This document shows positions 1-64,000 of a stretch of 64,000 nucleotides of DNA, piece by piece. Both the position numbers and the translations under genes were made by a program. Origin of the DNA: Phytohabitans rumicis (GTDB lineage Bacteria; Actinomycetota; Actinomycetes; Mycobacteriales; Micromonosporaceae); NCBI RefSeq assembly GCF_011764445.1, contig NZ_BLPG01000001.1, positions 5,845,001-5,909,000 on the forward strand, in the 5' to 3' direction. The notes beneath the pieces are model-generated. The model was not told the DNA's origin and searched no databases. It worked only from the letters and a program-made list of their open reading frames with translations. Position 1 is the stretch's first letter; each line of letters opens with the position of its first letter.

Positions 1-1910
<1,910 letters not shown>

Positions 1911-1979
1911 AAATAAGCTACGCGTCCACTATGCGATTCTGAACAAGCAACCACCATTGTTGGTTGATAGTTCGATAGT

Positions 1980-2098
1980 GTTTCGGCGGTCATGGCGGAG
2001 GGGAAACGCCCGGTAACATTCCGAACCCGGAAGCTAAGCCCTCCAGCGCCGATGGTACTGCACCCGGGAGGGTGTGGGAGAGTAGGACACCGCCGGAC
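1980..2098 (+). rRNA. rrf: 5S ribosomal RNA
   Basis: A complete 5S rRNA gene lies about 70 bases after the 23S gene, the usual rrn order. The typical actinobacterial sequence is present: GTTTCGGCGGTCATGGCGGA at the start, the loop CCGAACCCGGAAGCTAAGCC, and the closing strand ACCGCCGGAC that pairs with the 5' end. Ends are set by the terminal stem and may vary by one to three bases. Confidence 0.96.
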
Positions 2099-2104
2099 TT
2101 CTTA

Positions 2105-2150
2105 ACGCTGAGAGCCGTTCCTCAACAGGAACGGCTCTCAGCGTATTTTT
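2105..2150 (+). terminator. rrn operon intrinsic terminator
   Basis: A perfect 18-bp stem (2105-2122 with 2127-2144) with the tetraloop CAAC is followed by A and five T. It lies seven bases after the 5S gene, so it is a textbook Rho-independent terminator for the rrn operon. Confidence 0.95.
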
Positions 2151-2169
2151 GCGTCTCTGGAGCGGTAGC

Positions 2170-2275
2170 GCGCCGATCAAGGCTTTCCCCGCCGATCAAG
2201 GGCAAACGGCCGTGGATTGGAGATCAAAGCACGGCCATATGCCCTTGATCGACGGCAAGGCCCTTGATCGGCGCC
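2170..2275 (+). repeat. Family A palindromic repeat, copy 1
   Basis: This is a compound palindrome between the rrn terminator and the convergent gene ending at 2286. Outer arms GCGCCGATCAAGG (from 2170) and CCTTGATCGGCGC (ending 2274) enclose inner arms with GATCAAGGGC (from 2194) and GCCCTTGATC (ending 2250). The asymmetric centre reads GTGGATTGGAGATCAAAGCA. Copies 2 (16651) and 3 (32241, inverted) keep the same core almost unchanged. No coding potential is seen. Confidence 0.85.
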
Positions 2276-2285
2276 GGGGAAAGGG

Positions 2286-2906
2286 CTAGGGGCGGGACTG
2301 GATGGTGGTACGGATCTTGCGGAGGAGGTCGGCGGAGTCGTCCTGGCCGCGGCCGGGGAACATGGCGATGACGACGCTTCCGTGGTCGGCCCAGCCGCAC
2401 ACGGTGAGGTTGCCTTCGGGAGCCGCGCTCTCGCCGCACTTCATCACGCCGTCCAATTCGCCGGCGGGCACCTCGTGTAGGCCGGTGACCGTGCCGGTGT
2501 CGTCGGCGAGCACCTCGAACAGCGAGTCCAGGTCCTTCTCGGGCGACCAGAGCAAGGTCGTACCGCCGAAGAGGAGGACGCTGCGGTCGGTGCTGGCCGG
2601 GTCGGCGTACACCACGCCGATGCTCTGGTCCAGGTCGATGCGGGCGCCGATGGCCGTACGGAGGTAGTCGGCCGTCGTCTTGGCCCGCTCGCTCTCGTCG
2701 AGGCGCAATCCGGCGACCTCGGCCGGGGTGTCGAGCTTGGCGTCCTTCTGCTGCAGGATGCGCCAGCTGGCCGTACCCAGGAACGCGACACCGATCAGGC
2801 CCACGGCGGCCAGCGAGCCGAGCACGATCAGCCTGTTACGCCGGCGCTTCGGCGGCGCCGGTGACGGCGATGGCTCAGGGGTGACGTCGATCGGCTCAGC
2901 TTGCAT
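2286..2906 (-). CDS. Membrane-anchored protein of unknown function (paralog of 13525-14590)
   Basis: This 206-residue protein starts at ATG 2906. A short proline-rich cytoplasmic N-terminus with the basic run KRRRNR is followed by one transmembrane segment (about residues 25-47) and an extracytoplasmic domain of about 155 residues. The domain ends with two cysteines 12 residues apart followed by the motif WADHGS and a DDSADLL helix. The same arrangement occurs in the gene at 13525-14590, so the two are paralogs. No known enzymatic motif is visible. It diverges from valS over a 69-base gap and converges on the rrn operon. It looks like a cell-envelope protein of an uncharacterised actinobacterial family; the paired cysteines suggest a disulfide (inference). 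Confidence 0.85.
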   Translation of the reverse strand: MQAEPIDVTPEPSPSPAPPKRRRNRLIVLGSLAAVGLIGVAFLGTASWRILQQKDAKLDTPAEVAGLRLDESERAKTTADYLRTAIGARIDLDQSIGVVYADPASTDRSVLLFGGTTLLWSPEKDLDSLFEVLADDTGTVTGLHEVPAGELDGVMKCGESAAPEGNLTVCGWADHGSVVIAMFPGRGQDDSADLLRKIRTTIQSRP

Positions 2907-2975
2907 AGGCGCCACCGTAACGCAGAGGACGGGTGGCGAATGCCACTTGCCAATACGCCTCCGTAGACTCTCAGG

Positions 2976-5591
2976 GTGACCGAAACACCGCAGACCCACG
3001 CTTCCGCAGCACCGACGTTGGCCGCCCAGTACCAGCCGGGCGAGGTAGAGCAGCGGCGGTACGAGCGGTGGGTAAAGGCGGGCTACTTCACGGCGCGCGC
3101 CGACAGCGACAAGCCGCCGTTCACGATCGTCATCCCCCCGCCCAACGTGACCGGCTCGCTGCACATGGGCCACGCGCTCGACCACACGATCCAGGACTCG
3201 CTGATCCGGCGCCGGCGCATGCAGGGATACGAGGTGCTGTGGCTGCCGGGCATGGACCACGCCGGCATCGCCACGCAGAACGTCGTCGAGCGGCGCCTGG
3301 CGCAGGAGGGGCTGTCCCGGCACGACCTGGGCCGGGAGAAGTTCGTCGAGCGGGTCTGGCAGTGGAAGGCCGAGTCCGGCGGGGCGATCCTCGGGCAGAT
3401 GCGCCGCCTGGGCGACTCGGTCGACTGGGACCGTGAGCGCTTCACGATGGACGAGGGCCTGTCCAGGGCCGTGCTCACGATCTTCAAGCGGCTGTACGAG
3501 GACGGCCTGATCTACCGGGCCGAGCGCATCATCAACTGGTGCCCGCGGTGCCTGACCGCGCTGTCCGACATCGAGGTCGAGCACACCGACGACGATGGCG
3601 AGCTGGTGTCGATCCGCTACAGCGACGAGGTGGTCGTGGCCACCACGCGGGCGGAGACGATGCTCGGTGACACCGCGGTGGCCGTGCACCCGGACGACGA
3701 GCGCTACAAGCACCTGATCGGCACCGAGGTGGAGCTGCCGCTGACCGGCCGGCGCATCCCGATCGTGGCGGACGAGCACGTCGATCCGGCGTTCGGCACC
3801 GGCGCGGTGAAGGTGACGCCGGCCCACGACCCCAACGACTTCGAGATCGGCCAGCGGCACAACCTGCCGAGCCTGACCATCATGGACGAGCGCGGCGTGA
3901 TCACCGCGCACGGGCCGTTCCAGGGGCTGGACCGCTTCGAGGCGCGGCCGGCGATCGTCGCCGCGTTGCGCGAGCAGGGCCGCATCGTCGCCGAAAAGCG
4001 GCCGTACGTGCACGCGGTCGGGCACTGCTCGCGCTGCAAGACGACGGTGGAGCCGCGGCTGTCGCTGCAGTGGTTCGTCAACACCGGGCCGCTGGCGAAG
4101 GCGGCCGGCGACGCGGTGCGCGACGGCCGGGTGCGGATCGAGCCGGCCGACCTGGCCAAGCGCTACTTCGCCTGGGTCGACAACATGCACGACTGGTGCA
4201 TCTCCCGCCAGCTGTGGTGGGGCCACCGCATCCCGGTCTGGTACGGCCCGGACGGCGAGGTCGTCTGCGTCGGCCCGGATGAGGAGCCGCCGGCCGGCGA
4301 GGGCTGGCGCCAGGACGAAGACGTGCTGGACACCTGGTTCTCCAGCGCGCTGTGGCCGTTCTCCACGCTGGGCTGGCCGGCGCAGACGCCCGAGCTGGCG
4401 AAGTTCTACCCGACGAGCGTGCTGGTCACCGGCTACGACATCCTCTTCTTCTGGGTCGCCCGGATGATGATGTTCGGGTTGTACGCGATGGACGGCGTCC
4501 AGCCGTTTGACGTGATCGCGCTGCACGGGATGGTCCGCGACGAGCACGGTAAGAAGATGTCGAAGTCGTTCGGCAACGTGGTCGACCCGCTGGACTGGAT
4601 CGAGCGCTACGGCGCCGACGCCACCCGCTTCACGCTGACCCGCGGCGCCAACCCGGGCGGCGACGTCCCGGTCAGCGAGGACTGGTGCCAGGGCTCGCGC
4701 AACTTCTGCAACAAGCTGTGGAACGCGACCCGCTTCGCCCTGCTCAACGGCGCCCACGTGCGCGGCGAGCTGCCCGCCGAGCTCACCCCGGTCGACCGGT
4801 GGATCCTGTCCCGCCTGCAGCACGTGATCGGCGAGGTGGACGGGCTGTTCGAGTCGTTCGAGCTGGCCAAGGTGTGCGATGTGCTCTATCACTTCGCGTG
4901 GGACGACGTCTGCGACTGGTACGTCGAGCTGGCCAAGCCGGTGCTCGCGGCGGGTGGCCCGGCGGCCGCCAACACCCAGCGGGTGCTCGGCCACGTGCTC
5001 GACCAGCTGCTGCGGCTGCTGCACCCGGTCATCCCGTTCGTCACCGAGGAGCTGTGGACGGCACTGACCGCGGGCGAGACCGTCGTGACCGCGAGTTGGC
5101 CCGTGGGCGTACCCGAGCTGGTGGATGATGCCGCGGAGGCCGAGCTGGCGACGCTGCGGCGAGTGGTCACGGAGATCCGCCGGTTCCGGTCCGACCAGGG
5201 CCTGCGTCCCGCGCAGCGGGTCGAGGCGCGGCTGGACGGGCTGGCCGCGGCGGGCGTCGCGGCGCACGAGCCGCTGATCCGGTCGCTGGTCCGGCTCGAC
5301 GACGCGGGGGCGGGCTTCGCGGCGACCGCGCAGCTCGCGGTGACCGCGGCCGTCACGGTCGCGCTCGACACGCGCGGCGCGATCGACGTGGCCGCCGAGC
5401 GCGCGCGCCTGGAGAAGGACCGGGCCGCGGCGCTCAAGGAAGCCGAGCAGTGCCGGGCGAAGCTGGACAATCCGGCCTTCGTCGGCAAGGCGCCCGAGCC
5501 GGTGGTCAGCAAGATCAAAGAACGGCTGTCCGCCGCCGAGGCCGATCTCGCGCGGATCGCGACGGCGCTTGAGGCGTTGCCGGCAGCATGA
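2976..5591 (+). CDS. valS: Valine-tRNA ligase
   Basis: This class I synthetase of 871 residues charges tRNA-Val in the cytoplasm. The ATP-binding HMGH signature is at residues 63-66 and KMSKS at about 527-531, both intact. The editing (CP1) domain lies between them. A C-terminal coiled-coil arm typical of ValRS (about 800-871) ends the protein. The start is GTG 2976; the next conserved block ([10 protein letters not shown]) begins about 30 residues in, as in family members. Its stop overlaps the folC start (ATGA), so the two are translationally coupled. No T-box is seen upstream, in contrast with ileS. Confidence 0.98.
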
Positions 5592-6862
5592 GTACGGAAT
5601 TCGCCGCCGTCGACGCGGAGCTGATGAGCCGCGGGTACACCCGGATGGTCTTCGACCTGGACCGGATCGCGCAGCTGCTGGACCTGCTGGGCAGCCCGCA
5701 GCGGGCGTACCCGTCGATCCACCTGACCGGGACGAACGGCAAGACGTCCACGGCCCGGATGATCGACTCGCTGCTGCGGGCGCATGGGCTGCACACGGGC
5801 CGATACACCAGCCCGCACCTGGAGACGGTGCGGGAGCGGATCACCCTCGACGGCGAGCCGGTGAGCGAGCGGCGCTTCGTGGCGACGTATCGGGAGGTGG
5901 CGCCGCTCGCCGCGTTCGTCGACGAGCGGTCGGACGAGCCGCTGACGTACTTCGACATGACGACGGCGCTGGCGTTCGCGACGTTCGCGGACGCGCCGGT
6001 GGACGTGGCGATCGTCGAGGTGGGCCTGGGCGGCGCCGAAGACTCCACCAACGTGATCAACGCCGGCGTCGCGGTGATCACGCCGATCGGGCTGGACCAC
6101 ACCGAGTGGCTCGGCGACACGATCGAGGACATCGCGCTGGCGAAGGCCGGCATCATCCACAAGGGCGCCACGGTGATCACCGCCGCCCAGGATGACGAGG
6201 CGGCCCGGCCGATCCTGGAGCGGGTCGCCGAGGTCGGGGCGACGATCGCGCGGGAGGGCAGCGAGTTCGGCGTGTTGAGCCGGGCGGTCGCGGTCGGCGG
6301 CCAGGTGCTGAGCATCCAGGGCCTCGGCGGGGTGTACGAGGAGGTGTTCCTCCCGCTGCACGGCGCGCACCAGGCGCAGAACGCGGCCCTGGCGCTGGCG
6401 GCGGTCGAAGCGTTCCTGGGCGCCGGCACGGCCCGCCAGCTCGACCCCGAGGTGGTCCGCGAGGGGTTCACGGGCACCAGCTCGCCGGGCCGGCTGGAGC
6501 GGGTGCGCACGGCGCCGACGATCCTGCTCGACGGCGCGCACAACCCGCACGGCATGGCCGCCACGGTCACCGCGTTGCAGGAGGAGTTCGCGTTCAGCCG
6601 GCTGGTGGCCGTCCTGGCGGTGCTCGCCGACAAGGACGCGGCCGGGCTGCTGGAGCTGCTCGAACCCGTCGTCGACGCGGTGGTCGTCACCCGCAACACG
6701 TCCCCCCGGGCGATGTCGGTGGAGCGGCTCGCCGCGGTCGCCGAGGAGATCTTCGGCGAGGCGCGGGTCGAGGTGGCCGCCAACATGCCCGACGCGATCG
6801 AGCAGGCGGTGGCGCTCGCCGAGACGGACGTCAACGGCGAGCTGTCCGGGTGGGCGTCTTGA
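5588..6862 (+). CDS. folC: Folylpolyglutamate synthase / dihydrofolate synthase (3' end frameshifted)
   Basis: This Mur-ligase-family enzyme adds glutamate to dihydropteroate or folates. The P-loop TGTNGKTST is at about residues 48-56 and the DGAHNPHG motif of the C-terminal domain near 318-325. The open frame stops at 6862 after 424 residues. The missing C-terminus is readable one frame over, from 6852 to 6915: GVLITGS followed by VADARRLLVR and TGA. That stop overlaps the next ATG at 6912 as ATGA, the expected operon junction. One G lost from the run GGGTGGG (6848-6854) would explain it. The intact gene would therefore be 5588-6915, 442 residues. The enzyme core is unaffected. Confidence 0.95.
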
Positions 6863-6911
6863 TCACCGGTTCGGTGGCGACGGTCGCCGACGCGCGGCGG
6901 TTGCTGGTTCG

Positions 6912-7271
6912 ATGAACTCGGGCCTCCGCAATCCGCCGGCCGCCGTACGCGGGCTGGGCGCGGGCGCGCTGATCCTGGAGACGATCGTGCTGCTGCTGGG
7001 CATCCAGCCGCTGCGGATGCTCGACGGCGACCTGAACAGCGCGGCCATCGGCGTGATCGTCGCCGCGATTGTCGCGTGCGTGGTGCTGGCCGGGCTGCTG
7101 CGCCACAACTGGGCCTGGTACGCCGTCGGCGTACTCCAGGGGCTGTTGTTGCTGTCCGGCTTCCTGCACTGGGCGCTGGCCGTGTTGGGCCTGATCTTCG
7201 GCCTGGTGTGGCTGTACGTCCTACACGTCCGCCGGACCATCCTCGGCAGCTCGGGTGCGCCACTGAGTTAG
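6912..7271 (+). CDS. DUF4233 membrane protein
   Basis: This 119-residue protein has four hydrophobic helices (about 17-33, 45-65, 68-88, 90-108) and almost no soluble part. Small DUF4233 proteins regularly sit between folC and ndk in actinobacteria, which matches this position. The function is unknown. The ATG at 6912 overlaps the reconstructed folC stop, supporting both the start and the folC repair. Its last 51 bases overlap the convergent gene ending at 7221. Confidence 0.88.
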   Translation: MNSGLRNPPAAVRGLGAGALILETIVLLLGIQPLRMLDGDLNSAAIGVIVAAIVACVVLAGLLRHNWAWYAVGVLQGLLLLSGFLHWALAVLGLIFGLVWLYVLHVRRTILGSSGAPLS

Positions 7272-8489
7272 GGCGATGCCGTGGCCGTCCGGGTCCTTGA
7301 ACGCGGCCGCCCACAGCTCCAGCTTCGCGCCCTTGTTGACCGGGCGCGGCGCGTACGTGAAGCGCACGCCCTTGGCCTTGAGCTCGTCGTGCATGGCGGT
7401 GACGTCGCCGACCTCGAGGTTGAGGTGCACGGTGCGCGGGCCGGCCGGGGAGACGTCGGAGATCTGCCGCAGCACCAGCCTGGTGTCGCCGGACGCGAGC
7501 ACCGCGTTGCCGTCGCCCCCGTCGATCTCGTAGAAGCCGAGCATGTCGCGGTAGAACGCGACCGACCGGGCGAGGTCGGTGACGAGGACGGTGACGCCGA
7601 CCCCGTGGATCGAGCCGCCCGGCCCCGGGCGGGCGCTGGGGTACGCCGTGATCAGGTCGTCGAGGCCGTCGTCGGTGTCCTCCGGGGCGGGTGCCTCGGG
7701 CTCCTCCTCTTCCTTCGACGGCGGCTCGGCCACCGCGGTGGTGGCCCCGTTGCCGCCGTTTTGGCCGGATCGGGCGCGCCGGGGCAGCGGCACGCCGCGC
7801 GGGTCGCCGGACGGCTCGACCACCGTCCCCTCCAGCACGATCGGCCCGCCGGGAGTCTGGTGCACCACGACGGGCTCGTCACGGATGCCGCCGCCCAGGT
7901 CGTCGGTGAGGTCGGCGGTGATCGGCTCGCCGCTGTCCGGCCCCGGGAACGGCGGGTCCGGCGCGCGGCGCGCCCATGGCGGCTCATCCTCCTCGAAGAG
8001 GATGTCGTCGTCCGGGTAGTCGCGCGGCCCGCCCATCCCGGCGGCGGCCTCGGCGTGCGTGAGCGCGTCGTCCCAGAGGATCCGGACGTGCCGCAGGTCG
8101 TCGACCGCCACCATGATCGGCAGGGTCACGCCGGGCAGGGGCCACTTCGCGACCGGTACCCGGGAGTCGCGCACCTTGATCGAGGCGGCCGGCAGCCCGG
8201 GCGCGTCGATGACGATCTGGAGCTCGCACCGGCCGTACGTGGAGGAGGCGGGCGGCTCGGTCGCGCTCATCACGTGCGCCGTGCCGGCCACCCAGGCGCG
8301 GGCGCCCCCGCGGATCGTGTTGACCAGGACCAGGCTGATGGCCAGGACCAGCACCGCCACGCCGACCGCCACGATCGCCCAACTCTGCATGCCGGCCCCG
8401 AACAGCATGACGAACGCGGCGAACGTGGCCAGCACCGCGGCGACGAGCTTGCGGACTGGCGCTATAGGGCGGCGACGACCGTCAGCCAC
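7221..8489 (-). CDS. Membrane-anchored protein with C-terminal VOC (glyoxalase-like) domain
   Basis: The protein has 422 residues from GTG 8489, with GGGAGGT as ribosome site. Two transmembrane helices lie at about residues 12-58, then a soluble region (about 60-170) with a conserved WPLPG segment, an acidic and proline-rich linker (about 170-295), and a C-terminal VOC fold (about 300-412) starting GVGVTVLVTDLARSVAFYRD and ending FKDPDGHGIALTQW. The VOC half resembles the glyoxalase/dioxygenase superfamily. Substrate and activity cannot be read from the sequence. Tethering a VOC domain to the membrane is unusual. It diverges from ndk. Confidence 0.85.
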   Translation of the reverse strand: MADGRRRPIAPVRKLVAAVLATFAAFVMLFGAGMQSWAIVAVGVAVLVLAISLVLVNTIRGGARAWVAGTAHVMSATEPPASSTYGRCELQIVIDAPGLPAASIKVRDSRVPVAKWPLPGVTLPIMVAVDDLRHVRILWDDALTHAEAAAGMGGPRDYPDDDILFEEDEPPWARRAPDPPFPGPDSGEPITADLTDDLGGGIRDEPVVVHQTPGGPIVLEGTVVEPSGDPRGVPLPRRARSGQNGGNGATTAVAEPPSKEEEEPEAPAPEDTDDGLDDLITAYPSARPGPGGSIHGVGVTVLVTDLARSVAFYRDMLGFYEIDGGDGNAVLASGDTRLVLRQISDVSPAGPRTVHLNLEVGDVTAMHDELKAKGVRFTYAPRPVNKGAKLELWAAAFKDPDGHGIALTQWRTRAAEDGPADV

Positions 8490-8593
8490 TATGGACCTCC
8501 CAGGGTTACCCGCCAGGCTAGGCCGGCCCGGCCACCCATGGGAAGACCGATAGGCTGGTGCCGTACGCCCGCACCCCGTACAGGAGGAACACC

Positions 8594-9007
8594 GTGTCCA
8601 CGGAGCGCACGCTCGTCCTGATCAAGCCGGACGCCGTCCGGCGCGGCCTGGTCGGCGAGATCATCGGCCGGTTCGAGCGCAAGGGCCTGGCCATCGACGC
8701 GCTCGTGCTGCGCGGCATGGACGCCGCCCTGGCCGACGAGCACTACGCCGAGCACGTGGACAAGGCGTTCTACCCGCCGCTGAAGGAGTTCATGACGGGC
8801 GGCCCGCTGGTCGCGGCGGTGCTCTCCGGCGACCAGGCCATCGACGTGGTGCGCGCGCTGGTGGGTGCGACCGACGGTCGCAAGGCCGCCGCCGGGACGA
8901 TCCGCGGCGATCTCTCCCTGTCGAACCGGGAAAACCTCGTACACGCGTCCGACTCGCCCGACAGCGTCAAGCGCGAGATCACCCTCTGGTTCCCCGACCT
9001 GGGGTAA
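8594..9007 (+). CDS. ndk: Nucleoside-diphosphate kinase
   Basis: This 137-residue enzyme transfers the gamma phosphate of ATP to nucleoside diphosphates through a phosphohistidine. The N-terminal [12 protein letters not shown] block and the active-site NLVHASDS with His117 are intact, and the length is that of the family. The start is GTG 8594, seven bases after a clear AGGAGG (8582-8587). It is followed by the ileS leader. Confidence 0.97.
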
Positions 9008-9055
9008 GGCCGGGCGTTTATTGACGGGCCGGTTCAGGACCGGTCGGGTAGGCTT

Positions 9056-9263
9056 GACGGTCGTAAGGCGTTGACCCGGCTATCACCGGCGAGCCTCCGG
9101 AAGAACGGGTCGGATAGACCTCAGTAGAACCGGACGGGTCCGGCCCGTCACAGCCGGCCAACGAGCGGGCGGCCCCTCACCGGGGACGCCAAGCGGGGTG
9201 GTACCGCGGGCCGATCGGCTCGTCCTCGCAGACACACGAACAGTGAGCTGCGAGGAGTACACG
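9056..9263 (+). promoter_or_regulatory. T-box riboswitch of ileS (translational, actinobacterial type)
   Basis: The leader holds the T-box sequence AAGCGGGGTGGTACCGCGGG at 9191-9210, the part that binds an uncharged tRNA acceptor end. Upstream lies a stem I region with ATC at 9082-9084 in GGCTATCACCGG, a plausible isoleucine specifier codon. Downstream, TCCTCGCAG (9223-9231) can pair with CTGCGAGGA (9248-9256), burying the ribosome site GAGGAG (9252-9257) six bases before GTG 9264. This is the arrangement of the known actinobacterial ileS T-boxes, which act on translation initiation: when tRNA-Ile is uncharged, the antisequestrator forms and the ribosome site is freed. Outer limits are approximate. 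Confidence 0.88.
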
Positions 9264-12200
9264 GTGTATCCGAAGACCGACCCCACGGCCGGCGTACCGG
9301 CGAGCCCCGACCTGCCCGCGGTCGAGCGCGGGGTGCTGGAGCACTGGGCGGCCGACAAGACGTTCCAGGCATCGGTGGACGCCCGCTCCGCCTCGAACGA
9401 ATACGTCTTCTACGACGGGCCACCCTTCGCCAACGGGCTGCCGCACTACGGTCACCTCTTCACCGGGTACGTCAAGGACGTCGTGCCGCGCTACCAGACG
9501 ATGCGCGGTCGCCGGGTGGATCGGCGCTTCGGCTGGGACTGTCACGGCCTGCCCGCCGAGGTGGAGGCGGAGAAGCAGCTCGGCATCTCCACCAAGGCCG
9601 AGATCCTCGACCTCGGCATCGCCCGGTTCAACGACGTGTGCCGCACGTCGGTGCTGACGTACACCCAGGACTGGGAGCGCTACGTCACCCGGCAGGCGCG
9701 GTGGGTCGACTTCGCCAACGACTACAAGACGCTCGACCTGGACTACATGGAAAGCGTCATGTGGGCCTTCAAGACCCTGCACGACAAGGGCCTGGTCTAC
9801 GAGGGCTTCAAGGTGCTGGCGTACTGCTGGCGGTGCGAGACGCCACTGTCCAATACGGAAACCCGAATGGACGACGTCTACCGCGACCGGCAGGATCCGT
9901 CGCTCACCGTCTGGTTCACTTTGGACACCGGCGAGAAGCTCGCCGTCTGGACGACCACGCCGTGGACACTGCCGTCCAATCTCGCGCTCGCCGTCGGCCC
10001 CGACATCGAGTACGCGGTGCTCGCCGACCCGGCCGGGCAGCGTTACCTGGTCGGCGCGGCGCGGCTTTCGGCGTACCAGAAGGAGTTGGCGGACCTCAAG
10101 CAGGTGGGCGTGGTGCGCGGGGCCGACCTGGTCGGACGCAGCTACACGCCGCTGTTCGACTTCCTGGCCGACACGCCCAACGCGTTCCAGGTGCTCGGCG
10201 CCGACTTCGTGTCCACTGAGGACGGCACTGGAGTCGTGCATCTGGCGCCCGCCTTCGGCGAAGACGACCAGAACGCCTGCAACGCGGCCGGCATCCCGAC
10301 CGTGGTGACCGTCGACGAGCACACCCGGTTCACCTCGCTCGTGCCGCCGTACCAGGGGGAGCAGGTCTTCGACGTCAACAAGCCGGTCATCCGCGAGCTG
10401 CGCGACCGGGGCGTGGTGCTGCGGCAGGAGACGTACACCCACTCGTACCCGCACTGCTGGCGCTGCGACACGCCGCTGGTCTACAAGGCGGTGTCGTCGT
10501 GGTTCGTGGCGGTGACCCAGTTCCGCGACCGGATGGTCGAGCTGAACCAGCAGATCAACTGGACGCCGGCGCACGTGAAGGACGGGTCCTTCGGCAAGTG
10601 GCTGGCGAACGCCCGGGACTGGTCGATCAGCCGAAACCGCTTCTGGGGCTCGCCGATCCCGGTGTGGAAGTCGGACGACCCGGCGTACCCGCGGCTGGAC
10701 GTGTACGGGTCCCTTGCCGAGTTGGAGCGTGACTTCAGTGTCAAGGTGACCGACCTGCACCGGCCCGGCATCGACGATCTGGTACGCCCCAACCCGGACG
10801 ACCCGACCGGCAGGTCGACGATGCGCCGGGTGCCGGAGGTGCTGGACTGCTGGTTCGAGTCGGGGTCGATGCCGTTCGCCCAGGTGCACTATCCATTTGA
10901 GAACCGCGACTGGTTCGAGCACCACTACCCGGGCGATTTCATCGTGGAGTACATCGGACAGACGCGGGGCTGGTTCTACACCATGCACGTGCTGGCCACG
11001 GCGCTCTTCGACCGGCCGGCGTTCCGCAACTGCCTCAGCCACGGCATCCTGCTCGGCGAGGACGGCCGGAAGATGTCCAAGAGCCTGCGCAACTACCCGG
11101 ACGTCTACCACGTCTTCAACTCGCACGGCTCGGACGCCATGCGGTGGATGCTGATGTCGTCTCCGGTGCTGCGCGGCGGTGACATGCCGGTCACCGAGGG
11201 CCTGATCCGGGACGCCGTACGGCAGGTGCTGCTTCCACTGTGGAATGTGTGGTACTTCTTCACGCTGTACGCCAACGCGTCGGGCTACGAGGCACGGCGG
11301 CGGACGAGCAGCGAGCATCTGCTGGACCGGTACGTCCTGGCCAAGACCGGCGAGCTGGTGTCCACCGTGCAGTCCCAGATGGACGCGTACGACATCAGCG
11401 GGGCCTGCGCCTCCGTGCGGTCCTATCTGGACGCGCTGACCAACTGGTACGTCCGGCGGTCGCGGGACCGGTTCTGGACCGGCGACGCGGACGCGTTCGA
11501 CACGCTCTACACGGTGCTGGAGACGCTGTCGCGGGTGGTCGCTCCGCTCGCTCCGCTCACCGCGGAGGAGATCTGGCGCGGGCTGACCGGCGAGCGGTCG
11601 GTGCACCTGACCGACTGGCCGTCGGCCGGCGAGTTCCCCGCCGACCACGACCTCGTCGCCGCGATGGACGCCGTACGCGACGTGTGCTCGGCGGCGCTGT
11701 CCCTGCGCAAGGCGCGTGGGCTGCGGGTACGGCTGCCGCTGCCGGCGCTGACCGTGGCGAGCCCGCGGGCGGAGGCGCTGCGGCCGTTCGCCGACCTGGT
11801 CGCCGACGAGGTGAACGTCAAGTCGGTGGTCTTCACCGAGGAGGTGTCGACGTACTGCGAGCAGGTGCTGACCGTGGTGCCGCGCGCGCTCGGGCCGCGG
11901 GTCGGCGGCGCCGTCCAGCAGGTGATCAAGGCGGTCAAGGCGGGCGACTGGCAGCTCGTGGACGGCCAGCCGGTCGCGGCGGGGGTCACCCTCCAGCAGG
12001 GGGAGTACGAGCTGAAGATGGTGGCTGCGGACGTCGAGCACTCGGCGCCGCTGAGCGAGGGTGTCGTCGTGCTCGACACGTCGGTGACCCCCGAGCTGGC
12101 GGCGGAGGGCCTGGCGCGCGACGTGATCCGGGTGGTGCAGCAGGCCCGGCGCGACGCCCAGTTCGACGTGTCGGACCGGGTGGCTGTCACGCTCGCCGCG

Positions 12201-12353
12201 TCCCCGGAGGTGGTGGCGGCCGTCGAGGCGCACCGGGACTTCGTCTCCCGCGAGGTGCTGGCGACGTCGCTGGCGTTCGGCCCGGTCGAGGTCGGCTTCG
12301 CCGGTGAGGTCGGCGACGGCGGGCAGGTCACCGTGGCGGTGACGCGCGCCTAA
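9264..12353 (+). CDS. ileS: Isoleucine-tRNA ligase
   Basis: This class I synthetase of 1029 residues is of the long form. HYGH is at residues 61-64, the CP1 editing domain follows, and KMSKS is at 603-607. The C-terminal anticodon-binding region is complete. GTG 9264 is chosen because GAGGAG lies six bases upstream and is the element sequestered by the T-box hairpin; an in-frame start at 9198 would lie inside the T-box sequence. Expression is expected to rise when charged tRNA-Ile falls. The stop overlaps the convergent photolyase-like gene by four bases. Confidence 0.98.
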
Positions 12354-13468
12354 CGGGGGATGCCGACGGGGATGGACCACTCCTGGGCGTCGACCAGGTG
12401 GCGGGTCAGCCAGTCGACCAGGTCTCTGCGGCGCCAGGGTTGGGCCAGGACGGTGTCGCGGTCGGCGTACGGGAGCCAGGCATGGTCCCGTACGCCGGCC
12501 AGGGCGGGCACCGCCGCCGGATCCAGCTCGGTGAACCACGTGGGGATCGACCGGCCGGAGGCTCGCGTGCGGCCGGGGTCGCCGGTGTTGAAGTACCAGT
12601 AGAGGTGCCAGAGGTAGTCGCGCCAGCCCAGGACCTGCCGGGCGAAGAGCTCCACACTCGACAGCGGCACCTGGCCGTCCCGGTAGGACCGCTCGGCGCG
12701 GCGTACGACCGGGAGCGGGTCGAGCAGGCCGAGGGTCAGCGCCGACGACAGTCCGCTGTGCGTGACCCACGGGTCGGCCGACGGCATCCCCTCGTAGCGC
12801 GGCAGCCGTTCGGCCACGAAGTGATCCTCCCGGTCGAGGGCCTCGCGCCGGGTCGCTGGGAACGCGCGCGGGCCGTCCCGGCCGGCGAACTCGATGCCCT
12901 CGGCCGCCCACCGGTCCAGGTCGTCCCGCACCTCGGCGTCGATGTCGTCTTCCACAGGAGCCGGTGGCGGGGACAGCCCGGTGGGTGGGCGGCGCACCGG
13001 CGGACGCCGGATCAACCACCGGCCGCTCGCCGGCTCGTCGCCGTCCATCAGCACGCCGTGCTGGCGCCGGGCTTGGCGGTAGAAGTCGTCCAGCCGCATG
13101 CCGCCGCGCCGCCGGTCGGCCCAGGCGGCGAAGTCGTCCTGGTCGGTGAGGAAGCCCCGCGCCGGCAGCATGGTCACTTTCGGCTGGACGCGGACGAAGT
13201 CGCGGGCCCGGCGCGAGGTCGGGGCGGACACCTCGACGACCTCGCCGAGCCGCCGCAGCCCTTCGCCGTACGTCTCCGCCTTGATGTGGACGGCCCGGCC
13301 GCCGAGCTCGGCGGCGCGGTGACGGAGGGCGGAAAGTACCAGATGTGCTTTTTGCCGGTGGAAGGCGCGACGACGGAAGACCGCCTTTGACTCGATCAGC
13401 AACACCGGTTGGTCCGGCTCGTCGAGGAAGTGCGGCCCCAGCTGGTCAGCGAAGAGCCATCGCCGCAT
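12350..13468 (-). CDS. Truncated deoxyribodipyrimidine photolyase-related protein
   Basis: The N-terminus ([11 protein letters not shown]) and the helical region around 195-300 ([30 protein letters not shown]) match the cryptochrome/photolyase-related family (FeS-BCP, PhrB-like), whose members are usually near 500 residues. This protein has 372. The C-terminal flavin-binding block is degenerate: the usual histidine-rich HIPRLM stretch reads YADRDTV, and the protein stops right after a WS-P-GIPR segment. The four cysteines that hold the Fe-S cluster in the family are absent. No other frame restores them, so this is not a simple frameshift. DNA repair activity is doubtful; it may be decaying or adapted to another role. 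Confidence 0.75.
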
Positions 13469-13524
13469 GTCCAGATTCTGCCTTGCCGTACCCGGTTGGT
13501 GCCATCCCGACCCCCAAATGGCGC

Positions 13525-14590
13525 CTATTCCCGATTGACAATCGTCGCCCGGAGGCGCTCAAGGAGCTCCGCGCTGTCGTCCACCGACCGCCGGGTGAAC
13601 AGGGCGGTGGCCAGGCTGCCGTGGTCCGCCCACGCGCACACCGAGACCGTCGCGCCGCTGTACCGGCCCACGCCACAACGCACATATTCACCGCGGGTGC
13701 CGGTGTCGACGGTCTCGATCTGGGTGATCGAGTAGCGCTCCGTGAGGCGGTTCAGCTCCTTCTCCAGGTCGGATTCGGGCGAGAACCGGAAGCCGGTGGT
13801 GCCGAATAGCGTGACCCGCTTGCCCGCGCCGTCCGCGTAGACGGCGGCGAACGTGTCCTCGGCCAGCAGGTGCGCGCCCCGCAGGTCGGCCTTGATCGTG
13901 TCGGCCGCGCGCTGGCTCGCCGCGTCGTCGCGCAGCCGCAAATCGGACACCTGGGCCGGCAGCGCGGCCGAGGCCGGGTACTGGTCCCACATCGGCTTGC
14001 CGAAGTACGCGGGGCAGCCGCAGCAGCAGGCCATCGTCATCAGCAGCAGCACCCACGGCCAGCGGCGCCGGCGCCGGCGGCGTACCGGAGCAGGCCCGTA
14101 GCCCGCGGGCGGGTGCCAGCCCGGCGGCGGCTGCGGTGGAGGGGGAGCCGGCGGCCGGCGCTTGGGCGCCTTCGGTGGCTTCCGGACCGCGGGCAGCGCC
14201 TGCCGCACCGGCTGCGGCGGGGCAGCTGGGGCGGGGGCATGATCGGGGGCGGGGGCAGCGGGGGTGGCGGCGGCGCTGGCAGGGCCGGGACGTCCAGCAT
14301 CGTCGGGGGTACGGCGTGTCGAGCGGGTCAGCGTCCGCCCAGGGATCCACGGGTACGCCAACCTCGGTGGGCAGGTGCAGCGTCGGGTCGCGCGGCGGCG
14401 GCTCCCTGTCCGGCAGCCAGCGGCGGCGCTTCTTCTCCGTGGGCGGCGGGACGGCGGCCTGCCCGGTCCACTTGGGCGGCTCCCGCAGGGTGGGTTTCCA
14501 GTCGAGCCCGTCGTCCTGGTCCGGCGCCACCGCGGTGGGCTCGCCGTCCGGTGTGACCGGCCGGGTGGGGTCCGGCTCCGATCCCGGCAT
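13525..14590 (-). pseudogene. Proline-rich membrane-anchored protein, frameshifted (paralog of 2286-2906)
   Basis: Translation from ATG 14590, preceded by the purine-rich ribosome site GGAGAGGAGAG, gives a soluble N-terminus (MPGSEPDPTRPVTPDGEPTA onward) that leaves frame near 14305. The rest is read in another frame from about 14220 downwards: a proline-rich linker, a basic run, a transmembrane helix (WPWVLLLMTMACCCGC) and an extracytoplasmic domain with two cysteines 12 residues apart, WADHGS, and a DDSAELL helix. Two lost bases in the G runs at 14305-14309 and 14219-14222 give one continuous proline-rich frame; one extra base near 14307 is the alternative. With either repair the product is about 355 residues. 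The extracytoplasmic domain is clearly paralogous to 2286-2906. Function is unknown. Confidence 0.72.
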
Positions 14591-14700
14591 CGCGATGCTC
14601 TCCTCTCCGACTAACCCGAGGCTAGTACTCCCACACCAGCGCGTATTCTGGGCGATTGGGTCGCAACACCCTGGCCGTTTTGTAAAGCTATGGAGGCTTC

Positions 14701-16623
<1,923 letters not shown>

Positions 16624-16650
16624 CCCCTGTGGCGCGCTAGCGCCGCCGGT

Positions 16651-16763
16651 CCGCGCGCCGATCAAGGACTTGTGCGTCGATCAAGGGCAAACGGCCGTGG
16701 ATTGGAGATCAAAGCACGACCGTTCGCCCTTGATCGACGGGAAAGTCCTTGATCGCCGCGCGG
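16651..16763 (+). repeat. Family A palindromic repeat, copy 2
   Basis: The outer arms are near-perfect: CCGCGCGCCGATCAAGGAC (16651-16669) and GTCCTTGATCGCCGCGCGG (16745-16763). The inner core runs from 16679 to 16738 and matches copy 1 at 35 of 36 positions over GGCAAACGGCCGTGGATTGG and the following 16 bases. It has the same orientation as copy 1. It lies between two co-directional radical-SAM-associated genes that are normally neighbours. Confidence 0.86.
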
Positions 16764-16893
16764 ACCGGGCGCGCGGACCGCGTGGCGCGCTGCGCGCGGA
16801 CGGGCGCGGAGGGCGTGAGGTCCGCGCGGACGGGCGCGAGGTCCGCGCGGGGGCGCGGGGGTACGGCGCGGGGGGCGGGGCTCGTGCGCGAGG
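16764..16893 (+). repeat. Extremely GC-rich spacer with imperfect short repeats
   Basis: This 130-bp stretch is almost only G and C. It repeats variants of CCGCGCGGACGGGCGCG and GAGGTCCGCGCGG two or three times. No start with a good ribosome site and no convincing promoter is seen. It joins copy 2 of family A to the downstream gene. Confidence 0.5.
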
Positions 16894-17709
16894 ATGGGGG
16901 GTGAACCTCGTCTCATAAGGAGCAGCGCGATCAGCAAGAAACCGCAGCCGGAGGGCGGGCAGGCGCCGGTGGTCCAGCGGATCCGGATCCGGTACGCCAA
17001 GCGCGGCCCGCTCCGGTTCACCTCGCACCGTGACTTCGCCCGCGCCTTCGAGCGCGCCGTGCGCCGAGCCGGTGTGCCCATCGCCTTCTCGCAGGGCTTC
17101 ACCCCGCACCCCAAGATCTCGTACGCGAGCGCGGCGCCGACCGGGGTGGCCAGCGAGGCCGAGTACCTGGAGATCGGCCTGCAGGCGGTGACGGACCCCG
17201 TCCGGGTGCGGGACGCGCTCGACGCCGCCCTGTCGCCCGGGTTGGACGTGCTCGACGCGGTCGAGGCGAAGCCCGGCACCAGCCTCGCCGAGCGGATCGA
17301 CGCCTCGCACTGGCGGATCGAGCTGCCGGGCGTCGAGCCCGACACGCTGAGGCACGCCGCGAACGCGTTCGCGCAGGCCGAGACGGTGCCCGTGGAGCGC
17401 CTGACCAAGCAGGGGCGGCGCTCGTTCGATGCCCGCGGGGCGGTGGTCCGGATCGCTGTGATTCTTCCGGTCGCGGCACCAACCGAGGTCACGGGCGTAC
17501 CGTGTGCGATACTCGACCTAGTCGTACGGCAGGTCACCCCCTCCGTCCGACCCGATGACGTCCTTTCCGGCCTCCGCGTGGTGGCCGACCTGGAGCCGCC
17601 GGTACCGCCGCGAGCGACCCGGCTGGCACAGGGCACGCTGACCGCGCAGGGGGAGATCGTCGATCCGTTGGAGGCGGATCGCGACGGGATACCCATCGGT
17701 GAACGCTAG
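16894..17709 (+). CDS. TIGR03936 / DUF2344 radical-SAM-associated protein
   Basis: The conserved N-terminal block RIRIRYAKRGPLRFTSHRDF and SQGFTPHPKISY identify the DUF2344 family, which accompanies or is fused to TIGR03960 radical SAM proteins. The product is 271 residues from ATG 16894. That ATG has no clear ribosome site. The best one, AAGGAG at 16917-16922, lies seven bases before an in-frame ATC codon at 16930, close to where orthologs begin. Either a non-canonical start is used or a base near 16930 is wrong. The gene is followed by the ribonuclease E leader. Confidence 0.85.
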   Translation: MGGEPRLIRSSAISKKPQPEGGQAPVVQRIRIRYAKRGPLRFTSHRDFARAFERAVRRAGVPIAFSQGFTPHPKISYASAAPTGVASEAEYLEIGLQAVTDPVRVRDALDAALSPGLDVLDAVEAKPGTSLAERIDASHWRIELPGVEPDTLRHAANAFAQAETVPVERLTKQGRRSFDARGAVVRIAVILPVAAPTEVTGVPCAILDLVVRQVTPSVRPDDVLSGLRVVADLEPPVPPRATRLAQGTLTAQGEIVDPLEADRDGIPIGER

Positions 17710-17843
17710 CCGGTTTCCGGCCAGCGCTCAGCAGGCAGACTTCGGTGGCCCGCCCTCCCGGGTGCGCCTCCGGAAACACCTTGCGGCGACCCTGCGTGGC
17801 AGCGCTCACCCGCGCCCGGGGCCGCCAGAACTGGAGAACGCCC

Positions 17844-20567
17844 ATGCTCGACAACGAGCCAGAGGGCGGTGACCGGACCGGTTCCGAACCGGCCGGCGAT
17901 ACCGCCGAAAGCACCACCCCTGTCAAGCGCGCCCGTACCAGGCGCAAAGCGGTCGAACCGGTCGAGTCGGCAGAGCCCGGCGCGGAGGTCACCACCCCGA
18001 CCCGCCGACGGCGCAAGGCCGTAGTGGCGGACGAGTCGGGTGCGGAGGTCGAGGCGGCCGCCCCGGCGAAAACCACCCGAACCAGGCGCAAGAAGGCCGC
18101 CGCTCCCGCCGAGGAGCCACCGGTCCAGGAGCCCGTCGGGGTCGCCGAGGAGCCCGCTCCGGCCACCCGCCGGCGCCGGGCCACCCTGGCTACCGGGCCG
18201 GCGCCGTCCGGACCGGTGAGCGAAGACGGCACCGCCGAGGCCGCGCAGCCCGCGCGAGCGGAGCGACCGCCGGCAGCCGTTGCCCCGTCCGTGCTCTTCA
18301 TGGCGCCCGAGGCGGAAGAGAAGCCGCCCGTCCGTACCGCCCGCCGGGGGCGCACGGAAGAGGCCGAGGCACCGGTGGCGGCGACGGCCGCCGCCCCCGA
18401 GGCGGTCACCCCGGACGAAAGCCCCGAACCGGCCGAGCCCTCTCGCCGGCGGCGACGCGCACGGCGTACCCCGGAAGTGGCGGAAGTCGAGCCGGAGGTC
18501 GCCGAGGAGAGCAGCGCGGCGGACGTCGAGGACGACGAAGACGACGAGGACGACGACTCGCCGGCCGGCCGCCGGCGGCGCCGTCGCGGCCGTCGCGGCC
18601 GCGGTCGGGGTCGTGGGCCCGCGGACGACGAGGCCGAAGAGGAAGAGGTCGCCGAGGCGGCCGACGAGGAGGAAGAGGACGAGGACGGCGAGGCGCTGAC
18701 CCGGCGCCGCAGGCGCCGCCGGCGCAGGGGCGCGAGCGACGTCGAGTCCGGGGCCGACGACGGCGTGCCCACGGTCGTCAAGATCCGCGAGCCGCGCCGC
18801 GGCGCGGACGAGGTGCAGGGCGTGTCCGGCTCGACCCGCCTGGAGGCCAAGCGGCAGCGCCGGCGCGACGGGCGCGAGCAGCGCCGCACGCGGCCGCCGA
18901 TCCTGAGCGAGTCGGAGTTCCTGGCGCGGCGCGAGGCCGTCGACCGGGTCATGGTGGTACGCCAGCGCGGCGACCGCACCCAGATCGCGGTGCTCGAGGA
19001 CGGGGTGCTGGTCGAGCACTACGTCACGCGCGCCTCGGCGGGCACCATGGCCGGCAACGTCTACCTCGGCAAGGTGCAGAACGTGCTGCCCAGCATGGAG
19101 GCGGCGTTCGTCGACGTGGGGCGCGGGCGCAACGCCGTGCTGTACGCCGGCGAGGTGAACTGGGACGCCACCGGCCTGGAAGGGCGGGCGCGCTCGATCG
19201 AGCAGGCGCTCAAGTCCGGCGACTCGGTGCTCGTCCAGGTGACCAAGGACCCGATCGGCCACAAGGGCGCCCGGCTGACCAGCCACATCGCGCTGTCCGG
19301 CCGGCACCTGGTGTACGTCCCGCACGGCAACGCGTCCGGGATCAGCCGCAAGCTGCCGGACAACGAGCGCAAGCGGCTGCGTGACGTGCTCAAGAAGATG
19401 GTGCCGGACGGCGCGGGCGTGATCGTGCGTACGGCGGCCGAGGGCGCCAGCGAGGACGAGCTGGCCCGCGACGTCAAGCGGCTGCAGGCGCAGTGGGAGG
19501 ACATCCAGGCCCGGGCCGCGGAGGGCGGCGCGCCCGCGCTGCTGTACGAGGAGCCCGACCTGGTGATCCGGGTCGTGCGCGACCTGTTCAACGAGGACTT
19601 CCGCGAGCTGGTGGTGCAGGGCGACGGCGCGTACGACATGGTCGAGTCGTACCTGCAGCACGTCTCGCCGGACCTGGTCGCCCGGCTGCGGCGGCACGCC
19701 GGCGCGGTGGACGTCTTCGCCGAGAAGCGGATCGACGAGCAGATCCTCAAGGGCCTGGACCGGAAGGTCTTCCTGCCCTCCGGCGGCCACCTGGTCATCG
19801 ACCGCACCGAGGCGATGACCGTGATCGACGTCAACACCGGCAAGTACACCGGCGCGGGCGGCAACCTCGAAGAGACCGTGACCCGCAACAACCTCGAAGC
19901 GGCCGAGGAGATCGTGCGCCAGCTGCGGCTGCGCGACCTCGGCGGCATCGTGGTGATCGACTTCATCGACATGGTGCTGGAGTCGAACCGGGAGCTGGTG
20001 CTGCGCCGGCTGACCGAGTGCCTCGGCCGGGACCGCACCAAGCACCAGGTCACCGAGATCACCTCGCTGGGCCTCGTGCAGATGACCCGGAAGCGGATCG
20101 GCGCCGGCCTGCTGGAGGCGTTCAGCGAGACGTGCGAGCACTGCAAGGGCCGGGGTCTGATCATCCACACCGAGCCGGTGCCGGTCCGGGGGACCGCGCC
20201 GGGCTCGGGCGCCTCCACCGCCGCCGGCTCGGGCGGCTCCGCGGGCGTGAAGGCCGTGGCGGCCGCCTCGAAGCCCGAGGCGCCGTCGGGTGTGGTCTCG
20301 CCCCGCCGCCGGGGGCGCCGGGGCGGTGACGCGGCCGTGTCGCCGGTCATCGAGCCCGCTGCCGGCGAGGACGACCCTGACGACACGATGGGGTACGACC
20401 TGTCCCGCTACGAAACCCCGGCGCTGGACGAGCCCGACGAGGTGGAAGACCCCGCCGAGCCCGTGCGCCTGGCCGGCCCCGACGACCCGGACGCCGCAGA
20501 CGAGGACGAACCCGCCGCCCGCCGCCGCACCCGCCGTGGCGGCACCCGCCGCCGCACCCGCCCCTAG
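17844..20567 (+). CDS. rne: Ribonuclease E/G family protein
   Basis: This endoribonuclease for mRNA decay and rRNA/tRNA processing has 907 residues. The first 350 or so are low-complexity: alternating acidic stretches and arginine blocks ([14 protein letters not shown]), the actinobacterial form in which the disordered region is N-terminal. The catalytic part follows: S1 domain from about 370 (GNVYLGKVQNVLPSMEAAFV), the RNase H-like and DNase I-like regions with VIDVNTGKYTG and GGIVVIDFIDM, and the zinc-link CEHC (Cys764, Cys767). A short Arg-rich tail closes it. Start ATG 17844 has GGAG ten bases upstream; an in-frame ATG at 17745 lacks one. The 134-bp leader may carry autoregulation (inference). 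Confidence 0.95.
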   Translation: MLDNEPEGGDRTGSEPAGDTAESTTPVKRARTRRKAVEPVESAEPGAEVTTPTRRRRKAVVADESGAEVEAAAPAKTTRTRRKKAAAPAEEPPVQEPVGVAEEPAPATRRRRATLATGPAPSGPVSEDGTAEAAQPARAERPPAAVAPSVLFMAPEAEEKPPVRTARRGRTEEAEAPVAATAAAPEAVTPDESPEPAEPSRRRRRARRTPEVAEVEPEVAEESSAADVEDDEDDEDDDSPAGRRRRRRGRRGRGRGRGPADDEAEEEEVAEAADEEEEDEDGEALTRRRRRRRRRGASDVESGADDGVPTVVKIREPRRGADEVQGVSGSTRLEAKRQRRRDGREQRRTRPPILSESEFLARREAVDRVMVVRQRGDRTQIAVLEDGVLVEHYVTRASAGTMAGNVYLGKVQNVLPSMEAAFVDVGRGRNAVLYAGEVNWDATGLEGRARSIEQALKSGDSVLVQVTKDPIGHKGARLTSHIALSGRHLVYVPHGNASGISRKLPDNERKRLRDVLKKMVPDGAGVIVRTAAEGASEDELARDVKRLQAQWEDIQARAAEGGAPALLYEEPDLVIRVVRDLFNEDFRELVVQGDGAYDMVESYLQHVSPDLVARLRRHAGAVDVFAEKRIDEQILKGLDRKVFLPSGGHLVIDRTEAMTVIDVNTGKYTGAGGNLEETVTRNNLEAAEEIVRQLRLRDLGGIVVIDFIDMVLESNRELVLRRLTECLGRDRTKHQVTEITSLGLVQMTRKRIGAGLLEAFSETCEHCKGRGLIIHTEPVPVRGTAPGSGASTAAGSGGSAGVKAVAAASKPEAPSGVVSPRRRGRRGGDAAVSPVIEPAAGEDDPDDTMGYDLSRYETPALDEPDEVEDPAEPVRLAGPDDPDAADEDEPAARRRTRRGGTRRRTRP

Positions 20568-20577
20568 CGGGGTCTTC

Positions 20578-21081
20578 GTGCGACGACTGCTCTGCCTGGG
20601 GGTGGCCGTGCTGGCGCTGGGTGCGGGGTGCACCGGCTCGTCGGACGCCCCGGCGGCCACGCCGGCGCCGGGTGCTACGACGGCGTCTGCCGCGTCGGGG
20701 GCGGCCTCGGCTTCCGCGCCCGCTTCGGCGGGAGCCACCGCGCCGGCGACGGGGAACGCCCAGGAGGTCTGTGCGGCCGCGCAGAACGCGGGTGGGCAGG
20801 CGGTGACCACGTTCATCACGGAGCTGGGCGCCATGCTCACGGCGTCCGGCAAGGGCGACACCGCTGCCGCCGAGGAGGCCAAGGGCAAGGCCGAGGCGGC
20901 CCTGAGGTCCTGGGCGGCCGCGGTGAAGGAGCAGTCCGCCAAGGCCACCGACCCTCGGCTCAAGCAGGTGCTGGCCGAGATCGGGGCCGAGGTGGACACC
21001 ATGCGGGCCGACATCGACAGCGTCGACGACGCCAAGCTCGACCAGCTCCAGCAGCGCTTGGACGCCCTGTGCACGGCCTAG
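20578..21081 (+). CDS. Small secreted lipoprotein of unknown function
   Basis: This 167-residue protein starts at GTG 20578, eleven bases after the rne stop. A signal sequence with lipobox LGAGC places the acylated Cys at about residue 20. An Ala/Thr/Pro-rich linker (about 25-60) and a helical domain with two cysteines (CAAAQ and LDALC) follow. Helix-forming [19 protein letters not shown]-like repeats suggest a coiled coil. Two alternative frames here also look open because of GC bias, but only this one has a signal peptide. No family is recognised. Confidence 0.72.
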
Positions 21082-21158
21082 CGCTCGAATTGGTGTTTCG
21101 GGGTGCGTTCACGTACTCTTGCCTGCGGCGCATTTTCGATGCGTTCGGTTAGTGTGCC

Positions 21159-21185
21159 CACTCAACGACAGTCACTCAACGACAG
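21159..21185 (+). repeat. 13-bp direct repeat in the rplU leader
   Basis: CACTCAACGACAG occurs twice, at 21159-21171 and 21173-21185, one base apart and 14 bases before the rplU start. The second copy runs into the ribosome site AGGGAG. It may be a protein- or RNA-binding element or a chance slippage product. Confidence 0.6.
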
Positions 21186-21199
21186 GGAGTCCGCGTCCG

Positions 21200-21514
21200 A
21201 TGTACGCGATCGTCAAGACCGGCGGCAAGCAGTACAAGGTCGCCGAGGGCGACGTGATCGAGGTCGAGAAGCTCGTCGGCGAGCCCGGCGATGCGGTGAC
21301 CCTCCCCGCGGTGCTCCTCGTCGACGGTGATGACCTGATCACCGATACGGCCAAGCTGGCCAAGGTCGCGGTGTCCGGCGAGATCGCCGCGCACACCAAG
21401 GGCCCCAAGATCCGGATCCACAAGTTCAAGAACAAGACCGGTTACCACAAGCGCCAGGGGCACCGCCAGCCGCTGACGCAGGTGAAGGTGACCGGCATCT
21501 CCACCGGGAAGTAG
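21200..21514 (+). CDS. rplU: Large ribosomal subunit protein bL21
   Basis: This 104-residue protein has the family N-terminus [14 protein letters not shown] and the C-terminal [18 protein letters not shown]. It is an RNA-binding structural protein of the 50S subunit. ATG 21200 is preceded by GGGAG. It heads the conserved rplU-rpmA-obg cluster. Confidence 0.97.
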
Positions 21515-21524
21515 GCGACCGAGA

Positions 21525-21782
21525 ATGGCTCACAAAAAGGGTGCATCCAGCTCGCGGAACGGCCGCGACTCCGAGGCTAAGCGCCTCGGCGTGAAGCGGT
21601 TCGGCGGGCAGGTCGTCAGCGCCGGCGAGATCCTCATCCGCCAGCGGGGCACCAAGTTCCACCCCGGCGACCTGGTTGGCCGCGGCGGCGACGACACGCT
21701 CTTCGCCCTGGCCGCGGGTTCGGTCCAGTTCGGCACCAAGCGCGGCCGCAAGGTCGTCAACATCGTGCCGGCGGCGCAGTAA
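21525..21782 (+). CDS. rpmA: Large ribosomal subunit protein bL27
   Basis: An 85-residue protein beginning [20 protein letters not shown], the bL27 signature. The N-terminal tail reaches the peptidyl-transferase centre in bacterial ribosomes. It lies ten bases after rplU and is followed by an intrinsic terminator before obg. Confidence 0.97.
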
Positions 21783-21795
21783 GACGTACTGAAGC

Positions 21796-21832
21796 GGGCC
21801 GAGGACCTGGGGGTCCCGGCCCGTTTCTCTTT
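21796..21832 (+). terminator. Terminator-like hairpin after rpmA
   Basis: CGGGCC (21796-21801) pairs with GGCCCG (21819-21824) around an inner GGACC/GGTCC stem, followed by TTTCTCTTT. It fits a partial terminator separating ribosomal protein expression from obg. Two copies of CTTTGTGTGGG (21830-21840 and 21844-21854) follow it, the second near the obg ribosome site. Confidence 0.72.
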
Positions 21833-21865
21833 GTGTGGGTTTCTTTGTGTGGGAAGGATAGCGAC

Positions 21866-23287
21866 GTGGCGACCTTTGTCGACCGGGTCACACTGCACCT
21901 CCAGGCGGGTGACGGTGGGCACGGCTGCGTCTCCATCCACCGGGAGAAGTTCAAACCGTTCGGCGGGCCGGACGGCGGCGACGGCGGGCACGGCGGCAGC
22001 GTCTCGCTGGTCGTCGACGCGCAGGTAACCACGCTGCTGGACTTCCACTTCCGGCCGCACATCAAGGCCGAGAACGGCAAGGGCGGCCAGGGCTCCAACC
22101 GGGACGGAGCCAAGGGTGCCGACCTGGTGCTCAAGGTCCCCGACGGGACCGTGGTGCAGACGCTGGCCGGCGAGCCGATCGCCGACCTGGTGGGCGCCGG
22201 CACCCTGCTGGAGATCGCCCGCGGTGGGCGCGGTGGGCGCGGAAACGCCGCCCTCGCCAGCTCGAAGCGCAAGGCGCCCGGCTTCGCCGAGCTGGGCGAG
22301 CCCGGTGACCGGCTCGAGGTGGTCCTGGAGCTGAAGAGCGTCGCCGACGTCGGGCTGGTCGGCTTTCCGTCGGCGGGCAAGTCGTCGCTGATCTCGGTGC
22401 TGTCCGCGGCCAAGCCGAAGATCGCCGACTACCCGTTCACCACGCTGGTGCCCAACCTGGGCGTCGTCCGGGTCGACGACCACACGTTCACGATCGCCGA
22501 CGTGCCGGGGCTCATCCCCGGCGCCGCCTCGGGCAAGGGCCTGGGGCTGGAGTTCCTGCGGCACATCGAGCGCTGCGCGGTCCTCGTCCACGTCGTCGAC
22601 GCCGCGACGCTCGACCCGGGCCGCGACCCGATCAGCGACATCGACGCCATCGAGGCGGAGCTGGCCGAGTACGGCGGCCTGGCCGACCGGCCGCGCATGG
22701 TGGTGCTCAACAAGGTCGACGTGCCGGACGCGCGCGACCTCGCCGAGATCACCCGCTCCGACATCGAGGCCCGCGGGCTGCGCGTCTTCGAGGTCAGCAC
22801 GGCGACCCGCGAGGGCCTGCGGGAGCTCACGTTCGCGCTGGCGGAAATGGTCCAGCAGGCCCGCGACCTCGCCCCGATCCAGGAGCCGACCCGCATCGTC
22901 ATCCGCCCGACGGCGGTCGACGACGCCGGCTTCACGGTGACCGAGGAGGACGGCGTGTACGTCGTCCGCGGGCTGCGGCCGGAGCGCTGGGTTCGCCAGA
23001 CCAACTTCGACAACGACGAGGCGATCGGCTTCCTGGCCGACCGGCTGGAGCGGCTCGGGGTGGAGGAGGCGCTCGCCAAGGCCGGCGCCGCGCCCGGCGA
23101 CCCGGTCCGGATCGGCGCCCGCGAGTTCGACTGGCACCCGACGGTTGGCGAGTACGTCAGCGGCCCGCGCGGCTCTGACACGCGGCTGGAGGAGCAGTCG
23201 GACCGGACCACGGCGGCGGAGCGGCTGGCGGCGCGCAATGCCCGCCGGCCCCAGATCGAGTCCTCGGACGACGCCGACGACGAGTAG
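21866..23287 (+). CDS. obg: Obg family GTPase
   Basis: This 473-residue ribosome-associated GTPase has the glycine-rich Obg fold (about 1-158, with GGDGGHGG), then the G domain with P-loop GFPSAGKSS (about 166), DVPGLIPGA (G3) and NKVD (G4), then the actinobacterial OCT domain (about 340-425) and an acidic tail. It acts in 50S assembly and links growth to GTP levels in actinomycetes. Start GTG 21866, with GGAAGGA about seven bases before. Confidence 0.96.
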
Positions 23288-23349
23288 TGTCCGTATCCGG
23301 TCCACGTGGGCGAAACCAACCGTAAATCGCGTCTGGTTAACTTTGGGCT

Positions 23350-23736
23350 GTGTTGATCCAAGCCCGACCCACCACCGATCCCGAACTGGCCACCCTGATC
23401 GCCGCGCAGCAGCCGGAGCCGGAGGACGTCCAGTACCTCGTGGGGGTGGTGGACGGTCGGGCGATCGCCTGCGGGGGACTGCGGGCGCTCGACGCGCAGA
23501 CGGGCGAGATCACGCGGGTGTACGTGCGTCCGGCGTTCCGCGGCCGGGGGATCGCCCGGCAGTTGCTGGCCGCCCTGGAGGAGATGGCGCTCGGCGCGGG
23601 GCACACGGTGCTGCGGATGGAGATGGGCGCGGACCAGTCCGCCGCGGTGGCGCTGTCCCGTTCGGCGGGGTACGTCGAGCGTCCCGACGGGCCGGGCCGG
23701 GTCCGCTACGAGAAGCACATCCTGGTGGCGGCCTAA
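23350..23736 (+). CDS. GNAT family N-acetyltransferase
   Basis: This 128-residue protein has the GNAT core: a beta strand with VYVRPAFRGRGIARQLLAAL, the acetyl-CoA loop R-G-R-G-I-A at about residues 73-78, and a C-terminal strand with YEKHILVA. The acceptor substrate is unknown. Start GTG 23350 (TTG at 23353 is possible). It ends by four bases into the convergent transporter gene. Confidence 0.87.
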   Translation: MLIQARPTTDPELATLIAAQQPEPEDVQYLVGVVDGRAIACGGLRALDAQTGEITRVYVRPAFRGRGIARQLLAALEEMALGAGHTVLRMEMGADQSAAVALSRSAGYVERPDGPGRVRYEKHILVAA

Positions 23737-25355
23737 GCCACCGGAGCCGCCGTTTCCTCCGCGGCCGGTGCCCGGTCGTGGGCGTCCTGGCGGATGAACA
23801 GGCACGAGAGCGCGGCGGCGGCCAGCAGCACCAGCGGCAGGATCAGCGTCGCGCGCATGGCGTCGGTGAACCCGTCGTGGAACGTCCGCTCGGCGGCCGC
23901 CGTGATCGCCTGCCGGGCCTGCTCGGGGACGCCGGGTGGCAGGGGCACCCCGGACTGACCGGCGCCGACGTGCAGGCTGCCCGTGCTGGCATCGCTGAAC
24001 CCGGCCACGAACTGGCTGCGGAACTCCGGCGGCACCGACTGCGCGTTGGCCTGCGCCGACTCGCGGAGCTGGCTGGCGAGTTGTGCCTGTAGCAATGCGC
24101 CCACCGCGGCCAGCCCGATCACCCCGCCGAGCTGCCGGCTGGTGTTGATCAGGCCGGACGCGGCGCCGGCCATGCGCGGCGCGATGTTGCGCATCGCGAT
24201 CGTCTGCAACGGCGCGAACGTCATGCCCAGCCCGGTGCCGGCGACCAGAAGGCCGGGCAGCAGCGTCCACTGGCCCGCGTCGCCCCGGGCGAGCCAGACC
24301 ACCAGCCCCATGCCGACCGACCACAGGCTCAGCCCGGTGAACAGGATCCACTTGCCGCCGATCCGGTCCGCGGCCCGCCCGGCGAACGGCGCGATACACA
24401 TCGTGACCAGCGACATCGGGGCGAGCGCCAGGCCGGCCTGCAGCGCGCTCAGCCCGATCACCGACTGGAGGAAGAGCACCAGCGGCAGGAAGAGCCCGAA
24501 CATGCCGAACGCGATCGCGCCGACCACCCAGTTCATCAGCGAGAAGTTGCGGTCCGAGAAGATCGAGAACGGGACGAGCGGCTCCCGGGCGCGGGCGGCG
24601 TACTGCTGCGCGAAGAACGCGGCCAGGATGAGCACGCCGGCGCCGATGACCATCGGGATCGTGACCGGCCCCCACACCTTGCCCCAGTGGTGCGACTCGC
24701 CCTCGATCAGGCCGTACGTGACGAGGAAGAGGCCGGTGCTCGCGAGGAACGTGCCGGGCCAGTCCAGGCGGTGCTCTCGGTTGAGCCTCAGGTTGGGCAT
24801 CACGGCCACGGCGAGCGCGATCGTGACGGCACCGACCGGCACGTTGACGAAGAAGATCCACTCCCAGCCCCAGTCGGTGACCAGGTAGCCGCCCAGCGTC
24901 GGGCCGGTGACCGTGGCCACTCCGGCCACCGCGCCCCAGACGCCGAACGCGGCCCCGCGTTTTTCCGCCGGGAAGATCACGGTGATCATCGAGAGCGTCT
25001 GCGGGGTCAGCAGCGCCCCGCCGACGCCCTGCACGATCCGGCCCGCGATGAGCTGGCTCGGGCTGGTGGCGAAGCCGCACGCCGCCGAGGCCAGCGTGAA
25101 CACCACCAGGCCGACGATGAACAGCTGCTTGGGGCCGTACAGGTCGCCGAGGCGTCCGGCCGTGATCAGGAGTACGGCGTACACCAGGACGTACGCGTTG
25201 ACGATCCACAGGATCTGGTCGAGGGACGCGTTGAGGTCGGCACTCATGTCCGGGATCGCGATGTTCACGATCGTGGTGTCCAGCAGGATCATGAAGAAGC
25301 CGAGGCAGAGGGTGGCGAGTACGAGCCAAGGACTGTGCTGTCGGTCGGTCTTCAT
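23733..25355 (-). CDS. MFS drug exporter, DHA2 (EmrB/QacA) family
   Basis: The 540-residue membrane protein has 14 predicted helices, the DHA2 layout. Motif A-like GRLGDLYGPKQLF lies at about 67-79 and the motif C-like GPTLGGYL near 156. The first helix contains the LDTTIVNIAIP sequence typical of the family. A periplasmic loop of about 90 residues lies before the last helix. It is a likely proton-driven exporter of toxic compounds; its substrate is unknown. No adjacent TetR or MarR gene is seen. Confidence 0.92.
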   Translation of the reverse strand: MKTDRQHSPWLVLATLCLGFFMILLDTTIVNIAIPDMSADLNASLDQILWIVNAYVLVYAVLLITAGRLGDLYGPKQLFIVGLVVFTLASAACGFATSPSQLIAGRIVQGVGGALLTPQTLSMITVIFPAEKRGAAFGVWGAVAGVATVTGPTLGGYLVTDWGWEWIFFVNVPVGAVTIALAVAVMPNLRLNREHRLDWPGTFLASTGLFLVTYGLIEGESHHWGKVWGPVTIPMVIGAGVLILAAFFAQQYAARAREPLVPFSIFSDRNFSLMNWVVGAIAFGMFGLFLPLVLFLQSVIGLSALQAGLALAPMSLVTMCIAPFAGRAADRIGGKWILFTGLSLWSVGMGLVVWLARGDAGQWTLLPGLLVAGTGLGMTFAPLQTIAMRNIAPRMAGAASGLINTSRQLGGVIGLAAVGALLQAQLASQLRESAQANAQSVPPEFRSQFVAGFSDASTGSLHVGAGQSGVPLPPGVPEQARQAITAAAERTFHDGFTDAMRATLILPLVLLAAAALSCLFIRQDAHDRAPAAEETAAPVA

Positions 25356-25418
25356 CTGTCTTAGTTTTCACCGCGGAGGGGCGGCGCGCAGGCGCTGGCG
25401 GTGAAACGATGGACATCC

Positions 25419-25823
25419 ATGAGCGAGCCGCCCGTCCTGGACAGCCCGGAGGCCATCGAGGCCCATCTGTCCGAGTCCATCGCCCGAGCCGACCGCGGTC
25501 GTCGCGGCGTGCGGTTCGTGCTGTGCGACGCGGACAACCGCGTCCGCCTGCACTGCCCGGTCGACGACCTGCCGCCCCGGTCCGATCCGGCGGACTGCGC
25601 GCACACGATCTCCGTGTTCGCCGGTGCCCTCATCGCCAGCGAGCCGCACGGCGCGCTCCTTGTCGCGCTGACCAGGCCCGGGTCGAGCGCCGTCCAAGAC
25701 GTCGACCGGGTCTGGTTCCACAGCGCGTACGAGGTGTGCGCCAAGATGGGCGTCCGGCTGCTCGGCATCTACCTGATGACCCCCACCGACCAGCGCGAGA
25801 TCCTCCTGGACGACGCCCTCTGA
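25419..25823 (+). CDS. Hypothetical protein
   Basis: A 134-residue soluble protein, MSEPPVLDSPEAIEAHLSES at the start. It diverges from the DHA2 exporter. A central stretch (GALLVALTRPGSSAVQDVDR) and a C-terminal helix (VCAKMGVRLLGIYLMTPTDQ) look like a compact alpha/beta fold faintly reminiscent of RadC-like proteins, but no catalytic motif is present, so no function is assigned. An upstream ATG at 25401 would add six residues. Confidence 0.7.
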   Translation: MSEPPVLDSPEAIEAHLSESIARADRGRRGVRFVLCDADNRVRLHCPVDDLPPRSDPADCAHTISVFAGALIASEPHGALLVALTRPGSSAVQDVDRVWFHSAYEVCAKMGVRLLGIYLMTPTDQREILLDDAL

Positions 25824-25910
25824 CGGTCGGCCGTCGATGATGGCGGGGGCCAGGGCTGGCCCCTGGTGCTGGCTCCTCCTGGCGGGGCGCGGGTGGGCTT
25901 CGCTGGTGGC

Positions 25911-26417
25911 GTGTGGATTCAGCAGCTTGTGGTGGTCCTGGCCGACGTGCCGTCCGCGGCGGCCCTCCGGGCGTACGAAGACCTGGCGGTCGACGACGGT
26001 CTGCGCGAGGGCATCGGATCCGTGGCCGTGCGCCGGCCCGCGCCACACCTTGCCGACGCGGCCATGTCGGCGGTGCACGACCTGGAGGCCGCCGGGCTGC
26101 GGCCGCTCCGGATCGTCACGGGTGACTGGGTGACGCTGGCCGACATCGCGAGCCGGATCGGGCGATCCCGCGAGATCGTACGGCTGTGGTCCGTCGGGCG
26201 GCAGGGGCCGGGCGGGTTTCCGCCGCCGCTCAACCCGGGCTGCGACACGTCGTTCTACAGCTGGGCCGAGGTGGGCCTGTGGCTGCGCCGCCGGATGGGC
26301 TACGAGCTGCCCGACGACGAGCCGGTGCTGGTCGCGATCAACCTGGCGCTCCAACTACGCCGGCTGATGCCCCGCCTGTCCCACCCCGACGCCATCCACG
26401 CCCTCCTGGACGGCTAA
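25911..26417 (+). CDS. HTH-containing protein of unknown function
   Basis: 168 residues from GTG 25911 (GTG 25866 is an alternative). The N-terminal half is alpha/beta (VVVLADVPSAAALRAYEDLA). The C-terminal half has a MerR/AlpA-like helix-turn-helix: WVTLADIASRIGRSREIVRL, then GPGGFPPPLN and a tyrosine-tryptophan segment YSWAEVGLWL, a pattern seen in actinobacterial putative DNA-binding proteins. It could be a regulator of the neighbouring genes, but no operator is evident. Confidence 0.72.
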   Translation: MWIQQLVVVLADVPSAAALRAYEDLAVDDGLREGIGSVAVRRPAPHLADAAMSAVHDLEAAGLRPLRIVTGDWVTLADIASRIGRSREIVRLWSVGRQGPGGFPPPLNPGCDTSFYSWAEVGLWLRRRMGYELPDDEPVLVAINLALQLRRLMPRLSHPDAIHALLDG

Positions 26418-26433
26418 CTGCCCCAGAGAGCGG

Positions 26434-26652
26434 TTATTCGACGTCGAATTCGCCGTCTTGGGCGCCGCCGACGAAGGCGTCCCACTCGTCCTTGGTGAAC
26501 ACGAGCACCGGGCCGTCGGGCTCGCCGGAGTTGCGCAGTCCGATCAGCTCGTCGACGAAGGCGACCTCGACGGCGCTCCCCGAGTCGTCCTCCTTGGCCC
26601 GCTGCCACACCGCCCGGGACAGGTCAAAGTCGCCCTTGGGGTGCTGGGCCAT
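26434..26652 (-). CDS. DUF397 domain protein
   Basis: A 72-residue protein. The W-x(8)-S-x-S-AVEVAF strand, the RNSGEPDGPVLVFT segment and the final WDAFVGGAQDGEFD match DUF397. These small actinobacterial proteins usually pair with a neighbouring XRE-type regulator, and some are linked to antibiotic production and development. No XRE gene adjoins it here. ATG 26652 is seven bases after AAGGAG. It converges on the HTH gene ending at 26417. Confidence 0.88.
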   Translation of the reverse strand: MAQHPKGDFDLSRAVWQRAKEDDSGSAVEVAFVDELIGLRNSGEPDGPVLVFTKDEWDAFVGGAQDGEFDVE

Positions 26653-26723
26653 CACGCCGCTCCTTCACAGGATGAATCAGACACCGAGAGGGTATACCGC
26701 CGCCGATCGGGCACCATGGGCGG

Positions 26724-29165
26724 ATGCATAGCCTGACCCGTGTCGAGGCGGTCGAGCGGGCCGGCCTGCTCACCGTCGACTCGTATGACGTGGAACTGGA
26801 CGTGACGGGCGACGGTGGGTGGTTCCGGTCGACGTCCGTGGTTCGGTTTCACGCGGGCCGGGCGGGCGCGAGCACGTTCGTCGACGTCAAGCCGGCACGG
26901 TTGGTGGCGGCCCGGCTCAACGGCGTACCGCTCGACGTGGCCACGCTGGACGGCGACCGGCTGCCGCTGCCGGCGCTGCGGGAGCGCAACGAGCTCGTCG
27001 TCGAGGCGGAGATGGCGTATTCCAACACGGGGGAAGGGCTGCACCGCTTCGTGGATCCCGCCGACGGCGAGGTCTACCTGTACGCGGTGTCGTTTCTGGA
27101 CGCCGCGCCGCGCGTGTTCGCCTGCTTCGACCAGCCGGACCTGAAGGCGCCCGTCACTCTGACGGTGACGGCGCCGGCCGGTTGGCTGGTCGCCGCCAAC
27201 GGTGCGCACGCGGCGAGCGCGGGCGGGCGGCACACGTTCGCCACCACCGAGCCGCTCGCCACGTACTTCGTCTCGCTGATCGCGGGGCCGTACCACGCCC
27301 GCCACGAGGTGCACGACGACGTCCCGCTGGGGCTCTACGCCCGGCGTTCGCTGGCCGTCGAGCTGGACAAGGACGCCGACGAGATCTTCACGGTGACCCG
27401 GCAGTGCCTGGACCGCTTCCATGAGCTCTTCGGCGTGCGGTACGCGTTCGGCAAGTACGACCAGGCGTTCGTGCCGGAGTTCAACGCCGGCGCGATGGAG
27501 AATCCCGGCCTGGTGACGTTTCGCGACGAGTATCTCTTCCGGTCGGTCGTCACCGACAGCCAGCGGCAGCTGCGGGCGACCACGATCGCGCATGAGATGG
27601 CCCACATGTGGTTCGGCGACCTGGTCACCATGCGCTGGTGGGACGACCTGTGGCTGAACGAGTCGTTCGCCGAGTATCTGGGCGTACGGGTGACCGCCGA
27701 GGCCACCCGTTTCCGGCAGGCGTGGACCACGTTCGCGATGCGCCGCAAGGCGTGGGGCTACATCGCCGACCAGCGGCCGTCCACGCACCCGGTCGCCCCG
27801 GACGAGGTCGCCGACGCCGCGCTGGCGTTGCTCAACTTCGACGGCATCTCGTACGCCAAGGGCGCGTCGGTGCTGCGCCAGCTCGTCGCGTGGTTGGGGG
27901 ACGAGCCGTTCCTGGCCGGGTTGCGGGCGCACTTCGCGGCGCACCGCTTCGGCAACGCCACGCTGGCGGACCTGCTGGGCGCGCTGTCCGAGGCGAGCGG
28001 GCGGGACCTGGCCGGCTGGGCCGACGCGTGGCTGCGCCGGTCGGGGGCCAACACGTTGCGCGCCGAGGTCGGCGACACCGTCCACATCGTCCAGACGGGG
28101 GAGCCGCCGCGCCCACACCGGATCGGCATCGGCGTGTACGACGGTGGCGTGCTCACCCGCCGCGTGGAGGTGGACATCCAGGGTGGACGGACGAGGGTGC
28201 CGGACCTGGCCGGGGACCTGTTGCTGGTCAACGACGGCGACCTGACGTACGCCAAGGTGCGCCTGGACTACGGGTCGGCCGATGCCGTGGCGCGGATCGG
28301 CGACCCACTGGCCCGCGCGCTGGTGTGGGCATCCACTGTGGACGCCGTACGCGACGGCGACCGGCCGGTGGCCGACCTCGTCGCACTCGTCGACGCCGCC
28401 CTGCCCGCCGAGACCGAGCTGGTCGTGATCGAAGATGTGCTGCGGATGAGCACCGACCTGGTGCGCCGCTACCTCACCGGCGCCCAGCGGGAGTTGGCGC
28501 TTCGGCGGGTCGCCCAGGCGTGCGAACGGCTCCTGGCCGGTGCGCTGCCGGGCGGGTCGCACCAGCTCGCCGCCGTACGCGGGCTGGTCGCCGCCGGCAC
28601 CGACGCGGCGCGCTTTCGCGGCTGGCTGACCGGCGTCGACGTACCCGATGGGCTGAAGGTCGACGCCGACCTGCGCTGGGAGCTTTACCACCGGCTGGCC
28701 GTGCTCGGCGCGGCCGGCGCGGACGAGATCGAGGCGGAACTGGCGGCGGACCGCAGCGCGACCGGCGAGCAGTGGGCGGCCAGGTGCCGCGCCGCGCGGC
28801 CGGATCCGGTGGCCAAGGAGCGGGCCTGGCGCGTCCTCACCGCCGACACCACGCTGGCGGGCCGGCTCGTCGAGGCGTGCGCCGAGGGCTTCTGGCAACC
28901 GGATCAGGCGGTCCTGACCGAGTCCTATGTGGAGCGCTACTTCGCCGAAATGCCGGCTGCCGCGCGGCTGCGTACCCCTTGGGTTGCCGACCGGATCGCG
29001 GCGGTGGCCTATCCCCGCTACGCCGTGGCGGCCTCCACCCGGGAAATGGCCGCGGCGCTGCTGGCCCGCGACGACCTCGGGCCCGGACTGCGCCGGGTGG
29101 TGGTGGACTCGGACGACGACCTGCGCCGGGCCCTTGCCGCCCGGACCCGGCAGCAAACGATCTAG
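26724..29165 (+). CDS. pepN: Aminopeptidase N (M1 family)
   Basis: This cytoplasmic zinc metallopeptidase of 813 residues removes N-terminal amino acids. The exopeptidase motif GAMEN is at 256-260 and the zinc site HEMAH (290-294) has its third ligand Glu313 in NESFAEYLG. The C-terminal helical domain typical of actinobacterial PepN is complete. It is divergent from the DUF397 gene and followed nine bases later by nadD. Confidence 0.96.
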   Translation: MHSLTRVEAVERAGLLTVDSYDVELDVTGDGGWFRSTSVVRFHAGRAGASTFVDVKPARLVAARLNGVPLDVATLDGDRLPLPALRERNELVVEAEMAYSNTGEGLHRFVDPADGEVYLYAVSFLDAAPRVFACFDQPDLKAPVTLTVTAPAGWLVAANGAHAASAGGRHTFATTEPLATYFVSLIAGPYHARHEVHDDVPLGLYARRSLAVELDKDADEIFTVTRQCLDRFHELFGVRYAFGKYDQAFVPEFNAGAMENPGLVTFRDEYLFRSVVTDSQRQLRATTIAHEMAHMWFGDLVTMRWWDDLWLNESFAEYLGVRVTAEATRFRQAWTTFAMRRKAWGYIADQRPSTHPVAPDEVADAALALLNFDGISYAKGASVLRQLVAWLGDEPFLAGLRAHFAAHRFGNATLADLLGALSEASGRDLAGWADAWLRRSGANTLRAEVGDTVHIVQTGEPPRPHRIGIGVYDGGVLTRRVEVDIQGGRTRVPDLAGDLLLVNDGDLTYAKVRLDYGSADAVARIGDPLARALVWASTVDAVRDGDRPVADLVALVDAALPAETELVVIEDVLRMSTDLVRRYLTGAQRELALRRVAQACERLLAGALPGGSHQLAAVRGLVAAGTDAARFRGWLTGVDVPDGLKVDADLRWELYHRLAVLGAAGADEIEAELAADRSATGEQWAARCRAARPDPVAKERAWRVLTADTTLAGRLVEACAEGFWQPDQAVLTESYVERYFAEMPAAARLRTPWVADRIAAVAYPRYAVAASTREMAAALLARDDLGPGLRRVVVDSDDDLRRALAARTRQQTI

Positions 29166-29174
29166 GATTCGGCA

Positions 29175-29768
29175 ATGGCGGATGATTCGCGCCGGATCGG
29201 CATCATGGGTGGCACTTTCGACCCGATCCACCACGGCCACCTGGTGGCGGCCAGCGAGGTGGCCGACCGGTTCGCGCTGGACGAGGTGGTCTTCGTCCCG
29301 ACCGGCGAGCCGTGGCAGAAGGGCGGCGTCACGGTCAGCCCGCCCGAAGACCGGTACCTGATGACGGTCATCGCGACCGCCTCGAACCCGCAGTTTCACG
29401 TCAGCCGCGTCGACATCGACCGGGACGGGCCCACCTACACCGTGGACACGCTGCGCGACCTGCGCGCCGAGTACGGCCCGAAGGCGCAGCTCTTCTTCAT
29501 CACCGGCGCGGACGCGCTGCAGAAGATGCTGTCCTGGAAGGACACCGACCAGATGTTCGAGATGGCGCACTTCATCGGGGTGACCCGGCCCGGGTTCGCG
29601 CTGTCCAACGCGCATTTGCCGGCCGACGCGGTGAGTCTCGTGCAGGTGCCGGCCATGGCGATCTCGTCGACCGAGTGCCGCGAACGGGTCGCCGCCGGCA
29701 AGCCGGTCTGGTACCTCGTGCCCGACGGTGTGGTGCAGTACATCGCCAAGCGTCGGCTTTATCGGTAG
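29175..29768 (+). CDS. nadD: Nicotinate-nucleotide adenylyltransferase
   Basis: This 197-residue enzyme makes nicotinate adenine dinucleotide from NaMN and [15 protein letters not shown] at 12-23 carries the HxGH adenylyltransferase motif, and the second signature [10 protein letters not shown] is near 160. It forms the usual nadD-rsfS-phosphatase operon with the next two genes. Confidence 0.96.
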
Positions 29769-29821
29769 TTTGTCCGGTTTACTCGCACGCGCCAACGCGG
29801 GCCATGTGAGAGGCTTGTCGG

Positions 29822-30205
29822 GTGACTGCATCCGAGCGCGCCCGCGAGCTGGCGCTCAGCGCCGCCCAGGCCGCCGCCGACAAGAAGGCGCACGACATCC
29901 TCATCATCGACGTGGCTGACCAGATGGTCATCACCGACGCCTTCGTGCTCGCCTCGGCGCCCAACGAGCGCCAGGTGCAGGCGATCGTCGACGCGATCGA
30001 GGAGGCGCTGGTCGGCCTGCCGGAAAAGGCCAAGCCAGCGCGCCGCGAGGGTGAGCGGGCCGGCCGGTGGGTCCTGCTGGACTACATCGACGTGGTCGTG
30101 CACGTGCAGCACACGGAGGAGCGGGAGTTCTACGCCCTCGACCGGCTGTGGAAGGACTGCCCGACGATCCCGTTCGTGGATCGCGCCCTGGTCGAAGCGG
30201 AATGA
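29822..30205 (+). CDS. rsfS: Ribosome silencing factor
   Basis: A 127-residue RsfS/Iojap-type protein that binds ribosomal protein uL14 and blocks subunit joining when nutrients are low. The DQMVITDAFVLASAPNERQV segment and the closing DYIDVVVHVQHTEEREFYAL are diagnostic. Start GTG 29822. Its stop overlaps the next gene (ATGA at 30202). Confidence 0.95.
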   Translation: MTASERARELALSAAQAAADKKAHDILIIDVADQMVITDAFVLASAPNERQVQAIVDAIEEALVGLPEKAKPARREGERAGRWVLLDYIDVVVHVQHTEEREFYALDRLWKDCPTIPFVDRALVEAE

Positions 30206-30831
30206 CCCGTCTGATCGTCTGGCGCCACGGCAACACCGATTGGAACGCCTCCGATCGGGTCCAGGGACAGACCGACACCGCCCTCAACGACCTCGGGCGG
30301 GAGCAGGCGGCCGCCGCGGCACCGCTGATCGCCGCGCTGCACCCCGACGCCATCGTCGCCAGCGACCTGCGGCGCGCGGCCGACACCGCCGCCGCGCTCG
30401 CCGGGCTCACCGGCCTGCCGGTGCGCACCGACCCGCGCCTGCGCGAACGGTCGTACGGGCAGTGGCAGGGGCTCACGATCACCGAGGTTGCGGCGCACTT
30501 CCCGGAGCAGTACACCCGCTGGCGGGCCGGCGAGCAGCCCCTCGGCTGCGACGTGGAGACCCTCGACGACCTCGGCAAACGCGTCGGTCAGGCGCTCGGA
30601 GAGGCGGCCGACTCGGTGCCCGGCGGCACCGTCGTCGTCGCCACCCACGGCGGCGCGGCGCGGCAGGGCTGCGGCTTCCTGCTGGGCTGGCCGGCCTCGG
30701 TGATGCGCACCCTGGGGCCGCTGCAGAACTGCCACTGGACCGACCTCGGCCACGACCAGGTCCGCGGCTGGTGGCTGCGCGCGCACAACTCGGGCGCGTC
30801 GCCCCAGCGCCCCACGCCATCTCCCGTCTGA
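30202..30831 (+). CDS. Histidine phosphatase (phosphoglycerate mutase-like)
   Basis: 209 residues. The RHG catalytic motif (WRHGNTDWN, His at residue 9), ASDLRRAADTA and the second histidine in THGGAAR are all present. In actinobacteria the gene after rsfS often encodes glucosyl-3-phosphoglycerate phosphatase, so that is a plausible function, but a general sugar-phosphate or phosphoglycerate phosphatase cannot be excluded. The ATG overlaps the rsfS stop. Confidence 0.9.
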   Translation: MTRLIVWRHGNTDWNASDRVQGQTDTALNDLGREQAAAAAPLIAALHPDAIVASDLRRAADTAAALAGLTGLPVRTDPRLRERSYGQWQGLTITEVAAHFPEQYTRWRAGEQPLGCDVETLDDLGKRVGQALGEAADSVPGGTVVVATHGGAARQGCGFLLGWPASVMRTLGPLQNCHWTDLGHDQVRGWWLRAHNSGASPQRPTPSPV

Positions 30832-30868
30832 GCGGAACCGCCGCGCGTGCGGTAGCGTCGGATCACAT

Positions 30869-31285
30869 ATGGGTACGCGTCGCGCCACCGTCCTCGCCGT
30901 CGCCTTGGCGGCCACCTTGCTCAGTGGTTGTGCGGGCACCGATGGACAGTCACCTTCCTCCCTGCCCTCCGCGTCGTCGTCGCCTTCGTCGCCCCCGGAG
31001 GATCTGCCAGTGCCTTCACCGACCTCCTCAGGCAAGCCGTTCGGCCGCGCGACCGGCAAGCCCAGCCCGGGCGCCGAGATGACGCTCACCGGCCAGGTCG
31101 CCGAGGGCGTCGAGTCCGGCTGCCGGCTGCTCAACAACTACCTCCTGCTGCCCGGGCCCGGGATCAACCGCGACTCGTTCGCGGTGGGGGCCACGGTCAC
31201 CGTTCGAGGGCGGGTGGAGCAGGGCATGATGACGACCTGCCAGCAGGGCACGCCGTTCGTGGTCAGCGAGGTGCTGTCCGGCTGA
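30869..31285 (+). CDS. Small lipoprotein of unknown function
   Basis: 138 residues. A signal peptide with lipobox LLSGC puts the acylated Cys at about residue 21. A Ser/Pro-rich linker (about 25-60) leads to a C-terminal all-beta domain (EMTLTGQVAEGVESGCRLLN to PFVVSEVLSG) resembling an OB-like fold with two cysteines. It lies on the outer membrane face. It sits between the phosphatase and degV, in the same direction. Confidence 0.8.
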   Translation: MGTRRATVLAVALAATLLSGCAGTDGQSPSSLPSASSSPSSPPEDLPVPSPTSSGKPFGRATGKPSPGAEMTLTGQVAEGVESGCRLLNNYLLLPGPGINRDSFAVGATVTVRGRVEQGMMTTCQQGTPFVVSEVLSG

Positions 31286-31320
31286 GGACCGTTCCCGGGT
31301 TGATCGGCTACGGTGCCGGC

Positions 31321-32157
31321 ATGCCTGTCGCGGTCGTCACCGATTCCACCGCGTACCTCCCCACCGGGCACGACGTCACCGTCGTCCCGCTCACCGTCGT
31401 GATCAACGGCGTCGAGGGCCTGGACGGGGTGGACGTCACGCCCACCGAGGTCGCTCGGGCGCTGAGCGCGCGCCGGGTCAGCGTGACCACGTCCCGGCCC
31501 GCGCCGGAGCAGTTCGTGTCCGCGTACCGCCGGCTGCTCGACGCCGGCGCGCCCGGCGTCGTGTCGATCCACCTGTCCGCCGACCTGTCCGGCACCGTCG
31601 AGTCCGCGGCGCTCGCCGCGGCCGAGGTGGGCGAGCGGGTCGCGGTCGTCGACGCCCGATCGGCGGGCATGGGCCTCGGCTTCCCGGCGCTCGCGGCCGC
31701 CGCGGCCGCCGCGGCCGGTGCCGACCTGGCCGGAGTACGCGCCGCCGCCCGCGCCGCGATCGCCCGCACCACCACGCTGCTGTACGTCGACACGCTCGAG
31801 TTCCTCCGCCGGGGCGGCCGGATCGGGGCCGCCTCCGCCCTGCTCGGCACCGCCCTGTCCGTCAAGCCCATCCTGCACGTCGCCGACGGCGCGATCGTGG
31901 TACGCGACAAGGTGCGCACCGCCAGCCGAGGTCTCGCCCGCCTGGTCGACCTGGCCGTCGAGGCGGCCGGGGAGTCCGATGTGGACGCGGCGGTGCACCA
32001 CCTGGGGGCGGGTGAGCGGGCCGCGGTGCTGGCCGACACGCTGGCCGCACGGCTGGGCGACCGCCTGAAGGCCCGCTACGTCACCGAGGTAGGCGCCGTC
32101 GTAGCCGCCCACGTAGGCCCCGGCCTCCTAGGCATAGTCATCCACCGCCACCCCTAG
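31321..32157 (+). CDS. DegV family fatty-acid-binding protein
   Basis: 278 residues. AVVTDSTAYLP at the N-terminus, TSRPAPEQF and the SIHLSADLSGT block place it in the DegV family, which binds a fatty acid and in Firmicutes serves fatty acid kinase FakA. No FakA gene is in the window. The final 25 or so codons contain GTA three times plus CTA and ATA, unlike the rest of the gene, which is almost purely G- or C-ending. A repeat-rich spacer follows. Confidence 0.92.
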   Translation: MPVAVVTDSTAYLPTGHDVTVVPLTVVINGVEGLDGVDVTPTEVARALSARRVSVTTSRPAPEQFVSAYRRLLDAGAPGVVSIHLSADLSGTVESAALAAAEVGERVAVVDARSAGMGLGFPALAAAAAAAAGADLAGVRAAARAAIARTTTLLYVDTLEFLRRGGRIGAASALLGTALSVKPILHVADGAIVVRDKVRTASRGLARLVDLAVEAAGESDVDAAVHHLGAGERAAVLADTLAARLGDRLKARYVTEVGAVVAAHVGPGLLGIVIHRHP

Positions 32158-32198
32158 CCCCTTCGTCGCGCCCTCTCCCCGTCCCCTCTCGCGCGCCC

Positions 32199-32243
32199 CT
32201 CTCGTTGCGCGCGCTCTCTCGTTGCGCGCGCTCTCTCGTTGCG
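32199..32243 (+). repeat. 17-bp tandem repeat
   Basis: CTCTCGTTGCGCGCGCT is repeated at 32199-32215 and 32216-32232, with a partial third copy from 32233. It joins the degV 3' end to copy 3 of family A. Confidence 0.85.
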
Positions 32244-32327
32244 TCGATCAAGGGCAAATGGTCGTGCTTTGATCTCCGATCCACGACCGTTTGCCCTTGA
32301 TCGACGGGCTTTTCCTTGATCGGCGGG
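32241..32327 (-). repeat. Family A palindromic repeat, copy 3 (inverted)
   Basis: This copy carries the family A core in the opposite orientation: GATCAAGGGCAAATGGTCGT, then GCTTTGATCTCCGATCCACG, then the arm CCGTTTGCCCTTGATCGACG. The asymmetric centre differs from the reverse complement of copies 1 and 2 at only one or two positions. A further CCTTGATCGGCGGG arm follows at 32314-32327. Confidence 0.84.
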
Positions 32328-32365
32328 CGTGGGGCTGGGCTGGGCGGTGTCGGGCTGGGTTGGGT

Positions 32366-32516
32366 TGGGCGGGGCCCCAGTGGGGCGCCGCCATTGGGTG
32401 TTGCGCCGTGAGTGGGGCGCCCCCATGCACGCCGTGGCGGGAGTAGGGGCGCCCTGCTCACGGCTGAGCGCCCAACAGGGGCGCCCCACTCACGGCGCGA
32501 CGCACAACAGGTACCT
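32366..32516 (+). repeat. Family C nested inverted repeat
   Basis: A 20-bp perfect inverted repeat, GCGCCGTGAGTGGGGCGCCC (32403-32422) and its complement (32479-32498), contains another inverted copy of the same unit, GGGGCGCCCTGCTCACGG (about 32447-32464), and a partial direct copy near 32370. So the unit CCGTGAGTGGGGCGCCCC appears three to four times in both orientations. The rest of the 32158-32714 gap, up to comEA, shows no gene. Confidence 0.8.
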
Positions 32517-32714
32517 GCGGACTGGCGTCGATTCGGTCGCCCCAGCGAGTCCGCTGCGAGCAAGCGACCAGCCGGCGCCGCGACAGGGCGTGGCGGAGTG
32601 GATCTGCATAGCACAGTGGAGCTTGATCAGGGCTTTTTCCACAGGGGCCTCGGTTATCCACAGGCGCCGAGGTTGGCACTGCGGCGGACGGTGTCGCCGG
32701 CCTAGCGTCGCGGC

Positions 32715-33623
32715 GTGCGCGAAGCGTCCAGCGACGAGGAGATGGTGGTGCGGCAGCGGTTGCTGCGGCTGCACGGCCGGCAGACGGCTGCACGGCCGGC
32801 GATGCCCGCCGCGCAGCCCGGCACGCCACCGCCGGTGGTTCCGCACCCGACGCGGTCGGGTGCGCCGCAGGGGACCGTCCATCGGACGGCCCTACCGCGG
32901 GGTGAGACGAGAGCGGGCCCGCAGCATCGACGGGTCCGCGTCGCTGAGCCGGCCGCGCGGGTTGACGGTGGCGACGCGGCCCAGCGGCCGAGCCGAGCTG
33001 GAGGCGCGTCGGCGTTCGACCCGGGTCGGCGCGGGGTCAAGGCGTTGGCTGGGCTCGCCGCGGTGGTGGTGCTCGTCGCCGGGTTCTTCGCGTGGCGTTC
33101 CCGACCGCATGCCGAGCCGGTCACCGCGGAGCCGGCCCAGGCGGCCAGCACCGTCGACGGCGGCACCGGAGACACCATGACCGCACCGCCGAGCGGCGGC
33201 GAGGTCGTGGTCGCCGTGGCCGGCAAGGTGCGCCGTCCCGGGCTCGTACGGCTTCCGGCCGGCGCCCGGGTCGCCGATGCGCTGGCCGCGGCCGGGGGCG
33301 CCTTGCCGGGCACCGACGTGTCCCTGCTCAACCTGGCCCGCAAGGTGGTCGACGGCGAGCTGATCCTGGTCGGGGTGACCGCCGCACCCGACGCTGGCGG
33401 CGGTGGCCAGGACGGCGGCGTGGCCAGCGGCGGCAAGGTCAACCTCAATACGGCCACGCTGGCGCAGCTCGACGCGCTGCCGGGCGTCGGCCCGGTGCTC
33501 GCCCAGCGCATCCTCGACCATCGGGAGCGGCACGGCGGCTTCCGGTCGGTGAGTGACCTGCGCCAGGTCGACGGGATCGGTGACGCCCGGTACGAGCAGC
33601 TCAAAGAGCTGGTGACGGTGTGA
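32715..33623 (+). CDS. comEA: ComEA family DNA-binding protein
   Basis: 302 residues from GTG 32715. A long Pro/Arg-rich cytoplasmic N-terminus is followed by one transmembrane helix (about 110-127), an extracytoplasmic SLBB domain (about 155-205, VVVAVAGKVRRPGLVRLPAG) and a C-terminal double helix-hairpin-helix (VNLNTATLAQLDALPGVGPV). In competent bacteria ComEA captures double-stranded DNA and hands it to ComEC. Its stop overlaps the comEC GTG, so the two are coupled. Confidence 0.93.
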   Translation: MREASSDEEMVVRQRLLRLHGRQTAARPAMPAAQPGTPPPVVPHPTRSGAPQGTVHRTALPRGETRAGPQHRRVRVAEPAARVDGGDAAQRPSRAGGASAFDPGRRGVKALAGLAAVVVLVAGFFAWRSRPHAEPVTAEPAQAASTVDGGTGDTMTAPPSGGEVVVAVAGKVRRPGLVRLPAGARVADALAAAGGALPGTDVSLLNLARKVVDGELILVGVTAAPDAGGGGQDGGVASGGKVNLNTATLAQLDALPGVGPVLAQRILDHRERHGGFRSVSDLRQVDGIGDARYEQLKELVTV

Positions 33624-36049
33624 AGCCGCCCGACCTGCGTCTCGCCGGGCTCGCCTTGGCGACCTGGCTGTCCGCCCTCGCCGCCCTGCACACCTCGGCG
33701 CGTACGGCGATCGTGGTGGCCGCCGTCGCCGCATTGGGGACCGTGGTGGTGGCCAGGGTCATGGCGCGGCGCACCGTGCCGTACGGGTGGGTCGCGGCCG
33801 GGGTGCTCCTCGGCGTGGTGTGCGGTAGTGCCGCCACGGCCGCGCGGTTGGTGGCCCGGGACGCCGAGCCGCTCGCGTCGCTCGTCCGGGAGCGGGCCCG
33901 CGTCGACGCCGACCTGGTCGTACGCGACGATCCGCGGGCGGTCGGCTCCACCGCGGGGCGCCCGCCGACGTACCTGGTGGCGGCGGCGCTGCGCGAGGTG
34001 CGAGCCGCCGACGGCGTACGGCTGAGGGTGGACACGCGGATCCTGGTGCTCGCCGCAGATCCGGGGTGGCGCGCGCTCCTGCCCGGGCAGCGGCTGACCG
34101 CGTCCGGCCGGCTCGCACCTGCCCGGGGCGGCGACCTGCGCGCCGGCGTGCTCTCGGCCACCGGAGCACCGGTCCCGCACGGCGAGCCGTCCTGGCCGCA
34201 GCGGGCCGCCGGGGTGCTCCGGGCGGGGCTGCAACGGGCCTGCGCACCGCTGCCCGATGAGCCCGGCGGCCTGCTGCCGGGGCTCGTCGTGGGCGACACC
34301 AGCCGGCTCGATCCGGCGGTGGACGACGACTTCCGGGCCACCGGCATGACTCACCTGGTCGCGGTGAGCGGTGCCAACGTCGCGATCGTGCTCGGGGCGG
34401 TCCTGCTGGCGGCGCGCTGGGCCCGCGCCGGCCCGTGGCTCTGCGCCGGCCTGTGCGCGGTGGCACTCGCCGGGTTCGTGATCCTGGCCCGCCCGTCGCC
34501 CAGCGTCGTACGCGCCGCGACGATGGGCGCGATCGGGCTGGTGGCGCTGGCCACCGGGCGACCGCGGGCTGCGGTGCCGGCGCTGGGCGCGGCGGTGACC
34601 GTGCTGGTCCTGCTCGACCCCGAGTTGGCGGGCCACGCCGGGTTCGCCCTGTCCGTGCTGGCGACGGGCGGGCTCCTGTTGCTGGCGCCGCGCTGGCGAG
34701 ACGCCCTCCGCCAGCGCGGCGTCCCGGCCGGTGCCGCCGAGGCGCTGGCCATCCCGGCGGCCGCCCAGTTCGCCTGCGCGCCGGTCGTGGCCGGGCTGTC
34801 CGGGACCGTCAGCCTGGTGGCCGTTCCGGCGAACCTGCTGGCCGTGCCGGCGATCGCGCCCGCCACGCTGCTCGGCGTCGGCGCGGCGGTGGTGTCCCCG
34901 TTCTGGCCGGCGGGTGCCGAGTTCGCCGCCTGGCTGGGCGGATGGCCGGCCTGGTGGCTGGTGACCGTCGCCCGGTACGGCGCGCGCGTCCCCTCCGGCA
35001 GCCTGCCGTGGCCCGACGGGGTGGTCGGTGCGCTGCTGCTCGGCGCGGTGTCCGTGGCGTTCCTGGTCGCGGCGCGCCGCCGGGTGGTGCGCCGGCTGGC
35101 GGCGGTGGTCGCCGTGGCGGTCACGGTCGGGGCGCTGCCGGTGCGGCTGGTCGCGGCCGGCTGGCCACCGCCGGGCTGGTTCGTCGCGGTGTGCTCGGTC
35201 GGGCAGGGTGACACCGTCGTCATCCCGATCGGTTCGGGCCGGGCGGTGGTCGTCGACGCCGGTCCGGAGCCGGCCGCGGCGGATCGGTGCCTGCGCCGCC
35301 TCGGCGTACGGGCGGTGTCCCTTCTTGTGCTCACCCACTTCCACGCCGATCACGTCGGCGGGCTCGACGGTGTCCTGCGTGGACGGTCCGTGGACGCGGT
35401 GGTGACACCCGACTGGCCGGAGCCGGCGTACGGGCGGGCGGCGGTCGCCAGGTCCACCGGGGCGCGCCGGGTGCCGGTCACCGCGGCCACCGCCGGCTGG
35501 TCCCGCGTGCTCGGCGCGGTACGCGTCGAGGTGGTCGGCCCGCCGCATCCGTTGCGCGGCACCCGTTCGGACCCCAACAACAACTCGCTCGTCATGCGGG
35601 TGCACACCGCCGGCTTCAGCCTGCTGCTGGCCGGCGACGCGGAGGGCGAGGAGCAGCAGGCGCTGCTGGAGCGGGTGGGCGCGGCCGGCCTGCGGGTGGA
35701 CGTGCTGAAGGTGGCCCACCACGGATCGGCGTACCAGGATCCGGGGTTTCTCGACGCGGTCGATCCGGCGGTCGCGCTGGTCTCGGTCGGCGTCGACAAC
35801 GGGTACGGCCACCCGAGCGCCGCCGTCCTCGGGCGGCTGGCGCGCGGTGGCGCCCGGGTGCTGCGTACCGATGTGGACGGTGACCTGGCCGCGGTGCGCA
35901 CCGACCGGGGACTGGCCGTGGCAGCACGAGGGCCGCCCCGAGAAGGCGTGGGGAAATGTCCGCTTTCGCGTTCTGTGATCTGTCGGCAACCCGTACGAGT
36001 GAGCGAACGTGATACGACGACGAGCGGCCGTGCAAGTATGGCTCAGTGA
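33620..36049 (+). CDS. comEC: ComEC/Rec2 family competence protein
   Basis: An 809-residue protein with about ten transmembrane helices, the N-terminal DUF4131 part, the central Competence domain (LPGLVVGDTSRL, THLVAVSGANVAIVL) and a C-terminal metallo-beta-lactamase domain with the HFHADH metal site at about 573-578. In naturally competent species it forms the DNA channel and degrades one strand. Whether this organism is transformable is unknown. The last 20 residues run past the usual domain end into the holA start region. Confidence 0.94.
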   Translation: MKPPDLRLAGLALATWLSALAALHTSARTAIVVAAVAALGTVVVARVMARRTVPYGWVAAGVLLGVVCGSAATAARLVARDAEPLASLVRERARVDADLVVRDDPRAVGSTAGRPPTYLVAAALREVRAADGVRLRVDTRILVLAADPGWRALLPGQRLTASGRLAPARGGDLRAGVLSATGAPVPHGEPSWPQRAAGVLRAGLQRACAPLPDEPGGLLPGLVVGDTSRLDPAVDDDFRATGMTHLVAVSGANVAIVLGAVLLAARWARAGPWLCAGLCAVALAGFVILARPSPSVVRAATMGAIGLVALATGRPRAAVPALGAAVTVLVLLDPELAGHAGFALSVLATGGLLLLAPRWRDALRQRGVPAGAAEALAIPAAAQFACAPVVAGLSGTVSLVAVPANLLAVPAIAPATLLGVGAAVVSPFWPAGAEFAAWLGGWPAWWLVTVARYGARVPSGSLPWPDGVVGALLLGAVSVAFLVAARRRVVRRLAAVVAVAVTVGALPVRLVAAGWPPPGWFVAVCSVGQGDTVVIPIGSGRAVVVDAGPEPAAADRCLRRLGVRAVSLLVLTHFHADHVGGLDGVLRGRSVDAVVTPDWPEPAYGRAAVARSTGARRVPVTAATAGWSRVLGAVRVEVVGPPHPLRGTRSDPNNNSLVMRVHTAGFSLLLAGDAEGEEQQALLERVGAAGLRVDVLKVAHHGSAYQDPGFLDAVDPAVALVSVGVDNGYGHPSAAVLGRLARGGARVLRTDVDGDLAAVRTDRGLAVAARGPPREGVGKCPLSRSVICRQPVRVSERDTTTSGRASMAQ

Positions 36050-37017
36050 TGACCGCGGCCCCCGCCTCTATCGTGCTCGTCTCCGGCGACGAGGAGCTGC
36101 TGGTCACCAGAGCCGTGGCCCAGGCTGTCGAGGCCGCCCGCGCCAGCGATCCCGGTGCCGACGTCCGGGAGTACGAGGCGGGCTCCCTCAGTCCGGGCGA
36201 GGTCGCCGAGATGGTCAGCCCGTCGCTGTTCGGCGGGCGCCGGCTGCTCGTCGTCTGGAGCGGCCAGGACGCGAAGAAGGAGCTCGTCGCGGCGCTGCTG
36301 GCGTACGCGAAGCACCCGGACCCGGACGTCACGCTCGTGGTGACGCACCCCGGCGCGGCGAAGGGCAAGGCGTTCGCGGACGGCTTGCGGGCCGCCGGCG
36401 CCACCGTGGTCCCGGCCGCCAAGCTGAAGGGGCACCGGGAGCGGGTGAGCTTCGTGCGCGACGAGATACGCCGCCTGGGTGGCCGGTGTGCCGACGACGC
36501 CGCCGAGGCCCTGCTGGCCGCGGTGGGCAACGACCTGCGGGAGTTGGCGGCCGCCTGCTCGCAGTTGGTGGCCGACACCGGCGGGCGGATCGACGCCGAA
36601 ACCGTGGCCCGGTACTACCGGGGGCGCGCCGAGGTGAGCGGGTTCACGGTCGCCGACGCGGCGATGGTGGGCGACGTGCCGGGGGCGCTGGAGGCGTTGC
36701 GGTGGGCGCTGCACGTCGGCGTCGACCCGGTGCCGATCGCCGACGCCATCGCGGACGGCGTGCGTACGGTGGCGCGGGTGGCTTCGGCGGGCCGGGGCAG
36801 CGCGTATCAGCTCGCGAGCAGCCTGGGCATGCCGGCCTGGAAGATCGAGCGCGCGCAGCGCCAGGGCCGGGGCTGGAGCCCGGAGGGCCTGGTCGACGCG
36901 ATGCGTGCCGCGGCGGTGTGCAACGCGGAGGTCAAGGGCGGCTCCGACGACCGCGGGTACGCGCTGGAGCGCGCCATCTTCGCGGTGGCGGCCGCGCGGG
37001 CGGGCGCGCGGCGATGA
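36046..37017 (+). CDS. holA: DNA polymerase III subunit delta
   Basis: 323 residues. The clamp-loader delta subunit opens the beta clamp. The N-terminal VLVSGDEELLVTRAV, the FGGRRLLVVW segment and the C-terminal collar helices (AYQLASSLGMPAWKIERAQR) fit the family. Starts GTG 36046 and ATG 36049 are adjacent; the first overlaps the comEC stop. This is the usual comEC-holA-rpsT neighbourhood. Confidence 0.94.
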   Translation: MMTAAPASIVLVSGDEELLVTRAVAQAVEAARASDPGADVREYEAGSLSPGEVAEMVSPSLFGGRRLLVVWSGQDAKKELVAALLAYAKHPDPDVTLVVTHPGAAKGKAFADGLRAAGATVVPAAKLKGHRERVSFVRDEIRRLGGRCADDAAEALLAAVGNDLRELAAACSQLVADTGGRIDAETVARYYRGRAEVSGFTVADAAMVGDVPGALEALRWALHVGVDPVPIADAIADGVRTVARVASAGRGSAYQLASSLGMPAWKIERAQRQGRGWSPEGLVDAMRAAAVCNAEVKGGSDDRGYALERAIFAVAAARAGARR

Positions 37018-37409
37018 GCACGGAGCTGTCCCGCTACCGCCCGCTGTACGCCCGGGTGCTGAGGCTGCGTCACCTCAGTCCGGGCGGCGTGCTCTGCTTC
37101 GTCTTCTTCGAGGGCGCGCTCGCGCTCGGCCTCCTGCTGGCGCTGGCCGAGCTGGTGAGCTGGTGGGTGGTGCTCATCCTGCCCGGCTCGGTCGCCCTGA
37201 TGGTGAAGGTCAACGACATGGTGGCCGGCGCGGTGAGCCGGTCCGCGGCCCGGACGCCCGAACGCGAACGGGCGAAGCTGCGCCAGGAGGTGAGCGCGTT
37301 CATGCCGGTGGTGGGGCGGGCCGTCGTGGCGAGCGGACCGGCCGAGGCCGACCACGCCGAGGCCGCGACCCAGCGGGCGCGTCAGTCGGCCAGCCGCAGG
37401 TATACCTGA
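37014..37409 (+). CDS. Small membrane protein of unknown function
   Basis: 131 residues beginning MSTELSRYRPLYARVLRLRH. Two hydrophobic helices (about 23-42 and 45-66) are followed by a cytoplasmic, charged tail. The ATG overlaps the holA stop (ATGA). No family recognised. Its stop codon falls inside the first copy of an 18-bp tandem duplication (37408-37443). Confidence 0.75.
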   Translation: MSTELSRYRPLYARVLRLRHLSPGGVLCFVFFEGALALGLLLALAELVSWWVVLILPGSVALMVKVNDMVAGAVSRSAARTPERERAKLRQEVSAFMPVVGRAVVASGPAEADHAEAATQRARQSASRRYT

Positions 37410-37443
37410 TTCGGGAAAGCATCGAGATTCGGGAAAGCATCGA
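37408..37443 (+). repeat. 18-bp perfect tandem duplication
   Basis: GATTCGGGAAAGCATCGA occurs at 37408-37425 and again at 37426-37443 without a gap. It spans the stop codon of the preceding gene and runs into the hairpin at 37441. Confidence 0.92.
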
Positions 37444-37471
37444 GCACCGCCCCGGGTGAGGGCGGTGCTCG
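37441..37471. terminator. Hairpin between convergent genes (rpsT terminator)
   Basis: A 12-bp perfect stem CGAGCACCGCCC / GGGCGGTGCTCG (37441-37452, 37460-37471) with a 7-base loop lies between two convergent genes. No T-tract follows on either side, so it would act as a GC-rich actinobacterial-type terminator, possibly in both directions. Confidence 0.65.
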
Positions 37472-37489
37472 GAAGTCAACCAGGAACGC

Positions 37490-37756
37490 TCAGGCGGCCA
37501 GCGACTGGAGCCGCTTGGCGATCGCCGACTTGCGGTTGGCGGCCTGGTTCTTGTGGATCACGCCCTTGCTGACGGCCTGGTCCAGCTTGCGGGAGGCGTC
37601 ACGCATGAGCGTGGTCGCGACCGCGGCGTCGCCCGCCTCGCTTGCCTCGTTGAACTTGCGGATGGCGGTCTTCAGCGACGACTTGACCGATTTGTTACGC
37701 AGCCGGCGCTTCTCGTTCTGCCGGTTGCGCTTGATCTGGGACTTGATGTTCGCCAC
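37490..37756 (-). CDS. rpsT: Small ribosomal subunit protein bS20
   Basis: 88 residues. [20 protein letters not shown] at the N-terminus is diagnostic for bS20, a helical protein that binds 16S rRNA. Start GTG 37756. It is in the usual place next to holA and upstream of lepA, on the opposite strand. Confidence 0.96.
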
Positions 37757-37857
37757 GCGACAGCCTCGTCCTTGTAGTTCAGGGTTGCGGAGTAGGTGCG
37801 TCACCACGCACGAAGGGCCAGCCTACCAGCCCGCCAGCAGGCGGCCAAAACGCCCAC

Positions 37858-37931
37858 AAGATCCCGGTGATCAGGGACTTCCTCCCCTGACGCGCCGCGA
37901 CACGCCAGAGCCATTCCCTGATCACCGGGGA
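37858..37931 (-). repeat. Family B palindromic repeat, copy 1
   Basis: Perfect 15-bp arms CCCGGTGATCAGGGA (37863-37877) and TCCCTGATCACCGGG (37915-37929) enclose a centre with GCGCCGCGACACGCCAGAGC. Its reverse complement matches copy 2 at 49519 at most positions over about 73 bases, including the flanking AAGATC. It lies between rpsT and the kinase-like gene. Confidence 0.87.
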
Positions 37932-37992
37932 GAGGCGGGGAGAGGTCACCGGGGAGAGGCGGGAGAGGCGGGAGAGGCGGGGAGAGAGGGGG
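37926..37992 (+). repeat. Purine-rich short tandem repeat
   Basis: Five to seven imperfect copies of GGGGAGAGGC or GGGAGAGGC run from the edge of family B copy 1 to the last base before the stop codon of the kinase-like gene. It is simple-sequence DNA without coding potential. Confidence 0.8.
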
Positions 37993-38965
37993 TCACCAGC
38001 CGTGGCGGGAGGCCAGCCAGGACAGGGTGGCTTCGGCGGTCCAGCGGTTGTGGGCGGCCAGGTGGGGGAGGCCCCCGTGTGGGTGGGCCGGGTGAGGAGG
38101 TAGCCGCTCAGGGCGGCCAGGGTGGCGTCCAGCGCGTCGGCGGGGGCGTCCTGGGTGGTGGGGTGGGCGGCGAAGAGGGCGTCGGCGTCCAGGCCGCTGG
38201 CGTACGCGCTGACCAGCAGCGACGCGGTGTCGAACCAGGCCGGGCCGGCGCAGATCCAGTTCCAGTCGCACAGCCACGCGGCGCCGCCCGGGTCGATGAG
38301 CACGTTGTCCAGCCGCAGGTCGCAGTGGGTGGCGGCGGTGGTCCGGGTGTACTCGGGCAGGGCGGCCTCCAGCGCGACCAGGTCGTCGAGCTGCTTCTCG
38401 ACCCACGGTGGCGCCGCCGGCATGGTCTCCCGCCCGGTGGCGATCTCCCGCCACCAGGACAGGTCGGCGCGGATCATCTCGGAGAGCGGGGCAGCCCGAC
38501 GGCGACGAGTTCGTCGGGTGGTTGGCGCAGCGCTTGGGCGGCGACCGCCCAGGCGGCGAGGGCGGCGTCCAGGTCGGCCGGCTCCCAGGGCAGGCCGGGC
38601 ATGCGGCCCTCGATCGCGTCGAGGCAGATCACGTAGTACCCGGCGGCGGTCAGCGTCCACTGTGGCCGGGCGGCGGGCACGGCGGTGGGCAGGGCGGCGG
38701 TGACGGCCATCTCGCGGGCGTACCAGTCGGTCAGGTGGCGCTGCCCGCTCAGCGAGGCCGCCTTGACGAAGGCCCGCTGCCCGTCGGCGGTGTCCAGCAC
38801 GGCGGCGAAGCCTCGGGTGAAGCCGCCGCCGGCGGTCGTCGCCCAGGTGACCGGCGCGCCGAGCCGCGCGGTGATCGCCGTGCGCAGGTCGGCAGGCAGA
38901 TCGGCCCAGTCCGGGCGTACGGCGGTGGAGGCGTACGGGACCGCCGGCATGGGGATCCTGGGCAT
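37993..38965 (-). pseudogene. Phosphotransferase (APH/choline kinase-like), two frameshifts
   Basis: Read from ATG 38965, the N-lobe is clear: AGGGFTRGFAAVLDTADGQ, a glycine-rich loop, and AFVKAASL with the ATP-binding lysine. The frame breaks near 38490, continues as APLSEMIRADL with the catalytic loop THCDLRLDNVL and the metal motif LCDWNWIC, then breaks again near 38074. The C-terminus GLPHLAAHNRWTAEATLSWL ends at 37993. One C:G pair lost at each run (38488-38491 and 38072-38076) restores 324 residues with all kinase motifs. So the gene is probably functional in the organism. Substrate unknown; APH-fold kinases phosphorylate aminoglycosides, choline, homoserine and other small molecules. 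Confidence 0.8.
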
Positions 38966-39013
38966 GCACCCATAGTGCCTTGATGTCATACCCCTCTGGC
39001 ACAGTCGGGTCCC

Positions 39014-39622
39014 ATGAACACCGTCGAGTTCTGGAGCCTCATCGCAGAGGCTGGCAACCGACCGGCCGGCGTGGTCGCCGATCTCGCCAGCCGTGAGCCC
39101 GCCGACATCGTGGCCTTCGACCGGCACCTGCGGCGGGTCCTGGCCGCCTCGCAGAGCGTCGACCTGTTCGGCGCCGCCTACCTCGTCAACGGCGGCTGCT
39201 CCCACGAGGGTTTCGACGCCTTCCGGGGCTGGCTGATGGCCCAGGGGCGGGAGGCGTTCGCCCGGGCGGTCGGCGACCCTGACTCGCTGGCCGACCTCCC
39301 GGCGGTGCGGCGGGCGGCGGTCACCGGCGAGGAGCTGGAAAGCCCGGCCATGCTGCGGGCCGCGGCGGAGGCCCACCTCAAGGTCACCGGCACCGACCTG
39401 CCAGCCGGTCCGGAGGCCACACCAAGGGCCCTGCCAGATGGCTCGCTGGGCTCGCTTCGGCCCAGGCTGACGGCAGACTCCGGGCTTGACGCTCCGCGCC
39501 AAGCCTCGGACTCCGCCGTCACCTGGGCCAACACCGACGACTTCTGGGACTTCGACGACGAGGAGCAGGTGGCGCAGCGGCTGCCGCGCCTGGCCGCGCT
39601 CTTCAACCAGGCACCGGACTGA
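39014..39622 (+). CDS. DUF4240 protein
   Basis: 202 residues. MNTVEFWSLIAEA, the helix around DIVAFDRHLRRVL, and LFGAAYLVNGGCSHEGFDAF followed by FRGWLMAQGREAF fit DUF4240, a family of unknown function often annotated near WGR-like proteins. The C-terminal third (about 125-175) is a variable linker that includes DGSLGSLRPRL, encoded by a 21-bp segment also found in the enoyl-CoA hydratase gene at 45058. It diverges from the kinase-like gene. Confidence 0.86.
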   Translation: MNTVEFWSLIAEAGNRPAGVVADLASREPADIVAFDRHLRRVLAASQSVDLFGAAYLVNGGCSHEGFDAFRGWLMAQGREAFARAVGDPDSLADLPAVRRAAVTGEELESPAMLRAAAEAHLKVTGTDLPAGPEATPRALPDGSLGSLRPRLTADSGLDAPRQASDSAVTWANTDDFWDFDDEEQVAQRLPRLAALFNQAPD

Positions 39623-39684
39623 GGTAGGGGCGAGGCGTGCGAGCATAGAAGGCCAGCAGACGCCCGAACTCAGAACGGACCCCT

Positions 39685-41553
39685 GTGCCACCGATGAGCG
39701 CGAACAGCCCGGGTTCGACCGACCCCGGCCGCATCCGTAATTTCTGCATCATCGCCCACATCGACCACGGCAAGTCGACGCTGGCCGACCGGATGCTGCA
39801 GCTCACCGGCGTGGTTGACGCCCGACAGATGCGCGACCAGTACCTCGACCGCATGGACATCGAGCGCGAGCGCGGCATCACGATCAAGAGTCAGGCCGTG
39901 CGCATGCCGTGGACCGTCCGGGAGGGCGACCAGCAGGGCGAGCACGCCGTGCTCAACATGATCGACACCCCGGGGCACGTCGACTTCACGTACGAGGTGT
40001 CCCGGAGCCTGGCTGCCTGTGAGGGGGCGGTCCTGCTCGTCGACGCCGCCCAGGGGATCGAGGCGCAGACGCTGGCCAACCTCTACCTGGCGCTGGAGAA
40101 CGACCTGCACGTCATCCCGGTGCTCAACAAGATCGACCTGCCGGCCGCCCAGCCCGACAAGTACGCCGAGGAGCTGGCACACCTCATCGGCTGCCGGCCG
40201 GAGGACTGCCTGCGGGTGTCCGGCAAGACCGGCGACGGGGTGCCGCACCTGCTGGACGAGATCGTGCGGCAGTTCACGCCGCCGACGGGCGACGCCGCCG
40301 CGCCGGCCCGCGCGATGATCTTCGACTCGGTGTACGACGTGTACCGCGGCGTGGTGACCTACGTCCGGGTGATCGACGGCCGGATCGAGGCCCGCGAGCG
40401 GATCAAGATGATGTCCACCGGGGCGGTGCACGAGCTGCTGGAGCTGGGTGTCATCGCGCCGGAGATGGAGAAGGCGCAGGCGCTCGGGGTCGGCGAGGTG
40501 GGCTATCTGATCACCGGCGTGAAGGACGTCCGCCAGTCCCGGGTCGGCGACACCGTCACGATCAACTCCCGCCCGGCCAAGGAGGCGCTCGGCGGCTACA
40601 AGGACCCGAAGCCGATGGTCTACTCGGGGCTCTACCCGATCGACGGCTCGGACTACCCCGACTTTCGCGACGCCCTGGACCGCTTGAAGCTCAACGACGC
40701 CGCGCTCCACTACGAGCCGGAGTCCAGCGCGGCGCTCGGCTTCGGGTTCCGCTGCGGCTTCCTCGGCCTGCTCCACCTGGAGATCATCCGGGAGCGCCTG
40801 GAGCGCGAGTTCAACCTCGACCTGATCTCCACCGCGCCCAACGTGGTGTACCGCGTGCTCATGGAGGACGGCACCGAGGTCGTCGTCACCAACCCCAGCG
40901 AATACCCGACCGGCAAGATCGCCGAGGTCTACGAGCCGGTCGTCCGGGCCACCGTGCTGACCCCCAACGACTACGTGGGTGCGGTGATGGAGCTGTGCCA
41001 GGGCCGCCGCGGCACCCTGCGCGGCATGGACTACCTGTCCGCCGACCGGGTCGAGCTGCGCTACACGCTGCCCCTCGCCGAGATCATTTACGACTTCTTC
41101 GACCAGCTCAAGAGCCGTACCAAGGGGTACGCGAGCCTGGACTACGAGCCCAGCGGCGAGCAGATGGCCGAGCTGGTCAAGGTCGACATCCTGTTGCACG
41201 GCGAGGCGGTCGACGCGTTCAGCGCGATCGTGCACAAGGACAAGGCGTACAACTACGGCGTCACGATCGCGGCCAAGCTGCGCAGCCTGATCCCGCGCCA
41301 GCAGTTCGAGGTGCCGATCCAGGCCGCGATCGGCAACCGGGTGATCGCCCGCGAGACGATCCGGGCGATCCGCAAGGACGTGCTGGCCAAGTGCTACGGC
41401 GGCGACATCACCCGAAAGCGCAAGCTGCTGGAAAAGCAGAAGGAAGGCAAGAAGCGGATGAAGATGGTGGGCCGCGTCGAGGTGCCCCAGGAGGCGTTCA
41501 TCGCGGCCCTGTCCACCTCGGACGGTGGAGAGGGCAAGGCGGGCAAGAAGTAA
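39685..41553 (+). CDS. lepA: Elongation factor 4
   Basis: 622 residues. The G domain has P-loop AHIDHGKST (about 20-28), DTPGHVDF and NKID, followed by EF-G-like domains II, III and V and the unique LepA C-terminal domain ending [20 protein letters not shown]. LepA acts as a ribosome-bound GTPase in translation and subunit assembly. Start GTG 39685; ATG 39694 is possible, as neither has a strong ribosome site. Its stop overlaps the NUDIX start. Confidence 0.97.
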
Positions 41554-42038
41554 TGTTCTGCCCCCGTTGCGGCCAGAAGCTGGAGGCCGCGCCACCGACC
41601 GTGTGCGGCGCGTGCGGCTACGCCCTCTTCGTCAACCCGCGCCCCACCGGGAGCCTGATCGTGCACGAGAGCGGCCGCTTCCTGGCGCTCAAGCGGGCCG
41701 CGGAGCCGCAGGCGGGGCTGTGGGAGACGCCGGGCGGCTTCTGCGACGGGTGGGAAGATCCCGCGGCCGCCGCCGTGCGCGAGGGCCGCGAGGAGCTCGG
41801 CGTCGAGGTCACCCTCGGTGACTTCGTCGGCATGTATGTCGGGAGCTACGACTACCAGGGCGAGCGGTTGCCCGTACTCGATTGCTTTTTCCTGGCGACG
41901 CTGGACGGCGCGGACGTGACGCTCGACCCCAGCGAGTCGTCCGACATGGCCTGGTTCGACCTGGACAAGCCGCCGTCTTTGGCCTTCGAAACGATGGATG
42001 CGGCGGTCCGCGACGCCGCGCGGCGTTTGGGCGTTTGA
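41553..42038 (+). CDS. NUDIX hydrolase with N-terminal zinc ribbon
   Basis: 161 residues. CPRCGQKLE and CGACGY form a four-cysteine zinc ribbon (residues 3-23). The Nudix box GGFCDGWEDPAAAAVREGRE and the following REELGVE (about 68-92) is complete. Related zinc-ribbon Nudix enzymes hydrolyse NADH or ADP-ribose-like compounds; the substrate here is not known. ATG 41553 overlaps the lepA stop as TAATG. Confidence 0.92.
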   Translation: MFCPRCGQKLEAAPPTVCGACGYALFVNPRPTGSLIVHESGRFLALKRAAEPQAGLWETPGGFCDGWEDPAAAAVREGREELGVEVTLGDFVGMYVGSYDYQGERLPVLDCFFLATLDGADVTLDPSESSDMAWFDLDKPPSLAFETMDAAVRDAARRLGV

Positions 42039-42060
42039 CCGCTCGGGTACTCACGGTGCC

Positions 42061-42339
42061 ATGACCGCTACCGGCATCATCTCGGCACTCATCATCGGGT
42101 TGATCATCGGTGCCCTGGGGCGGCTGGTCGTGCCCGGCCGCCAGAGCATCCCGATCTGGCTGACCATGCTCATCGGCGTGGGCGCGGCGCTGCTCGGCAC
42201 CGTGATCGCACGGGCCGCGGGCGTGGCGGACACGTCCGGCCTGGACTGGACCGAAATCTTCGTCCAGGTCGTCCTCGCGGCAATCGGCGTCGCCCTGACG
42301 GTCGGTGTCATCGGCCGCCGCGGTGTCTCCCGCTACTAA
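42061..42339 (+). CDS. GlsB/YeaQ/YmgE family membrane protein
   Basis: 92 residues, three hydrophobic segments with the family pattern ALIIGLIIGALGRLVVPGRQ near the N-terminus. Members are small stress-associated inner-membrane proteins of unclear function. It lies 22 bases after the NUDIX gene and is followed by a hairpin. Confidence 0.88.
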   Translation: MTATGIISALIIGLIIGALGRLVVPGRQSIPIWLTMLIGVGAALLGTVIARAAGVADTSGLDWTEIFVQVVLAAIGVALTVGVIGRRGVSRY

Positions 42340-42352
42340 CCCCCCTCCCATC

Positions 42353-42407
42353 GATCATGGGGTGTGCGGCATGCCACGTCGTTGTGGCCGCCGCACACCC
42401 CATGATC
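42353..42407. repeat. Perfect 17-bp inverted repeat between convergent genes (type D hairpin)
   Basis: GATCATGGGGTGTGCGG (42353-42369) pairs perfectly with CCGCACACCCCATGATC (42391-42407) around a 21-base loop. It sits between the stops of two convergent genes and may end transcription in both directions. The GATCA base of the stem recalls families A and B. Confidence 0.8.
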
Positions 42408-42428
42408 ATTTGGCCGAGTGAGGGGGGC

Positions 42429-43316
42429 TCACCTCAGCCAGGGAATGCGGCGGTCGAGCAGGCCGCGAACCTTCAGCTCGCGCCGCAGGGGAATCTCGTC
42501 GTCCACGTAGCCGTCCCAGTTGACGCCCCAGTAGTTGGCCGTGTGCGTACCCTCGCCGCACAACTGGCGCTGCACCGGCGTCCGGCCCGCCCACCACGGG
42601 CCGTCCTTGTCGATGTGCAGCTCGTCCAGCGGCCGGATCCACCGGTACGTGTATCCGATGAACAGGATCTTCCGGGTGACCGTCGACAGGTTGGTGGAGC
42701 GGGAGTGCCACTGGCGGCGGTCGAAGATGAACGCGTCGCCCGGGTTCGCCGTGATCTCCAGCGTGCCCTCGGGGTCCGGGTTGTGCACGGTCAGGTCCGA
42801 CGGGCGGGCCAGCGAGTTCTGCAGGTGGCTGCCCGGGATCACCTTCGTGGCGCCCCGGCCGGTCTCCGACATGTCGGAGAGCACGTACGCCACCTTGAGC
42901 GAGAACATCGGCCGCGGCAGGTCGGGGTCCAGGGTCTCCGGGTCCGAGTTCTGCCGGTAGCCGTCCTGGTGCCACCCCCAGTACGGCTTCTCCGGCTCCT
43001 TCGCCGGCGGGGTCACGTCGAGGTGGTTGTGGTGCGAGTAGATGTTCCAGCCGGCCAGCCCCCACATGTACGGGAAGACGGTCGGGTGGGTGAGCAACTC
43101 GCCGAAGAGTTCGTCGCGCTCCAGGAACCCGAGCAGGTGCAGCGTCTCGCCCGGGGTGCCCTCCTCCGCGTACACGCGGTCGACGGCCGCCTCCAGCGCG
43201 GCACGGTGTTCCTCGGTCAGCACGTTCCGCAGGAGCAGGAAGCCCTGGTCGTGGAATTCCTTGCGGTCGACGTCGCCGATCGGCTCGTAGCCGGTCCGGT
43301 CCCCGTAGTCGAACAC
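42429..43316 (-). CDS. Phytanoyl-CoA dioxygenase family protein
   Basis: 295 residues from GTG 43316. The jelly-roll 2-oxoglutarate/Fe(II) oxygenase fold is seen, with the metal-binding HQD (GWHQDGY) and the distal histidine in RRQWHSRSTN; the C-terminal arginine that binds 2-oxoglutarate is less certain. Relatives include EctD ectoine hydroxylase and many tailoring enzymes. GTG 43316 is preferred because AAGGAAGGTGG lies six bases before it. An ATG at 43388 in the same frame would add 24 residues but has no good ribosome site; that stretch contains CTAAAGCTTTGCTAAAG, which could be regulatory. Confidence 0.85.
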   Translation of the reverse strand: MFDYGDRTGYEPIGDVDRKEFHDQGFLLLRNVLTEEHRAALEAAVDRVYAEEGTPGETLHLLGFLERDELFGELLTHPTVFPYMWGLAGWNIYSHHNHLDVTPPAKEPEKPYWGWHQDGYRQNSDPETLDPDLPRPMFSLKVAYVLSDMSETGRGATKVIPGSHLQNSLARPSDLTVHNPDPEGTLEITANPGDAFIFDRRQWHSRSTNLSTVTRKILFIGYTYRWIRPLDELHIDKDGPWWAGRTPVQRQLCGEGTHTANYWGVNWDGYVDDEIPLRRELKVRGLLDRRIPWLR

Positions 43317-43438
43317 CGCCCCACCTTCCTTTAGCAAAGCTTTAGTGGGGTGAGCGTAGCTCTCGTTGGAAAGGGCTCCGGCCGTCATTTTGAAGGACTT
43401 ATGAAAGACCTGGCAAGGACCTACGAGGAGAGATCAAC

Positions 43439-43471
43439 ATGCTGCTGACCGTGACAAATGCCTGCCGGTAG
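43439..43471 (+). CDS. Candidate 10-residue mini-ORF
   Basis: ATG 43439 is eight bases after GAGGAG and encodes MLLTVTNACR then TAG. It lies in the 233-base spacer between the oxygenase start and the convergent end of the secreted protein gene. Nothing longer follows in frame. It might be a leader peptide or a remnant. Apart from this the spacer 43389-43549 shows no gene. Confidence 0.3.
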   Translation: MLLTVTNACR

Positions 43472-43549
43472 CGGCGCATTCAGGGTGACAAGTCCGATTT
43501 CGCGGCCGCTGTGTTTTAGATGACGCAACCTTTTGGGTCGCCATTCCCG

Positions 43550-44419
43550 TCAGGGCGCGGAAAAGACCTCGGCGACGACCTGCCCGCCGTTGACGGTGCC
43601 GCCTATCTTGGCCCACGAACCGGCACTCGCCGTCCATTCGAGCTCACCAAACCGCACCCGCTTGACGCCGTGGTCGGTGGCGTGCGAGACCAGCCAGTGC
43701 GCGTACCGCCAGCCCGCCTTGGCGCTGGCCGCCGGCACGGCCAGGCCGGTCAGCTCGGTCGGCGACGTGGTCTCCAGCCGGCCCCAGTCCAGCCGCATGC
43801 CGGTCACCAGGGCCTCGGCGGCGGCCGGACCGCGCATCGCCGGCTCGCCGTCCACCGTGCACGCCACCGCGCCGGTCGCGTTGCCGAGCAGCGCGTTGGT
43901 CAGCACCGCCGACTCGTCCGCCCACTTCTGGTACGCCTCGGGGTAGGCCGACCGCTGCACGCGCTGCGCGGCCTCGGTGACCCGCAGGCGCTCCCAGCCG
44001 CGCACCTTCTTCAGCGCGGCGTAGAACTTGGTCGCCGCGTACCGCGGGTCGCCGATCTGCTTCGCCGTGCCCCACCCCTGGCTGGGCCGCTGCTGGAAGA
44101 GGCCGACCGAGTCGCGGTCACCGCCGGAGAGGTTTTCCAACTTGGACTCTTGCAGCGCGGTCGCGAGCGCCACCACGACCGCGCGCTCGGGCATGCCGCG
44201 CTGCACGCCGATCGCGGCGATGGTGGCCGCGTGCGCCATCTGCTCGGCGTTGAGGCTCACCTCACCGTCGGCCTGCACGACGCAGGCCCGGCTGCTGGGC
44301 CGGGGCAGCTTCAGGTCGGGGGCGAAGTCGCGGTTGCCGACGTACAGCCCAATTGCCGCCACCAGGACTAGCCCGATGGCGGCCACCGCCCCTGCCCGAA
44401 TACGCACCGTCACCCCCAC
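43550..44419 (-). CDS. Secreted lysozyme-like / cell-wall protein
   Basis: 289 residues. An N-terminal signal anchor (about 8-27) is followed by an exported domain with two or three cysteines. The central block ATALQESKLENLSGGDRDSV and GLFQQRPSQGWGTAKQIGDP resembles actinobacterial lysozyme/transglycosylase-like proteins, with Glu in LQES as possible catalytic acid. Database names for relatives vary (for example heavy metal transporter) and are not supported by the sequence. It is likely a peptidoglycan-acting envelope protein (inference). Confidence 0.78.
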   Translation of the reverse strand: MGVTVRIRAGAVAAIGLVLVAAIGLYVGNRDFAPDLKLPRPSSRACVVQADGEVSLNAEQMAHAATIAAIGVQRGMPERAVVVALATALQESKLENLSGGDRDSVGLFQQRPSQGWGTAKQIGDPRYAATKFYAALKKVRGWERLRVTEAAQRVQRSAYPEAYQKWADESAVLTNALLGNATGAVACTVDGEPAMRGPAAAEALVTGMRLDWGRLETTSPTELTGLAVPAASAKAGWRYAHWLVSHATDHGVKRVRFGELEWTASAGSWAKIGGTVNGGQVVAEVFSAP

Positions 44420-44495
44420 ATGAGTCGTGCGTCCAGGGTACGACCCGGATCAGAAGCCGACCGTACCCGTGGCCGGTTTGGCGCGGAAGGGGGAT

Positions 44496-45320
44496 TTAAG
44501 CGCCTCCAGACCCCTGCGGGACCCACCACGGGTCACGCTTTTCGCGGAACGCTTGGACACCCTCCCGCCCCTCTTCGGACAGGAAATAGTCCACCGAAAG
44601 GGCAGATAGTTCCGAGAGATCTTCACGTACGGTAGCGGCCGACCGGCGGTGCAGGATGCCCTTCGTGCCGGCCAGCGCCCGTGGTGCGCCCCGGACCAGC
44701 GCGGCGCAGTAGGCGGCCACCGTGGCGTCCAGAGAGGCGGCCGGTGACGCCGCCGTCACCAGGCCGATCTGCGCGGCCCGCCGCCCGTCGAAGACGTCCC
44801 CGGTCAGGAAGAGCTCCGCCGCGGCCCGCGGTTGCAGCCGCGGCAGCACGGTAGCGGAGATGACCGCGGGCACCACGCCGAGCCGCACCTCGGTGAACGC
44901 GAACGTGGCGTCCTCCGTGCAGATGGCGATGTCCGCGGCCGCGATCAGGCCCAGGCCGCCCGCCCGCGCCGGCCCGCCGACACGCGCCACCACCGGCTTG
45001 GGAAACTCCCAGAGCCTCGCGAACACGTCGCCGAGCATCGCGGCCGGAACTGTGCCGGATGGCTCGCTCCGCTCGCTTTGCCCGGAGGCGTACGCCGCGG
45101 CGGTCTCCTTCAGGTCGGCGCCCGAGCAGAACACCGGCCCGGTGTGCGAGAGCACCACCACCCGCACCTCGTCGTCCGACTCGGCCGCGGCGAGGGCGGC
45201 CAGGAGCTGCGTCATCAGCGGCGTGGACAGCGCGTTGCGGTTGTGCGGGCTGTCCAGCGTGAGCGTCGCCACGCCCTGCCCGGTCTCGACGCGTACCAGC
45301 GCATCGCCCTCAGAAGTCAT
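44496..45320 (-). CDS. Enoyl-CoA hydratase/isomerase family protein
   Basis: 274 residues of the crotonase fold. The first oxyanion segment is VFCSGADLKE and the second AGGLGLIAAADIAI; the catalytic glutamates of true hydratases are not obvious at the second site (FAFTEVRLGVVPAV has one). The acyl substrate is unknown. Residues about 79-93 contain GQSERSEPSGT, a loop encoded in part by a 21-bp sequence shared with the DUF4240 gene. It diverges from hemW. Confidence 0.9.
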   Translation of the reverse strand: MTSEGDALVRVETGQGVATLTLDSPHNRNALSTPLMTQLLAALAAAESDDEVRVVVLSHTGPVFCSGADLKETAAAYASGQSERSEPSGTVPAAMLGDVFARLWEFPKPVVARVGGPARAGGLGLIAAADIAICTEDATFAFTEVRLGVVPAVISATVLPRLQPRAAAELFLTGDVFDGRRAAQIGLVTAASPAASLDATVAAYCAALVRGAPRALAGTKGILHRRSAATVREDLSELSALSVDYFLSEEGREGVQAFREKRDPWWVPQGSGGA

Positions 45321-45337
45321 GCGGGCAGACTAGTCAC

Positions 45338-46534
45338 ATGCCCAGTGCGCTTCCCGATGGCGACGCCGTGCCCCGCGACGGCGCGCTGCCGCCTGGGACC
45401 CAGTTGGGCGGGCACGGCTTCGGCGTGTACGTCCACGTGCCGTTCTGCGCCAGCCGGTGCGGGTACTGCGACTTCAACACGTACACGGCGGCGGAACTGG
45501 GTGGCGGCGCGAGCCGGGACGCGTACGCCGGCACGGTGCTCGCTGAGCTGGCCCTGGCGGCCACCGTGGTGGCGCCGCCCCGGGTCGACACGGTCTTCGT
45601 CGGCGGCGGCACGCCGACCCTGCTCGACCCCGATGACCTGGCCCGCATCCTGGACGCGATCGACCGCACCTGGGGGCTGGCCGCCGGCGCCGAGGTCACC
45701 ACCGAGGCCAACCCCGAGTCGGTGACGCCGGCGTCGCTGCAGCGGCTGCGCAAGGCGGGGTTCACCCGGGTCTCCCTGGGTATGCAGTCGACCGCCCCTG
45801 GCGTACTCCAGATTCTGGATAGGCGGCACACCGCGGGCCGGGCGCCGGCCGCGGCGCTGGAGGCCCGCGAGGCCGGTTTCGACCATGTCAACCTCGACCT
45901 GATCTATGGCACGCCGGGGGAGTCGGCGGACGACTTCGCCGCGTCGCTGGACGCGGCCGTGCGGGCGGGCGTGGACCACGTCAGCGCCTACGCCTTGATC
46001 GTGGAGGAGGGCACCCGGCTCGCCGCGCGGATGCGGCGCGGCGAGCTGCCGTACCCCTCGGACGACGTCGCCGCGGACCGGTACCTGGCCGCGGAGGCGG
46101 CGCTCGACGCGGCCGGCTTCTCCTGGTACGAGGTGTCCAACTGGGCCACGAGCGAGGGCGCCCGGTGCCGGCACAACCTGCTCTACTGGGCCGGCGGCGA
46201 CTGGTGGGGCCTCGGTCCGGGGGCGCACAGCCACGTCGGCGGCGTGCGGTGGTGGAACGTCAAGCACCCGTCGGCGTACGCGGGCCGGCTGGCCGAGGGG
46301 GCCTCGCCCGGCCACGGGCGGGAGGTCCTGTCGGCGGCCGACCGGCGGATGGAGGACGTGATGCTGCGGCTGCGGCTGGCGTCGGGGCTGCCGCTGTCGG
46401 CGCTCGACGGCGCGGGGCGTGCGGCCGCGGCCCGCGCGGTGGGCGACGGGCTGCTGGTGGAGCGGGCCGGGAGCGTCGTGTTGACGCTCCGCGGCCGCTT
46501 GCTGGCCGACGCGGTGGTGCGCGACCTTACTTGA
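45338..46534 (+). CDS. hemW: Radical SAM heme chaperone HemW
   Basis: 398 residues. The cluster motif CASRCGYC (Cys37, Cys41, Cys44), the GGGTPTLL segment and the HemN-like C-terminal domain identify HemW, a heme-binding relative of coproporphyrinogen dehydrogenase. It lacks the extra N-terminal residues of genuine HemN. It occupies the usual place between lepA and hrcA. It overlaps the convergent DUF4870 gene by eight bases. Confidence 0.94.
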   Translation: MPSALPDGDAVPRDGALPPGTQLGGHGFGVYVHVPFCASRCGYCDFNTYTAAELGGGASRDAYAGTVLAELALAATVVAPPRVDTVFVGGGTPTLLDPDDLARILDAIDRTWGLAAGAEVTTEANPESVTPASLQRLRKAGFTRVSLGMQSTAPGVLQILDRRHTAGRAPAAALEAREAGFDHVNLDLIYGTPGESADDFAASLDAAVRAGVDHVSAYALIVEEGTRLAARMRRGELPYPSDDVAADRYLAAEAALDAAGFSWYEVSNWATSEGARCRHNLLYWAGGDWWGLGPGAHSHVGGVRWWNVKHPSAYAGRLAEGASPGHGREVLSAADRRMEDVMLRLRLASGLPLSALDGAGRAAAARAVGDGLLVERAGSVVLTLRGRLLADAVVRDLT

Positions 46535-47161
46535 TGATGGAGACGCTCATCGGGTAGTTGTACAGCTGGCCGTCGTTGGCCTTCACGCCGCCGATGATGC
46601 CGAAGACGATCGCGATGATCATCGCGGCGGGCGCGAGGATGAAGCCGATCAGCGCGCAGACCAGGATCCAGCACACCACCGTGATGATCGACCACAGCAG
46701 CTGGAAGTTGAGCGCGGCGATGGCGTGCGCGCGGACGGTCGGCGACTGGTTGCCCTTGGCCAGGAGTGCGACGAGCGGTCCGACCCAGCCCAGCGTGCCA
46801 CCGCCGACGAACGCGCCGGCCGCGCCGCCGAAGTGGGCGACCAGGGCCCAGGTCTTCTCCTCATTGTTGGCGTAGCCCGCCGGGGCGGGGCCGCCGTAGT
46901 ACCCGCCGGGCGGACCCTGTGGCGGGTAGCCGGGCGGCGGATATCCCCGCCGGGCGGTGGTGGGTAGCCGCCGCCAGCCGGCGGTGGGTAACCCGTGCCG
47001 GGTGGCGGGGGCGGCGGTGTATCCGCCGGTGGCGGAGCGTAGCCGGGAGAGGGTGCCTCGCCCGGCATCGAGTAGGACGCTGGAGGTGGTGGCGGAGAGG
47101 TCGGATCCGGGGGCGTCGCCCCGGGGTCGCTCTCTCCGGGAGGGCGAGGTGGTTCTGTCAT
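46527..47161 (-). pseudogene. DUF4870 membrane protein, frameshifted
   Basis: The N-terminus from ATG 47161 is a proline/glycine/tyrosine-rich tail (MTEPPRPPGESDPGATPPDP onward, then GYPPP repeats) that leaves frame near 46946. The continuation in another frame reads GYPPQGPPGGYYGGPAPAGY, then NNEEKTWALVAHFGG and helices with AHAIAALNFQLLWSIITVV and IIAIVFGIIGGVKAND, ending at 46527. One G:C pair lost at the run 46945-46948 restores 211 residues. The DUF4870/Tic20-like core with four helices is otherwise complete. Function unknown. Confidence 0.82.
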
Positions 47162-47260
47162 GCAGGCCACGGTAGGACTACCGATCAATCCGCGCTACAC
47201 AACACACTCATTGAGTTGCCTAAAGTGATCATCGCGAGCGTACGGGGATGCGACGTAGAC

Positions 47261-47285
47261 TGGCACTCGCTACAGTCGAGTGCCA
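47261..47285 (+). promoter_or_regulatory. CIRCE operator (HrcA binding site)
   Basis: TGGCACTC, nine bases, GAGTGCCA (47261-47268 and 47278-47285). This matches the CIRCE consensus of inverted GCACTC/GAGTGC with a 9-base spacer and lies 15 bases before hrcA. HrcA bound here should repress its own operon until heat shock. Confidence 0.93.
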
Positions 47286-47299
47286 AAAGGGGGTGAGTC

Positions 47300-48322
47300 A
47301 TGAGTCTGGACGACCGCAAGCTCGACGTCCTACGCGCGATCGTCGAGGACTACGTGGCCACCCAGGAGCCGGTCGGCAGCAAGGCGCTGGTCGAGCGGCA
47401 TCAATTGGGCGTCTCCCCGGCCACCGTGCGCAACGACATGGCGGTGCTGGAGGAGGAGGGCTACATCCGGCAGCCGCACACCAGCGCCGGCCGGGTACCG
47501 ACCGACCGCGGCTACCGGCTCTTCGTCGACCGGCTGTCCCGGGTCAAGCCGCTGAGCCCGGCCGAGCGCCGCGCGATCGAGCGCTTCCTGGCCGGCGCCC
47601 TCGACCTGGACGACGTGGTGCACCGCACGGTCCGGCTGCTCGCGCAGCTGACCCGGCAGGTCGCGGTGGTGCAGTACCCGAGCCTGGCCCGCTCGTCCGT
47701 GCGCCACCTGGAGCTGGTGCCGATCTCCACGACCCGGCTCATGCTCGTGATGATCGCCGACAGCGGGCGGGTCGAGCAGCGGCTGGTCGAGCTGCCCGGT
47801 CCGGTGCACGTCGACTCGGTCACCGACCTGCGCCGGCGGGTCAACGAAAAGCTGGTCGGCAAGCGCCTGTCGGACACCCCGCCGCTGGTGCAGGCGCTGG
47901 TCGACGAGGTTTCCCCGGACGACCGCAACACCATGGTCACCCTCGCCACGGTGTTGCTGGAGACGCTCGTCGAGCGGCACGAGGAGCGGATCGCGCTCGC
48001 TGGCCGTGCCAATCTGACGCGTGGCGGGTTACTTGACTTTCAGGGCTCGTTGCAGCCCATCCTGGAGGCGCTTGAGGAGGAGGTCATCCTGCTCAAGCTG
48101 CTCGGCGAGGTCGACGCGACCACGCTGCGCGTGCGCATCGGAGACGAAAACGAGATCGACAACCTGCGGTCCACCTCGGTGGTCAGTACCGGTTATGGGC
48201 CGGGTATGACAATCATGGGTGGCCTCGGCGTCCTCGGGCCGACGAGGATGGACTACCCCGGCACCATCGCCACGGTGCGCGCCGTGGCACGCTACGTAGG
48301 CGACCTGTTGGGAAATACCTAG
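47300..48322 (+). CDS. hrcA: Heat-inducible transcription repressor HrcA
   Basis: 340 residues. A winged helix-turn-helix N-terminus ([20 protein letters not shown], about 38-57) and a GAF-like dimerisation domain with [12 protein letters not shown] follow the family. It represses its own operon through the CIRCE box. Codon 244 is TTA (48029-48031), rare in actinomycetes. ATG 47300 is preceded by GGGGGTGAG. dnaJ follows in the same direction. Confidence 0.96.
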
Positions 48323-48359
48323 CCCGGGACAGCGCGAGAACATGAGGACACGGAACGCA

Positions 48360-49493
48360 GTGGCCAAGGACTACTACGGGATTCTCGGTGTGAACCGGGA
48401 CGCATCCGACGACGAGATCAAACGCGCATACCGGAAACTGGCTCGCCAGTATCACCCGGACGTCAACCCGGATCCGGATGCGCACGAGAAGTTCAAGGAC
48501 ATCAACGCCGCGTACGAGGTGCTGTCCGACGACCAGAAGCGGCAGATCGTCGACCTCGGCGGCGACCCACTCGCGCCCGGCGGCGGCGGTCCGGGCGGTG
48601 GTCCCGGCGCGGGTCCGTTCGTCGGATTCCAGGACATTATGGACGCGTTCTTCGGCACCGCGGCGGGCACGCGCGGGCCGCGGTCGCGCACCCGGCCGGG
48701 CGCCGACGCGATCTTGCGGCTGGAGCTCGACCTGGTCGAGACCGCGTTCGGCGTCGAGGCCCCGATCACCGTCGACACCGCCGTCCTGTGCACCACGTGC
48801 TCCGGCGCGGGCACCGCGGCCGGCACCCACCTGGCCACCTGCGAGGCGTGCGGCGGGCGCGGCGAGGTGCAGTCGGTGCAGCGCACGTTCCTGGGCCAGG
48901 TGGTCTCGTCCCGCCCGTGCACGGTCTGCCAGGGGTACGGCACGGTCATCCCGCACGCGTGCGCGACCTGCGGCGGCGACGGCCGGGTCCGCACCCGCCG
49001 GTCACTGACCGTCAAGATCCCGGCGGGCGTCGAAGACGGCATGCGCATCCGGCTGGCCCAGCAGGGCGAGGTCGGGCCGGGCGGCGGCACCGCCGGCGAC
49101 CTGTACGTCGAGATCCACGAACGGCCGCACGACGTCTACTCGCGCAAGGGCGACGACCTGCACTGCCGGGTCACCGTCCCGATGACGGCCGCCGCGCTCG
49201 GCACCCGGCTGACCATCAAGACGCTCGACAGCGAGGAGCAGCTCGACGTCAAGGCCGGCACCCAGCCCGGCGCGACGTTGCGGCTGCGCGCCCGGGGCGT
49301 ACCGCACCTGCGTGGCACCGGCCGCGGCGACCTCTTCGTCCACCTGGACGTAAGAACCCCCACCAAACTAGACCCCGACCAAGAGCGCATCCTGAGAGAC
49401 TTCGCCAAAACAAGAGGCGAGGAAGTAGCCGAGTTAACCAAACAAGGCGGCTTCTTCAGTCGCATGCGCGACGCCTTCAACGGCCACGCGTGA
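48360..49493 (+). CDS. dnaJ: Chaperone protein DnaJ
   Basis: 377 residues. J domain with HPD (32-34), a Gly-rich linker, a zinc-binding region with four CxxCxGxG repeats ([32 protein letters not shown]) and the substrate-binding C-terminal domains. Works with DnaK in protein folding. Start GTG 48360 gives the usual [13 protein letters not shown] 48342 is upstream in frame. From about 49350 the codon usage shifts abruptly to A-ending codons (AGA, AAA, GTA, CTA, CAA) and includes TTA at codon 359. The stop overlaps a copy of the rsmE start sequence. Confidence 0.95.
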
Positions 49494-49518
49494 GCGCGCC
49501 GCTCTCCCCCTGTCTCTC

Positions 49519-49590
49519 CCCGTTGATCAGGGAACGGCTCTGGCGTGTTGCGGCGTGGCAGGGGAGCGGCTCCCTGATCACCGGGATCTT
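49519..49590 (+). repeat. Family B palindromic repeat, copy 2
   Basis: Arms TGATCAGGGA (49524-49533) and TCCCTGATCA (49571-49580) enclose GGCTCTGGCGTGTTGCGGCG. This is close to the reverse complement of copy 1, including the outer ACCGGGATCTT. It lies just after dnaJ. Confidence 0.87.
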
Positions 49591-49710
49591 GTGAGCGCGC
49601 GCGGCGGCGTGGCGCCGTTTTGTCAGCGGCGCCGCGAACCAGAGCCCACCGCGGACCCGGTCGCCGCTGGGAAAACGGTGCCTACGGGCGCCGCCGCGCG
49701 CGCTCACAAG
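49588..49710 (+). repeat. Long inverted repeat upstream of rsmE
   Basis: The perfect 22-bp ends CTTGTGAGCGCGCGCGGCGG... and its complement (49588-49609, 49689-49710) are followed inwards by weaker pairing: GCGCCGTTTT with AAAACGGTGC, and CAGCGGCG with CGCCGCTG. The whole can fold into one long hairpin about 120 bases in length. No coding potential is seen. Confidence 0.85.
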
Positions 49711-49718
49711 AAGGCGCT

Positions 49719-50432
49719 GTGAGCGCGCCGCTCTTCCTCGTTGACGCGCTGCCCAGCGGGGACACCGCCACGCTGGGCGGGGCGGAGGGGCATCACGCGG
49801 CCACCGTCCAGCGGCTGCGGGTCGGGGAGGATCTGGTCCTCGCCGACGGGCGCGGGGGCACGGCCACCGCCGTGGTCACCGCCGCCGGCCGCGGCAGCCT
49901 CGACCTGCGCATCATCTCCCGGGGGTACGCCGAGGCGCCCGACCCGCGACTGGTCGTGATCCAGGGCATCGCCAAGGGTGATCGGGGCGAGCTGGCCGTA
50001 CAGGCGATGACCGAGGTGGGTGTCGACGAGATCGTGCCCTGGGCGGCGGTCCGCTCGGTGGTGCAGTGGAAAGGCGAGCGGGGCACCCGCGCCCACGACA
50101 AGTGGGTGGCGACCGCCCGCGAGGCGGCCAAGCAGGCCCGCCGCCCCTGGCTGCCGACCGTGGCGCCGCCGGTGTCGACCCGCGAAGCGACCGTGCGGGC
50201 CACCCTGGTCCTGCACGAGGAGGCGGAGACCCGGCTGTCGACTGTGGACCTCCCGGCCGCTGGCGAGATCGCGCTCGTGGTCGGCCCCGAGGGCGGCATC
50301 GCCCCGGAGGAGTTGGCCGCCTTCGAGTCGGCCGGCGCAAGCTTGGTCCGCCTGGGCGAGCAGGTCCTCCGCACCTCCACGGCCGGCGTGGCGGCCCTTT
50401 CGGTGCTATCCGCGCGGCTGGGACGGTGGTAG
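49719..50432 (+). CDS. rsmE: 16S rRNA (uracil1498-N3)-methyltransferase
   Basis: 237 residues. The N-terminal PUA-like part (GGAEGHHAATVQRLRVGEDL) and the C-terminal SPOUT fold with the knot motif VVGPEGGIAPEELAAFES and LGEQVLRTSTAGVAAL identify RsmE. It methylates U1498 of 16S rRNA in the 30S subunit. GTG 49719 has only a weak ribosome site (AAGGCG). A family B repeat begins five bases after the stop. Confidence 0.94.
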   Translation: MSAPLFLVDALPSGDTATLGGAEGHHAATVQRLRVGEDLVLADGRGGTATAVVTAAGRGSLDLRIISRGYAEAPDPRLVVIQGIAKGDRGELAVQAMTEVGVDEIVPWAAVRSVVQWKGERGTRAHDKWVATAREAAKQARRPWLPTVAPPVSTREATVRATLVLHEEAETRLSTVDLPAAGEIALVVGPEGGIAPEELAAFESAGASLVRLGEQVLRTSTAGVAALSVLSARLGRW

Positions 50433-50436
50433 GGCC

Positions 50437-50507
50437 GCGTTGATCAGGGACCAGCTCTCTCGGCGCGCCGCAACACGCCCGAGTTACTCCCTGATCAACA
50501 GGGTGGT
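50437..50507 (-). repeat. Family B palindromic repeat, copy 3
   Basis: Perfect 12-bp arms GTTGATCAGGGA (50439-50450) and TCCCTGATCAAC (50488-50499), with GCGCCGCAACACGCC in the centre, same orientation as copy 1. The right arm lies inside the 3' end of the GH3 gene and encodes its last residues (LLIRE) and stop. Confidence 0.87.
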
Positions 50508-52853
50508 GGTGAGGCGGATGTCGGCCGCGCTGTGGGCGGCGGACACCACGTAGTCGCCGGGGACGACCTGCCAGGCGGAAGCGTGCCAGGTCTCGAAGGT
50601 GCGCTGGGGGAGCGGGATGCGCACGGTGGCCGGGTCGCCGGGGGCGGCCTCGGCTACGGCGAAGCCGGCTAGCCAGCGGGCCGGGCGTTCGGGGTCCTCG
50701 GTGGACGGTCCTACGTAGAGCTGCACCACCTCGCGGCCGTGGCGCTTGCCGGTGTTGCGCAGCTCCACGACCGCGCACATGTCCTCGATGGACAGTTCCT
50801 CGTACGCCCACGTCGTGTAGCCCAACCCGTGCCCGAACGGGAAGAGCGGGTCGGAATCCTTGCCCCGGTAGCCGAGGAACACGCCCTCGTCGTACGGCAG
50901 GGCGCCGTCCAGCGGCGTGACGGGCAGCGCGTCCTCGTCACGGCGGGGCCACGTGGTGGGCAGCCGCCCGCCGGGCTCCGCCACGCCGAGCAGTACGTCG
51001 GCGAGCGCGGCACCCGCCTCCTGGCCCGGAAACCAGGTGAGCAGGATCGCGGCCACCTGGTCCGCCCACGGCATCAGCACGGGGGAGCCGGCGTTGACGA
51101 CCACCACCGTACGCGGGTTGGCGGCCGCGACCCGGGTCACGAGCGCGTCCTGGTGTCCGGGCAGGGCCAGCGTCGTACGGTCGAAGCCCTCCGACTCGAC
51201 CTCCTCGGTGGTGCCGACGACCACCACGGCGACGTCGGCCGCGGCGGCGGACCGGGCGGCCTCGTCGAGCAACTCGTCCGGCCCGGCCGTGGGCGGGGCG
51301 TGGCCCAGCGTGAACGCCACGAACCCGGGGAGCCCGACCCGCTGGGTGAGCAGCACGTCGACCGGCTCCCCGGCGGCCAGCTCGACCGGGAAACGGCGCT
51401 CCTCGGCGGAGAGGAACACGGCGGAGGCTTCGTCTTCCCGGTAGATCGAGCCGTCGAAGAGGGTCCGCCCGCCGGCCGCCAGCGTGAACTCGCCGAAGCC
51501 CGCGATGGCCAGCTCGTGCGTACCACCGGCGGTGGGCGTGCACCGGGCGGACAGCTCGATCGTGGCCAGCTCGTACGGGTCGACGCCGGCCGGCGGCTCG
51601 CCCATCCAGCGGACGGTGGCCTCGGGCAGGGCAGTCCGGTACAGCTCCCGCCCGTCGGCTGCCCGGAGGGTGGCGGTGATGCCGCTCCACTGTGGAGCAG
51701 CCGCGGCCGGGATCCGGCGCCGCGGGTCGGCCCCGATCGCGTACGTCACGGTGGCGTCCGGCAGCGCGGCGGTCAGGCCGTCCAGCGGCGAGATGACGTA
51801 CGGCGGGTGGACCAGCGCGCTGCCGCCGCCCTGTACGCGCGCGTCGGTGGCCAGCACCCCCGACACCGCCACGCTGCGCAGCGCGCCGGCGTCGAGGGGC
51901 AGCACCCCACCGGCGTTGCGGGCCAGCACGAACGAGCGGGTGGCGACCTCGCGGGCCACCGCCGCACCGTCCATAGTGAACTTCAGCGGGGCGGGCTCGC
52001 CGCCGAAGGCGCCCACCCGCTCGGCGAGCCGCAGCACCCGCCGTACCTTGTCGTCGATCAGCTCTTCCGGGACGGTGCCGGACCGGACGGCCTCGACCAG
52101 CGCGTCGCCCCACGGAGCGCCGAACGCCGGCATGACCACGTCGAGGCCGCCGTTCGCGGTCTCCTCTGTGGAGCGCGCGGCGGTCCAGTCCGACACGATC
52201 GGCCCGTCGAACCCCCACTCCCGCTTGAGTACGCCGTCCTGCAGCTCGCCGTGCTCGGTCATCGTGGCGCCGTTGACCCCGTTGTAGGCGGACATCGCGG
52301 CCCACACGCCCGCGCGGACGATCCGCTCGAACGGCGCGAGGTACAGCTCGCGCAGCGCCCGCTCGCCCACCCGTACGTCCACAGTGAACCGGTCGGTCTC
52401 CGAGTCGTTGGCCACGAAGTGCTTCACGGTGGTGCCGACGCCCTGCTCCTGCACGCCGGTGACGTACGCCGCGCCGATCTCGCCGGTCAGCAGCGGGTCT
52501 TCCGAATAGCACTCGAAGTGCCGGCCGCCCAGCGGGCTGCGGTGCAGGTTGACCGTCGGCGCCAGCAGCACGTGTACGCCCTTGCGGCGCGCCTCCTGGC
52601 CGAGCAGCCGGCCGGCGGTGCGGGCCAGGTCAGGATCCCAGGTGGCCGCCAGCGCGGTCGGGCAGGGCAGCGCGACGGACGGGTCGTGGGGCCGCCAGCC
52701 GATGCCGCGTATGCCGACCGGCCCGTCCGACATGACCAGCGAGCGCAGACCGATCTCGGGGATCGCCGGGAGGGTCCAGAAGTCCTGGCCGGAGAGCAGC
52801 CTGACCTTGGTCTCGAGGTCGAGCGAGCGCAGCGCTGCTTCGATGTCGGCCAT
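50484..52853 (-). CDS. Glycoside hydrolase family 3 (beta-glucosidase-like)
   Basis: 789 residues, no signal peptide, so cytoplasmic. The GH3 barrel contains LVMSDGPVGIRG near the start, the KHFVANDSE motif (about 140-150) and the nucleophile Asp222 in PIVSDW. An inserted PA14-like module (about 395-545), the second alpha/beta sandwich domain and a C-terminal fibronectin III-like domain follow, as in actinobacterial beta-glucosidases. The exact glycoside is unknown. It is 15 bases after the SDR gene and probably co-transcribed. The C-terminus is encoded by repeat DNA. Confidence 0.93.
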   Translation of the reverse strand: MADIEAALRSLDLETKVRLLSGQDFWTLPAIPEIGLRSLVMSDGPVGIRGIGWRPHDPSVALPCPTALAATWDPDLARTAGRLLGQEARRKGVHVLLAPTVNLHRSPLGGRHFECYSEDPLLTGEIGAAYVTGVQEQGVGTTVKHFVANDSETDRFTVDVRVGERALRELYLAPFERIVRAGVWAAMSAYNGVNGATMTEHGELQDGVLKREWGFDGPIVSDWTAARSTEETANGGLDVVMPAFGAPWGDALVEAVRSGTVPEELIDDKVRRVLRLAERVGAFGGEPAPLKFTMDGAAVAREVATRSFVLARNAGGVLPLDAGALRSVAVSGVLATDARVQGGGSALVHPPYVISPLDGLTAALPDATVTYAIGADPRRRIPAAAAPQWSGITATLRAADGRELYRTALPEATVRWMGEPPAGVDPYELATIELSARCTPTAGGTHELAIAGFGEFTLAAGGRTLFDGSIYREDEASAVFLSAEERRFPVELAAGEPVDVLLTQRVGLPGFVAFTLGHAPPTAGPDELLDEAARSAAAADVAVVVVGTTEEVESEGFDRTTLALPGHQDALVTRVAAANPRTVVVVNAGSPVLMPWADQVAAILLTWFPGQEAGAALADVLLGVAEPGGRLPTTWPRRDEDALPVTPLDGALPYDEGVFLGYRGKDSDPLFPFGHGLGYTTWAYEELSIEDMCAVVELRNTGKRHGREVVQLYVGPSTEDPERPARWLAGFAVAEAAPGDPATVRIPLPQRTFETWHASAWQVVPGDYVVSAAHSAADIRLTTTLLIRE

Positions 52854-52868
52854 CGCCCGATCGTATCG

Positions 52869-53621
52869 TCAGGTCCGCAGGTAGGACGCTCCATTGAGAT
52901 CAATGACCGTGCCGGAGGCCCACTCGGCGGCGGGCGAGGCCAGCCAGTGCACCGCGGCGGCGATCTCCTCCGGCCGCGCCACCCGGTTGAACGGGCTCTG
53001 CGCCCGGATCTCGTCGCCGCGCGCGGACTTGAGATGGTCGTTGGTCATGTCGGTCGCGACGTACCCGGGCGCCACCGTGGCGACCGCGATGCCGTACGGG
53101 CCGAGCGCCACGGCCAGCGACTGGCCCATGGCGTTGAGGCCGGCCTTGCTGGCGCCGTACGCGGGCTGGCCGGGCTCGCCGCGGAACGCGCCCCGGGAGG
53201 AGACGTTGATGATCCGCCCGCCGCCGCGTTCGCGCATGTGCCGTACGGCGCACCAGCAGGCGTTGGCCGGCCCGAGCAGGTTGGTGTCCAGCGTCCGGCG
53301 CCACTCGTGCTGCCACTGCTCGTACGACGTGTCGGTGATCGGGTGCGGCGTGTAGACGCCCGCGTTGTTGACCAGCACGTCGAGCCCGCCGAGCCGCTCG
53401 GCCGCCCCGTCCACCATCGCCCGTACGTCGTCGGGGTCGGCCAGGTCGGCCCGTACGACGGTGTGCCCGTCGCCGGGCAGCGAGTCGCGCAGTTCCTCGG
53501 CCAGCTGGGCGGAGTCCCGATGGTGGATCGCCACCCGGTCGCCACCCTCGGCGAACGCGGTCGCGATCGCCCGGCCGATCCCCCGGGACGCCCCGGTCAC
53601 CAACACCGCTCGTCTCGTCAT
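52869..53621 (-). CDS. Short-chain dehydrogenase/reductase
   Basis: 250 residues of the classical SDR type. The nucleotide-binding TGASRGIG is at about 9-16, NNAG near 88, the catalytic serine in INVSSRG, and YGASK at about 153-157 (Tyr and Lys). The reaction is NAD(P)-dependent oxidation/reduction of an unknown alcohol/ketone; FabG-like and sugar dehydrogenases are similar. It precedes the GH3 gene. Confidence 0.93.
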   Translation of the reverse strand: MTRRAVLVTGASRGIGRAIATAFAEGGDRVAIHHRDSAQLAEELRDSLPGDGHTVVRADLADPDDVRAMVDGAAERLGGLDVLVNNAGVYTPHPITDTSYEQWQHEWRRTLDTNLLGPANACWCAVRHMRERGGGRIINVSSRGAFRGEPGQPAYGASKAGLNAMGQSLAVALGPYGIAVATVAPGYVATDMTNDHLKSARGDEIRAQSPFNRVARPEEIAAAVHWLASPAAEWASGTVIDLNGASYLRT

Positions 53622-53644
53622 CCGGCCATCATGCCCGACAACGA

Positions 53645-53685
53645 TCAAGGGGCGGCTCCCGGCGGGGACCGGAGCCGCCCCTTGA
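53645..53685. terminator. Hairpin after the protease gene
   Basis: Perfect 15-bp stem TCAAGGGGCGGCTCC / GGAGCCGCCCCTTGA (53645-53659, 53671-53685), loop 11 bases. It lies five bases beyond the protease stop on the minus strand, before the SDR gene in the same direction. Again the stem base is GATCAAGGGG. No T-run follows. Confidence 0.7.
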
Positions 53686-53689
53686 CCCG

Positions 53690-54574
<885 letters not shown>

Positions 54575-54988
54575 TCATACCAAGTTGGCGCGGACCTCGT
54601 TGAGGTAGTGGGTGAACCGTTCGCGGTCGGCCGGGTCCAGTGTGCGCAGTGCGCGCTCGGTCAGCTGAGTGATCTCGGCGGTCATGATGTCCTTCAGCTC
54701 GCGCCCGCGGTCGGTGAGGCAGAGCCGGACCAGCCGGGCGTCCGAGGGGTGCGGCTCGCGGCGCAGGATCCCGGCGGCCTCCATGCGGGTCGCGGTGCGG
54801 GTCACGGTGGGCACGGCCAGCTCCAGCCGGCGCGCCAGCTCGCCCGGCGTGAGCCCGTCCTCCTCCCAGAGCTGGTGGAGGACGAACTGCTGGCCGGCGC
54901 GTACCCCGTGGCGGTTGTAGGCGGCCTCGGCGGCGGTCGTCATCGCCCGCTTGGCCGCCCAGAACGCGGCCTGGAACTCGCCACCCAA
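54575..54988 (-). CDS. MarR family transcriptional regulator
   Basis: 137 residues. The winged helix-turn-helix reads LTPGELARRLELAVPTVTRT with wing RREPHPSDARLVRLCLTDRG, typical of MarR. The start is TTG 54988 or ATG 54943. It is divergent from an epimerase gene; the 70-bp gap contains a perfect palindrome that is the probable binding site. Likely represses the epimerase and itself. Confidence 0.9.
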   Translation of the reverse strand: MGGEFQAAFWAAKRAMTTAAEAAYNRHGVRAGQQFVLHQLWEEDGLTPGELARRLELAVPTVTRTATRMEAAGILRREPHPSDARLVRLCLTDRGRELKDIMTAEITQLTERALRTLDPADRERFTHYLNEVRANLV

Positions 54989-55002
54989 CCTTGCCCCAAA
55001 CT

Positions 55003-55039
55003 CGTTAGCCGACTAACGTATTTCATTGCACGGCTAACG
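55003..55039. promoter_or_regulatory. Predicted MarR operator
   Basis: CGTTAG-CCGA-CTAACG (55003-55018) is a perfect palindrome and an additional CTAACG half-site lies at 55034-55039. The sequence is in the divergent promoter region between the marR gene and the epimerase, the classic location for auto-regulation. Confidence 0.65.
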
Positions 55040-55058
55040 ATACTCGGAGGAGACGATC

Positions 55059-55901
55059 GTGCGCACCCTCATCACTGGGGCCACCGGACGGGTGGGCAGC
55101 CGTTACGCGCGCCACCAGCTCGACCTGCACCAGCAGGTGCGGGTGCTGGTCCGCGACGAGGAGCAGGTCGACCCGTGGTGGAACGGCGGCGCCGAGGTGG
55201 TCGTCGGCGACCTGCGCGACCCGGGCGTGGCGAAGCAGGCGGTGAACGGCGTCGACGCGGTGGTCCACCTCGCGGCCGCGTTCCGCGGCGTGCCGGACGA
55301 CGAGGCGTACGCGGTCAACCGCGACGCCGCGGTCGCGCTGGCCCACGCCGGGCTCGACGCCGGGATCTCCCGCCTGGTCTTCGCCAGCACCAACCTCGTG
55401 TACGGCGCCGGGTGCGGCCGGCCCGCGCAGGAGGGGGACGAGCCGCGGCCCGCCGGGGCGTACCCGGAAAGCAAGGCCGCCGCCGAGGCCGAACTGCTGC
55501 GGCTGCACCGCGAGCACGGCCTGCCGGTCCGGATAGCCCGGCTGGCCTTCGTGTACGGCGACGCCGACCCGCGCCTGGCCGAGTCGCTGCGGTGGGCCCG
55601 CCGGTGGGCGCCGCACCGGCGGCTGCACCTGGTGCACCACGCCGACGTGGCCCAGGCGCTGGACCGGATCGGCACCGCCACGGGCGCCGACGGCCAGATC
55701 TTCAACGTCGCCGACGACGTGCCGGTCACCGCCCTGGAGCTGTTGCGCGCCAACCGGGAGGAGCCGGACGAGGGCGCCGCCGAGCGGGCCCTCGACGACC
55801 CGTGGGCCGGCATCGTCGACACCAGCCGGATCCGCACCGAGCTGGGCTACCGGCCGCTATTTCCGACGCTCCACGCCGCCCACGCCGCCGGCGCCCTCTG
55901 A
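55059..55901 (+). CDS. NAD-dependent epimerase/dehydratase family protein
   Basis: 280 residues of the extended SDR type. The nucleotide loop TGATGRVG is at about 7-14, VVHLAA near 70, and the YPESK active site (Tyr, Lys) at about 137-141. Substrate is unknown; nucleoside-sugar epimerases and atypical reductases are possible. GTG 55059 follows GGAGGAG. The HIT gene follows 20 bases downstream. Confidence 0.9.
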   Translation: MRTLITGATGRVGSRYARHQLDLHQQVRVLVRDEEQVDPWWNGGAEVVVGDLRDPGVAKQAVNGVDAVVHLAAAFRGVPDDEAYAVNRDAAVALAHAGLDAGISRLVFASTNLVYGAGCGRPAQEGDEPRPAGAYPESKAAAEAELLRLHREHGLPVRIARLAFVYGDADPRLAESLRWARRWAPHRRLHLVHHADVAQALDRIGTATGADGQIFNVADDVPVTALELLRANREEPDEGAAERALDDPWAGIVDTSRIRTELGYRPLFPTLHAAHAAGAL

Positions 55902-55921
55902 CATCACTACGATGGGTAGCC

Positions 55922-56278
55922 GTGACGACGTTCGACTGTCTCTTCTGCAAGATCGTGACCGGGGAGATCCCCGCGACGGTGGTCCGGGAAACCCCGACCA
56001 CGCTCGCCTTCCGCGACATCGGGCCCAAGGCCGCGGTGCACATCCTCGTCATCCCCAAGGAGCACTACGTCGACGTCGCCACGCTGGCCCAGTCCGACGC
56101 CAAGCTCGCCGGTGAGGTGCTGGAGACCGCCGCCGTCGTGGCCGAGGCCGAGGGCCTGCTCGACGGCGGCTTCCGCGTCATCTTCAACACCGGCGAGTAC
56201 GGCGGCCAGGAGGTCCTCCACGTGCACGCGCACCTCCTCGGCGGCGAGCCCCTGGGCCCCATGATCGCCCTCGCCTAG
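55922..56278 (+). CDS. HIT family nucleotide-binding protein (HinT-like)
   Basis: 118 residues. The CLFCKIVTGEIP start with two cysteines, and the C-terminal histidine triad HVHAH at 100-104 fit HinT-type purine nucleoside phosphoramidases. GTG 55922 is used. It is followed directly by a repeat-like hairpin. Confidence 0.94.
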   Translation: MTTFDCLFCKIVTGEIPATVVRETPTTLAFRDIGPKAAVHILVIPKEHYVDVATLAQSDAKLAGEVLETAAVVAEAEGLLDGGFRVIFNTGEYGGQEVLHVHAHLLGGEPLGPMIALA

Positions 56279-56284
56279 TAGAGG

Positions 56285-56340
56285 TGTTAGCAAGGGCACC
56301 TTGCTATGCAAAAAGCGTTAACAGGGTGCCCTTCCTTGCA
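56285..56340. repeat. Hairpin repeat with AT-rich loop
   Basis: AAGGGCACC (56292-56300) pairs with GGTGCCCTT (56325-56333) around a loop containing ATGCAAAAAGCGTTAAC. Sequences of this kind (a loop with GCAAAAAGCGTTAAC flanked by AAGGGCxCC arms) are, from memory, common in intergenic DNA of Micromonospora and relatives. It may also act as a terminator for the HIT gene. Confidence 0.65.
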
Positions 56341-56359
56341 TCTGTAAGATCAGCTAGCT

Positions 56360-57682
56360 GTGAGCACGAAGCTGGCGCGGATGGCGCAGAAGGTCCAGGT
56401 CGACGCTCGGGTGCCGGCCCTGTCGGTGGCTCTGCACCGGGCCGACCGGCCGCTCTGGCAGCTCCACGTCGGGGCCGACAGCGACAGCCAGTTCCGGATC
56501 GGGTCGGTGACGAAGACGTTCACCGCCGTACTCGTGATGCAGGCCCGGGACGACGGCCTGCTCGACCTCGACGACCCGCTCGGGCGGCACCTGGACGTGC
56601 CGGCCCACGGTGAGCTGACCGTACGGCGGCTGCTCTCGCACACGTCCGGCATCCAGCGCGAGCCGTACGGCGACGTGTGGGACACGCTGCAGGCCCCGGA
56701 CACCGAGCGCCTCATCGCCGAGCTGGTACGGGCCGAACGGGTGCTGCCGCCGGCCCGGCGCTACCACTACTCCAACCTCGGCCTGTCCCTGCTCGGGCAC
56801 GCGGTGGGCCGGCTGCGCGGCGGTACGTGGGCGGAGGTGGTCGAGGACCGCATCCTGCGCCCGCTCGGCCTGTCCGGTACGACGGTGGAGCGTACCGAGC
56901 GGGCGGTGACCGGTTACCTCGTCGAGGCGTACTCGGATCATGCGAGGCCGGAGCCGTGGACCGACACCGGCGCGATCGCCCCGGCCGGTCAGCTCTGGAG
57001 CACCGCCGCGGACATGGCGCGGTGGGCGGCGTTCCTCAGCGACCCGGCGGCGCTCGACCCGGCCGGCGCGGTCCTCGCGCCGGCCTCCCTCGACGAGATG
57101 CGCTGGCCGCTCACGACCACCGACGAGACACTGTGGACGGCCGGGTTCGGGCTGGCCCTGATCCTGGTGCCGCAGGGCGAGCGGGTGATGCACGTCGGGC
57201 ACGACGGCGCGATGCCGGGCTTCCTCGCGGGCGTGTACGGCCGGCGGGGCGGCGACGGCACGCCGGCGGCGATGGGCTGCGCGGTGCTCGGTTCGTCCGG
57301 CACCGCGGTCGAGGTCCTGGACCTGCCGCACAAGCTCCTGGCGGCGGCGGTCGAGGAGGACCCGGCCGACATCGCCCGGTGGACGCCCGGCGAGCCGGCG
57401 CCCGAGGCGTACCGGTCGGTGCTCGGCCGCTGGTGGAGCGAGGGCTTCGAGCACGTCTTCTCGTGGCGGGACGGCGCGTTGCAGGCCCGGTCGGCGCTGG
57501 ATCAACCCGGCCGACCACCGGCGATCTTCCAGGCGGAAGAGGCGGACATCCTGCGCACCGCGTCCGGCCGGGAGGCCGGCGAGTTGCTGCGGCTGACCCG
57601 CGACGCCCAGGGCACCGTCGTGCGCATGCACTGGGCGACCTACCGGTTCACCCGCGACCAGCAGACCTTCGAGGGTACGTAG
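56360..57682 (+). CDS. Serine hydrolase (beta-lactamase/class C-like)
   Basis: 440 residues without a signal peptide. The SxxK motif is SVTK (49-52), YSN is at 137-139 and the third motif HVGHDG lies near 275, so the penicillin-binding-fold active site is complete. A C-terminal domain of about 120 residues follows. Members act as esterases, D-aminopeptidases or beta-lactamases; the substrate cannot be inferred. Start GTG 56360. It overlaps the convergent symporter gene by 35 bases. Confidence 0.92.
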   Translation: MSTKLARMAQKVQVDARVPALSVALHRADRPLWQLHVGADSDSQFRIGSVTKTFTAVLVMQARDDGLLDLDDPLGRHLDVPAHGELTVRRLLSHTSGIQREPYGDVWDTLQAPDTERLIAELVRAERVLPPARRYHYSNLGLSLLGHAVGRLRGGTWAEVVEDRILRPLGLSGTTVERTERAVTGYLVEAYSDHARPEPWTDTGAIAPAGQLWSTAADMARWAAFLSDPAALDPAGAVLAPASLDEMRWPLTTTDETLWTAGFGLALILVPQGERVMHVGHDGAMPGFLAGVYGRRGGDGTPAAMGCAVLGSSGTAVEVLDLPHKLLAAAVEEDPADIARWTPGEPAPEAYRSVLGRWWSEGFEHVFSWRDGALQARSALDQPGRPPAIFQAEEADILRTASGREAGELLRLTRDAQGTVVRMHWATYRFTRDQQTFEGT

Positions 57683-59354
57683 GGATGGAGTGCCGGGCGC
57701 CCGCAGGCGCCAGGGTGGGCGGCGCGTCGGGCACCGTCTCGCCGTCGATCAGCTCGGTCATCCGGCGGATCGTCGGGTCGCCCTCGTCCGCCACGTAGTC
57801 GGGCTCGCGGGTGCGGTCGGTGCCGTCCGTGATCCCGCCGAGCCGGAAGAGCGGCGTGAGCAGCGCGGCGACGAGCAGGTTGATGGCGAGGGCGACGACG
57901 CCGACATAGATCGTGCTCCGGGTGTCGATGCCGATGTTGCTCAGCGGCCAGGCCGAGCCGCCGAAGTGCTCCCGGATGATCGCACCCTCGCCGTTGCGCT
58001 GGGGGATCTGGTAGAGCATCGCCGCGCCGGTGGCGATGCCGGCGAAGATGCCGGCGATCAGCGCCCAGCGGTGCAGCCACGCGGTGAAGAGGCCGATCGC
58101 GATGGCCGGCAGCGTCTGCATGACGAACACGCCGCCGATCAGTTGCAGGTCGATCGCGAACTGGGTGTTGAGCATCAGGATGCAGATCACCGCGCCGAAC
58201 TTCATGGCGAGCGAGGCGATCTTGCTGACCAGGGTCTCCTCGGCGGGTGACGCCTGCGGCCGGATGAACTCCTTGTAGACGTCACGGGTGAAGAGGTTGG
58301 CCGCCGCGATCGACATGATCGCGGCGGGGACCATCGCGCCCACCCCGATCGCCGCGAACGCCAGGCCCGCGCTCCAGTCCGGGAAGTTGGCGTCGAACCA
58401 CAGCGGAACGACGGTGTTGCGGTCGCCGCCGATCGGCTGGATGTCGCTGAGGATCGCCGCGAAGCCGACCAGCATCAGCACGCCCAGCGTCAGCGTGTAG
58501 AGCGGCATGACGGCCAGGTTGCGCCGCAGCGTGGCCCGGTTGCGCGAGGCGAGCACGCCGGTGAGCGTGTGCGGGTAGAGGAACAGCGCGACCGCGGAGC
58601 CGAGCGCCAGCGTGACGTAGTTCAGCTCGGAGCCGGGCGCCAGCAGCAGCCCGTCGGTCGTGCTGGGCGACGCGGCGTACTTCGACTCGGCGACCCGGAA
58701 GACGGTCGTCCAGCCGCCCGAGTGCGAGGCAACGATCAGGAACGCGGCCAGCACCGTCCACAGCACCAGCGCGTCCTTGACGATGGAGATCAGTGCGGGC
58801 GCCCGCAGCCCGGAGTTGAAGGTGTAGAGCGCCAGCACGATGAACGCGGCGGTGAGCGGCCAGCCCTCCGGCAGCCCCATCACCTTGAAGACCGCCTCGA
58901 TGCCGATGAGCTGCAGCGCGATGTACGGCATCGTGGCCAGGATGCCGGTGACCGCGATGAAGAGCGCGAGCGTCTTCGAGCCGAACCGGGCCCGCACGAA
59001 CTCGGCGGGGGTGACGAACCCGTGCACGTGGCACACCGACCAGAAGCGCGCCAGCACCACGAAGAGCAGCGGGTAGACGATCACCAGGAACGGCATGGGG
59101 AAGAACCCGGACGCCCCCACGCCGAACACGAGCGTGGGCACCGCGACAAACGTGTACGCCGTGTAGACATCGCCGCTGAGCAGGAAGAACGTCACCCAGT
59201 TGCCGAACGCGCGACCGCCGAGACCCCACTCCTCCAGGGTGTGGATGTTGTCCGGCCGGCGCCATCGGGCCGCCGCGAAGCCCATGATCGTGACCAGGCC
59301 GAACATGGCCGCGAAGATCCAGAACTCGACCTGGTGGTCGGCGAAGGTCGGCAT
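57648..59354 (-). CDS. Sodium:solute symporter (monocarboxylate/acetate-like)
   Basis: 568 residues with about 13 transmembrane helices of the SSS family. The N-terminal WGLGGRAFGNWVTFFLLSGD and the central sequence SGLRAPALISIVKD are typical of ActP/MctP-type permeases that take up acetate, pyruvate or other short carboxylates with sodium. A cytoplasmic C-terminal tail carries an RTREPD segment. The small partner gene for DUF3311 lies immediately upstream. A CRP-type site is located before both. Confidence 0.9.
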   Translation of the reverse strand: MPTFADHQVEFWIFAAMFGLVTIMGFAAARWRRPDNIHTLEEWGLGGRAFGNWVTFFLLSGDVYTAYTFVAVPTLVFGVGASGFFPMPFLVIVYPLLFVVLARFWSVCHVHGFVTPAEFVRARFGSKTLALFIAVTGILATMPYIALQLIGIEAVFKVMGLPEGWPLTAAFIVLALYTFNSGLRAPALISIVKDALVLWTVLAAFLIVASHSGGWTTVFRVAESKYAASPSTTDGLLLAPGSELNYVTLALGSAVALFLYPHTLTGVLASRNRATLRRNLAVMPLYTLTLGVLMLVGFAAILSDIQPIGGDRNTVVPLWFDANFPDWSAGLAFAAIGVGAMVPAAIMSIAAANLFTRDVYKEFIRPQASPAEETLVSKIASLAMKFGAVICILMLNTQFAIDLQLIGGVFVMQTLPAIAIGLFTAWLHRWALIAGIFAGIATGAAMLYQIPQRNGEGAIIREHFGGSAWPLSNIGIDTRSTIYVGVVALAINLLVAALLTPLFRLGGITDGTDRTREPDYVADEGDPTIRRMTELIDGETVPDAPPTLAPAGARHSIPTYPRRSAGRG

Positions 59355-59358
59355 GTGG

Positions 59359-59643
59359 TTACCGCCGGTTCTTGGTGGCCACGTGCACGATGGCGATCGT
59401 TATCGCCGCGAGGAACGCGAAACCGAGCTGGCACCAGTAGAAGAACGGCAGCCCGAGCAGGCGTGGCTCCATCCGGTTGTAGATCGGCGGCAACAGCGGC
59501 AGGACGATCGGGACGAGGAGAAGCCAGTGCCAGCGGCTGGTGTCGGCCCGGCGGCGCGGGCGGGCTCGACCGGTGGCAGGTTTTCCGTAAACTGTCGTAA
59601 CAGTGGGCTGCCATTCCCCGTCCGGGCGGCGTTGACCGTACAT
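59359..59643 (-). CDS. DUF3311 small membrane protein
   Basis: 94 residues: a basic, disordered N-terminus, then two helices (about 42-58 and 68-88, with LLLVPIVLPLLPPIYNRMEP). DUF3311 proteins regularly accompany SSS carboxylate permeases and may be a subunit or assembly factor. Ends four bases before the symporter start. ATG 59643 follows GGAGG. Confidence 0.9.
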   Translation of the reverse strand: MYGQRRPDGEWQPTVTTVYGKPATGRARPRRRADTSRWHWLLLVPIVLPLLPPIYNRMEPRLLGLPFFYWCQLGFAFLAAITIAIVHVATKNRR

Positions 59644-59673
59644 GCGTGCCTCCGAACGGGTGGAATGTCGTAA

Positions 59674-59687
59674 GTGACCAAGGTCAC
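59674..59687. promoter_or_regulatory. Predicted CRP/GlxR-type binding site
   Basis: GTGACCAAGGTCAC is a perfect palindrome and fits the CRP-family consensus GTGA-N6-TCAC. It lies 31 bases upstream of the DUF3311-symporter operon and fits carbon-source control of carboxylate uptake. The rest of the 59644-59922 interval shows no gene; it must also contain the phoH promoter. Confidence 0.62.
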
Positions 59688-59922
59688 GGCGGCCATCCTC
59701 GATGCGCTTCGAGTTGCCACGGATCCCCCGTTCGACCCATCGGAGATCATCTAAACGTACGAAAGCTTTCCGTAACCCTTCACTGAGAGATCCGACAGTG
59801 GGGTGGAAATGGGCGCGATGGGGAGGGCGTTAAGCCGATACGATGGGAGCAGTTACGCACGTCGCGCCGCAGGGCGTGACCCTGAGACCGAGAGCAGGTG
59901 GCGTTGGCCCGCGGGCCGATCT

Positions 59923-60971
59923 ATGACCACTACATCCCCAACCGGGCATACCCACGTGCAGACCAAGATCACGGTTCCTGACTCGCAGATCATGGTGAAC
60001 CTGCTCGGTGCCGGGGATGAGATTCTCCGGCTGATCGAGCGTTCGCTGGCGAGTGACGTGCACGTGCGCGGCAACGAAATCACCATCACCGGTGCGCCGG
60101 CCGACAACGCGCTGGCCGAGCGCCTCTTCACCGAACTGCTCGAGCTGATCGAGAAGGGCGAAACACTGACCACCGACGCGGTACGGCGTACCGTCGGCAT
60201 GCTCGAGCAGGGCACGGCCGAGCGGCCCGCCGAGGTCCTCACGCTCAACATCCTGTCCCGGCGCGGCCGGACCATCCGGCCCAAGACGCTGGGCCAGAAG
60301 CGCTACGTCGACTCGATCGACGGGCACACCATCGTCTTCGGCATCGGCCCCGCCGGTACCGGCAAGACGTACCTGGCCATGGCCAAGGCCGTCCAGGCGT
60401 TGCAGGCCAAGCAGGTCAACCGGATCATCCTGACCCGGCCGGCCGTCGAGGCGGGGAGCGGCTCGGCTTCCTGCCCGGCACGCTCTACGAGAAGATCGAC
60501 CCCTACCTGCGGCCGCTGTACGACGCGCTGCACGACATGCTCGACCCCGAGTCGATCCCGCGCCTGATGCAGGCCGGCACGATCGAGGTAGCCCCGCTGG
60601 CGTACATGCGGGGGCGCACGCTCAACGACGCGTTCATCATCCTCGACGAGGCGCAGAACACGACGCCCGAGCAGATGAAGATGTTCCTGACCCGGCTCGG
60701 CTTCGGCTCCAAGATCGTGGTCACCGGTGACGTGACGCAGATCGACCTGCCGGGCGGCACGACCAGCGGTCTCAAGATCGTGCGGGAGATCCTGGACGGC
60801 GTCGAGGACGTGCACTTCGCTCAGCTCGGCAGCGCCGACGTCGTACGGCACAAGCTGGTCGGCGACATCGTCGACGCGTACGCGAAGTGGGACGAGGAGC
60901 GGGAGAGCCAAAGCGGCCAGGGCGTGCACGCCGTCCAGGGCCGCACCGCGCGGGCCGGCCGGCGCCGCTGA
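59923..60971 (+). pseudogene. phoH: PhoH family ATPase (YbeZ), frameshifted
   Basis: From ATG 59923 an N-terminal KH-like part is followed by the PhoH domain with P-loop GPAGTGKT (about 143-150). The frame breaks at about 60456. The continuation in the next frame reads [20 protein letters not shown], then [20 protein letters not shown] with the Walker B, and ends at 60971. One G lost from the run at 60453-60456 (normally GGGGGAG, glycine-glutamate) restores 349 residues with no other defect. PhoH/YbeZ partners YbeY in rRNA maturation, and ybeY follows. A sequencing error is much more likely than a lesion. Confidence 0.9.
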
Positions 60972-60989
60972 ATCGGGAGAAGAGACACC

Positions 60990-61457
60990 TTGTCCATCGA
61001 GATCGCCAACGAGTCCGGCGTCGCCGTCGACACTGACGCCGTGCTGGCGGTGGCCCGGCACGCGCTCGACGAGATGGGTGTCAACCCGCTCGCCGAGCTG
61101 TCCGTCCTGCTCGTCGACGTCGACTACATGACCGAGCTCAACCACCGCTGGATGGGTAGCGACGGGCCGACCGACGTGCTCGCGTTCCCGATGGACGAGG
61201 GCAGCGTCGACCACGGTCCGGGCGAGGTCGGCGCCGGTGAGCCCGCGCTGCTCGGCGACATCGTGCTGTGCCCGGAGGTAGCGGCCAAGCAGGCGGCCAC
61301 CGCCGGCCACTCGGCGGCCGACGAGCTGCACCTGCTGACCGTTCACGGCGCCCTGCACCTGCTCGGCTACGACCACGCCGAGCCGGAGGAGGAGCAGGAG
61401 ATGTTCGCGCTGCAGGCCCGGCTGCTGTCCAGCTGGCGGGCCAACCGAGGACAGTGA
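60990..61457 (+). CDS. ybeY: Endoribonuclease YbeY
   Basis: 155 residues. The zinc site [11 protein letters not shown] has its three histidines at 119, 123 and 129. YbeY trims the 3' end of 16S rRNA and takes part in ribosome quality control. Start TTG 60990 follows GGGAGAAGAG. Its stop overlaps the next start. Confidence 0.95.
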
Positions 61458-62806
61458 TGTCGATGCCGCTGGCGGCCGCAGCCTCCGGCGGGTTGCCGGA
61501 CCTGCAACTGCTGTTCTCCGCCGCCGGGCTCGTCGTCCTGGCGGGCATCTTCGCGATGACCGACGCGGCGCTCACGGCCGTCTCGCCGGCCCGCGCCGCC
61601 GAGCTTGCCCGTGAGGGGGTACGCGGTGCGCGTGCGCTCCAGATCGTCGCGGCCGACGTCGTACGCCACCTCAATCTGCTCCTGCTGCTCCGGCTGCTCT
61701 GCGAGCTGACCGCCACCACGCTGGTCGCCCTGGTGGCCGTCGACACGTTCTCGGCCGGCTGGACGGCGGCGCTGGTCACCGCCGGCGCCATGACGGTGGT
61801 CAGCTTCGTGGTGGTCGGCGTCGGCCCGCGCACGATCGGGCGGCAGCACGCGTACGCCGTCGGCCGGGTCACCGCCCCGATGGTCCGCTGGCTGGGCCGG
61901 GCCCTCGGCCCGCTCGCCTCGCTGCTGATCCTGATCGGCAACGCGGTCACGCCGGGGCGCGGTTTCCGGGAGGGCCCGTTCGCCACCCAGATCGAGCTGC
62001 GCGAGCTGGTCGACCTCGCCGAGCAGCGCGGCGTCGTGGAGCACGGCGAGCGCCAGATGATCCACTCGGTGTTCGCGCTCGGCGAGACGATCGCCCGCGA
62101 GGTGATGGTGCCGCGCACCGAGATGGTGTGGATCGAGGCGGACAAGTCGCTGCGGCAAGGACTCGCGCTCTTCATGCGCTCCGGGTTCTCCCGCATCCCG
62201 GTGGTCGGGGAGAGCGTCGACGACGTGCTCGGCGTGCTCTACCTCAAGGACGTCGTCCGCCGTACGCAGAGCGGCGACCCGGCCGCCGACGCCACCCCGG
62301 TCGCCGAGCTGATGCGGGACGCCACCTTCGTACCGGAGTCGAAGCCGGTCGACGACCTGCTGTCCGAGATGCAGGCGGCCCGCACCCACCTGGTGATCGT
62401 GGTCGACGAGTACGGCGGCACCGGCGGCCTGGTGACGATCGAGGACATCCTGGAGGAGATCGTCGGGGAGATCACCGACGAGTACGACGTGGAGCGCCCG
62501 CCGATCGAGCGGCTGGGCGACGGCTCGGTACGCGTCACCGCCAGGCTGCCCGTCGAAGACCTGGGCGAGGTGTTCGGCGTGGAACTGCCCGACGACGAGG
62601 TGGAGACCGTGGGCGGCTTGCTCGCTCAGGCGCTGGGGCGCGTGCCCATCCCGGGCGCGGAGGCTACGGTAGGCGGGCTGCGCCTCGTCGCGGAGGGCAC
62701 GACCGGCCGGCGCAACCGGATCGACTCGGTCCTGGTACGCCGCGTCGTCGTCAGCAAGGCGCCCGCCGAAGCACCCGAGCAAGAAAGGCAACCCGCCGAT
62801 GCTTGA
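61457..62806 (+). CDS. CNNM/CorC-type hemolysin family protein
   Basis: 449 residues from ATG 61457 (GTG 61454 is possible). An N-terminal DUF21 domain with about three or four helices, two CBS domains (about 210-335, with SRIPVVGESVDDVLGVLYLK) and the C-terminal CorC_HlyC domain are seen. Relatives move magnesium or cobalt ions and bind adenosine nucleotides at the CBS pair. Always near ybeY and era. Confidence 0.92.
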   Translation: MSMPLAAAASGGLPDLQLLFSAAGLVVLAGIFAMTDAALTAVSPARAAELAREGVRGARALQIVAADVVRHLNLLLLLRLLCELTATTLVALVAVDTFSAGWTAALVTAGAMTVVSFVVVGVGPRTIGRQHAYAVGRVTAPMVRWLGRALGPLASLLILIGNAVTPGRGFREGPFATQIELRELVDLAEQRGVVEHGERQMIHSVFALGETIAREVMVPRTEMVWIEADKSLRQGLALFMRSGFSRIPVVGESVDDVLGVLYLKDVVRRTQSGDPAADATPVAELMRDATFVPESKPVDDLLSEMQAARTHLVIVVDEYGGTGGLVTIEDILEEIVGEITDEYDVERPPIERLGDGSVRVTARLPVEDLGEVFGVELPDDEVETVGGLLAQALGRVPIPGAEATVGGLRLVAEGTTGRRNRIDSVLVRRVVVSKAPAEAPEQERQPADA

Positions 62807-63182
62807 GCCGTCCGCAGCAGCCAGCAGAGCGCCCGTGGGGGCGGCTGCCGAGCTGGACGCCGAAGACTCCAAGCTGGTCGTGCTGGCGCGCGGCGCCCGC
62901 GCCCGGATCGGCGCGGTCGAGGGCGCGGCAGTGCGCGACCAGGACGGCCGCACGTACGCCGCCGCGAGCGTGGCGCTGCCCTCGTTGACGGTCACCGCGT
63001 TGCAGCTCGCCGTGGCCTCGGCCGTGGCCGCCGGCGCGACCCGCCTGGAGGCCGCCGTCGTGGTGACCGAGGCGTCCACCCTGGACGGTGCCGGCCACGC
63101 CGCCGTCCGCGACCTCTCGACCGACGCCCCCGTCCACGTAGCGGCTCCGGATGGCTCCGTGCTCGGCACGGTGACCCAGTGA
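62799..63182 (+). CDS. Cytidine deaminase-like protein lacking the zinc site
   Basis: 127 residues. The fold-pattern VVLARGARARIGAVEGAAVR, then YAAASVALPSLTVTALQLAV, is that of cytidine deaminase. However, the protein contains no cysteine, so the catalytic HAE and PCxxC zinc motifs are absent. It is a stable neighbour of era in actinobacteria (family knowledge), so it probably has a non-catalytic role. It overlaps the upstream gene by eight bases and its stop overlaps the era start. Confidence 0.82.
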   Translation: MLEPSAAASRAPVGAAAELDAEDSKLVVLARGARARIGAVEGAAVRDQDGRTYAAASVALPSLTVTALQLAVASAVAAGATRLEAAVVVTEASTLDGAGHAAVRDLSTDAPVHVAAPDGSVLGTVTQ

Positions 63183-64000
63183 AGGCGGGGTTCGCGTGTT
63201 TTGTGGGTAGGCCGAACGCCGGCAAGTCCACGCTGACCAACGCGATCGTGGGGCAGAAGATCGCGATCACGTCGAGCAAGCCGCAGACGACCCGGCACGT
63301 GATCCGGGCCGTGTTGCACAAGCCCGACGCCCAGCTCGTGCTCGTCGACACGCCGGGGCTGCACCGCCCGCGTACCCTGCTCGGCGAGCGCCTCAACGAC
63401 CTGGTCCGGCAGACCTGGAGCGAGGTCGACGCGATCGGCCTCTGCGTCCCCGCCGACGAGGAGATCGGCCGCGGCGACCGGTTCATCACCGGCGAACTGG
63501 CCGAGCTCAAGGCCAGCGTCATCGCCGTGGTGACCAAGGCCGACCTGGTCGACAAGAAGCGGCTCGCCGAGCAGCTCCTCGCGGTCAGCCAGCTCGCCGA
63601 GTTCGCCGAGGTCGTACCGGTCAGCGCGGTGTCCGGGTACCAGCTGGACACGCTCGTCGACGTGATGACCAAGTACCTGCCGGAGTCGCCGCAGCTCTAC
63701 CCGGACGACATGCTCACCGACGAGCCCGAGCACGTGCTGGTCGCCGAGCTGGTCCGGGAGGCGGCCCTCGAAGGCGTCCGCGACGAGCTGCCGCACTCCA
63801 TCGCGGTGGTGGTCGAGGAGATGATCCGCGAGGGCTCGCTCACCAAGATCTACGCCGACATCTACGTGGAGCGGTCCAGCCAGAAGGCCATCGTGATCGG
63901 CCACAAGGCGAGCCGGCTCAAGGACGTCGGCACCCGCGCCCGCGCCGAGATCGAGGCCCTGCTCGGCTCCCGGATCTACCTCGACCTGCACGTACGGGTC
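63179..64000 (+). CDS. era: GTPase Era (3' end beyond the window)
   Basis: Start GTG 63179 overlaps the previous stop (GTGA). The first 274 residues are present without a stop. The G1 motif GRPNAGKST, G2 SKPQTTRH, G3 DTPGLH and G4 TKAD are all seen, followed by the KH domain start with EEMIREGSLTKIYADIYVER and LGSRIYLDLHVRV. Era binds the 16S rRNA 3' end during 30S assembly. The remaining C-terminus, about 15-30 residues, is cut off. Confidence 0.96.
   Translation, partial: MKAGFACFVGRPNAGKSTLTNAIVGQKIAITSSKPQTTRHVIRAVLHKPDAQLVLVDTPGLHRPRTLLGERLNDLVRQTWSEVDAIGLCVPADEEIGRGDRFITGELAELKASVIAVVTKADLVDKKRLAEQLLAVSQLAEFAEVVPVSAVSGYQLDTLVDVMTKYLPESPQLYPDDMLTDEPEHVLVAELVREAALEGVRDELPHSIAVVVEEMIREGSLTKIYADIYVERSSQKAIVIGHKASRLKDVGTRARAEIEALLGSRIYLDLHVRV

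Follow-up and report, generated by a model that had tools for sequence, protein, structure and literature searches.

The dnaJ and rsmE genes of Phytohabitans rumicis are separated by 225 nt, and the first 16 bases of rsmE occur a second time across the dnaJ stop. How was this junction opened, and how might the two genes have stayed coupled? We have analysed the junction in a window of 64,000 nucleotides from contig NZ_BLPG01000001.1 (all coordinates are those of the window). A preliminary description had proposed either an insertion with target duplication or slippage that built a regulatory hairpin before rsmE. The parts of the junction are as follows.

48342–49493, + strand: dnaJ, with its stop TGA inside the GTGA at 49490–49493 (Pfam DnaJ, DnaJ_C and DnaJ_CXXCXGXG; translation)
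49490–49505, + strand: 16-mer copy 1 (GTGAGCGCGCCGCTCT), putative original dnaJ-stop/rsmE-start overlap site, single copy in congeners
49490–49594, + strand: ORF-A (predicted, 34 aa), starting in the dnaJ GTGA and stopping in the GTGA that opens ORF-B (translation)
49517–49590, + strand: element A, a REP-like dispersed repeat of 74 bp with outer stem TGATCAGGGA/TCCCTGATCA (own-genome searches, alignment A1)
49587–49718, + strand: element B, a MIRU-like cassette with a long hairpin and a 23-bp perfect terminal palindrome (126 bits with model R1)
49591–49722, + strand: ORF-B (predicted, 43 aa), its GTG overlapping the ORF-A stop and its TGA overlapping the rsmE GTG
49708–49714, + strand: AAGAAGG, Shine-Dalgarno-like (putative role), part of B's conserved right end (consensus of the family, CCAGGAGGCACA)
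49719–49734, + strand: 16-mer copy 2, the rsmE start, an exact match to copy 1
49719–50432, + strand: rsmE, 16S rRNA m3U methyltransferase family (Pfam Methyltrans_RNA and PUA_4)

Composition of the junction and its empty sites

Our analysis confirmed the duplication of the first 16 bases of rsmE that had been noticed before, and the two exact copies lie 229 nt apart. Direct repeats of 16 nt were found in 6 of 600 random 600-bp pieces of the window; the length alone is unusual, not extreme, and the duplication is counted as real because congeners carry one copy only. A third, partial copy (GTGAGCGCGC, 49591–49600) is present because the left end of element B naturally begins with GTGAGCGCGC. 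Element A, listed in the preliminary description as the second copy of a repeat family, recurs in the window at 37858–37931 and 50431–50504. The palindrome of element B covers 125 bp (49587–49711), and its ends, first given as 22 bp, are matched at 23/23 positions (49587–49609 and 49689–49711).

The chain dnaJ-GTGA-ORF-A-GTGA-ORF-B-GTGA-rsmE is unbroken, and at every GTGA one ORF ends in frame and its successor begins. The distance from GTG to GTG is 101 nt in ORF-A (2 mod 3), and that from DTG to DTG is 128 nt in ORF-B. Element B has no direct contact with the dnaJ stop at this junction, and the in-frame passage through element A could be luck, its chance being about 1/5 (1/3 for the length multiplied by about 17/31 for a frame open through A). 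No promoter was found in the segment by a sigma-70 consensus scan, which covers this promoter type only, no T-tailed terminator was present on the plus strand, and an Rfam search at gathering score gave no match.

The dnaJ/rsmE junctions of the genus were located by an RsmE search and then read from the DNA. Four other Phytohabitans species (G001–G004) have the empty site predicted by the preliminary description, with one copy of the 16-mer region and an NGHA or NGHQ stop that overlaps the rsmE start by (T/G)TGA. A second empty site was identified at ureB/ureC, which overlap by ATGA in P. suffuscus (GAGCTATGAACCGCC) and are arranged as GTGA-B-ATGA in P. rumicis (CACTGTGACC-B-CACTATGAACCGCC). 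At the level of sequence comparison, insertion is thereby demonstrated at both loci. We infer that the ancestral dnaJ and rsmE shared a GTGA and were coupled in translation; the first GTGAGCGCGCCGCTCT is most plausibly the start that rsmE had originally.

P. suffuscus carries a different, independent insert at the same dnaJ/rsmE GTGA (L023, L042), flanked by GTGAGCC repeats. It measures 49 nt from stop to start and 53 nt from GTG to GTG (2 mod 3), and contains an ORF of 18 aa that ends in a TGA overlapping the start of rsmE. This 53-bp insert was rejected as a repeat family, as its matches were weak only and mostly to coding-like sequence.

Placement, frame and fold of element B

The genome search for the inverted repeat revealed about 30 copies of element B in P. 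rumicis; 10 were found by DNA searches, 26 and three short ones by a covariance model, and further ones by a pattern search. Relatives are present in all six Phytohabitans genomes (one genome per species), in each of which the right-end motif GAGCGAACCAGGAGGCACAGC has 11–24 copies, against 0–2 for a reversed-pattern control. Model R1 found no B at E<=1e-9 in 77 genomes of other Micromonosporaceae genera, and some of these genera have the short right-end motif in low copy number. Units of B often stand in tandem with a spacing of 125–128 nt. Copies of B at unrelated loci, like those of A, are roughly 70–90% identical. Minimal versions of about 27–40 nt without the hairpin core, GTGAGCGAGCG...GAGCGAACCATSAGGCACAGC, were seen at L254, L268, L274 and L275 (near 1450–1521).

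Among the 23 P. rumicis copies with a left DTGA, the stop of the upstream same-strand gene is exactly this DTGA in 20, compared with 6.2% of 437 control DTGA sites within those loci; coding calls for the flanking genes come from a GC3 heuristic, not from a trained gene finder. Wherever an upstream gene could be called, B nearly always points in the direction of transcription. B carries an ORF that opens at the left DTG and runs through the element. Of the 31 copies with a DTGA at both ends, a script found 26 whose DTG-to-DTG distance is 2 mod 3 and whose ORF ends in the right-hand DTGA, its TGA and the next start overlapping by 4 nt; the count became 28 once the correct left DTGA had been chosen by hand in L210 and L256. 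The copies are mutually related, and the independent points are fewer than the copies, with six length classes of 59, 62, 104, 125, 128 and 131 nt, all 2 mod 3. With such a length, the stop of the cassette itself overlaps the start that follows. The three remaining copies are 126 or 129 nt long, lengths divisible by 3. Further copies, at least seven, read into the gene downstream in frame, as do most of the copies that lack a right DTGA. In L206, L207, L208, L181, L183, L186 and L194 the ORF of B is joined in frame to this gene, which apparently gains a new N-terminus.

In the aligned B copies, 94.5% of the cells of the hairpin are paired and 16 of 40 pairs have compensatory changes, a level reached in 0 of 500 shuffles. 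The predicted fold has −131 kcal/mol over 181 nt (z −8.7). In this fold the AAGAAGG, 4 nt upstream of the rsmE GTG, is partly paired with the left stem arm of B, where the ORF-B start lies as well. Codon positions of the B ORF vary evenly, and selection on the peptide, for which third-position bias was looked for, is not visible. The covarying hairpin and the even variation suggest that frame and fold are kept and the peptide is not. Covariation could also come from template-switch correction of the palindrome instead of RNA function, and an open frame easily arises in GC-rich DNA.

Element A and the origin of the junction

About 59 strong copies of element A were found in the P. rumicis genome, and relatives in four of the five congeners, with none in G004. 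The outer stem of A (10 bp) hardly varies, and the copies lie mostly at gene 3′ ends, rarely in divergent gaps. The longest repeats flanking A have a mean of 6.6 nt against 6.2 nt in mismatched flanks, and target duplication as a general feature of A was rejected.

A resembles REP elements in being a short extragenic palindrome of high copy number that stands mostly near the 3′ ends of genes; REP are defined by GTAG/CGTC tags (PMC3733652). The A consensus, however, has by inspection neither GTAG nor CGTC as an end tag. Mobilisation by RAYT was rejected, the genome having no Y1 (RAYT-type) transposase in a PF01797 search that was positive in 5 of 14 controls. Element A behaves like a REP without the tag and without a genomic RAYT.

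Several other A or A-like sequences were observed. The copy at 50431–50504 (− strand) overlaps the 3′ end of a neighbouring glycosidase gene (stop at 50484) and gives its last codons and stop (LLIRE*); the G001 counterpart of this 3′ end is without A and has a different terminus. A-like hairpins (GTTGATC...GATCAC) stand at the dnaJ/rsmE junction of six Catellatospora species and of Micromonospora pattaloongensis (L060, L078, L079, L082, L089, L090 and L098, near 2900–2990), which suggests about three arrivals of A-like elements at this junction. Weak A-like palindromes in the window (2186–2261, 16668–16746, 32235–32313 and 39458–39528) are possibly another REP subfamily.

The explanation that we prefer, with a probability of about three in four, is that B, with its strong hairpin, is a MIRU-like cassette for translational coupling, and that A and B opened an ancestral dnaJ/rsmE overlap. 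Two mobile repeats would have entered, A as a REP-like hairpin at the dnaJ 3′ end and B directly on the rsmE start. B would target DTGA stop/start overlaps and duplicate the DTGA, and would bring a short open frame and a Shine-Dalgarno-like right end. A ribosome leaving the upstream gene could then re-initiate on the cassette, melt the hairpin and re-initiate on the next gene; judging from fold and frames, ribosomes translating ORF-B would unfold the stem and make the rsmE start accessible. In this way the insertion would cost little expression.

A purely transcriptional or RNA-stability role of B (attenuator, terminator or RNase III site), with an incidental frame rule, appears unlikely to us. 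Such a role would suit the very stable fold and the strong compensatory change, but not the length rule over six classes or the exact DTGA placement, and the conserved AGGAGG-like right end beside starts and the plus strand without a T-tailed terminator also argue against it. The regulatory hairpin proposed earlier is retained as a hairpin and not as a stand-alone leader, since the architecture points to translational coupling.

Insertion of A and B as one composite element with a 16-bp target duplication, consistent with the direct repeat around the entire segment and with the empty sites of congeners, is improbable, as A adjoins B in no other sampled copy and a GTGA boundary lies between A and B too. 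What the preliminary description said of insertion agrees with the empty sites; its single event with a clean 16-bp duplication does not agree with two unrelated repeat families, of which A lacks flanking duplications elsewhere. Replication slippage or tandem duplication would leave direct and inverted repeats within a short stretch, but both parts are dispersed families with copies at many unrelated loci, and we give a local origin of the hairpin almost no credence.

Under the preferred two-element explanation, B elements seem to duplicate only the DTGA or a few bases more. If A arrived first, a 12–16-bp duplication came along, a range given because CTCT also fits the pyrimidine tract preceding many A copies, and B then landed on the rsmE GTGA; if B was first, its left end was split by A. 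Of these two orders A before B is slightly favoured, because copy 1 agrees with the start of rsmE at all 16 positions.

Relation to known repeats and meaning

B shares with the Correia/NEMIS and ERIC hairpin MITEs its terminal inverted repeats and the hairpin expected in the transcript, but we know of no DTGA placement, gene-aligned orientation or frame rule in those elements. Element B was further compared with MIRU (mycobacterial interspersed repetitive units), the repeats used for typing tuberculosis bacteria. MIRU have been described as mobile repeats whose insertion at start codons leaves an internal ORF coupled to the next gene at −4 nt (2025 review, PMC12548453). Tandem MIRU lie between genes of operons, for example senX3-regX3, with units of 77 and 53 bp (PMC4213456), lengths that are likewise 2 mod 3. 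B is like them in its placement at DTGA stop/start overlaps within operons, in the 4-nt overlap of its internal ORF with the next start, in its insertion into empty sites and in its tandem arrays. However, MIRU range from 40 to 100 bp (PMC2734929), whereas B is mostly 104–131 nt, with few copies of 59–62 nt, belongs to a different genus and family, and has a long covarying hairpin. B would therefore work like a MIRU and yet is not classed as one, the length range being different and the comparison covering placement, internal ORF, empty sites and tandem arrangement.

That Actinobacteria evolved mobile coupling cassettes independently of MIRU, combining DTGA targeting, a frame rule and self-complementary RNA, possibly with an RNA or single-stranded intermediate, is a tentative and rather doubtful suggestion; such an intermediate would explain the near-uniform orientation of B along transcription. 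Our open-literature search gave no account of such elements in Micromonosporaceae, which is weak evidence, subscription papers being mostly outside its scope.

As far as we found, elements that insert in overlapping genes without breaking translational coupling have so far been described mainly in mycobacteria. The Phytohabitans elements would add to these a second set, from a different family, in which copies are numerous, insertions are species-specific and empty sites have been identified. Empty and filled sites of B offer natural before/after pairs in which the effect of an insertion on coupled translation could be measured, and they hint that stop/start overlaps are places where small mobile DNA can land safely time and again.
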